From: Armatimonadota bacterium
GTDB taxonomy: Bacteria > Armatimonadota > Zipacnadia > Zipacnadales > VGFC01
Length of the DNA: 37,224 nt
Direction of reading: 5' to 3'
Assembly: GCA_016869045.1 (NCBI GenBank)
Contig: VGFC01000019.1
Location: 1 to 37,224 of the forward strand
The notes under the pieces were generated by a model. It did no database searches, was not told where the DNA came from, and saw only the letters and a list, made by a program, of their open reading frames with translations. Positions 1-37,224 of the stretch are shown in pieces (within the stretch, counting starts at the first letter, position 1; every line of letters begins with the position of its first letter). The position numbers were made by a program, and so were the translations under genes.

Positions 1-1511
1 GGAGAGGGGCCGGGGGTGAGGCAAGAACCGACTGGTCCCACGCCCCCACCGAGCGCGCGGAGGTCGCGAGCTTCCTCATCCTGCAGCACTACTGGTACTG
101 GCAGCAGAGCGGCGACCTCACGCCGATCAAGGAGCACTGGGATTACCTCCGCCGCAACCTCCTCGGCCAGCGCGTGGACGAGCAGGGGCGCCTGCCCTTC
201 CACGGGGATGAGACCTACCGTTTCCCGGGCTATCAGATCTTCGAGGCGACGCAGAAAGAACCCACCGACTGGGTCTCGATGGACCTGCTGAGCGCCGACT
301 CGGCCTGGGAGTACATCGCCGCCGCGGGTGCGCTACACGAGTGGGCGGAGATCCTCGGCAAAGCCGACGAGGCGGCGGAGTATGAACGCCTCGCGATGAA
401 GGTCCGCGATGCCCTGGACCGCGACTTTCGGATGGACGACCGCGGCTACTACGCACCCGCCATCAGTGACTTCTCGGGCGAGCAGTACCGCTACCCCTTC
501 GCGAACGTCAACCTCTCTCCGGTCTGGCTGAACGCCGACCTGCGCTGGTGGAAGCCTGATGACACCTACCCGTTGATGTCCGCCCTGACGGCGATGGGGT
601 GGCTCTGGAAGGACTCAGGAACGGTCAAGACGACGCCGGGTTGCGCGTACTATGTCGGCATGACGCCGGGCTACGCCGTCTGGAACCTCGCGGCCAAGCG
701 ACATGGCTCGCTCGATCAAGCCATCGAGGGCCTGCTGAACGCGGCCTCCCCCGCGGGCGAGTACTCGGAGATGATCGCGCCGGATGACAACCCCACCGAC
801 AAGCACTGGGGCAAGAACCGCGTCCGCCCGTGGGAGGGAGGTATCAACGCGGAGGCCCTCGTCTACGCGTTGACCTGGTTGTGGACCGATCCGGTCTCCC
901 GCACGGTCGGGCTTCAGCCGTGGACCGTGCCCTTGAAGGTCCGCAACATCCACTGTGGTCAGAGCGTCTTGCACGCGGAGTTCACCAAGGCGGGCGAGGG
1001 CACTCAGGTCAAGCTCCGCGTCGAGGGCGAGCATCCGCTGCGGGTCAGGATGCTGAGCGGGGAAGTGGTCGAGCTGAAGCCCGGCCAGGAACGCACGCTC
1101 GAGACGGGGTCGCCGGGGGCGTGGGTGTCCACCGTCGGTCCCCTCCAGCCGCCTTCGCGCCCCTTCTCCTACGGTGAGCCCACGTTCGCCGGCAAAGCGA
1201 AGACCATCGTCGTCACTTGGAGCAAGGGTACGTTCGCTGCCTACAGGGGCCGCCCCTCACCTGCCGCCATCGACACGAAGATCGCCTTCCCACCCGACTA
1301 CCTCGCCGCCGCGCTCTACGACCGGTCAGGCAAGCGCCGTGCCGACACGCTCATCCTCGATGTCTCGAAGTACCCGGGTCACTGTAAGACGGCGGAGTTC
1401 TGGACCAAGAACGAGGGGAAGAGGATCATCGACCGCTTCACGAGCCTTGGTGGCAAGGTCGAGCAGCACCCCAACCCTCAGGACAAGCCGGGCGACCTCT
1501 TCGGCAAGTAG
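1..1511 (+). CDS. Six-hairpin glycosidase-like protein, 3' part
   Basis: The reading frame is open from base 3 and ends at TAG 1509-1511, giving at least 502 residues; the N-terminus lies outside the window. The visible part has the helix-rich pattern of (alpha/alpha)6-barrel glycosidases: repeated Trp/Tyr-rich helices, a segment SMDLLSADSAWEY, and WEGGINAEALVYAL before the barrel closes. These match the style of GH78/GH63/debranching-type enzymes, which hydrolyse oligosaccharides. After the barrel come a short beta-rich linker and a Rossmann-like tail (about the last 110 residues; VVTWSKG, DTLILDVSKYPG) that may be a ThuA/GATase-like accessory domain. Substrate cannot be read from the sequence. 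It converges on the heparinase-type gene, with only an HP-A hairpin between them. Confidence 0.7.
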   Translation, partial: RGAGGEARTDWSHAPTERAEVASFLILQHYWYWQQSGDLTPIKEHWDYLRRNLLGQRVDEQGRLPFHGDETYRFPGYQIFEATQKEPTDWVSMDLLSADSAWEYIAAAGALHEWAEILGKADEAAEYERLAMKVRDALDRDFRMDDRGYYAPAISDFSGEQYRYPFANVNLSPVWLNADLRWWKPDDTYPLMSALTAMGWLWKDSGTVKTTPGCAYYVGMTPGYAVWNLAAKRHGSLDQAIEGLLNAASPAGEYSEMIAPDDNPTDKHWGKNRVRPWEGGINAEALVYALTWLWTDPVSRTVGLQPWTVPLKVRNIHCGQSVLHAEFTKAGEGTQVKLRVEGEHPLRVRMLSGEVVELKPGQERTLETGSPGAWVSTVGPLQPPSRPFSYGEPTFAGKAKTIVVTWSKGTFAAYRGRPSPAAIDTKIAFPPDYLAAALYDRSGKRRADTLILDVSKYPGHCKTAEFWTKNEGKRIIDRFTSLGGKVEQHPNPQDKPGDLFGK

Positions 1512-1518
1512 GGAATCC

Positions 1519-1574
1519 AGGGACTGTCCAAGTCTCGATCCCGCTTGCGGGATCGAGACGCATGGACTGTCCCT
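1519..1574. repeat. HP-A hairpin repeat, copy 1
   Basis: Imperfect inverted repeat. The outer arms are GGGACTGTCC and GGACTGTCCC. The inner stem GTCTCGATCCCGC pairs with GCGGGATCGAGAC around a tiny loop. It fills the gap between two convergent genes (stop codons at 1511 and 1588), so it could act as a two-way terminator. Near-identical copies lie at 20996-21051 and 26237-26287. Confidence 0.85.
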
Positions 1575-1585
1575 TGTTCCCGTTC

Positions 1586-2275
1586 CTACGCCTCCACCCT
1601 CACTTCATGCCTCCCCGGTCTCAGCTCGATGGTGAGCACGCCGTCGGTGTAGGTTGCCGTCTGCTCGACGCCATCCACCAGCACCTTCGCCGGTTGTGCC
1701 GGGAGGGCCAGGGTCAGCGTCATGGGTGCGCTGGCCTCGATGGTGAGCACCGGGGTCGCGCCCAGCGTGCCCACCACCAGCGCGGGCAGGGAGCAGGAGA
1801 TCAGCGGCGTCTCAGCGCGTGAGAGCAGCTTCAGACCCTCGACGAAGAGGGTCTCGGTCCCGTCGGCGGCTGTCGCCAGCGCGAGCCGGTCCGCATCCAC
1901 CTTCAGGTCGCCCGCGACCATCGGCGGCGGCGGCCCCGCAGGCCCTGGTTCCACGCCTTCCTCGTCCGCGGGAACCTCGGGCAATCCGGGGACATGACCC
2001 AGTTCGCGTCGTGTGCGAACTGGGATCGTGTCCCCGGATTGCCCGGACTCCCGGTTCGGCGTAGCTTCCTCCGGCTCAGCCGCCGCCGCACCGGCCTCGC
2101 CTTCCGGCGGAGGAGTCGCCTCGCCGGCGGGGGCGCCCTCGGCGGGCGCCGCTCCCGGTTGTTCTGGCCTCGGGGTCTCGCCCTTGGGCGGCGGCTTGGG
2201 CTTGGGCGGGGGCTTCGGCTTCGGTTGGCGGACGGGCTTGGGCGGAGGTGGGGGAGGCGGCGGCTTACGGAACAT
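1586..2275 (-). CDS. C-terminal segment of the heparinase-type protein in the shifted frame
   Basis: A 229-codon frame starting MFRKPPPPPPPP. It has a Pro/Lys-rich stretch, a translated HP-B repeat (SGQSGDTIPVRTRRELGHVP), and then about 100 residues of beta-sandwich-like sequence (DADRLALATAADGTETLFVE, RPGRHEVRVEA). The last part is what one expects at the end of heparinase II/III proteins. I read it as the displaced 3' part of the same gene rather than an independent gene, because no ribosome-binding site precedes the ATG and the proline run sits where the long frame loses its family signature. Confidence 0.6.
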   Translation of the reverse strand: MFRKPPPPPPPPKPVRQPKPKPPPKPKPPPKGETPRPEQPGAAPAEGAPAGEATPPPEGEAGAAAAEPEEATPNRESGQSGDTIPVRTRRELGHVPGLPEVPADEEGVEPGPAGPPPPMVAGDLKVDADRLALATAADGTETLFVEGLKLLSRAETPLISCSLPALVVGTLGATPVLTIEASAPMTLTLALPAQPAKVLVDGVEQTATYTDGVLTIELRPGRHEVRVEA

Positions 2276-5200
2276 CGCGACAGCCGCGCCTGTCCGCTGG
2301 TCGCTTCGGCGCCCTTACCGTTGGTCACTTCCAGCGCCTTGGCCACGGGCGCCGTCTCACCCTCGAACGGGAGCACCAGCAGGATCAGGTCCTCGGCCTC
2401 CGTCGCGGTCGCGCTCTTGATGCTCGTATGCCACTGGGCGGGCGCTGCGACGTCGGTCTCGGTAAAGCGCGGGTTCTTGGGGAAGGCCTTGCTCGTGCTC
2501 CACGCCAGCTTGCCTGGACCGAAGGCGCCGACCAGGGCCGCGGCACTCCCCTTGCGGATGAGAGCCGTCGAGGCAGCCGCGTCCAGCGTCGGCTGCTCCA
2601 GCGAGTGCAGCAGCCAGGCGTAGCGTGCCTTCTGCGGGGCTTCGACGCGGTCGAAGATCACCAGCCGGTCCGGCCGCAGGAACACGAACCGGCGCCGGTA
2701 CGATTCCAGCAGTTGCGGCGGATAGGCCTCGGCGGCCTGGACGAGCGCGGTGTCTACGGCCTGCGTGTGCAGGAAGCTCTCGATCTTCCCGCGCGCCGTG
2801 ATGTCGTCGGTGCGCTGGCCGAGGTTCCCATTCACCAGCAGCGTGTTATGTGCGAGCGTGGTGCGCGAGAACGAGCTGGCGTGCGGGCTGCGGTAGAAGT
2901 CGTAGTAGCCCGCGTCGATGAGCAGCGGCTCGCCGAAGGCCTCCAGCGTGAAGTGCCCCTGATCGGCGTGGGCGTGGTTGAACGAGCCGAATCGACTCGC
3001 GCGCCCGCGGATGCGCACGCCGCGCGGATCGACCAGCGACGAGTCCATCGCAAACAGGCCGCTGTCCATGAACGCGGCCGATGGCGGCAGGCTCTCGGGC
3101 GCCTGGGGCTGGATGTTGGGGTCGTGCCACAGGAGGTCGAAGACCGTGACCTCCGCCGTCGGCGCCGTCACGTTCGCCGCATACCACGCGGCCCTGGGGT
3201 CGTTGAGCGCCGAGGCCAGGCGCCACATCGCCAGGCGATCCCCGGCATCCGGCGGCATCTCCGGCCCATCCCCGAAGCCCCCGCGCGTGCTGTACGGCGG
3301 CTGCATGTAGGTCTTGTACTTCGCGGTGTTCCGCGTCCACGGGAGCTGGTACAGGTCGATGCCCGCCGTCGTCTTCAGCGCGTCGAAAAGCTCGAACGTG
3401 AATGGCGCCGAACGCTTCCAGTACGTCTCCCCCTGCATCCATCCCCCGTCGTCTCCCGCCCACGGCGCGAAGAGCCCGACGGCCGTCGGCAGCGCAAACC
3501 GCAGCCACTCATCGGCCTCGGCCGTGTCCCCCGCAACGGCGAGTGCGACCACCGTCAGGAAACCCACGGCCGTCTGCCCGTGCGAGCTGAGCGGATAGAG
3601 GTTGATCGGCCGGAGCCCGGTGCTCAGCACCGAGTGCAGCTCATTGCCCCGCGCGATGACGGCCTGAGAGACCTTCTGCTTCTCCTCCTCGGTGAGCGAC
3701 TGCGGCAGCCAGTCCTCCACCAGCGCCAGCGAGAGCAGTATCTCGCGGAAGGCCTGATCGTGGCTGACGTATCCGGTCGAGCCCTTCACATCCCACGCCG
3801 CCAGGCTCAACGCCCGCCGCTTCGCCTCATCCGCGTACGCCTGGTCCCCACTGACCAGCGCCACGAAGGCGAAGTCCCGCACCAGCCACGCCTCCTTCGA
3901 CGCCGTCTCGAAGATCGCGTCGTTGTTCTCCAGGTCCTTCGGCGACGGGTTCCGCCACTTGCCCTTGGTCTTGGGCTCCGTAGCCAACTCGGCGCCCTTG
4001 GCCGCATTCAGCCGCGTCAGCAGAGCGTCCCAGTCGGCCTTCAGCGGCCCCGCGATCAGGCTGCGCAACGCCAGCAGGCTGTCCACCGTGACCCAGATGC
4101 GCGGATGCGGGGGCAGGTCGTTGAGGAGCCGCTCCATCTCCGGCACCGGAATCGACACCGCCGACTCGTCGATCCGGAAGGCCCGCGCCGACGAGGTGGC
4201 GGTCGGCGGCGGCCTGACCGGCGGCTGGCCGAAGTCAGGCTCCTCGCCGGGTTCCTCCGTGCCCATGTCTTCGGGCGGTGCACCCTCCTCCTCCGCAGGC
4301 GCGGCCGTCTCATCCGGCGGGGTCGGCGTCGTCTCCTGCTGACCCGGCTTGGGCTTCCTCGGCTTGCGCGGCTTCGGGGCCGGCGGCGGCTGTTCGGGGG
4401 GAGCCTCCTGGCCAAACACCGGCACACTCAGGAGGATCGGGCTGGCCTCCTTGGGTGGGCGCTTCCTCTCGGGCTTCTTCTTTGGCGGAGGCTTGGCGGG
4501 CGTCTCCTCTGTCTCCGCCCCCTCGTCCGCCGGCTGCATCTCCTCCGCGCCCGTCTCGACCTTGCCCCCCCCCTCCTCCGGGGGCGTCTCCCCCGGCCCG
4601 GGACCGGGAACGACGCCGCTCCCCGCCGTCACGCGCCAGTACCACTGCCCGGGCGCGAGCGGCTCAGGCGGGATGTACACGTTGAGCGTCAGGGCCTCGG
4701 CCTTCTGCGTGCTGTCGGCGGGGAAGTCCGGTGATTGCGACCATTCGAGCGTGTAGACGCTTCCGGGTTGGCCCGGCCAGCGGAAGCGCGGCGGGTTCAC
4801 GACGACCGTTGACGTATCCTCGGGGTAGAAGCCCACGAGGTACGGGCCGGGAGGGAGCGCGGCCATGGGTGCCATTGTGGGCTGAGCCGGCCGGGGTCCC
4901 CCTTCTCCCGCGGAGACCTGCAAACCGTCGAACCACGTCTCACCCGGGCCCTCGTGCAGCAGGACGATCTCCAGCGCGCCCGGCGCCTCGCCCGAGCCTG
5001 GCTTCAGCGCCAGTATCCCGCCACCCGGACGCCAGGTGCGGCTCGGCTCCAGAAGCAGCCGCTCCCCGACCTTCGTGTCCTTCGGGTCGGTGCCCTGTGG
5101 CCGAACGATCACTGACTGCTTGCCCTGCCACCCCTGGTAGCGCAGCGACACCCGCACCACCGGCGGACCCTCGAACGCCGCCAGCGGCGCCCGCAGCCCA

Positions 5201-5496
5201 CCCTTCGACAGCCGCGACTGCCCGGCGATCCGCACCGCCCACGTGCCGGGCTCGGTGTCCGACTCCACCATGTCCACCGTGCAGTCGGCGGTCAGCTGCA
5301 GCTTCTCCCAGCCCTCGGCCCACCCATCGGGCCCGCGCTGGTCGAATTCGCCGTTCGTGACGAGGCTGCTCTGAGGGGAAGCGAGCGCACACGCCGCAAG
5401 GAGGAAGACGAAATTAGGGACAGGCCCCAATTTCCGACATGACCTCCGTCGGAAATTGGGGCCTGTCCCTAATTTCGTCCTATGCAGACTCTTCAT
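1586..5496 (-). CDS. DUF4962 / heparinase II-III family protein, frameshifted
   Basis: Probable polysaccharide lyase, exported. From an ATG at 5496 there is a signal or lipoprotein peptide (LLAAC lipobox-like), a carbohydrate-binding-like region (about 45-200), a DUF4962-type segment (about 216-295; NPPRFRW, YWRVT), a Pro/Lys/Glu-rich insert (about 295-434), a helical toroid, and a heparinase II/III beta-domain with FNHAHADQGHF and LAHNTLLVNG. This frame decays after ...GAEATSGQ near 2290 and runs on as arginine-rich nonsense to 1903. The natural C-terminus continues in another frame to TAG 1588-1586, so a frameshift (an extra CG/GC dinucleotide would explain it) or assembly error is likely. 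The intact product would be about 1300 aa. Two hairpin repeats, HP-C at 5407-5479 and HP-B at 1978-2045, are inside the coding region. The 5' end overlaps the DUF4127 gene by 17 bases. Confidence 0.8.
1978..2045. repeat. HP-B hairpin repeat, copy 1 (inside a gene)
   Basis: Outer arms CGGGCAATCCGGGGACA and TGTCCCCGGATTGCCCG are perfectly complementary. An inner stem CCCAGTTCGC / GCGAACTGGG closes a seven-base loop. The element lies in frame in the C-terminal part of the heparinase-type gene and is translated. Related copies are at 13080-13143 and 15305-15366. Confidence 0.85.
5407..5479. repeat. HP-C hairpin repeat, copy 1 (inside a signal-peptide region)
   Basis: A perfect inverted repeat: two 32-base arms (5407-5438 and 5448-5479) with no mismatch and a nine-base loop ATGACCTCC. 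It starts directly after the stop codon of the DUF4127 gene and lies between codon 6 and the hydrophobic core of the heparinase-type signal peptide. The other copy is at 12976-13040. Confidence 0.9.
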
Positions 5497-7132
5497 TCGG
5501 GGGCTCGATGGCAAGTTGGATATCGAAGTCTGGATCAACATGCACCTCGGCGAGACGCCGCCACGGAAGCTCGATGCGCGTCTCCTCCAGCTCACAGAGC
5601 GTCAGGCCGCTCAGGTGGGCATCCCGACCGATGGCGACCGCCTGCCGGCCCAGGAAGTGCTCGATGTAGAACTCGCCCGCCGCGCGGCTCAGTTCGCTGC
5701 GGACGTACTCCTCCGCGCTGTTCGCGATCTCCGTCAGGCTGATCGGCGAGTTCGCGATCAGATCGGACAGGTGCTTGGCGGCCCGGCCCCTCAGCCGCGT
5801 CTGGTACAGGTAGTCCTCCACGAACCGGCTGAACAGCATCCCGATGTGGGCGCGCTCGCTGTCGATCAGCGAGTCCAGCAGCTCCAGGTACTGCATCGGA
5901 CGCAGGTCCCCCACCGCTCGTGCGAGGTCGAAGGCCGCCTTGTCCTGCAGACCAATCCGCCGCAGACACGCATGCGCCAGAGCCGACCCCACGGTCGCCC
6001 CGACCGACTCCCTTGCCGCAAAGCCGCCCAACCGCGTCAGATCGACCTTCACCTCATGCAGCGCCTGCATCAAGGCCTCGTCGGCCCGGCCCGGAGACGC
6101 TGCGTCGGCCAGCGCCGCCAGCCGATCCGACGCCACCCAGCCGCTCAGGTCGATGGCGAACCCGTGCAGGTCGTGCTTCCGCCGATGGAAGGCCTCGGTT
6201 CCCGGCCGTAGGTCCTGACCGCCCGACCCGACCGGCGCGTTCACGTACAGGCAGATGTCGGCATCGGCCGGCTCATCAACCTCCGACGCGCCGATCCCCA
6301 CGATCTGGGAACTCACGATCTCCCGCAGGCCGGGGGAGGCCGGCGCGGAGGAGTACACTGCCGCGATGGCCGGGCTCGTCGCCATGTGGGAGTGGATGAA
6401 CCTCACCAGCAGCACCGCGAAGCTCTGGCTCATCCCATCCACGGCCAGCACCGAGTCCGACAGGCCCCGCGTGGCGACCAGTGACAGGATGTCCTCCCCC
6501 TCCGCCACGTGCGGCCCCTCGTGAGCCGAACTCTCCTGGGCAACCAGCAGGAAATCGATCACCCCGTCCGCCACCAGCTCGACCGCCCGCAGGTTCACGT
6601 TGAGGTTGCGGCGTCGCATCTCGTGGTACCGGCTCCAGAAGTCCGGCGAGACGCGCGCCCGCAGGAGCCCCAAGTCGTCCTCCGGCTCCGGGGGCTCGGC
6701 GGCGCTCTGCACTGCGACCGCGCGGGACTCGCTCACATCGCGGCCCACCAGCGGCATCCCCTCGGGAGCCGGAATGGTCGCCAACGCCAGGATCGTGTAG
6801 TCGGGGCTGCTGCGACGCAGCTCGGCGAGGAACTCCAGCCGCTGCAACGCCGTGTCCTGCCGTACGTGCGGCTGACGCGACGCCACGTGCCCGCCGTAGG
6901 CCAGCATGTCCAGCGAGACGAGCGCCGTGTCCACCTCGGGCATGATGCCCGTCAGCCAGTGGATCAGCGCCTCGGGATCGCCCGGCGAGTCGAACCGCCC
7001 GACCATCTCGGCCGGCGGCGTGCTCACATCGTAGTCCACCAGCCGCGAGAGCGTCCGCGGGGACTTGCTGAACACAGGGCGGTCATCCTGCGGGATGAGC
7101 GCCACACGGTGTTGTCGATGGCGGAGGGACAC
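5480..7132 (-). CDS. DUF4127 family protein
   Basis: 550 aa. The N-terminus VALIPQDDRPVFSK and the following TALVSLDMLAYGGHVASR match the conserved start of DUF4127 proteins, a family of about 500 aa with no established reaction that often lies beside sugar-active genes. No signal peptide or membrane segment is seen, so it is probably cytoplasmic. The start is a GTG at 7132, chosen because AGGAGG lies seven bases upstream (7145-7140). Several conserved Asp/His/Glu positions suggest an enzyme, but the role is unknown. It is upstream of, and overlaps by 17 bases, the heparinase-type gene, so the two are probably co-transcribed. Confidence 0.85.
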   Translation of the reverse strand: MSLRHRQHRVALIPQDDRPVFSKSPRTLSRLVDYDVSTPPAEMVGRFDSPGDPEALIHWLTGIMPEVDTALVSLDMLAYGGHVASRQPHVRQDTALQRLEFLAELRRSSPDYTILALATIPAPEGMPLVGRDVSESRAVAVQSAAEPPEPEDDLGLLRARVSPDFWSRYHEMRRRNLNVNLRAVELVADGVIDFLLVAQESSAHEGPHVAEGEDILSLVATRGLSDSVLAVDGMSQSFAVLLVRFIHSHMATSPAIAAVYSSAPASPGLREIVSSQIVGIGASEVDEPADADICLYVNAPVGSGGQDLRPGTEAFHRRKHDLHGFAIDLSGWVASDRLAALADAASPGRADEALMQALHEVKVDLTRLGGFAARESVGATVGSALAHACLRRIGLQDKAAFDLARAVGDLRPMQYLELLDSLIDSERAHIGMLFSRFVEDYLYQTRLRGRAAKHLSDLIANSPISLTEIANSAEEYVRSELSRAAGEFYIEHFLGRQAVAIGRDAHLSGLTLCELEETRIELPWRRLAEVHVDPDFDIQLAIEPPNEESA

Positions 7133-7259
7133 TGCCGCGCCTCCTCATGGCCGCCGGGGCCTGTGAGCGGACTCCGGAACTTCGCCGTTGGGAGGGGCCG
7201 CATGCAAGCCTGCCGCTGTTTGCAGGCGAGCATCCGGCCCCAGTTTCGGAGCCCCTTGC

Positions 7260-7862
7260 TCAGTCTATGAACACCGACCGTCTTCGAACGGGCGTCCTCT
7301 CAGGCCTCACCACGCGGCCCGCCGCCTGCTCCCGCGCAGTCAGGGCCAGCGCCCAGAACTGCTGATGCCCGACCACCGGCACGATCCGCCGCGCGAGAGC
7401 CCACAGCCCGTCGGGTCCTCTGAGGCAGTCAGCCAGCTCGTCGGGCGACACCACCTGAACACGCGCCGCGGCAGGCAAGCCCTCGCTCCGGGCCTCCGTG
7501 AGATACACCTCGATGCGGCCGCGCCCCAGCAGGTCGCAAGCGGCAATGGCGGCATGATCCCTGATGCGACCTTCCAGAGCCTCGGCGAGTTCCCTGAGCA
7601 ATGGATCGCGGGTCGTCTGCAACTCCCGCACCGACCACTGCGCGAGCCACAGACTCCCCGCCGCCGTCGCCGCCGGCTCGCACAGGAGCCGCTGCCCCTC
7701 CTTGCGGAGCGACACCGCCTGCGCCTTCGCCAGCCCCCGCACGTACTCGTACACCGGCTGGTAGGACAGCGGCACGAGCCGGCAGATGTCCGTCACCGTC
7801 ATCGGCTCCCCGAACCGACGCTTCAGCGCCCCAACGACCTCCAACGCCGGTTCAAGCCGCAC
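7260..7862 (-). CDS. Winged-helix protein, possibly a degenerate HTH-MNT relative
   Basis: About 200 aa. The GTG at 7862 is chosen because GGAGG lies five bases upstream (7872-7868); longer frames run into intergenic repeats. Residues about 8-65 form a winged helix-turn-helix (ALKRRFGEPMTVTDICRLVP, then VYEYVRGLAKAQAVSLRKEG), indicating DNA binding. The C-terminal third (RVQVVSPDELADCL, then GHQQFWALAL) resembles in layout the tail of the HTH-MNT protein at 33707-34351. However, it lacks the GS-x10-DxD nucleotidyltransferase motif. It may be a regulator derived from such an antitoxin. It is divergent from the M55 peptidase gene and may control it; neither idea is shown by the sequence alone. 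Confidence 0.55.
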   Translation of the reverse strand: MRLEPALEVVGALKRRFGEPMTVTDICRLVPLSYQPVYEYVRGLAKAQAVSLRKEGQRLLCEPAATAAGSLWLAQWSVRELQTTRDPLLRELAEALEGRIRDHAAIAACDLLGRGRIEVYLTEARSEGLPAAARVQVVSPDELADCLRGPDGLWALARRIVPVVGHQQFWALALTAREQAAGRVVRPERTPVRRRSVFID

Positions 7863-7960
7863 CCAAACCTCCGATTCCCCGCGCCCCGAGTATCGCCCGT
7901 GACTGTCACCCGCGCGCAAGAGTCCGAGGATTCTAAGCCTTTCGATTCGGGGTGTCAAGG

Positions 7961-8084
7961 AAACCCCTTGCGCGCACGCCGTTGCCTCTGACGTCTGCTG
8001 GGACCGCCGGCGTCTCGCCGGCATGCCGTTGCCGTTGCTGGGAGCGCCGGCACCCTTGCCGGCAGTGGTGGTCGCCGTTGCCTC
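7961..8084. repeat. HP-D hairpin repeats filling the 7863-8185 gap
   Basis: Two complete units and one truncated unit. Each starts GGGANCG, forms a short GC hairpin (GCCGGC on both sides, loop GTCTC or ACCCTT), and is followed by CGTTGCC spacers. The 323-base gap between the winged-helix gene and the M55 gene holds these repeats and the M55 ribosome-binding site; I see no clear promoter or gene in the rest. Confidence 0.75.
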
Positions 8085-8185
8085 TAACTCCGGACTTCGG
8101 ACTGCCGTCCCAGGAGGTTCGCGCGTTTGGGATGCGAACTGACTCTCCGAACACCACCAGCCGCCAACCGACCGGAGGCAGCGAC

Positions 8186-9019
8186 GTGCGAGTCTACCTG
8201 ATGACCGACCTTGAAGGCGTTGCGGGAGTGTACACCTGGGAGCCGCGCAGCGACGAGGGCCCCGCCAACTTCGAGATGCGGATGCGCCAGCGCCGCTGGC
8301 TCGCGCAGGAGGTCTCGGCGGCCGTGGATGGCTGCCTCGCGGGCGGCGCGTCGCATGTGATCGTCAACGACGGCCACGGTGCGGGCTACACGATCGACCT
8401 CGATCATGTCGATCCGCGGGCCGACATCATCAACGGCCTCGAGCGGCCCTTCTGGCTGCCGTATCTCGACGAGACCTGCGACGCGACCGGCATCGTCGGC
8501 GGCCACGCGAAGGCCGGCACACCCAGCGGCTGCCTCTACCACACGATGAGCACTCCCATCCGCAACTGGACCTTCAACGGCCTCTCCCTCGGCGAGATGG
8601 GCCTGCAGGCCGCCATCGCCGGGCGCTACGACGTCCCCTTCGTCCTCGCGACCGGTGACCTCCATGCCTGCCGTGAGATGGAGGCCCTCATCCCCGGCAT
8701 CGTCACCGTCCCCGTGAAGATCGGCATGAGCCGCCAGTCCGCCCTCCAGGTCCCGCCCGCGCGCTCCTGCGAGCTGATCCGCGAGGGCGCGAAACGCGCG
8801 ATGGATGTCGTGGACAAGGTCGAGCCCCTGAAGCTGGAGAGCCCCATCGTCTTCCGCGACGAGCGCGTAGACCCGACCTGGGACGAGGAGAAGCCCGGCG
8901 AGGGCTGGCGCGTCATCGACTCCCACACCCGCGAGATCGAGGCCGCCGACATCATCGACCTCATGTACACGATCTACAGCTACCCGCGCGACTGGCAGCC
9001 GACCAAGTGGCCCGGATGA
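8186..9019 (+). CDS. M55 family D-aminopeptidase (DppA-like), copy 1
   Basis: 277 aa from GTG 8186, chosen for GGAGG seven bases upstream (8174-8178). M55 enzymes are cytoplasmic zinc peptidases that release D-amino acids from short peptides. The DppA zinc pattern is present: D8 and E10 in TDLEG, H64 in NDGHG, H107 in GGHAKAG, and E137 in NGLSLGEMG. H119 in YHTMS sits where the DppA catalytic His lies. Length is normal for the family. Its stop (TGA 9017-9019) is followed within 30 bases by the next gene, so it is probably the first gene of an operon with the GH42-like protein. A second M55 gene is at 24129-24944. Likely roles are cell-wall peptide recycling or D-peptide use. Confidence 0.9.
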   Translation: MRVYLMTDLEGVAGVYTWEPRSDEGPANFEMRMRQRRWLAQEVSAAVDGCLAGGASHVIVNDGHGAGYTIDLDHVDPRADIINGLERPFWLPYLDETCDATGIVGGHAKAGTPSGCLYHTMSTPIRNWTFNGLSLGEMGLQAAIAGRYDVPFVLATGDLHACREMEALIPGIVTVPVKIGMSRQSALQVPPARSCELIREGAKRAMDVVDKVEPLKLESPIVFRDERVDPTWDEEKPGEGWRVIDSHTREIEAADIIDLMYTIYSYPRDWQPTKWPG

Positions 9020-9042
9020 CGGGCCCCGCACGAGGAGGCCTC

Positions 9043-12036
9043 ATGCTGCGTGCCCTGATGCTGGGTGCAATCCTCACCACGGGTGTCTCCGCCCGGGCCG
9101 ACGAGGCTCTCCGCCGCACTTCCGTCTTCGTCGAGGGCGAGGACTTCGTCCCGACCGGGCCGGAGTGGGTGGCGGGTGAGGGCTGGAGGGACGACATCTA
9201 CGAGGCGAACTCGGGCAATGCGGTGCTCGCCAACGACGGAGGGAAGGGTGAAGCGACCAAGGACGTTGTCATCCCGGCCGATGGCACGTACAACGCCTGG
9301 GTGCGGTATCTCAAGGTCGGCGCGTACGCGGGCACCTTCGGCCTGCGGGTCGAACAGAACGGTCAGGTTGCGCTCGATGCGGAGTACCGAACGAAGCCCG
9401 AGGGCGCCGACTGGAAGCCGATGTGGGAGAAGTTCGAGGCGGGGCTCGTCGCCGGTCCCGCGAAGCTGACGCTCTACATCAAGCAGCCCGGCATCCGCCA
9501 GCGCATCGACTGCGTGCTGCTGACGCCCAACCTCACGTATGAACCGAACTACCGCGACTTCGCCCCGCAGGTCTTCCTCCGCGTGAGGCTGATTGAGCCT
9601 GAACAAGCCGTCTCCGTACGGGTCAGCACCTACCAGCACCGCGCGCCGGTGTGGTATGGCGAGCCGGGCACGATCGGCGCGACGGGCCTCGGCAGCGCCG
9701 ACCCGCTGCCGCCGGACACATGGTCACCGTGGGTGGAGATCAGCCCCTGGATGGATGCCGACAAGTGGCTCACGACGGTGAAGCTGCGGTTCATGGCCGG
9801 CGACAAGCCCCTCCCGAGCGTGAAGGCTGACCTGCAGGTCGCCCCCGAGCCCGACGAGGCCCAGGCGCGCACCTTCAGCGAGGACCTCGATGGCGAGATC
9901 GTGAGCCTCTCGCTGCCGGGGAACCTGCGCAAGTACCCGGACCTCCCAGCCCTCGCCTCGGAACTCTCGGCGCGCCATCTCGCGACCGCCAAGGCCCTCG
10001 GCCTGCCGCCCCTGCCGTTGGTAGGGGCAGAGCGTGCTCTGCCCAAGCCGTCCATCCAGCGCGAGCTATGGATCTCCGGCTGGGGGAACTCCTTCCGCTC
10101 GCGCAAGATCCTCGCGCTGGAGATGGAGACCACGCGCCTCCTCGGCGCGAGCGCGGTCAATGACCTGTATGGTGTCCGGCGGGAGATCGGCGAGGGGCTG
10201 GGGATCAAGGCCGGCTTCATGAGCCAGTGGGTGCCTTACCAGGCCTGGGGTTGCCCCATGTCGCCCGACCTGCCGAAGATGATGGACGATCACTTCGCCC
10301 GCATCGCGGCGGACATCCGCGCCGAGGATCCCGAGGGCCTCGCGCGCTGCTATCGCAACATCCTGCAGGATGAGCCCGGCACGAGCGACCTGAAGCATCT
10401 GGCCGAGTGCCCCCACTGCTCGGCTGCGTTCCGCACGTTCCTCCGGGAGCACGGCCTCACGCCGGCGGACTTCGGCGCGGCGACCTGGGACGCGCTCAAG
10501 CCCGTTCCTCGCGATCAGGCGACCGACGCCCCGACCCGCCGCCTGCATTACTGGAGCATCGAGTACCGCGACTGGACGAACGCCCGCCTTGTCCGCGAGG
10601 GGCGCCTCGCTGCCGAGAAGCACCTGGGCTCGCACATCCTCAACTGCGTGAACTTCACCGACGGCCCGCTAAGCGGCTGGGGGGCGGGGATGATCGAGGG
10701 GCCCGACTGGTTCCTCTTCGGGCGCATGGGGTCGGTCTCCCAAATGTGGTCCGAGGATTGGGCGACCTTGGGCCCGGAGGTCAGCGGCTACATCACCGAC
10801 ATGTTGCGCGCCGCCGCGCGGCCGGGCAACCTGCCCGTCGGCGAGTACATCATCTGCAACCACAATCCTACGCTCGAGCAGCGCGCCTTCTCCGCGCTCA
10901 TGCACGGCGCCCGCACGCTGCACTTCTACTGCTACGGGCCCTACTACGCCTTCGCCGATGGCATGGTCTCCGACAACCCGGAGACCCAGGCGACCCTCGC
11001 TCGCACGCTGCGCAAGATCGCGGCCGCGGACGACTGCCTCAAGGACGCACGCCTGCCGAAGGCCGAGGTCGCGATCCTCTACGGGAAGAGCCACGAGGTC
11101 TGGCAGGAGGACTCGGCGGTCAACACCGAGCGCCGCAGCACCTACCTCGCCCTCCAGCAGGCCCACCTCCCGACCGACATCCTCTGCGAGCAGGACATCG
11201 CCGATGGAGTCCTCGACGCCGTTCCCCCTTCTGGAGGAAGGGGGCAGGGGGTAGGACAAGGCTACAAGGCGCTCTACGTCACCGAGTCCAACCTCCGCCG
11301 CGACGCCGCGGCGAAGATCATCGCCTGGGTGCAGGCCGGCGGCGGGCTGCACCTGGGCGCCGGAGCCGCAGTCCGGGATGAGTACAACGAGCCGCTCCCC
11401 GACCTGCTGGACCTCGCAGGGGTCAAGGTCACGAGTGTGGACAAGCCCGCCGGCGACTACCGCGAGCACTACGGCCTCCATTACACCGCGCCGAAGGGCG
11501 AGGTCTCATTGACCGCCGGTGACCTCTGGCCGCAATCCGCGCTGCCTCTGTTGGGCTATCGCGAGACGTCGGAGGCGACGACCGCGCAGGTCCTTGCGCA
11601 GTTCGCGGACGGCTCGCCCGCCGTGTACCTGAACAAGGCCGGCGCCGGCTCTGTCCTGCGCTTCGCCTTCATGCCGGGCCTGGGGTACGCCAAGTCCGCC
11701 GACCCGGGCCCGGATCGGCTGACCGTCGGCTACAAGCCCGAGCAGTTGCCGGTCCTCACGGCCGCTGCGCGACTGGCGGGAGTCACGCCGACGCTGACGA
11801 TCGACTCACTCCTCGTCGAGGCCCAGCTGCTGCACGGCCCCCGCGAGGACGCGCTGGTCCTGGCGAACTGGTCCGGCGGCCCGCTTGCCGACGTGCGAAT
11901 TGCGATCCCCGGCAAGCCGGTCCACAAGTCCGCGCGGGCCCTCTCCGGCGCCAAGGTGGCCCTCTCGCGGGACGCGAAGGGCATCAGCCTCTCCCTGCCT
12001 CTCGACGCGACCGACGTGGTGATCCTCACTCGTTGA
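9043..12036 (+). CDS. Secreted GH42-like multidomain glycosidase
   Basis: 997 aa from ATG 9043, preceded by AGGAGG (9033-9038); an earlier in-frame ATG at 9016 overlaps the M55 stop. A signal peptide (MLRALMLGAILTTGVSARA) implies export. Residues about 25-165 look like a carbohydrate-binding beta-sandwich (FVEGEDFVPTGPEW). The middle (about 340-660) resembles a glycosidase TIM barrel with a possible acid residue in LQDEPG near 442. Residues about 670-790 resemble the Rossmann-like beta-galactosidase trimerisation domain of GH42 enzymes (AEVAILYGKSHEVW), and a short beta-domain ends the protein. Two repeats are translated in frame: HP-E (VGAERALPK, about 327-335) and HP-F (about 727-738, Gly/Pro-rich). 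Substrate is unknown. Confidence 0.7.
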   Translation: MLRALMLGAILTTGVSARADEALRRTSVFVEGEDFVPTGPEWVAGEGWRDDIYEANSGNAVLANDGGKGEATKDVVIPADGTYNAWVRYLKVGAYAGTFGLRVEQNGQVALDAEYRTKPEGADWKPMWEKFEAGLVAGPAKLTLYIKQPGIRQRIDCVLLTPNLTYEPNYRDFAPQVFLRVRLIEPEQAVSVRVSTYQHRAPVWYGEPGTIGATGLGSADPLPPDTWSPWVEISPWMDADKWLTTVKLRFMAGDKPLPSVKADLQVAPEPDEAQARTFSEDLDGEIVSLSLPGNLRKYPDLPALASELSARHLATAKALGLPPLPLVGAERALPKPSIQRELWISGWGNSFRSRKILALEMETTRLLGASAVNDLYGVRREIGEGLGIKAGFMSQWVPYQAWGCPMSPDLPKMMDDHFARIAADIRAEDPEGLARCYRNILQDEPGTSDLKHLAECPHCSAAFRTFLREHGLTPADFGAATWDALKPVPRDQATDAPTRRLHYWSIEYRDWTNARLVREGRLAAEKHLGSHILNCVNFTDGPLSGWGAGMIEGPDWFLFGRMGSVSQMWSEDWATLGPEVSGYITDMLRAAARPGNLPVGEYIICNHNPTLEQRAFSALMHGARTLHFYCYGPYYAFADGMVSDNPETQATLARTLRKIAAADDCLKDARLPKAEVAILYGKSHEVWQEDSAVNTERRSTYLALQQAHLPTDILCEQDIADGVLDAVPPSGGRGQGVGQGYKALYVTESNLRRDAAAKIIAWVQAGGGLHLGAGAAVRDEYNEPLPDLLDLAGVKVTSVDKPAGDYREHYGLHYTAPKGEVSLTAGDLWPQSALPLLGYRETSEATTAQVLAQFADGSPAVYLNKAGAGSVLRFAFMPGLGYAKSADPGPDRLTVGYKPEQLPVLTAAARLAGVTPTLTIDSLLVEAQLLHGPREDALVLANWSGGPLADVRIAIPGKPVHKSARALSGAKVALSRDAKGISLSLPLDATDVVILTR
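10021..10044. repeat. HP-E hairpin unit inside the GH42-like gene
   Basis: Begins GTAGGGGC like the units at 14025-14158. The stem is GGGCAGAG / CTCTGCCC with loop CGTG. It is 24 bases long, a multiple of three, and adds codons between LPLV and the following KPSIQRELW segment without breaking the frame. Confidence 0.7.
11222..11255. repeat. HP-F hairpin unit inside the GH42-like gene
   Basis: The stem CCCCCTTC pairs with GAAGGGGG around loop TGGAG and is followed by a CAGGGGGTAGG tail. It encodes a Gly/Pro/Gln-rich loop (PPSGGRGQGVGQG) in the trimerisation-like domain. The same element, with a covarying stem, is at 20800-20834. Confidence 0.75.
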
Positions 12037-12052
12037 CCATGGAGGGAGAACG

Positions 12053-12985
12053 ATGAGAATCCGGTGCCTGCTCGGAGCCGCAAGCCTCCTCGCCGCGATG
12101 GCCGCCGCCTACGCCCAGGAAGGGGAGAACAAGCCCGTGATCCACTGCCAGATGATCCAGACGGGGGAGCTCCAGGCGATCGTGGGGGACTGCTCGCGCG
12201 ACGGCATGGGCGGGCCGCAGTACTGCGGGCTCTGGTCGCTGACCAGCAAGCAGCGGCAGTTCAACTGCTTCGGCAACTCGTATGCGGGCCTGATCCCCGG
12301 CGACCTGCGCGGCAAGGCGGTCTCAGTCGAAATCGTCGATGACAGCACCGTGGCCCTCGTCCACAAGGCGGACGACGCCTACCCCTCCGAGGGTCGCGCG
12401 ACCTACCGGTTCGTCAGCCCGGATTGCCTCGAGCACACGCTCACGATCCGCGACACGCGCTCGTTTGTGGGGCAACTGGGCTACCGTGAGGTGAGCTGGT
12501 GCTCCTATATCAACTGCCCGGAGGACCCGACGCTGCACTTCCTCTCCGGCGCTCAATGGACATCGTACCTCTCGCCGGAGCACGGCGTCGGCTCGCGCAT
12601 CGCCCCGTCGTACATCCCCGAGGACCAGCTTGAGACCATGCCTCCGCAGGATGAGAAGCGGCAACCCTTCCACGTGAACTGGGCGCCCCTGCGCTTCGAT
12701 GAGCCCTTCTACTACGGGCGCCTCGGCCACATGGTGCTGCTCTACGTCTTCGACAACCCACCCGACCTGCGCTTCTTCTGCTCCCCCACCGGCGGCGGCG
12801 GAAGCCTCCTGCCCGGCCAATCCTGTCCCGCCTGGGACTTCCTGTGGATCATCCCCGCCGCCCGCTACGCACCGGACAAGGAGTTCACCTTCCGCCTGCG
12901 CCTCATCTACAAGCCCTATGTCTCCGACGACGACGTGCTCCAGGAGGTCCGCAAGGCCCAGCAGGAGATGGCAGCCCATAGGTGA
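12053..12985 (+). CDS. Secreted protein of unknown function
   Basis: 310 aa. ATG 12053 follows GGAGGGAGAACG at good spacing and gives a clear signal peptide (MRIRCLLGAASLLAAMAAAYAQ). The mature part is a single beta-rich domain with several Trp/Tyr/Cys residues (WCSYINCPEDPTLHF) and a lysine/arginine-rich tail. I do not recognise the family; a periplasmic or extracellular glycan-binding role would fit its neighbours. It begins 16 bases after the GH42-like gene and is probably in the same operon. The last two codons and the TGA lie within an HP-C hairpin (12976-13040), so the native C-terminus may have been altered by the repeat. Confidence 0.7.
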   Translation: MRIRCLLGAASLLAAMAAAYAQEGENKPVIHCQMIQTGELQAIVGDCSRDGMGGPQYCGLWSLTSKQRQFNCFGNSYAGLIPGDLRGKAVSVEIVDDSTVALVHKADDAYPSEGRATYRFVSPDCLEHTLTIRDTRSFVGQLGYREVSWCSYINCPEDPTLHFLSGAQWTSYLSPEHGVGSRIAPSYIPEDQLETMPPQDEKRQPFHVNWAPLRFDEPFYYGRLGHMVLLYVFDNPPDLRFFCSPTGGGGSLLPGQSCPAWDFLWIIPAARYAPDKEFTFRLRLIYKPYVSDDDVLQEVRKAQQEMAAHR

Positions 12986-13040
12986 CAGGCACCATTTTCC
13001 GGCATGACTTCCGCCGGAAAATGGTGCCTGTCACCTATGG
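12976..13040. repeat. HP-C hairpin repeat, copy 2 (provides a stop codon)
   Basis: Perfect inverted repeat with 28-base arms (12976-13003 and 13013-13040) and loop ATGACTTCC. The loop differs by one base from the copy at 5407-5479, although the arms differ widely. The upstream gene ends inside the left arm. It may double as a transcription terminator, though no T-run follows. Confidence 0.9.
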
Positions 13041-13054
13041 CATTGCGCCTGCTT

Positions 13055-13069
13055 GCGCTATAATAGCGC
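13055..13069 (+). promoter_or_regulatory. Palindrome around a TATAAT box upstream of the HicBA-like pair
   Basis: GCGCTAT-A-ATAGCGC is a perfect 7-base inverted repeat with one central base, and its centre is a TATAAT (13059-13064). No good -35 is seen at normal spacing. Placed about 100 bases before a toxin-antitoxin pair, it could be the -10 region and an autoregulatory operator. An HP-B hairpin lies between it and the gene. Confidence 0.35.
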
Positions 13070-13079
13070 TTGCCTGCAT

Positions 13080-13143
13080 CGGGAATCCGGGGACATGACC
13101 CAATTCCCGCTGTTGGGAATTGGGATCGTGTCCCCGAATTCCG
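13080..13143. repeat. HP-B hairpin repeat, copy 2
   Basis: Outer arms containing GGGGACA and TGTCCCC, inner stem around CCCAATTCCC / GGGAATTGGG. The outermost bases are less perfectly paired than in the other two copies. If the promoter-like site at 13059 is used, this hairpin would form in the 5' leader of the toxin-antitoxin mRNA. Confidence 0.8.
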
Positions 13144-13164
13144 GGTCGCGAGGGGGGATGAGCG

Positions 13165-13740
13165 ATGTCGCGTAGTTCTGCCGTGGAGGTCTCGCCGGAG
13201 CCGACCGTTCTGGAGGAACGCCGGTTGATCGGGCGCTTGGTCACGCTCGGCCCGGGGCCAGACGCCCGCGCCGAGCTGCAGCAGGGCGATCGGGCATACG
13301 CCTGCCCATCCGGCCCCGAGCAGGCCGAGAGGCTTGCCTCGCTGTCGGGCGAGTGGGTCGTGGTCCGCGCCGCGTGTCGAGTCGTCAAGCATGACGACCG
13401 CGAGGACGACATCCTGGAACTGCTCGACATCGAGGAGGTCGCGCTGTTCGACTCGACCCCACTCGTCGTTCGGGAGCTGGCTCTTGGGGCCACGGTGCTT
13501 CGGTTCGTGACACCCATCGAGGTCGAGCCGCGGCCCGCCGACAACCTGGTCGCGCTGGACTACCCGCCGCTTGGAATCATGGCCGCGGGCGAGACGCGCG
13601 CCGAGGCGGTGGCCGCCTTCCTGGAGGAACTGGGGTGGCTCTGGGAGACTTACGTTCAGGCTGACGAGGCGCGCTTGGCAGAGGACGCTCTGGAGCTGCG
13701 GGCGACGTTTCTCCAGATGGTCCGGACGGAGGCCTCGTAG
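13165..13740 (+). CDS. HicB-like antitoxin with extra N-terminal domain
   Basis: 191 aa, ATG 13165 after GAGGGG. Residues about 115-165 (VALDYPPLGIMAAGETRAEA, then VAAFLEELGWLWETY) have the HicB-like pattern of a beta-strand pair, GxTxxEA and a helix, normally the part that binds the HicA toxin. Residues 1-110 are an unassigned, acidic domain rich in beta-strands. There is no obvious helix-turn-helix or ribbon-helix-helix. The stop TAG (13738-13740) overlaps by one base the GTG start of the HicA-like gene, so the pair is translationally coupled, as is usual for toxin-antitoxin modules. The antitoxin lies first, opposite to classic hicAB order. Confidence 0.55.
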   Translation: MSRSSAVEVSPEPTVLEERRLIGRLVTLGPGPDARAELQQGDRAYACPSGPEQAERLASLSGEWVVVRAACRVVKHDDREDDILELLDIEEVALFDSTPLVVRELALGATVLRFVTPIEVEPRPADNLVALDYPPLGIMAAGETRAEAVAAFLEELGWLWETYVQADEARLAEDALELRATFLQMVRTEAS

Positions 13741-14138
13741 TGTCGGCCCGGCGCAGCACGGTGATCGAGTCCGCCCTCCTGAGGAAGGGCTTCCGGGTCG
13801 AACAGAGGCACCACCGCTTCCTGATCCTCTACGTCGATGGGCGGCGAACGGCGATCCGGACGAAGATCAGTCACGGTGGCAAGGACTACGGGGACTTCCT
13901 GCTGTCTCGCATGAGGGAGCAGCTGCGTCTGCCCACCGTGCGCCAGCTGCTGCGTCTGATCGACTGCCCGATGGACTCCGACGAGTACGTGACCGTGCTG
14001 AGAGCGTGTATGAAAAGCGTGGGCGGGCGCCATGAATGGCGCCCCTACACAATTGGGCGCGATAAATCGCGCCCCTACGTCGCAAACGACCGTAAATCGC
14101 CGTTACGTAGGGGCACGATTCATCGTGCCCGAGTGTAG
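13740..14138 (+). CDS. HicA-like mRNA interferase toxin with repeat-derived tail
   Basis: 132 aa from GTG 13740, with GGAGG upstream inside the antitoxin gene. Residues 1-95 fit a HicA/YcfA-like double-stranded RNA-binding fold: LLRKGFRVEQRHHRF, YVDGRRTAIRTKISHG, and LIDCPMDSDEY. HicA toxins cleave mRNA using a conserved His; H24 or H25 is the candidate. From about residue 96 the sequence is encoded by HP-E hairpins, and the stop TAG (14136-14138) is the conserved GTAG of an HP-E unit. The native protein probably ended near residue 95, the usual HicA length, so this tail is acquired. It may or may not be active. Confidence 0.6.
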   Translation: MSARRSTVIESALLRKGFRVEQRHHRFLILYVDGRRTAIRTKISHGGKDYGDFLLSRMREQLRLPTVRQLLRLIDCPMDSDEYVTVLRACMKSVGGRHEWRPYTIGRDKSRPYVANDRKSPLRRGTIHRARV

Positions 14139-14158
14139 GGGCGTGATTCATCACGCCC
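14025..14158. repeat. Cluster of four HP-E hairpin units
   Basis: Units at 14025-14048 and 14055-14078 (one orientation) and 14107-14130 and 14135-14158 (opposite). Each reads GTAGGGGC, a short stem, ATTYAT loop, the other half-stem and GCCC in its own direction. The stems differ but remain paired: GCC/GGC, GCG/CGC, ACG/CGT, GTG/CAC. The two halves face each other, so the whole cluster can also form a large cruciform (CCCCTACGT / ACGTAGGGG). The first three units and the start of the fourth are translated as the end of the HicA-like protein. Confidence 0.9.
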
Positions 14159-14246
14159 GATGCCGTGCTTCTCATACACCCTCTGAGAGAAGCGCGCCAA
14201 CTCCCCCCACAGAGTGCCCAACTCCCCTGACAGAGGCGGACCCCAC

Positions 14247-15305
14247 ATGCCCATCACCGTCGGCGTCATCGGTTGCGGCAACATCGCGCAGTTCCACTTC
14301 GCGGGGCTTCAGCAGGCCGGGGCGCGCGTGAAGTGGGTCAGTGACCTCGCAGAGGAGCGCGCGCGGCCGTATGCGGAGCGCTTCGGGGCGAGGGTGGCGA
14401 CGGACTACCGGGAGATGATCGGCGATCCCGAGGTCGATGCGATCTGGGTGCTCACCGTCTCCGCCGCGCACCGGGAGGTCTGCCTGGCCGCCATCGAGGC
14501 GGGTCACGCGGTGGTTTGCGAGAAGACCCTCGCGACGAACGCCGACGATGCCCTGGCAATCGTGCAGGCAGCCCAGGCGAAGGGCGTCGTCTTCTACACC
14601 TCCTACATGAAGCGCTTCATCCCGGCGGTCCAGAAGGCCAAGGAGCTGCTGCCCTCACTCGGGAGAATCACCTCGATCTACATCCGCTCCTTCCAGCCCG
14701 CCGGGGACATCTGGGACGTAATGCCTGAGTCCGGCTTCTTCCACACTCCACCGGGCGGCGCCTCGAGCGTCATCAGCAACTACGGCGGCGGCGCGCTGAC
14801 GTGCTGCGGTAGCCACATCCTCGACCTGACGTGTCACTTCCTCGGCCGCCCGCACCGCGTCTACGGGCAGATGCACATCCCCGAGGGCCGCGACTACGAC
14901 CTCCAGGCCAACGCGCTGCTCGAGACCGCGAATGGCCCCGTCCATTACGAGACCATCTGGCACCCCCTGAGCCGCATCGGCTTCCTCCGCGACGGCTGGG
15001 ACGAGCGCATGGAGATCAACGGCCTGAACGGGCGGCTCGACATCTACACCACGTGGTGGAGCGAGGTGGACACCAAGGCCTCCCTCTGCGTGCACTATGA
15101 CAACGCGACCGGGGTCTCGACCGAGTACCGTTACGCGCCGGTCTCGCCCTTCAACCGCGCCGTCGCCTTCTTCTGCGAGAACATCGCCCGCGGCACCCAG
15201 GGCGACCAGTCGCCCCTCACCGGCTACGACGTGGACGAGCTGATCGCAACGATCACCCGCAGCGCCCGGCTGGGCCAGGCCGTAGACGTTCCCTGGCGCA
15301 CGTAG
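14247..15305 (+). CDS. Gfo/Idh/MocA family oxidoreductase, copy 1
   Basis: 352 aa from ATG 14247. An in-frame GTG at 14214 would add a proline-rich leader that does not fit the family. NAD(P)-dependent dehydrogenases of this family act on sugars, inositols and related polyols in the cytoplasm. The N-terminal Rossmann motif VGVIGCGNIAQFH is clear, and the EKP region reads VVCEKTLATN, so Thr replaces the usual Pro. SYMKRF and a C-terminal alpha/beta domain (about 130-340; SNYGGGALTCCGSHILDL) follow. Substrate cannot be predicted. Its stop codon abuts an HP-B hairpin, and it converges on the Nramp gene. Confidence 0.9.
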   Translation: MPITVGVIGCGNIAQFHFAGLQQAGARVKWVSDLAEERARPYAERFGARVATDYREMIGDPEVDAIWVLTVSAAHREVCLAAIEAGHAVVCEKTLATNADDALAIVQAAQAKGVVFYTSYMKRFIPAVQKAKELLPSLGRITSIYIRSFQPAGDIWDVMPESGFFHTPPGGASSVISNYGGGALTCCGSHILDLTCHFLGRPHRVYGQMHIPEGRDYDLQANALLETANGPVHYETIWHPLSRIGFLRDGWDERMEINGLNGRLDIYTTWWSEVDTKASLCVHYDNATGVSTEYRYAPVSPFNRAVAFFCENIARGTQGDQSPLTGYDVDELIATITRSARLGQAVDVPWRT

Positions 15306-15366
15306 CAATTCGGGGACATGACCCAATTCGCGTCGTGCGCGGATTGGGATCGTGTCCCCGAATTGC
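15305..15366. repeat. HP-B hairpin repeat, copy 3, between convergent genes
   Basis: Outer arms GCAATTCGGGGACA and TGTCCCCGAATTGC pair perfectly, and the inner stem CCCAATTC pairs with GGATTGGG with one mismatch. The element starts on the last base of the dehydrogenase stop codon and ends four bases before the Nramp stop, occupying the whole intergenic gap. A two-way terminator role is plausible. Confidence 0.85.
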
Positions 15367-15369
15367 ACC

Positions 15370-16638
15370 TCACCCTCTCACCACACTCACCAGCAGCATC
15401 ACATTGAGCGCGCTCACGACGAGGGCGACGATCCAGAGCGTCACCTTCGTCAGCCGCGAGTTCGCGTGCTGGCCCATGACGTTGCTCGACGAAGTGAGCG
15501 CGACTTGCGCGAAGATGGTCCACGGCAGCTGGATACTGAGGACCATCTGCGAGATCAGCAGCCCTTTGAAGGCGTCGCGGATGAAGAAGATGATGAGCGC
15601 CGCCCCGCCCAACGTGAGGGCCGCCCCCCATCGCGTATGCGTATCCTTGATGTTGTAAGGCTCGCCGAAGACCCCCGCGAAGATGCTCCCGCCCGCCATG
15701 CCCGCCGTCACCGACGACGCAACCCCCGCCAGCAGCAGCGCGATCGCGAACACGATGGCGGCCGCCGGCCCCAGCAGCGGGCGCAGCATCTCCTCGGCTT
15801 GCCCTAGCTCGGACACCTGCGTCTTTGCCGCGTAGAACGTGCCCGCTGCCACGAGGATCATCGCGCTGTTGATCGCCCAGCCCACGACCATCGAGAAGAG
15901 CGTGTCCAGGAACTCGTACTTGAGCTGCTTCCTGATGACGGCGTCGTCTTCGAGGTTCCACTGCCGGCTCTGGATGATCTCCGAGTGCAGGAAGAGGTTG
16001 TGCGGCATCACGACCGCGCCCAGGACGCTCATCACGATCAGGATCGCTCCATGCGGTACCTGCGGCGTGACCCACCCGACCGCGGCCTGCCCCCAGTCGA
16101 TGTGCACGAGGTGCAGCTCGAACAGGAACGCCAGCCCGATCAGCGATACGAACCCGATGATCCACCGTTCGAGCTTCCGGTACGAGTTCGTGAAGAGCAT
16201 CCACGAGACGAAGGCCAGCACGATCACTACGCCGACCGGTAGCGGGATGCCAAAGAGCATCTGCAGCCCGATCGCCCCTCCCAACAGCTCCGCGAGTGCC
16301 GTCGAGATCGCCGCCAGCACCGCGCTCCCCAGCAGCGCCCGGCTCACGATCGGCCGAAGGTGCTTCGTGGCCGCCTCGGAGAGGCACAGGCCGGTGCTGA
16401 TGCCCAGGTGCGCAACGTTGTGCTGCAGGAGGATCAGCATGAGGGTGGACAGCGTGACCATCCACAGCAGCTTGTAGCCGAAGCCCGACCCCGCGGCCAC
16501 GTTCGACGCCCAGTTGCCCGGATCGATGAACCCGACCGTCACCAGCAGGCCCGGCCCGATGTACTTCAGGATCTCCAGCGCGCCGAACGTGGGGGTATGC
16601 CTGGCACGAAGGTCGTGAAGCCACTGCCGCAATCGCAT
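15370..16638 (-). CDS. Nramp family divalent metal transporter (MntH-like)
   Basis: 422 aa integral membrane protein with about 11 transmembrane segments. It imports Mn2+ or Fe2+ with protons. The metal-site motifs are intact: DPGNW (D39, N42) in TM1 and AVVMPHN (A208, M211, H213) in TM6. The TM6 Met argues for a transition-metal rather than a magnesium-type (NRMT) transporter. Length is typical. The start at 16638 gives a short basic cytoplasmic N-terminus; its ribosome-binding site is weak. It lies 52 bases downstream of the phosphodiesterase gene on the same strand. No MntR or Fur site can be seen upstream; the gap holds heptad repeats instead. Confidence 0.93.
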   Translation of the reverse strand: MRLRQWLHDLRARHTPTFGALEILKYIGPGLLVTVGFIDPGNWASNVAAGSGFGYKLLWMVTLSTLMLILLQHNVAHLGISTGLCLSEAATKHLRPIVSRALLGSAVLAAISTALAELLGGAIGLQMLFGIPLPVGVVIVLAFVSWMLFTNSYRKLERWIIGFVSLIGLAFLFELHLVHIDWGQAAVGWVTPQVPHGAILIVMSVLGAVVMPHNLFLHSEIIQSRQWNLEDDAVIRKQLKYEFLDTLFSMVVGWAINSAMILVAAGTFYAAKTQVSELGQAEEMLRPLLGPAAAIVFAIALLLAGVASSVTAGMAGGSIFAGVFGEPYNIKDTHTRWGAALTLGGAALIIFFIRDAFKGLLISQMVLSIQLPWTIFAQVALTSSSNVMGQHANSRLTKVTLWIVALVVSALNVMLLVSVVRG

Positions 16639-16670
16639 GAGCCGTGTCCGTCGCCTCTGCCTCTGCCGTT

Positions 16671-16705
16671 CTCCCAGACTCCCAAACTCCTACACTCCTG
16701 CTCTC
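16671..16705. repeat. HEPTAD tract at the phosphodiesterase stop codon
   Basis: Five degenerate seven-base units (ctcccag, actccca, aactcct, acactcc, tgctctc). The TAG of the minus-strand phosphodiesterase gene (16692-16690) lies inside the tract. Confidence 0.6.
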
Positions 16706-17220
16706 CCGCCGTCCACGTATCCCGCCCACTCCTCTGCCACCGACACGCGCTCAGCGGTGTTCGTCTCCGTATCGTACATCGCGAACGACGGCTGCTCCTT
16801 GAACCCCATCAGCTCTCCCGCGCCCACCAAGAGCGTCTCCCCGACCGTCCTCTCGCCCGCAAGGTGGGTGTGCCCGTAGAACACCGCGTCATACGCACCG
16901 GTCGCCGCGTAGGCCTCCGCGGTGTCGGGCTCGTGGACCACGAGCACCATCCTCCCGCCGAGTTCCAGCGTCGCGACTCCCCCGTGCAGCGTGACGTTGC
17001 TGCCGGCGGCGAGCCTGCTGAGCAGGAAGACATCGCCGTCGTTGTTGCCGAACACGACATGCACGGGCCCCTCGAACGTCTTCAGCTCGCTAATCACGAA
17101 CGGCGCCACGAGGTCCCCGCAGTGAATCACAACCTCCGCCCCCGCCTCCTTCGCCTTCCTCAGCGCCGCCCTCACCGCGTGCAGGTGATCGTGACTGTCC
17201 GACATCACCGCGATCTTCAT
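16690..17220 (-). CDS. YfcE/MJ0936-type metallophosphoesterase
   Basis: 176 aa from ATG 17220, with GGAGG five bases upstream; a longer frame to 17268 would add low-complexity sequence from CGTTGC repeats. All metal-binding motifs of this small cytoplasmic phosphodiesterase family are present: D8-S-H10, GD (D36), GNND (58-61), H96 and GHTH (116-119). These enzymes use Mn2+ or similar metals to cleave phosphodiester substrates; the physiological substrate is usually unknown. It lies between the sugar transferase and the Nramp manganese/iron transporter on the same strand. A shared metal link is possible but unproven. Confidence 0.92.
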   Translation of the reverse strand: MKIAVMSDSHDHLHAVRAALRKAKEAGAEVVIHCGDLVAPFVISELKTFEGPVHVVFGNNDGDVFLLSRLAAGSNVTLHGGVATLELGGRMVLVVHEPDTAEAYAATGAYDAVFYGHTHLAGERTVGETLLVGAGELMGFKEQPSFAMYDTETNTAERVSVAEEWAGYVDGGRAGV

Positions 17221-17262
17221 GTCGCCCTCCGGCCCTGCCTCCGGCGTCGCCGTTGCCGTTGC

Positions 17263-17288
17263 TGTCACCCGTCACCCATCACCTGCCG

Positions 17289-17290
<2 letters not shown>
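17263..17290. repeat. HEPTAD tract at the sugar transferase stop codon
   Basis: Units tgtcacc, cgtcacc, catcacc and tgccgtc, followed on the other side by CCGTTG spacers (17250-17262). The sugar transferase TGA (17291-17289) overlaps the end of the tract. Confidence 0.6.
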
Positions 17291-18677
<1,387 letters not shown>

Positions 18678-18784
18678 GCGATAAGGGGGACAACCCACGC
18701 CCCCGGAGGTTCCACGGTGGGGGGCTTCAGCCCCGCAGGTGCACCTGCCAGGCCTCAACGCTACCGGGGCGCGCTCCCGCCGTT
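18678..18784. repeat. Palindrome-rich gap upstream of the sugar transferase
   Basis: The gap holds GGGGCTTCAGCCCC-type and GCAGGTGCACCTGC palindromes plus facing GGGGG/CCCCC runs. It looks like another dispersed intergenic element, present once here. No convincing promoter is visible. Confidence 0.4.
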
Positions 18785-18826
18785 CCTCTCACTCCTCACT
18801 CCTCTCCCCTCACTCCTCGCCCTCCC
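18785..18826. repeat. HEPTAD tract at the GspF-GspE chimera stop codon
   Basis: Six units of a degenerate CTCCTCA heptamer (cctctca, ctcctca, ctcctct, cccctca, ctcctcg, ccctccc). The chimera's TGA (18798-18796) is inside the tract, and the units after it are translated as GRGVRGEE, so the C-terminus is repeat-derived. Confidence 0.65.
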
Positions 18827-19545
18827 AGCGTCACCCTCACCTCGTGCTCCGCCTCCGACTCTCCCGGCAGGAACTGCACCGCGCCGCGCACATCCGTATC
18901 GCGCTCCCCCACCCGCAGCGTGCCCAGCGCCGGCTGCTTCAGCACCCAGTTGATGCCCGCCATGATGCACAGGCGACGGCAGATCGGCCCGAGCAGGTCG
19001 CCCGGTAGTTGCGCGACCTCGCTCCACTCGCCGCCGATGCACAGGTCCACGCAGGTCGTGTCACGCCCTTCGGAGGTGTGGATGTGGATCTCCGTCGCCT
19101 CTTGCTGCGCGGCATCCCAGAGCAGCTTATTCACGAGCCGCACCAGCGGCGCGTGACCGCTGCCTCCCTCCATCTCCGCGGTCACATCCGGCGCGACGAT
19201 CCCCAGATCCATCCCCAGGTCGGCGGCCTGCGCGAGGGCATCCGCCAGAGCGACCAGGGTCTCCGGCGTCCGCCCGCCGGCCCGCCCTGACAGCAGCGCG
19301 AACCGCACCACCGGTGGGAACGCCTCTGCCTGATCTGCGATGACCTCCTCCGCGGTCGCTCCGATCGCGGCCTGCTCGATCATCTTGGAGGTCATCGTGC
19401 GGATCGAGGCCTCGAAGTCCTGGCACTCCAGGATCGAGAGCGCGGCTCCCAGGTCGGTGCCGTTACGCAGCATCAACCCCAACTCCCGCAGCCAGAGCGA
19501 CAGCTCCTTCATCCTCCGTCGCCCTCGCCTGCCTCCTATCGCCAT
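18796..19545 (-). CDS. Fusion of GspF-like and GspE-like domains, no ATPase motifs
   Basis: 249 aa from ATG 19545, which has GGGAGG six bases upstream; MKEL at 19512 is the alternative. Residues 14-108 resemble one cytoplasmic domain of GspF/PilC (LRELGLMLRNGTDLGAALSI, then EAFPPVVRFALLSGRAGG), but no GspF membrane helices follow. Residues 133-212 resemble the N2-type domain of GspE/PilB ATPases (PLVRLVNKLLWDAA, TEIHIHTSEG, RLCIMAGINWVLKQPALGTL). The protein then ends, without the Walker A/B ATPase core. Thus it joins the two partners that contact each other in type II secretion or type IV pili, in one soluble protein. It may be a regulator or scaffold, or a relic. Neighbouring coiled-coil and secretin-like genes support a linked function. 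Confidence 0.6.
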   Translation of the reverse strand: MAIGGRRGRRRMKELSLWLRELGLMLRNGTDLGAALSILECQDFEASIRTMTSKMIEQAAIGATAEEVIADQAEAFPPVVRFALLSGRAGGRTPETLVALADALAQAADLGMDLGIVAPDVTAEMEGGSGHAPLVRLVNKLLWDAAQQEATEIHIHTSEGRDTTCVDLCIGGEWSEVAQLPGDLLGPICRRLCIMAGINWVLKQPALGTLRVGERDTDVRGAVQFLPGESEAEHEVRVTLGGRGVRGEE

Positions 19546-19588
19546 GCCTTGCCTCCCGTCGTTGCCTCTGCCTCTGCCGTCGTCGTTC

Positions 19589-19623
19589 ACTTCGCACTTA
19601 GCACTTCGCACTCATCGCTGCCG
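19589..19623. repeat. HEPTAD tract after the coiled-coil gene
   Basis: Units acttcgc, acttagc, acttcgc, actcatc and gctgccg lie immediately after the coiled-coil protein's stop (19627-19625, minus strand). Confidence 0.65.
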
Positions 19624-19624
19624 T

Positions 19625-20794
19625 TCACCCCCACTGCTCCTTCGTCGCCTTATTCAGCACTTCCCCGGCCATGCTGAACATGAGTTCCAGGTTCTGGTTG
19701 TTCAGGTAGGTGTCGATGACGTTGCGGACGATGTCGGCGAAGGCCTTGGGGTGCTCGATGGAGCGCTTCTCGTCCGTGACGGTCTCCATGAGGGCATCCC
19801 ACAGCTCGTGGAACTTGAGAAAGTCAGAGGGCGCTTCGATCTTGAGCGTCGAGAGTTCGGAGTGCATGTCCTGCTCTTGCTTGACGCCCTCGATGCTCGT
19901 CTGCATCCGCGCCATGCCGTCGCCCACGCCCTTGAGCACGCCGAGGATCTCCGACACCGCCACGACCCCGCTCTCGCAATCGGCCGCGTGTTGACGGGCC
20001 GCCACGAGTTGCTTCAGGGCCTCGTCAAGGTCGCCCACGCCGGTGGGGGCGTAGGTCTCCTGCGCGCGTACCCAGCCCTCGATCGCGCTCTGCCGGCAGA
20101 CGCCCTCGAAGTCGTCCGTGAGCGCATCTAGCTCCTGGGTGAGCTTGGCGATCTCGGCAGTGCGCAAGCGCCACGCCTGCTGCAGACGATCCTCCTCGTC
20201 GCGCGCCGCGGCTCGGTGCTTGGCCCAGAGGTTGCGCACCTCGCTCAACCGTTCCCGCAGGCCGTACAGCGCCGTCGCCTGGTTCTGATGCTGCTTGCGC
20301 AGGCGGCCGATGGCCCTGGCATGGGTCAGCCATGCCAGCCCCGCCGCCGCCTGTCGGAGCTGCTCTTCGGTCTGGGCGATGGCCGCCTGGGCCTCCGCCA
20401 CCTTGGTCTTCAGAATCTCCTCGCCTGCGTTGAGCGTCGGGTTCTCCTGCGCGAGCTTCTCGGACTCGTCCGTGTCCTTCTGCTCGATCTCCGAGCGGTC
20501 GGTCTGCAGATCGGCGATCAGCTTCCCAAGCTCGGCGCGGCGCGCGGTCTTGGCCTCCCGCGTAGCGGCCAATGTCGCCTCGATCGAATCCCGAGCAGAG
20601 ACATCCAGCCCTCCGAAGCCGTCGTGCGCGATCGCCACCGCATCGGCGACGGCCGCCTCGGTCCGGTCCTGGGCCTCGACGAGCTCACTCGTGATGCCCT
20701 GGTTGATCTCATCGACCTCCGCCATTACCCGCTTGATCTTGTCCTGCTGCTCGACGAAGTACGCGATCATCGTCGCCAGATCGTTGAACGCCAA
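19625..20794 (-). CDS. Soluble coiled-coil protein of unknown function
   Basis: 389 aa, apparently from a TTG at 20794 with a weak TAGGA five bases upstream. No signal peptide or membrane helix. Residues about 5-260 are mostly alpha-helical with heptad patterns (QQDKIKRVMAEVDEINQGI, TEEQLRQAAAGL, RLQQAWRLRTAEIAKLTQEL). The last 130 residues are helical with conserved-looking aromatic positions (APSDFLKFHELWDALME, VRNVIDTYLNNQNLELMFS). I do not recognise a family. Because it is between the secretin-like gene and the GspF-GspE chimera on the same strand, it may be a scaffold or cytoplasmic adaptor of the same apparatus; that is inference from position. Confidence 0.65.
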   Translation of the reverse strand: MAFNDLATMIAYFVEQQDKIKRVMAEVDEINQGITSELVEAQDRTEAAVADAVAIAHDGFGGLDVSARDSIEATLAATREAKTARRAELGKLIADLQTDRSEIEQKDTDESEKLAQENPTLNAGEEILKTKVAEAQAAIAQTEEQLRQAAAGLAWLTHARAIGRLRKQHQNQATALYGLRERLSEVRNLWAKHRAAARDEEDRLQQAWRLRTAEIAKLTQELDALTDDFEGVCRQSAIEGWVRAQETYAPTGVGDLDEALKQLVAARQHAADCESGVVAVSEILGVLKGVGDGMARMQTSIEGVKQEQDMHSELSTLKIEAPSDFLKFHELWDALMETVTDEKRSIEHPKAFADIVRNVIDTYLNNQNLELMFSMAGEVLNKATKEQWG

Positions 20795-20799
20795 GGCTT

Positions 20800-20834
20800 C
20801 CTACCCCCCAAACCCCCTCCCTTCAGGAGGGGGA
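20800..20834. repeat. HP-F hairpin upstream of the coiled-coil gene
   Basis: Stem CCCCCTCC / GGAGGGGG, loop CTTCA, and a CCTACCCCCC tail matching that of the copy at 11222-11255 in opposite orientation. It lies five bases before the TTG start of the coiled-coil gene. The remainder of the 20835-20995 gap shows only GC-rich short palindromes and no gene. Confidence 0.75.
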
Positions 20835-20995
20835 GCATTGACGCCACTTCGGGGCCGGCCGGCTCAAGGCCCCAGCACACGCGATAAGGCGGCCACCGAT
20901 CGCCACCGGCGGTCGGCAGAACCGATCACGCCACCCGTCTACGCCTTGGGGAGTTCCACGAGGGCCAGCAGAATCCTACAACGGGGGATGCCGTT

Positions 20996-21051
20996 GGGGA
21001 CTGTCCAAGTCTCGATCCCGCCTGCGGGATCGAGACGCATGGACTGTCCCC
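20996..21051. repeat. HP-A hairpin repeat, copy 2
   Basis: Nearly identical to copy 1 (GGGACTGTCC ... GGACTGTCCC with inner GTCTCGATCCCGC stem); loop CT instead of TT. It lies between the secretin-like gene and the coiled-coil gene, both on the minus strand, and could attenuate read-through. Confidence 0.85.
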
Positions 21052-21094
21052 TGTTGACGTTGGGCCTCTCAGCCTCGCCCCGATGTCCTCCGCG

Positions 21095-22153
21095 CTACTT
21101 GGGCACCGCCGCCTGTGCCTTCTCGGCCGGCAGCACGCGGGCCGTGACGAGCAGTATCGCCTGGGCATCCGCCGAAGCGCCGGGCTCGGCTGCGCGGAGG
21201 GGGCCGGCTTCCTTCCCCACCAGTTCGCCTACTCGGGGGAAGCCGCCCAGGATCGCCGTTCCATCCTTGCCCAGCAGGAGAGGACCCTCGACTCCGACTG
21301 CTGTCCGTGGGCGTCCGGCCCATGGCACCTGCCCGCCGCCTTCGGTGGGTAGGATCGCAAGGGAGACGCTGGAGTCGGCGTTGACGCGCGGCAGCACCAG
21401 GAACTCCCGTGCATCGACCGCCGCCCCTGCCCGGTAACCGTCGGGCGAACCCTCGGCAGGCACCCCGACGAACGCCACCGCCACCCCGGTACGTAGGATG
21501 GCGTACTGGTTGCTCGGCACGACCAGCGACGCCGTCGAGCGGGCCTCGCCCTTGTGGGCCGCGTGCTCGCCCGGCAGAACCCCCGCAGCGTAGGGGCCCT
21601 CGCCCATCCTCGGGGCCGGCGTGATCAGCCGGAAGGACAGTTCGACAGGCCTGGCCGGCTTGTCCAAGAGCGCAACAACCTCGCGGAACTCGTCGACCGC
21701 CTCCGGATCACCGCGCACGATCAGCGAGTTCTCATCGATGAACGCAACCGGTCCCTGCGTCAGGCCATCCGGCAGGAGCGCCGCGAAGCCCCCACCTGCC
21801 TCCTCCGGCTTCTGCTTGGGGTTGAGGAGGTAGCCCGGTGGCGGGAGCAGGACCTCGACCGTTGCGCGCGCCGCGAACAGGTAGAGGCCGGCCTCGCGCA
21901 TCGCCTCGGGCGCAGGCTTCGCGACCTCGAGGGCGCCGTTCCGCACGCGGTCGGCGAACTCCCGGCGCGCCGGAGCCGGGTCCACGGCTGGCACCGTCGG
22001 GCCTGGTTCGCCGCCGAACATGGCCGCGATGGTTCGTGCGTCAGCGTGCTTCAGAGCGATGACCTCTACCACCGCGCCAGGCCCCTCGCCTGCCGCAAGA
22101 ACCGCGGGCAATGCGGCGAGAACCAGAACAAGAGCAACCGATAGCCTCACCAT
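21095..22153 (-). CDS. Short secretin-like (GspD/PilQ-related) exported protein
   Basis: 352 aa with a signal peptide (MVRLSVALVLVLAALPAVLA). Residues about 28-48 (VVEVIALKHADARTIAAMFG) and 137-172 (VAFIDENSLIVRGDPEAVDE, then VVALLDKPARPVEL) follow the N-domain pattern of secretins. The C-terminal part (about 200-345; VLPRVNADSSVSLAI, GTAILGGFPRVGEL, ILLVTARVLPAE) follows the strands of the secretin beta-domain and its closing LLIFLTPRIV-like strand. True secretins are 500-700 aa with several N-domains; this is much shorter, so it may make a reduced ring or be a periplasmic relative that does not form a pore. It is the first gene of the minus-strand run containing the coiled-coil and GspF-GspE chimera. 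Confidence 0.6.
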   Translation of the reverse strand: MVRLSVALVLVLAALPAVLAAGEGPGAVVEVIALKHADARTIAAMFGGEPGPTVPAVDPAPARREFADRVRNGALEVAKPAPEAMREAGLYLFAARATVEVLLPPPGYLLNPKQKPEEAGGGFAALLPDGLTQGPVAFIDENSLIVRGDPEAVDEFREVVALLDKPARPVELSFRLITPAPRMGEGPYAAGVLPGEHAAHKGEARSTASLVVPSNQYAILRTGVAVAFVGVPAEGSPDGYRAGAAVDAREFLVLPRVNADSSVSLAILPTEGGGQVPWAGRPRTAVGVEGPLLLGKDGTAILGGFPRVGELVGKEAGPLRAAEPGASADAQAILLVTARVLPAEKAQAAVPK

Positions 22154-22338
22154 CGGAGACCCCCCATCGAGCAGCAGGAATGCGCCGCACGAGACGAAGC
22201 GGCCCGTCTACCCTCTAAGACGCTTACGACTGCCAAGACATTACGGCATGGGCGTGGATCCTCCTCCACGACGGTCAAGGTTGGGCGGTCTGCCTGTCGA
22301 ACCTACTCCCGCTCGCGCTCTGCCGCAGGAGGTCTGCC

Positions 22339-24063
22339 ATGGTCAGGACAGTGGTGGTTGTCGCGTTGCTGTTCGCGTGGCTGCCGCTCCTCGCCGCCAC
22401 CTACTACGTCGATGGCCGGGCGGAGAACGCCTCCGACGACGGCCCGGGCACCGCGGCCCAGCCCTGGAAGACGATTGCGCGGGCCGGGAGCGCGCCCGAA
22501 CTGAAGCCCGGTGACACGGTACTCATCCGGACCGGCGTCTACCGCGAGCACGCGAAGATCACGGTCTCGGGGGAAGAGGGCAACCCGATCACCTTCGCGG
22601 CGGCGCCCGGAGCGAAGGTGGTCGTCAAGGGCTCGGAAGTGGTCAAAGGCCGGTGGACCCGAGTCAGCGAGGACCCCGCCATCCAGGAGCCCTTCCCGAA
22701 CGCCTTCCAGAACGTGTGGAAGATCGAGCTGGGTGAGGAGTTCTTCACCGATCCCGACTTCGTCGGCAGCTACCAGGACAAGGCCCGGCGTTGGGTCTCG
22801 CAGGTCTACCTGCAGGACTACCGCGCGCTCCAGCTCATCGGCGAGGACCGCATCTACACGAACGATCCGTACGCCCGGCTGCGCACGGTCGGGCGGGGGC
22901 TGAACGACCTCGTCATGGACTCCTTCTTCTTCGACCCCGCCACGCAGACGCTCTACATCGAGATCGGCGGCGACCCCGCCTGGTTCAGCATCGAGGTCGG
23001 CGTGCGCGGGTGGACGCTCACGGCGAGTAAGGTGCACGATGTGGTCATCCGCGGCCTTGAGCTGCGCCAGAACCGCCAGCCCGGCGGCCAGTGGCCGATG
23101 GCCAGCCTTGGCGAGTGCGAGCGGGTCGTCGTTGAGGACTGCCACTTCAGCCAGGCCGATTTCTGCGGGTTCGGCATGTGGCGCTCGAAGAACTGCACCG
23201 TGAGACGCTGCGACCTTTCGTACAACGGCAACACGGGGCTCGGCCTGGGCGAGTGCGAGGACTGCGTGGTGGAAGACTGCACGCTGTTCTACAACAACTA
23301 CCGCCGCTTCTCGCCCGGCTGGCACGCCGGTGGGATGAAGTGCATCCCCGGCAACAAGCGCTGCCTCATCCGACGCAACGAGGTGGCCTACAACATCAAC
23401 TCCGACGGCATCTGGTTCGATGCGAGCAACGAGCAGATTCGCATCCTGAGCAACATCAGCCACCACAACGATGGCTGCGGCATCTTCTACGAGATCAACC
23501 CCGGCGGCGGCACCATCGCCGACAACCTCGTCTACGCCAACCACGGCCGGGGCATCTACATCTCGGGTTCGCAGAAGGTGTGGATCGTGAACAACACGGT
23601 CGCCCGCAACGACTGCGGCATCGTCTGCATGCCGCGCGAAGACCCGTTCACGCTGGAGAACGTGAACATCCTCAACAGCCTGCTGATCGACAACTACGTG
23701 GTGGGGGAGAGGGGCCCGCGCGGCTGCGACCTCACGGTCTACATGGGCAGCCCCGGCGAGTACGAGCCGTACGAGCGCAAGGTCATGAGCAACCACTCGG
23801 ACCACAACGTGTACGCCTCACTCACCTGGAACCCGACCATGCGGCACTCCTGGAATCCGGACAACGCACTGGAGCAATGGCAGCAGCGCTGGCAGGAGGA
23901 CCTGCAGTCGAAGCTGATGCCCGTCGAGTACGAGCTCCCCGGCATGGGCTTCCGCCTGTTGACGAAGGCCGGCCTCGACCTCGCGGCGCCCATTCCCGCC
24001 GAAGCCGGCTGGCAGCCCGAGAAGCCCGGCCGCGTCGGCTGCGCGAGGACGGAGTGGAAGTAG
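22339..24063 (+). CDS. Secreted right-handed parallel beta-helix protein
   Basis: 574 aa. ATG 22339 has AGGAGG six bases upstream. Signal peptide MVRTVVVVALLFAWLPLLA, then YYVDGRAENASDDGPG and PWKTIARA, the DUF1565-type opening of many beta-helix proteins. From about 230 to 450 there are repeated PbH1 rungs (VVIRGLELRQNRQ, CTVRRCDLSYNGN, CLIRRNEVAYNINS, IADNLVYANHGRGIYI). Such folds are typical of pectate/alginate/heparin lyases and epimerases, so a polysaccharide lyase or glycan-binding role is likely; no catalytic triad can be fixed. The C-terminal 100 residues are rich in Trp. It is followed 66 bases later by the second M55 peptidase gene. The 185-base upstream region shared with the secretin-like gene must hold divergent promoters, but none is clear. 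Confidence 0.85.
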   Translation: MVRTVVVVALLFAWLPLLAATYYVDGRAENASDDGPGTAAQPWKTIARAGSAPELKPGDTVLIRTGVYREHAKITVSGEEGNPITFAAAPGAKVVVKGSEVVKGRWTRVSEDPAIQEPFPNAFQNVWKIELGEEFFTDPDFVGSYQDKARRWVSQVYLQDYRALQLIGEDRIYTNDPYARLRTVGRGLNDLVMDSFFFDPATQTLYIEIGGDPAWFSIEVGVRGWTLTASKVHDVVIRGLELRQNRQPGGQWPMASLGECERVVVEDCHFSQADFCGFGMWRSKNCTVRRCDLSYNGNTGLGLGECEDCVVEDCTLFYNNYRRFSPGWHAGGMKCIPGNKRCLIRRNEVAYNINSDGIWFDASNEQIRILSNISHHNDGCGIFYEINPGGGTIADNLVYANHGRGIYISGSQKVWIVNNTVARNDCGIVCMPREDPFTLENVNILNSLLIDNYVVGERGPRGCDLTVYMGSPGEYEPYERKVMSNHSDHNVYASLTWNPTMRHSWNPDNALEQWQQRWQEDLQSKLMPVEYELPGMGFRLLTKAGLDLAAPIPAEAGWQPEKPGRVGCARTEWK

Positions 24064-24128
24064 AGGCAACGGAAACGGGAAGCACTGGAGATTCGAAGAG
24101 GGGAAGAACGACAACTACGGAGGCGAAC

Positions 24129-24944
24129 ATGAGGCTGTTCATCTCAGCCGACATCGAGGGCATCAGCGGCGTCACTAACGACGCCCAGGCCAGCCAGACC
24201 GGAGCGCAGTTCCCCGACGCGCGGCGCTGGATGACGGGCGATGTGAACGCGGCCATCGAGGGCGCGTGTGAGGCGGGCGTCACGCAGGTTCTCGTCAAGG
24301 ACGCGCACGGGTGGGCGCTCAACCTCCTACCCGACGAGATCGATGAGCGCGCGACCCTGATCCAGGGCTGGGGTGTCGAGGACGGGATGATGGAGGGGCT
24401 GACGCAGGGCTGCTCCCTGGCCTTCCTCGTCGGCTATCACCCGCGCGCCGGCACGTCGGACGGCATCCTCTCTCACACGTGGAGTGGGGCGCTGCGCCGG
24501 CTCGTGGTGAACGGCGTCGAGCTCGGCGAGACGGGAATCTCCGCCCTCTTCGCTGGGGCGCTGGGCGTGCCGATCGCGTTGGTGACCACCTGCGAGGCCG
24601 GGGCGCAGCAGGCCCGCGAGTTGCTTCCCTGGGTCGAGACCGTCGCCGTGAAGCGCGGCATCACGCGCTTCGCCGCCGAGCTGACTCCCATCAAGCGCGC
24701 CCAGCAGCTCATCCGCGAGGCCGCGCAGCGCGCCGTGCAGCGCCTCGGCGAGATGCAGCCACTGCGCTTCGAGGCGCCCTATACCGTGCAGACAACCTGG
24801 GCGAACCCGGGCATGGCGCAAGCCTGCGCCACCCACGAGGACGTGACGCTCGTGGACGAGTACGCAACCGAGTTCACCGCCCCCGACCAGCTCGCAGCTC
24901 TGAAGCGCCTGCGCCAGCTCTTCCGCGTCGCCCAGAGCGGCTGA
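24129..24944 (+). CDS. M55 family D-aminopeptidase (DppA-like), copy 2
   Basis: 271 aa from ATG 24129, with GGAGG five bases upstream. Zinc and catalytic positions nearly coincide with those of Bacillus DppA: D8 and E10 in ADIEGISG, H60 in KDAHG, H104 in VGYHPRAG, H116 in LSHTWSG (the likely nucleophile/base His) and E134 in NGVELGETG. It should therefore be an active decameric D-aminopeptidase releasing D-amino acids from short peptides. It is only moderately similar to the copy at 8186-9019, so it is an old paralogue or separate acquisition rather than a recent duplicate. It sits between a beta-helix protein and a sugar isomerase-like gene. Confidence 0.92.
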   Translation: MRLFISADIEGISGVTNDAQASQTGAQFPDARRWMTGDVNAAIEGACEAGVTQVLVKDAHGWALNLLPDEIDERATLIQGWGVEDGMMEGLTQGCSLAFLVGYHPRAGTSDGILSHTWSGALRRLVVNGVELGETGISALFAGALGVPIALVTTCEAGAQQARELLPWVETVAVKRGITRFAAELTPIKRAQQLIREAAQRAVQRLGEMQPLRFEAPYTVQTTWANPGMAQACATHEDVTLVDEYATEFTAPDQLAALKRLRQLFRVAQSG

Positions 24945-24959
24945 GCGCAGCGCCGTCCT

Positions 24960-25085
24960 GGGAGCGCGGGCTTCCAGCCGGCTGGCTCGCGGTGGCGCCG
25001 TTGCCGGGAGCGCGGACATCTTGTCCGCACGCGGTGGCGCCGCAGCTGGGAGCGCCGGCACCCTTGCCGGCAGCGGTGGCGCCGT
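24960..25085. repeat. Three HP-D hairpin units
   Basis: Each begins GGGAGCG and ends GGTGGCGCCG. Stems differ but stay paired: a CCAGCCGGCTGG palindrome, GCGGACA/TGTCCGC (loop TCT), and GCCGGC/GCCGGC (loop ACCCTT). They fill the gap between the M55 and TIM-barrel genes. Confidence 0.8.
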
Positions 25086-25131
25086 AGTCACCCTCGGCCT
25101 TCTCTCACTCTCCTGAAAGGCGAACTCACCC

Positions 25132-25956
25132 ATGCTCTCGATGACCACCGACTACCGCACAGGCACCGGCTGCCCGGAGCCGTACCTGCGCCGCATCGCC
25201 GACGCCGGCTTCAGCCACATCCACTGGTGCCACCAGTGGGATACGGACTTCCTCTACGGGCCTGCCGAGACCGACCAGATCGCCGACTGGCTCGGCGAGC
25301 TGAACCTCGTCCTGCTCGACCTCCACGCCTCAGCGGGGAAGGAGAAAGCCTGGGGCTCCTCGCGCGAGTACGAGCGGCGCGCCGGGGTCGAGTTGGTGGC
25401 GAACCGCATCGAGATGACCGCGCGCCTCGGCTCCGAGGTCGTTATCATGCATCTCCCCGGCGGCGCGTTCGAGGAGCATAGCCCGCGAGTCCAGCGCTCG
25501 CTTGATGAGCTGCGCCCCTGTGCGGCGATGCATGGCGTGCGGATCGCGCTGGAGAACGGCGGCTCTCACCAGAGCTTCGACGATATCGAGCGCGTGCTCG
25601 ACGCCTACGGACCCGACTACCTCGGCCTCTGCTATGACTCGGGCCACGGCAACCTCTTCCCCGAGGGCCTCGACCGCCTCGACCGCATCCGCGATCGCCT
25701 CATCTCCGTGCACCTCCACGACAACGACGGCTCGGCCGACCAGCACCGGCTGCTGTTCACCGGAAGCGTTGACTGGGGGCGCTTGGCGGGGATTCTCGCT
25801 CGCTCCGGCTACGAGAAGTGCGTCAGCATGGAGCTCTCCATGCGCAACGAGCCCTATGGTGATGACGAGGACGCCTTCCTCCGAAAGGGCTTCGAGACGG
25901 GGGACCGCCTGGCGGGGATGATCGCCTCGGCAAAAAAGACCGCAGATTCCTCTTGA
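25132..25956 (+). CDS. Sugar phosphate isomerase/epimerase-like TIM barrel
   Basis: 274 aa. It belongs to the xylose isomerase-like / AP endonuclease 2 superfamily (PF01261), cytoplasmic metal-dependent isomerases and epimerases. Metal-binding positions are visible: E141 (ALENGG), D169 and H172 (CYDSGHGN), H194/H196 (VHLHDND) and E234 (SMELSMR). The start at 25132 is the first ATG after a modest AAAGG; ATG 25141 is an alternative. Together with the Gfo/Idh/MocA dehydrogenases it suggests interconversion of an uncommon sugar or polyol. The stop TGA (25954-25956) overlaps a TTGACA promoter element for the candidate RNA that follows. Confidence 0.88.
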   Translation: MLSMTTDYRTGTGCPEPYLRRIADAGFSHIHWCHQWDTDFLYGPAETDQIADWLGELNLVLLDLHASAGKEKAWGSSREYERRAGVELVANRIEMTARLGSEVVIMHLPGGAFEEHSPRVQRSLDELRPCAAMHGVRIALENGGSHQSFDDIERVLDAYGPDYLGLCYDSGHGNLFPEGLDRLDRIRDRLISVHLHDNDGSADQHRLLFTGSVDWGRLAGILARSGYEKCVSMELSMRNEPYGDDEDAFLRKGFETGDRLAGMIASAKKTADSS

Positions 25957-25982
25957 CAGCTTTGTGCAGCTATGCTAATCAT
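25953..25982 (+). promoter_or_regulatory. Sigma70-like promoter of the candidate RNA, with operator-like palindrome
   Basis: TTGACA at 25953-25958, and AATCAT at 25977-25982 after 18 bases as a fair -10 (4 of 6 consensus). A perfect inverted repeat TGTGCAG-N15-CTGCACA (25963-25991) spans the -10 region, a typical place for a repressor site. This AT-richer patch stands out in a GC-rich window. Confidence 0.5.
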
Positions 25983-25988
25983 ACCTGC

Positions 25989-26202
25989 ACAGCACTAGAC
26001 ACACTATCACACCGCGGCAGCGACTGAAGTAGGAGCCAGCCACCTGTCCTGGATCGCGGCTACTGTCGACCCCCCGACGAGCGCCCAGGCTGCGTTCCAG
26101 GTCAAGGCTCCGCCTTCACACACGGTTTCCAACGCAGCCCGCGGTGGAGCCACTACAGCCGGGTCACCCGTCGCCCCACGGATGGCCCGGCTGTTCCTTT
26201 TG
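25989..26202 (+). ncRNA. Candidate orphan structured RNA (about 214 nt)
   Basis: No protein fits here, yet the segment lies between a promoter (25953-25982) and an intrinsic terminator (26155-26201). By eye it forms a multibranch fold. P1 is 26010-26017 with 26139-26146 (CACCGCGG/CCGCGGTG). P2 is 26028-26032 with 26060-26064, continued by 26036-26039 with 26049-26052. P3 is 26065-26068 with 26075-26078. P4 is 26089-26096 with 26131-26138 (GCTGCGTT/AACGCAGC), enclosing hairpin 26104-26108/26112-26116. It does not carry the hallmarks of tmRNA, RNase P RNA, SRP RNA, 6S RNA or a cobalamin riboswitch that I can recognise. The next downstream gene is on the opposite strand, so it is not an obvious leader. 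Strand is set by the terminator T-run. Confidence 0.5.
26155..26201 (+). terminator. Intrinsic terminator of the candidate RNA
   Basis: A perfect nine-base stem ACAGCCGGG (26155-26163) / CCCGGCTGT (26186-26194) is followed by TCCTTTT. The loop contains a small CCGT/ACGG hairpin. Confidence 0.6.
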
Positions 26203-26288
26203 GGACTGTCCAAGTCTCGATCCTGCAGCGGGGACAGGGACTGTCCAAGTCTCGATCCCGCAGGGATCGAGACGCATGGACTGTCCCT
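26202..26288. repeat. HP-A hairpin repeat, copy 3, with a preceding half copy
   Basis: A left half-element (GGGACTGTCC then AAGTCTCGATCC, 26202-26226) is followed directly by a full HP-A element (26237-26287) with a shortened inner loop. The arrangement suggests a partial tandem duplication or one element inserted in another. Confidence 0.8.
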
Positions 26289-26331
26289 TGTTGGCCGTGG
26301 CCTTCCTCCCCCTCTCACCCCTCCCGCCCCC

Positions 26332-27594
26332 CTACACCGCCTTGCCGTACAGACACTCACTCCCTCCCGCATACGCGTCGTGCAGCACGATCCCCTCTTT
26401 CCCGAGGGACGCCGTCACAACCGGCGCCCGTCCCGCATCGAGGTGCGCCTGGTTGCGGGCGATGACCCCGCGGACCGCGTGCACGACCGCCACGGGGAGG
26501 CGCTGGCTCTGTGCATCGGGGTAGGTCCCGGCCAGCTCGGCCGCCGGGATGCCCCGCTTGACGCGCAGGACCTTCTCGAGGCAATCGACGAGGCTGTCCT
26601 TGCCGTACCCAAGAGAGGCCTGTGACCCATCGGGCCGGCGGACCTTGCGGAAGAAGTGCGTGTTGGCAGTGCGGCTGCCCCTGTTCTCGATCCAGTACCT
26701 CAGCCCCCGGTACTGCGAATCCGATTCCACCTTGCCGTAGGTCCCCACGAGCTGGCTCTCCTGGTTGACCGGCCCCTCGAAATCGGCCGGCGTGAGCCAG
26801 TTGTTCTCGTAGATGATCGTCAGCCCGGAAGTGTGCGTAACCGTGGCCTGCACCGCATCGAAGGCGTCCTTCCCGAACTCGCTGCGCAGCCTCTTCTTCT
26901 GTCCCACTGCATACACCGCAAGCGGCTCGAGCTTCAGGTAGTGCATGAACAGGTCCACCCAGTGGATGCCCACATAGGTGAACGGGTCGCTGTCCTCCAC
27001 CCACTTGAAGGTCGTCGTCGAGACCTCCAGCGGCTCTTCAAGCACCCCGCGCGCATAGATCGGCTCCCCGAGGCCCTCCAGCAGCTCGCCGAAGATCCGC
27101 TTGTGGTCGGGGTCATAGCGCTTGTGCATGTCCACGCCGACGATGAGGTTCTGTGCCTCGGCGAGGGCAATGATCTCGTCCGCCTCCGGCACCGACAGAC
27201 ACAGCGGCTTCTCGGCGACGACGTGCGTGCCGTTCCGCAGGGCCGCGAGGATCGGCGCGGTATGCAGGTGATCGGGGGTCGCCACCACAAGCACATCCAG
27301 GTCCGGGCAGTCGCGCAGGATGTCGTCCCACGGCGCCTCGCCGCAGTATGCCTTAGGTCGCGTACCGGTCTCGCGCTCGTTGTCGTCCAAGGCCCGCTGC
27401 GCCGACCCCTCCGACCGCGTCCCAACCGCGACGAGCTCGAACGCCACATCACCGTAGTCTCTCGCCCGATCGTCCAACCCGATCCGATCCAGATAGGGCG
27501 CGATTCCGTTCCTCTGCAGGTCCCACAGCGTCCCCGCAACCACATCGCTCCCGAACATCCCATATCCAACCAACCCGACCTTCACCGTCTCCAT
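26332..27594 (-). CDS. Gfo/Idh/MocA family oxidoreductase, copy 2
   Basis: 420 aa from ATG 27594, with GGAGG five bases upstream; the frame extends upstream only through repeat-derived Ala/Arg/Thr codons. The Rossmann motif is VKVGLVGYGMFGSDV, the canonical catalytic EKP is present (VVAEKPLCLS), and MHKRYDPDHKRI follows. The C-terminal domain (about 150-350; FTYVGIHWVDLFMHYL, YENNWLTPADFEG) is typical of the family. These cytoplasmic enzymes oxidise or reduce sugar and inositol derivatives with NAD(P). It is unlike the copy at 14247-15305, so the substrates probably differ. It lies downstream of the methyltransferase on the same strand. Confidence 0.92.
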   Translation of the reverse strand: METVKVGLVGYGMFGSDVVAGTLWDLQRNGIAPYLDRIGLDDRARDYGDVAFELVAVGTRSEGSAQRALDDNERETGTRPKAYCGEAPWDDILRDCPDLDVLVVATPDHLHTAPILAALRNGTHVVAEKPLCLSVPEADEIIALAEAQNLIVGVDMHKRYDPDHKRIFGELLEGLGEPIYARGVLEEPLEVSTTTFKWVEDSDPFTYVGIHWVDLFMHYLKLEPLAVYAVGQKKRLRSEFGKDAFDAVQATVTHTSGLTIIYENNWLTPADFEGPVNQESQLVGTYGKVESDSQYRGLRYWIENRGSRTANTHFFRKVRRPDGSQASLGYGKDSLVDCLEKVLRVKRGIPAAELAGTYPDAQSQRLPVAVVHAVRGVIARNQAHLDAGRAPVVTASLGKEGIVLHDAYAGGSECLYGKAV

Positions 27595-27627
27595 CCTACC
27601 CTCCGTCATCTGCCGTTGACGTTTGCT

Positions 27628-27716
27628 GGGAGCGCCGGCACCCTTGCCGGCAGTGGTGGTAGCCGTTGCCGTCCCTGGGATCGCGCGCACCCTTGCGCGC
27701 ACGCCGTTGCCGTTCC
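27628..27716. repeat. Two HP-D hairpin units
   Basis: GGGAGC + GCCGGC/GCCGGC with loop ACCCTT, and GGGATC + GCGCGC/GCGCGC with the same loop, separated by CCGTTGCCGT spacers. The constant loop with changed stem is a clear compensatory change. Confidence 0.8.
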
Positions 27717-27749
27717 TGTTGCCTGTCACCTGTCACCTGTTACCTCTTG
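27715..27749. repeat. HEPTAD tract at the methyltransferase stop codon
   Basis: Five units with consensus CCTGTYR (cctgttg, cctgtca, cctgtca, cctgtta, cctcttg). The methyltransferase stop (TAA, 27742-27740) is within the fourth unit, so the last codons are repeat-derived. Confidence 0.7.
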
Positions 27750-28738
27750 ACCCCCACCACAATCCCCGTATCCTCCGAGCATGCCGTATGTTGCGCCTCC
27801 TCGAACCCCGCCTCCTCGAGGAACCCCTCTAGCTCCTCCCTCGTGTAGCTCCGTCCGTCGTTGCCCCCTGACAGCATGTTCAGCGAGAACAGCGCCGCCC
27901 ACCGGGGATGCGTTCCGTCCTCGCCGAGGATGAAGTCGTGGATCACGACCCGCCCTCCAGGAATGAGGGCGCGGTAGGCCTTCTGCAGGATGGTGACGCA
28001 GCCCTCCGGCCCCGTGCTGTGCAGGATGTTCGACACGATCGCGAGGTCGAAGCCCTCGCCGAGCTCGTCCTCCCAGTAGCTCCCGGCCCGGGTCTCGACG
28101 CGGTCGGCGACGCCTGCCAGTTGCGCGCATTCGAGGGTAATCGGCACGACATTGGGCAGGTCGAAGATCACCGCCGTCGCCTCGGGCAGGCGCTTCAGCA
28201 TCGCGTACGAGTAGTCTCCCGAGCCGCCGCCGATGTCGAGGATGCGCCGCACGCCGGTCAGGTCCAGCTTCGCCAGGACCTTCTCTCCCCAATGGCTGCT
28301 GGACGCGTGCATGGCCATGATGAACGCCCGCGTCGCCTCCGCTGGCATCTCGCCGCTGAAGGGCTGCCCCCCGCCCGCTCGCACGCTCTCGGTCAGCTCG
28401 CTCCACCGCTTCCACAGCATCGCGTGGTGACCCAGATAGCCGGTCAGATCATCCCCTCGCCCGCGCACCAGACTCGCCGCCGCGAATGTCCCATTCGCGA
28501 ACCGCCCCACCTCCTTCCTCAGCAGCCCTAGCCCAACCAGCGCATTGGCGAGCAGTTCCGTGCTGCGCGCCGGGCACTCAACGCGCCTCGCGAGTTCCTC
28601 CGCAGTCAGCTCCTCATCCCCCAGCGCCGTGAAGACACTCAGCTCGTGGGCCGTCAACACCGCCCGCGAAGCCCAGTACCCCGCGACCACATCCATCAGA
28701 TCGGCCATGCTCTCAATGCCGTTCGCCGGCTGTTCCAT
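27740..28738 (-). CDS. SAM-dependent O-methyltransferase (family 2)
   Basis: 332 aa from ATG 28738, with GAGGA seven bases upstream. An N-terminal winged-helix dimerisation domain (about 10-95; AHELSVFTALGDEELTAEEL) is followed by the class I methyltransferase fold. SAM motif I is RILDIGGGSGDYSYA, then VIFDLPNVV and VVIHDFILGEDG. This is the layout of plant-type and bacterial small-molecule O-methyltransferases such as CrtF and hydroxyneurosporene methyltransferases. The catalytic His of active members would lie near SNILHSTGP. The substrate is unknown; no other biosynthetic genes are adjacent, which leaves a stand-alone tailoring or quinone/porphyrin-like role open. Confidence 0.88.
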   Translation of the reverse strand: MEQPANGIESMADLMDVVAGYWASRAVLTAHELSVFTALGDEELTAEELARRVECPARSTELLANALVGLGLLRKEVGRFANGTFAAASLVRGRGDDLTGYLGHHAMLWKRWSELTESVRAGGGQPFSGEMPAEATRAFIMAMHASSSHWGEKVLAKLDLTGVRRILDIGGGSGDYSYAMLKRLPEATAVIFDLPNVVPITLECAQLAGVADRVETRAGSYWEDELGEGFDLAIVSNILHSTGPEGCVTILQKAYRALIPGGRVVIHDFILGEDGTHPRWAALFSLNMLSGGNDGRSYTREELEGFLEEAGFEEAQHTACSEDTGIVVGVKR

Positions 28739-29025
28739 CGGTTGATCCTCGTTGCTCCTGGATGGTAGAGGGATTAGTTCCTGCGCGGATCAAGCAGTCC
28801 CTCCGTGCGGGATCCTGGCGGTCTCCCGCTCCCCGGCGCGGATAGGCCATGCAGCGACATGAGGCCCGCGGCGAGCCCCCCGCTCGTGGCTGCAGGGAAC
28901 GTCCTGACGCACGGCGAACGAGATACCTGGCAATGATCGGGCCTGCCACACGGCAGGGAGTGATCGCCTCAGCAGCCGACCCGGAGTCCTCGCGACCGCC
29001 GTGCAGTTCAGGGGAGGTCGTCAGT
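28739..29025. other. Intergenic region with no recognisable feature
   Basis: 287 bases between the divergent methyltransferase and zinc-ribbon genes. It must contain divergent promoters, but I see no consensus -35/-10 pair, no hairpin repeat and no credible short gene. The in-frame extension of the downstream gene into this region is Arg/Pro-rich and lacks a ribosome-binding site. Confidence 0.5.
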
Positions 29026-30021
29026 ATGGATGAGCGCACCTCACGCCCACCAGACGCGGACCCGGGCCCGGAGGCCCTGCACCCTCCCTTCCTCGTACTC
29101 CTGGAGACGGCAGGCCTTGGGTCACTTGCGAAGGCGATGAGCCTCCTCGACGCCCAAGGCGCTCTCGACCTCCCGCACGCGAGCGCACGGGACAGGGTAA
29201 GAGAGGTCCTCCGCCTTCCTGTGCGGTGCGGCAGGTGCTACGAGGTCGTCGCTCCCGCCTCCCGGGCGAAGAGGCCAATGGGTCTAGTGTGCCCCCACTG
29301 TGGTGAGCAGTGGTGGCGCAGGCCGCCGGACACCGGGGGCATCTGGGCGCTGTACCTCATCCTGCCGCTAGTAGCCATCTTCGGTCTCGCGATCTTCGTG
29401 GGCGCCACGGTCCTCATGGACGCAGGCGGCCCCCACCGGGCCGCGCAAGCGCCTCCCGGCCTAAGGCCGCTGCTTGTCGCCATTGCCTACGCTGTCTGGT
29501 CCACCGGGACGGCGATCGTCGCCGCGGGGGCTTGTAAGGCAGGCCCGCTCCGAGGACAGAAGGACCCCGATGCGGATCCGGGTCCCGTGCTTGCCGGTGA
29601 CCTCTGGGGATACTGGATCCTGTGGGGCGTGGCGATCGTCGCCATCGGCCTTCTCGCCGGGGGGATAGCGGACCTGGTGGTTCGCGACGACAACCCGTAT
29701 TGGCTGATCGGCCTACTGGTCGGCGCTGCCGTCGGGCTCCTGGGTGGCCACCTGCTCGTCACCATCCTCGGCACATGGATCACCGTGCGCGGGGCGACCC
29801 ACAGGGAGAGGCAACCCGCCTTAGTACCCGAGACCCAATTCTCGGAGCGCAGGACGTGCGGCCGGTGCGGGGGGAGCTACCTGTGGCATGAGGCCGACCC
29901 ACAGCCGCTCACCCAGGTTGAGAAGCTGATCTGCGCGAAGGAGGATCTGCCATTCAACAGGATGAAGAGGATCACGTGCCCCCACTGCGGCACGGTGTCC
30001 TTCTCGCCGGAGCCGGAGTGA
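29026..30021 (+). CDS. Membrane protein with two cytoplasmic-type zinc ribbons
   Basis: 331 aa from ATG 29026, with GGGAGG eight bases upstream. A soluble N-terminal segment ends in a four-Cys zinc ribbon (C68, C71, C89, C92; CGRC ... CPHC). Four membrane helices follow (about 105-130, 149-170, 195-217 and 226-250). A second zinc ribbon closes the protein (C278, C281, C318, C321; CGRC ... CPHC). The two-ribbon layout flanking a membrane core is not one I can assign to a named family. Both ribbons would lie on the same side with four helices. A role in regulated membrane processes or protein quality control is possible but unproven. It stands alone, convergent with the DUF4838 gene. Confidence 0.75.
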   Translation: MDERTSRPPDADPGPEALHPPFLVLLETAGLGSLAKAMSLLDAQGALDLPHASARDRVREVLRLPVRCGRCYEVVAPASRAKRPMGLVCPHCGEQWWRRPPDTGGIWALYLILPLVAIFGLAIFVGATVLMDAGGPHRAAQAPPGLRPLLVAIAYAVWSTGTAIVAAGACKAGPLRGQKDPDADPGPVLAGDLWGYWILWGVAIVAIGLLAGGIADLVVRDDNPYWLIGLLVGAAVGLLGGHLLVTILGTWITVRGATHRERQPALVPETQFSERRTCGRCGGSYLWHEADPQPLTQVEKLICAKEDLPFNRMKRITCPHCGTVSFSPEPE

Positions 30022-30091
30022 CCACCGCACTGCAGAGCTACCCAGCACCGCGCTTGCGCCTCGTCGGCACTCTCTAGCGCCAGACCGCGCC

Positions 30092-32329
30092 CTACTTCTC
30101 CCTCACGCAGAACATGCGATCCGTGAGAACCGCCTCGACCGCATCGGCGTTGTTCGGCGGGCAGACCCAGAAGTACATCCCCGGCTTCAGCTCGTGTATG
30201 CCGAGGTCGTAGGTGCGGTACTCGCCGTCCGAGGCGTTCTCGAGCGTCTCGCCGATCTGCGCCACGCCGGCCTTCGCGTTGGCATCGTAGAGGCCCACGG
30301 TGAACGCCGCGCCGGTCTTGGCCTTCGCGTCACACCGCACGCGTACGTAGCAATGGCACGGGCCAAGGTCGGTCATGTCGAGCGAGATCGGGTACTGCGT
30401 CGCCCAGTTCGGGTGACCGCCGCCCATCCGCGCCGCCTTGCCGTCCGAGGCCTTCGGATCGTCCGCGAGCGTCACCCAACTGCCGAGGCCGTGCAGCGTG
30501 AACTCGTTGTCCTGGATATCGACCCAGTCCTCGGCCGGCAGGTCCTTACACTCATCCGGCGGCGGGCCCGGCTCGCGGAAGCGCATCACCAGCCCCGGCG
30601 CGTAGTCGGCGAAGCTCCGGCCCTCGCTGAAGTTCCGCGCATCGAACTCCTGCGCCGCCGCGACGAACGCCTCCACCGCCGCCACCGGGTCCTCCGGCCC
30701 GAGGAACGCCACGCCCTGCCTCTTCGCCTGCCGCTTCATGGCCGGATAGCGCATCAGCCAGACATGGTCCAGCGGCAGCCGCGCCCGGCGCACGCGCGCC
30801 GACAGCGCCGGGTCGTCCGCCACGGCCGTCTGCGCCTGGTCGAACAGCTCCGTCGCCCGGTTCAGCGTCTCCAGGTGCAGCCAACTCGCCGTGTCCGCCA
30901 TGAAGCAGCGCAGGTATGTCTTCTGCCGCTCCACGGTGTCGGACATCAGGTCGATGTACTGCAACAAGGGGTCCGCCGCCGGGCCGTAGTAGCCCTCCAC
31001 GAACTCCCGAATCAGCGCTTTCTCATCCCGCGACGGGTCCCACATCAGGTGAGAGAGGAGCCACGCCCGCAGCTCCGGGAAGTCGCTGATCGAGCACGAG
31101 GCGTCCCCTTGCTCGAACAGGCCGATGGCGTTGCGGTCCACGAACAGCCGGATGTTCGGCGCTAAGCTCCGCCAATTCGGGTGCGGCTGAATGTAGTTCG
31201 CGAAGTTGGTGACGTAGTCCCAGATGTACAGCTGTGGCGCGAGCTTGCTCCACGCCTCGATGTCCTCGCGAAAGGTCGCGTTGCTCTCGCCCGTGCCCAG
31301 CGGTTCGGCGAAGTTGCACTCGATCGAGCAGAGCCGCACGATCACATTCCTGCGCGGCTGGACGGTCTTCGGCGCATGGCGCGTGTAGGAATACGCCAAC
31401 GTCTCGACGAGAAAGTCGGGGAACTCCTTCTCGATGTCCTCGGCGACCTTGTTCACGAACTGGATGATCGGCCCCGACGGTGACCCCTCGGCCTCCTCGA
31501 TGGCCTTGCACGCCTCGCATTGGCAGTTCCCGCCCCAGTCGTTCTGCGCAATCGAGATCATCCCGGCGGTCGGGTCCTTCCGGCACCACTCCAGCGCCAC
31601 GCGCGTCAGCTCCGCGCGCATCTCGTCGTTGGTCAGGCAGAGCTGCCCGCCATCCGCCGTGCGCTTGCGTTTCAGCAGACTGTACCAGTCCGGGTGATCG
31701 GCGAAGTGCTTCTCCGGCGGCAGGAGCTGGTAGAACGTATGGCACCATCCGAGCAGGTTGTAGTGCCCGCCATACTCCGGCGGGATGCGCTCGAAGTGCC
31801 CATTCGTCTTCAGCCTCGCCGCGAACACCCCGTCGAACGCACCCCGGTAGAACGCCTCCCGGTACTGCAGCTTCGGCACATAGACGACGTCCAGGCCCGG
31901 TACCTCCAGCGTGGGCCTCTGCGGGATGGTGGCCTCGCTCGCCGTCCACCACCTCACCCCAACCACATCCTCCAGGAAGCTGTACACCGCATACAGCGTC
32001 CCCCGCGGCCGCCCGCCCGTCAGGATGAGCGTATCCCCGTCGGTCTTCATCACGATGCCATCGTGCTTCAGCGAGTCCATGTCCACGCCCGGCGCCGGCC
32101 CGCCGACGCGGATCACCTTCCGCCCCGTGCCGCCGATCGGGAACTCCGCCCCGGTCACGAGCTTCAGATGCTCGGCCAACTCCTTCGCCGCCGTCTGCTC
32201 GGCCAGGATCGGCTCCGCGCACAGCACGATGGTGTAATCCGCCTTGCCGTCGCGGGCGAGTTGCAGGGCCGCGTGTCCCGGCACGCATAGCAGGAGGGCG
32301 GCGATCAATGATACGGTGACGGTTGACAT
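30092..32329 (-). CDS. Secreted DUF4838 family protein
   Basis: 745 aa from ATG 32329, with GGGAG upstream and a signal peptide (MSTVTVSLIAALLLCVPGHA). Residues about 22-135 form the alpha/beta N-terminal domain common to GH20/GH67-type enzymes (TAAKELAEHLKLVTGAEFPI, GGRPRGTLYAVYSFLEDVVG). The DUF4838 TIM-barrel-like domain follows (about 155-420) with the characteristic ISIAQNDWGGNCQCEACKAI. The last 150 residues look like a beta-sandwich carbohydrate-binding domain. DUF4838 proteins are presumed glycosidases of unknown specificity and are common in polysaccharide-degrading phyla. The gene is divergent from the secreted protein at 32512, and the 182 bases between them must hold both promoters. 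Confidence 0.88.
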   Translation of the reverse strand: MSTVTVSLIAALLLCVPGHAALQLARDGKADYTIVLCAEPILAEQTAAKELAEHLKLVTGAEFPIGGTGRKVIRVGGPAPGVDMDSLKHDGIVMKTDGDTLILTGGRPRGTLYAVYSFLEDVVGVRWWTASEATIPQRPTLEVPGLDVVYVPKLQYREAFYRGAFDGVFAARLKTNGHFERIPPEYGGHYNLLGWCHTFYQLLPPEKHFADHPDWYSLLKRKRTADGGQLCLTNDEMRAELTRVALEWCRKDPTAGMISIAQNDWGGNCQCEACKAIEEAEGSPSGPIIQFVNKVAEDIEKEFPDFLVETLAYSYTRHAPKTVQPRRNVIVRLCSIECNFAEPLGTGESNATFREDIEAWSKLAPQLYIWDYVTNFANYIQPHPNWRSLAPNIRLFVDRNAIGLFEQGDASCSISDFPELRAWLLSHLMWDPSRDEKALIREFVEGYYGPAADPLLQYIDLMSDTVERQKTYLRCFMADTASWLHLETLNRATELFDQAQTAVADDPALSARVRRARLPLDHVWLMRYPAMKRQAKRQGVAFLGPEDPVAAVEAFVAAAQEFDARNFSEGRSFADYAPGLVMRFREPGPPPDECKDLPAEDWVDIQDNEFTLHGLGSWVTLADDPKASDGKAARMGGGHPNWATQYPISLDMTDLGPCHCYVRVRCDAKAKTGAAFTVGLYDANAKAGVAQIGETLENASDGEYRTYDLGIHELKPGMYFWVCPPNNADAVEAVLTDRMFCVREK

Positions 32330-32511
32330 GGGGGCTCCCCCAAGTGGCTCAGTCTGCAAGACGCATTCCCCGAGGCGGCCGCGCGGGCCTTCCCCTGCAC
32401 TCAGACAGGCGGCATTGGAGGAACGCGCCGGGGGGGGCGAATGTGAGCGCGGTTTGGACGCAACAGCAGGATCATGGGTGGAGCCGTACCCGCCCCAAGG
32501 GAGGTGACGAC

Positions 32512-33279
32512 ATGCGATCATGGACGCTGGTGGGAGGTACCCTTGGCGTGTTGATGGTGGGGGGGGTCGGGGCTCTTGCACAAGACGCGGAGGTGAAGAT
32601 CCCCGACAATCCCGAGGAGTACTTCCCAATGACGGTGGGGAGTGAGTGGACGTACGACTTGCGCATCTCGGCTGATCCTGTCGGTTTCTCCCGCCTCCAA
32701 CGCGGCACGGAAACAAAGACGAAGATAGAGAGGGAGGCCCTGCCGACGGAGGAGTCCAGCAAGATGCGCAAGGTCACCTATCGGATCACCGAGGTTGGTA
32801 GGGGGACGGGAATGGAGTACCGCGAGGTCGCGTGTGAACGCGACACGACATTGGTGCCGCGGTTCCCCAATCCCAAACGCCTTCCGTACTGGTTCACGGT
32901 CTGGGGGCTGTCGAGGGTTGAGGACCCGCCGCTGGTCTACGAGTACGTCAGCTTCGTAGAGCCCGGGCAGCTCCACCAGGAGCGCCGGCCTATCGCCGTC
33001 TTGGCTGAGGCCGGTCACCGGTCGTACGAACTGCCAGATATCAGCGTGGAGTGCTCACGGCTCCGGGACCCTCTCACCGTGCCTGCTGGTACATTCAGCG
33101 ATTGCATAGCAAACCGATGGACCAACACGTTCTTGATACCGTTTTGTGAGGAACTCGTGTTCGCCCGTGGGGTCGGCCTCATCTGCGTCGTGCAGCGCAG
33201 CGAGGAGGAGGACAAGAAAGGCGAGATTACCTACGAGATGAAGCTGGTGTCCTACAAGATCGCGGAGCCGGCGCCGTAG
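32512..33279 (+). CDS. Secreted protein of unknown function
   Basis: 255 aa. ATG 32512 follows an almost perfect ribosome-binding site (GGAGGTGA), and a signal peptide is present (MRSWTLVGGTLGVLMVGGVGALAQ). The mature part starts with FPMTVGSEWTYDLRIS, and VPAGTFSDCIANRW lies near residue 200. That pairing of GxxWxY and PxGxFxxC is seen in small beta-barrel-like exported proteins of uncharacterised families. There are a few cysteines and no lipobox. No function can be given. It converges on the HEPN gene; a small GGCCG/CGGCC hairpin (33303-33316) lies between them. Confidence 0.7.
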   Translation: MRSWTLVGGTLGVLMVGGVGALAQDAEVKIPDNPEEYFPMTVGSEWTYDLRISADPVGFSRLQRGTETKTKIEREALPTEESSKMRKVTYRITEVGRGTGMEYREVACERDTTLVPRFPNPKRLPYWFTVWGLSRVEDPPLVYEYVSFVEPGQLHQERRPIAVLAEAGHRSYELPDISVECSRLRDPLTVPAGTFSDCIANRWTNTFLIPFCEELVFARGVGLICVVQRSEEEDKKGEITYEMKLVSYKIAEPAP

Positions 33280-33321
33280 CACATGGGAGGGCTGCTGGGC
33301 CGGGCCGCCTACGGCCTTACG

Positions 33322-33768
33322 TCACCCAGGTGCCAGGTCCGAATGATGCTTCCGAAGCCATTGCTCGACCTGCTGACGGAACGCCGCCACAGACCGGATC
33401 AACTCCTCCGCCTCGCTGCGGCTGATCACCCCCGCGCGACGGTACGCGATCTCGTTCCGCTTCATGCGACAGCGCTCGAAGTAGTCCGCGAGGTCGCAGA
33501 AGGTCGCGCCCATCACGAGGGGTAGTGCCTCGAACGTGGTCGCGTGGTGACCGACGCCGCGTGTGCGGTAGCCGGCACACTCGAGGGGGATCGTGGCCAG
33601 TGTCAGCGCAGCTTCGTAGGCCGCAGCGAAGCGCCAGTCAGTCGAGATGCTCTCTACGCGCGCATCCTTCAGCCCCCGCTGCGCCACGGCCAGCAGGTCG
33701 CGGACTTCACTGCGCGAGGTCTTGTGGCTCTGCAATCGACCTTCCCGCTGCCATTGCGTCAAGCTCAT
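33322..33768 (-). CDS. HEPN domain protein, toxin of an MNT/HEPN module
   Basis: 148 aa from ATG 33768, with GGAGG five bases upstream; all-helical. HEPN toxins are RNases with an Rx4-6H motif. Here the site reads RMKRNEIAYRR, with R104 followed by Y109 in place of His, as in the SAV_6107-like HEPN subfamily. So the usual RNase His appears absent. In HEPN/MNT systems the antitoxin adds AMP to a Tyr near this motif; Y109 is an evident candidate. The gene starts inside the HTH-MNT gene, which it overlaps by 62 bases, indicating coupled translation. Confidence 0.75.
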   Translation of the reverse strand: MSLTQWQREGRLQSHKTSRSEVRDLLAVAQRGLKDARVESISTDWRFAAAYEAALTLATIPLECAGYRTRGVGHHATTFEALPLVMGATFCDLADYFERCRMKRNEIAYRRAGVISRSEAEELIRSVAAFRQQVEQWLRKHHSDLAPG

Positions 33769-34351
33769 CTTGCCCTCCCACGAGGAAGAGCTTCGGACCG
33801 CCAAGGACGTTCAGCAGGAACGGCTCCTCAGCCGCCAAGCGTTCCGCGACCTCATGCGGGCGCATGGTCACCGCGTTCACCGGCCGGGACAAGGTCGCTT
33901 GCGCCTCTCCGAGAGGCGGCGTCAGCTCCCGCAACGTCACCTCCCCGATGATCATCAGGTCGATGTCGCTGTGGTCCATCAGGTCGCCCCGCGCCGCGGA
34001 GCCGAAGATGAAGGCCGCGCGGACCCCCTCTCGCAAGGGTTCCAGCGCATCGCGCAACACATCGGCCAGCCCGACAGTCTTCAGTACGAGGCGGTGCAGG
34101 TCCAGGAAAAGCGGCGACGACCGGTTGGCGCGGTAGTAGACCTGGTGGCCGCTCCGTCGCCGCTCGAGCAGGCCGGCTTGGGCCAGCGCCCCGACCTCAC
34201 GCTGCACCGTCGCCGGCGCCAGACCGGTGCGACGCGCAATCTCCCGCAGATGGAACTCCACGTCCGGCGGCCCAAAGAGCAGCCCGAGCACCTTACGCCG
34301 CGCAAGGGGCCACAGAGCCTCTGCTACGGATCGGCGTGATGTTCGCTCCAT
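33707..34351 (-). CDS. HTH-MNT nucleotidyltransferase antitoxin and autoregulator
   Basis: 214 aa. Residues about 15-75 are an ArsR-like winged helix (FHLREIARRTGLAPATVQ, EVGALAQAGLLERRRSG). Residues about 110-200 are a minimal nucleotidyltransferase with FIFGSAARGD (G117, S118) and HSDIDL (D129, D131), the complete GS-x10-DxD signature. MNT proteins neutralise HEPN toxins by adding AMP; here the DNA-binding domain is fused, so one protein can both modify the toxin and repress the operon. ATG 34351 is the start: it has no ribosome-binding site but lies eight bases after a TATAAT, so the mRNA may be leaderless. A perfect palindrome surrounds the start codon. Confidence 0.85.
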   Translation of the reverse strand: MERTSRRSVAEALWPLARRKVLGLLFGPPDVEFHLREIARRTGLAPATVQREVGALAQAGLLERRRSGHQVYYRANRSSPLFLDLHRLVLKTVGLADVLRDALEPLREGVRAAFIFGSAARGDLMDHSDIDLMIIGEVTLRELTPPLGEAQATLSRPVNAVTMRPHEVAERLAAEEPFLLNVLGGPKLFLVGGQDELDAMAAGRSIAEPQDLAQ

Positions 34352-34358
34352 GCGAACA
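34340..34358 (-). promoter_or_regulatory. Operator-like palindrome over the antitoxin start codon
   Basis: TGTTCGC-ATGGA-GCGAACA: perfect seven-base arms with the ATG in the spacer, immediately downstream of the -10. It is a natural binding site for the winged helix encoded by the same gene. Confidence 0.65.
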
Positions 34359-34386
34359 ATTATACCGATTCTTCAGACAATGTCAA
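34359..34386 (-). promoter_or_regulatory. Near-consensus sigma70 promoter of the HTH-MNT/HEPN operon
   Basis: TTGACA (34386-34381), 16-base spacer, TATAAT (34364-34359) on the minus strand: both hexamers match the sigma70 consensus exactly. The start codon begins eight bases after the -10. Confidence 0.8.
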
Positions 34387-34465
34387 GCCCCAGCGCCGAA
34401 GGGTTGCCTTCCTCGCCAGCGAAAATGCGCTCCACTGCCTTGGATTGCCCGAAGGGAGCGTTCCG

Positions 34466-37224
34466 ATGCGCGAGCGATGGCTGCTGTTGGTGGTTTGCCT
34501 GGTGGTGAGTGGGTGTGGGGCGAGGGCGGAGGAGGAGAAGCTGGTGAACGGCTTCGAGTCGGAGGCGGAGTTCGCGGACTGGCAGTTCGTGGCGGGGACG
34601 CCGAAGCTGGTGACCGAAGGCGTCACCGAGGGGAAGAGCGCGGTGGAGGTGACTTTCGATCCGGCGGGCGAGTGGTTCCCCGTGAGCCTGTTCTGGAACA
34701 AGGTTCTGCGCGATTGGTCCGCCTATGATGCGCTGGTGGTGGATGTGCTGAACCCGAACGCGTTCCCGATCGAGGGCGCGGTGCTGGTGGCCGACCAGGC
34801 CTGGCAAGACAAGGGGCGGAGCTACTGGAATCGCCACAACGGGGGCACGACCTTCGCGCCGGGCAGGGGGCAGTGGGTGATCCCCGTGCGGGGGCTGTTC
34901 CGGGGCGAGGCCGGTAGCCGGAACAACGACATCAAGACCGACATCGACCCCACGAGCATCGTGCGGCTGGACCTGAACTTCGGCGCCAAGGGCCAGACCG
35001 GGCGGGTCATCATCGACAACATCCGGTTCATCAAGACCGAGCAGGTGCAGGGCGTGTGGGCCTTCGACTTCGGGCCGCCGAGCCAACCGGTGATGTTGGG
35101 CTGGACGCCGGTCTCAAACGAGACGGGCTATGCGCCGACGCCCGGGTACGGCTGGTTCCCGCCGAACAACCGCCCGTGGAACGGCGCCGCGCGAGACACG
35201 ACCTTCGGGACGATGCTGACGCAGGACTTCTGCGAGGCCGGCGGCTACAGCTTCCGGGTCGATGTGCCGCCGGGCCAGTACAACTGCCTCGTGGTCTACG
35301 AGAACTGCGGCTACTGGGGCGGCGAGGAGGCGCGGCACCGCACCCGCGAGATCCTGGTGAACGACGTGCCGGCGTACTCCGAGCAGCGGCCCGATGGCCC
35401 GGCGACGGCCTTGTACCGCTTCGAGAACGTGGAGCCGGTCGGCGCGGACCTCTGGGACACGTACATGGAGCCCGAGATCACGCGTCCTTGCCGCTTCCAG
35501 GCGCAGGCGGGAAACGAGGGGATCACCTTTCGGTTCCGCGCGGACAGCGTGTGGGGCAGCAAGGTCTCGGGGCTGGCGCTCTACCGCGTGGGCGATGCGG
35601 CGGCCGAGAAGTGGCTGACCGACCAGATCGAGGCACTGAGGACCGAGTTCCGCGCGAAGGCGGTCTGCCTTGATCCGCCGGCGAAGGCGTTCACCTCGGA
35701 CAAGCCGCTGGTCGCGTGGCCAGTGAGTATCGAGGATGAGATCACGCCGAACTCGGTGCCCGACCAGGCGCCCGGTGAGTTCACGCTGACGGCGGAGGCG
35801 GTGCGGGGCGAGTACGAGCCGCTCTGCGTGGCCTTGCGGCCGACTCAGGACCTGGGTGCGTGCAGCTTGAAGCTGGAGGCGCCCGCGGACTTCCCGCCGG
35901 CGACGGTGCAGGTGGTGCGCTACAACACGAGCCGCGGCTTCGGAAGCATCGCCTACAACGTGCGGCCGCACACGCTGAGGGCGGCGCAGGTGGTCGGGCT
36001 GCCGAAGGACGTCACGCGGGAGATCGTGGTCACCGTGAACGTGGGTGTTGATGCTAGCCCGGGCAAGCATGAGGCGACGCTCAAGATCAGCGGGGGCGGG
36101 GTTGCGCTGAGCGTGCCCCTGAAGGTGACCGTGCACGACGTGGTCCTGAAGCGCGACACGGACTACCTGATGGGCTTCTTCGGGTTGGAGCCGCCCGCCG
36201 AGCTGCTCCCGCAGGGCGCGGCGCCGGCGTTACTCGAGGAGACGCTGAAGCTCCTGCGCGAGCACGGGATGAACGCGGTCTCAGGCGGGCCGAGCTTCCG
36301 CCTCACGGGCTGGCAGATGGGCGTGCCGCAGGTGGACTTCGGGGGATGTGACGCGTTCTTCGCGCTGCTGAGGAAGTACGGCTTCACCAAGGCGATCAAC
36401 GGCTACGGCGGCCTGCGCTTCATCGGCCTGCACGACGGCTACGAGAAGGGCGACAGCGGGAAGAAGGTCGAGGAGCAGAGCGGCCTCGACTACGAGACCG
36501 CCGTCATGCGCGCCTGGCAGGTCGTCGATGAGCACGCGCGGGCGAGCAACTGGCCGCTGATCTACTACGCGATGTGTGACGAGACGCGGGTGCGCGAGAC
36601 CGCCGAGCGGGAACTGGAGTTCATGCGCCTCATGCAGAAGGTCAGCGAGCGCTTCCCGCAGACCGTCAAGGCCAGCGGCGCCTACAGCGTGGACTTCGAC
36701 AGCCGCCCGACCGATGAGAACGACCTCAAGGTCTGGCACCAGCGGTTCTTCGATGCCCTCCCGGTCAGCAGCCTCAACGGCCACGACCAGAGCGTCATGG
36801 ATGAAGCGAAGAAGCTCGGGCGGGAAATCCACATCTACAACCAGGGCACCAGCCGGTACTCCTTCGGCCTGTACCAGTGGAGCGAGTTCCGCAAGGGCGT
36901 CACCGCGCGCTGGCAGTGGCACCTGAACGTGCTGCATGGGTACCAGTTCTTCGACCTCGACGGCCGCGAGCCCGATACCGCGATGATCTGCTACGGCCGG
37001 AACGCCATCTACCCCACCATCGCCTTCGAGCGCTGCCGCGAAGGCGCCGAGGACTTCTACCTCCTCCAGACCCTCGCCAACCAAGTCGCCGCCAACAAGC
37101 AGGCCAACCGCAAGTCGGCGGAGACCGCGAAGGCGGAGGCGCTGCTGAAGGTACTGGCGGATTCGGTCGCCATCAACCAGCGCGGGGCGCCGGATGGGTA
37201 CGACGCGGGGAAGACGAAGGAGGA
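34466..37224 (+). CDS. Multidomain lipoprotein with DUF4091/GH123-like domain, 5' part
   Basis: At least 919 residues; open to the end of the window. ATG 34466 has AAGGGAG seven bases upstream. A lipoprotein signal ends in VVSGC, so C17 is the lipidated residue and the protein is surface- or periplasm-anchored. Residues about 25-190 form a CBM-like beta-sandwich (NGFESEAEFADWQF, RVIIDNIRFIK). About 195-320 is malectin-like (GVWAFDFGPPSQPVMLGWTP). From about 400 a linker beta-domain and then a TIM-barrel-like segment (600-870) lead to AICYGRNAIYPTIAFERCRE and GAEDFYLLQTLANQV, the DUF4091 signature found in GH123-like proteins. A hexosaminidase or other glycosidase role is likely. It is divergent from the HTH-MNT/HEPN operon. 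Confidence 0.8.
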   Translation, partial: MRERWLLLVVCLVVSGCGARAEEEKLVNGFESEAEFADWQFVAGTPKLVTEGVTEGKSAVEVTFDPAGEWFPVSLFWNKVLRDWSAYDALVVDVLNPNAFPIEGAVLVADQAWQDKGRSYWNRHNGGTTFAPGRGQWVIPVRGLFRGEAGSRNNDIKTDIDPTSIVRLDLNFGAKGQTGRVIIDNIRFIKTEQVQGVWAFDFGPPSQPVMLGWTPVSNETGYAPTPGYGWFPPNNRPWNGAARDTTFGTMLTQDFCEAGGYSFRVDVPPGQYNCLVVYENCGYWGGEEARHRTREILVNDVPAYSEQRPDGPATALYRFENVEPVGADLWDTYMEPEITRPCRFQAQAGNEGITFRFRADSVWGSKVSGLALYRVGDAAAEKWLTDQIEALRTEFRAKAVCLDPPAKAFTSDKPLVAWPVSIEDEITPNSVPDQAPGEFTLTAEAVRGEYEPLCVALRPTQDLGACSLKLEAPADFPPATVQVVRYNTSRGFGSIAYNVRPHTLRAAQVVGLPKDVTREIVVTVNVGVDASPGKHEATLKISGGGVALSVPLKVTVHDVVLKRDTDYLMGFFGLEPPAELLPQGAAPALLEETLKLLREHGMNAVSGGPSFRLTGWQMGVPQVDFGGCDAFFALLRKYGFTKAINGYGGLRFIGLHDGYEKGDSGKKVEEQSGLDYETAVMRAWQVVDEHARASNWPLIYYAMCDETRVRETAERELEFMRLMQKVSERFPQTVKASGAYSVDFDSRPTDENDLKVWHQRFFDALPVSSLNGHDQSVMDEAKKLGREIHIYNQGTSRYSFGLYQWSEFRKGVTARWQWHLNVLHGYQFFDLDGREPDTAMICYGRNAIYPTIAFERCREGAEDFYLLQTLANQVAANKQANRKSAETAKAEALLKVLADSVAINQRGAPDGYDAGKTKE

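Follow-up and report, generated by a model that had tools for sequence, protein, structure and literature searches.

The small RNA sX13 of Xanthomonas is Hfq independent and acts through C-rich loops that target G-rich sequences close to start codons (PMC3771888). C-rich loops are also described for RNAIII and the Rsa RNAs of Staphylococcus aureus (PMC2837412, PMC3861533), and RNAIII can repress coa without Hfq (PMC2837412). 6S RNA (RF00013) is a rod-like closed RNA of ~180 to 200 nt with its own promoter, and comparisons of intergenic regions have yielded candidate RNAs that are conserved, G+C-rich, and structured and have no assigned role (PMC8632094, PMC2864571). Here, we looked into a locus that bears a likeness to each of these. 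The window, a stretch of 37,224 nucleotides, comprises the whole of contig C19 in a 7.87-Mb draft Armatimonadota genome (G000). An earlier note on this DNA had proposed a free-standing regulated RNA of no recognized class between two convergent protein genes. What we describe is a new RNA family, solidly supported but of a fairly ordinary kind and narrowly distributed; judging from sequence comparison, it is very probably a real RNA gene under selection.

The predicted RNA of ~213 nt lies on the plus strand at 25988 to 26201, with its start placed from the position of the -10 element and its end from a 3' hairpin, and it falls within a block that is conserved in a second genome (G001) from the promoter to that hairpin. 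Its promoter spans 25953 to 25981 on the plus strand and consists of TTGACA (25953 to 25958), a 17-base spacer, and the -10 hexamer TAATCA (25976 to 25981), which, together with a TG at 25973 to 25974, forms an extended -10 element (TGC-TAATCA, 25973 to 25981). A consensus scan, which scores AATCAT at a spacing of 18 as the -10, found 1 promoter-like site in the region versus 0.0 expected from shuffles, and G001 keeps TTGACA-17-TAANCA with the preceding TG. The promoter of the earlier note was thus confirmed. The perfect palindrome TGTGCAG-N15-CTGCACA that overlaps it is present at 25963 to 25991, but its reading as an operator was rejected: gapped 7-bp inverted repeats turn up in the window at a rate of about 0.25 per 60 bases, which puts the palindrome at chance level, and in G001 uncompensated substitutions have altered both half-sites (TGTTCAA...CTCTACA) while the promoter is retained. 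No further exact copies of the palindrome were found in either genome. Without the operator, the "regulated" part of the earlier description lost its support as well.

We searched 101 genomes for other copies at the DNA level and found one, in G001; no third genome of this genus was among those searched. Each of the two genomes, which are drafts 95% and 86% complete, has one detected copy. The G001 copy follows the same three genes, which encode a beta-helix protein, an M55 D-aminopeptidase, and a xylose-isomerase-like TIM-barrel protein. The last of these is the upstream neighbor of the RNA (25132 to 25956, plus strand; PF01261, AP_endonuc_2) and has 77% amino-acid identity between the genomes, with four-fold sites 56% identical. 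The alignment of the two contigs breaks past this gene, restarts exactly at CTTGACAG, and runs as far as the end of the 3' hairpin, beyond which the DNA differs. Between 26009 and 26198, 169 of the 190 aligned bases are identical (89%), versus 50 to 58% of the four-fold degenerate sites in the three neighboring genes, and drift by itself does not account for a block of this kind (binomial P value ~5 × 10−23 at 56% identity). These results indicate that the RNA block is under strong constraint, as measured against its neighboring genes. The leader and the interior are the least conserved parts of the RNA.

The segment from 25989 to 26210 folds at -97.8 kcal/mol (z = -4.24), with 0 of 200 shuffles as good, and is thus more stable than expected by chance; the z value of the G001 copy is -6.54. 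Independent folds of the two genomes have 48 pairs in common, namely, 12 in a closing helix, 20 in an apical arm, and 16 in the 3' hairpin, all on the plus strand. The closing helix (26010 to 26146, with 26010 to 26022 pairing with 26133 to 26146) encloses the core; the earlier note had given it 8 pairs, and these are present as a contiguous run within a helix whose full length is 12. The apical arm (26046 to 26103, with 26046 to 26068 pairing with 26075 to 26103) includes a run of 39 bases identical in the two genomes and ends in the loop ACCCCC (26069 to 26074), which is unpaired in both with a probability of 0.98 to 1.0. The three branches formerly drawn inside the closing helix did not hold up, as the folds of both genomes show mainly one long rod-like arm; the segment that separates the closing helix from the arm takes different folds in G000 and G001, and the structure there is unreliable. 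The 3' hairpin (26155 to 26194) is highly stable (z = -4.95 in G000 and -7.32 in G001), contains three one-sided changes that preserve pairing, and presents the loop CGCCCC (26172 to 26177), whose sequence is identical in the two genomes and whose CCCC is unpaired with a probability of 0.95 to 1.0 in both. It is followed by TTCCTTTT (26194 to 26201) in G000 and by CTTT in G001, both below the threshold of the terminator scan, which made no call at this hairpin. Of the terminator in the earlier note, a stable stem with a T-run remains, but the stem has 16 pairs rather than 9 and the T-run is weak; we predict that hairpin and T-run together are probably a weak terminator.

Pair-preserving changes were evaluated by comparing two sequences against a consensus structure derived from both. 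In this comparison, 5 of 5 changed consensus pairs remain paired, one through a double change from C-G to U-A in the closing helix and four through changes involving G-U. Because G-U is involved, these 4 of the 5 pairs are preserved only in a plus-strand RNA. The minus-strand fold is also less distinct, with z values of -1.1 and -2.3 in the two genomes versus -3.1 and -3.9 for the plus strand. The search for homologues and covariation that the earlier note had proposed gave one homologue in which all changed pairs are kept, but 246 of 500 shuffles reached the observed pair-keeping score. When the structure of either genome was used singly, kept pairs were not in significant excess (P values = 0.37 and 0.10). 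With n = 2 sequences, the support that covariation lends to the predicted fold is weak.

Next, we compared the RNA with catalogued classes, and the other check proposed earlier, a search with Rfam covariance models, found no match at the gathering score in the whole window, so that no known class was matched. At a relaxed cutoff, the RNA region gave only far-below-threshold matches to unrelated families; 6S RNA (RF00013) did not match at E values up to 10 in 25800 to 26350, and the covariance models of tmRNA, RNase P RNA, and SRP RNA had no match in the window. All four of these housekeeping RNAs are present on other contigs of G000 (6S RNA on C124, with a good match; tmRNA on C10; RNase P RNA on C152; SRP RNA on C35), and we rejected a divergent housekeeping RNA, in line with the earlier note, which had recognized no standard housekeeping RNA. 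We then searched the order and 291 genomes of the phylum with a covariance model of the RNA core (R1). Among the 291 genomes, it returned only the two copies and two weak partial matches that were judged on inspection to be due to chance. Weak matches of the model at L035, L037, and L038 resemble coding sequence, and the one at L036 is a G-rich hairpin between genes, with no relation to the RNA. A DNA match in genome G141 (L003) lies inside a gene, and a pattern match in a Nitrospirales genome (L024) covers the promoter pattern only. Searches of phage, plasmid, and viral contigs returned nothing. As far as can be seen, the RNA family appears to be confined to one genus. The candidates from intergenic comparisons (PMC8632094, PMC2864571) came from searches that need many homologues, whereas two are known here. 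The case for a free-standing RNA outside the catalogued classes is well supported by the conservation, the position, the strand-specific pair changes, and the absence of an Rfam match, and it adds an uncatalogued, strongly conserved RNA gene to a lineage represented here by draft genomes only.

The loops led us to a tentative proposal for what the RNA does. ACCCCC and CGCCCC are identical in the two genomes and exposed in both, and two CCCC loops occurred in only 2% of shuffled sequences. Hfq was found in 15 of the 21 genomes searched but was not detected in G000 or G001 (draft genomes, 95% and 86% complete); such an absence fits Hfq-independent activity without proving it. Given the two exposed, conserved CCCC loops, the lack of a detected Hfq, and the published precedents, a trans-acting antisense RNA is the reading best supported. 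A plus-strand transcript of ~213 nt, ending at the 3' hairpin, would be made, and it may act in trans, which is the less certain step. Its rigidly presented ACCCCC and CGCCCC loops would be the first parts to engage G-rich ribosome-binding sites, and the pairing would then block translation or trigger the decay of several mRNAs, without Hfq. Taken as a whole, mechanism included, this reading of a free-standing, genus-level small RNA that acts as an Hfq-independent trans antisense regulator through its C-rich loops is possible but falls somewhat short of an even chance. If the loop mechanism is true, the RNA would be an independent case of regulation by C-rich loops in a lineage seemingly without Hfq, most of whose relatives have it, and a testable one for RNA regulation in such lineages. 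A search for extended complementarity to the apical loop gave no target. The start regions of the neighboring genes pair with the RNA no better than background, and these genes were rejected as targets. Hfq was also not detected in the three genomes of family f2, which, with G000 and G001, suggests that Hfq was lost in part of the order.

The likeness to sX13 lies in stable stems that present CCCC loops in a G+C-rich host, sX13 acting without Hfq (PMC3771888). However, sX13 has 115 nt, three stem-loops, and an unstructured 5' region, whereas the RNA described here would have ~213 nt in a closed rod and one 3' hairpin, and we found no sequence relation between the two (no Rfam match). RNAIII and the Rsa RNAs likewise share exposed C-rich loops with our RNA, but their published motif is UCCC, RNAIII encodes a peptide, they belong to another phylum, and they have no sequence match here. 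We do not assign the RNA to any family; at best, it may work like the known C-rich-loop small RNAs.

Conservation extends beyond the loops over the whole arm, which is something that antisense pairing does not require. Because the arm and not the loops alone is conserved, the main rival is a structured RNA that binds protein, in which the rod would serve as a scaffold or decoy (for example, as a second 6S-like RNA sequestering RNA polymerase or as the core of a ribonucleoprotein) and the 3' hairpin would be a terminator only. The run of 39 identical bases, the presence of rod and closing helix in both genomes, and the sigma-70-type promoter are in its favor. Nevertheless, the RNA lacks a 6S score and differs from 6S RNA in its C-rich apical loop and extra 3' hairpin, G000 has a good 6S RNA elsewhere, and a protein-binding rod leaves the conservation and exposure of the loops unexplained; we consider it unlikely, though not far-fetched. 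A new class of noncoding RNA built around the conserved rod, protein binding or catalytic rather than antisense and confined to a lineage without detectable Hfq, is doubtful in our estimation. Some other mechanism, such as a ribozyme, an RNA sponge, or a regulator whose 5' leader or variable interior does the pairing, would suit an RNA that is restricted to one lineage, resembles no Rfam family, and has a function that its sequence does not determine; yet leader and interior are precisely where conservation is lowest, and we regard this as rather improbable.

Readings that deny the RNA a gene of its own fared worse. It lies directly past the TIM-barrel gene in both genomes, and in G001 a plus-strand gene starts ~110 bases downstream, as might be expected of a leader (riboswitch or attenuator) or of the processed 3' end of a neighboring mRNA. 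In G000, however, the downstream neighbor is a convergent GFO/IDH/MocA oxidoreductase gene (26332 to 27729, minus strand; PF01408), which does not adjoin the RNA in G001, where the plus-strand gene in its place is unrelated. The next plus-strand open reading frame of note in G000 starts at 28849, ~2.65 kb from the RNA; the earlier note was right about the convergent neighbors and the long gap, although it had put the gap at ~2.8 kb. Furthermore, the -35 element and the stop codon of the TIM-barrel gene overlap in G000, whereas in G001 the element follows that codon by ~124 bases, so that the distance to the gene varies while the block stays intact. With a conserved promoter of its own and no shared downstream gene, the RNA is very unlikely to be a leader or an mRNA 3' end; the earlier note had already argued against a leader. 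An element acting as DNA (an integration site, repeat, or mobile element) could explain why the synteny of the two genomes ends right at the 3' end of the RNA and why a high-copy palindromic repeat follows in G000, and a short protein gene could explain the open frames found on both strands in both genomes. The element is single copy in each genome, though, and both its G-U-dependent pair changes and its more distinct plus-strand fold speak for RNA. The best plus frame lacks a usual start codon in G000, and all of its four-fold sites (13 of 13) are the same in the two genomes, whereas nearly half have changed in the real neighboring genes. One-base indels between the genomes interrupt the frames. 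The coding frames were rejected on these grounds, in line with the earlier statement that no protein frame fits, and a DNA element or short protein gene is highly improbable.

The syntenic block shared by the two genomes extends from 22393 to 26194 in the window and from 1277 to 4997 in the G001 locus (L039), takes in the beta-helix, M55 D-aminopeptidase, and TIM-barrel protein genes and the RNA, and breaks off at both of its ends. A large DUF4838 protein with no assigned function is encoded at 30092 to 32716 on the minus strand. The palindromic repeat, with the form GGGACTGTCC...GTCTCGATCCCGC-NN-GCGGGATCGAGAC..., is interspersed at high copy number and was matched in at least 40 places across the G000 genome; copies in the window lie at 1518 to 1578, 20997 to 21056, and 26236 to 26290, the last directly past the T-run of the RNA gene, a place from which the repeat is absent in G001.
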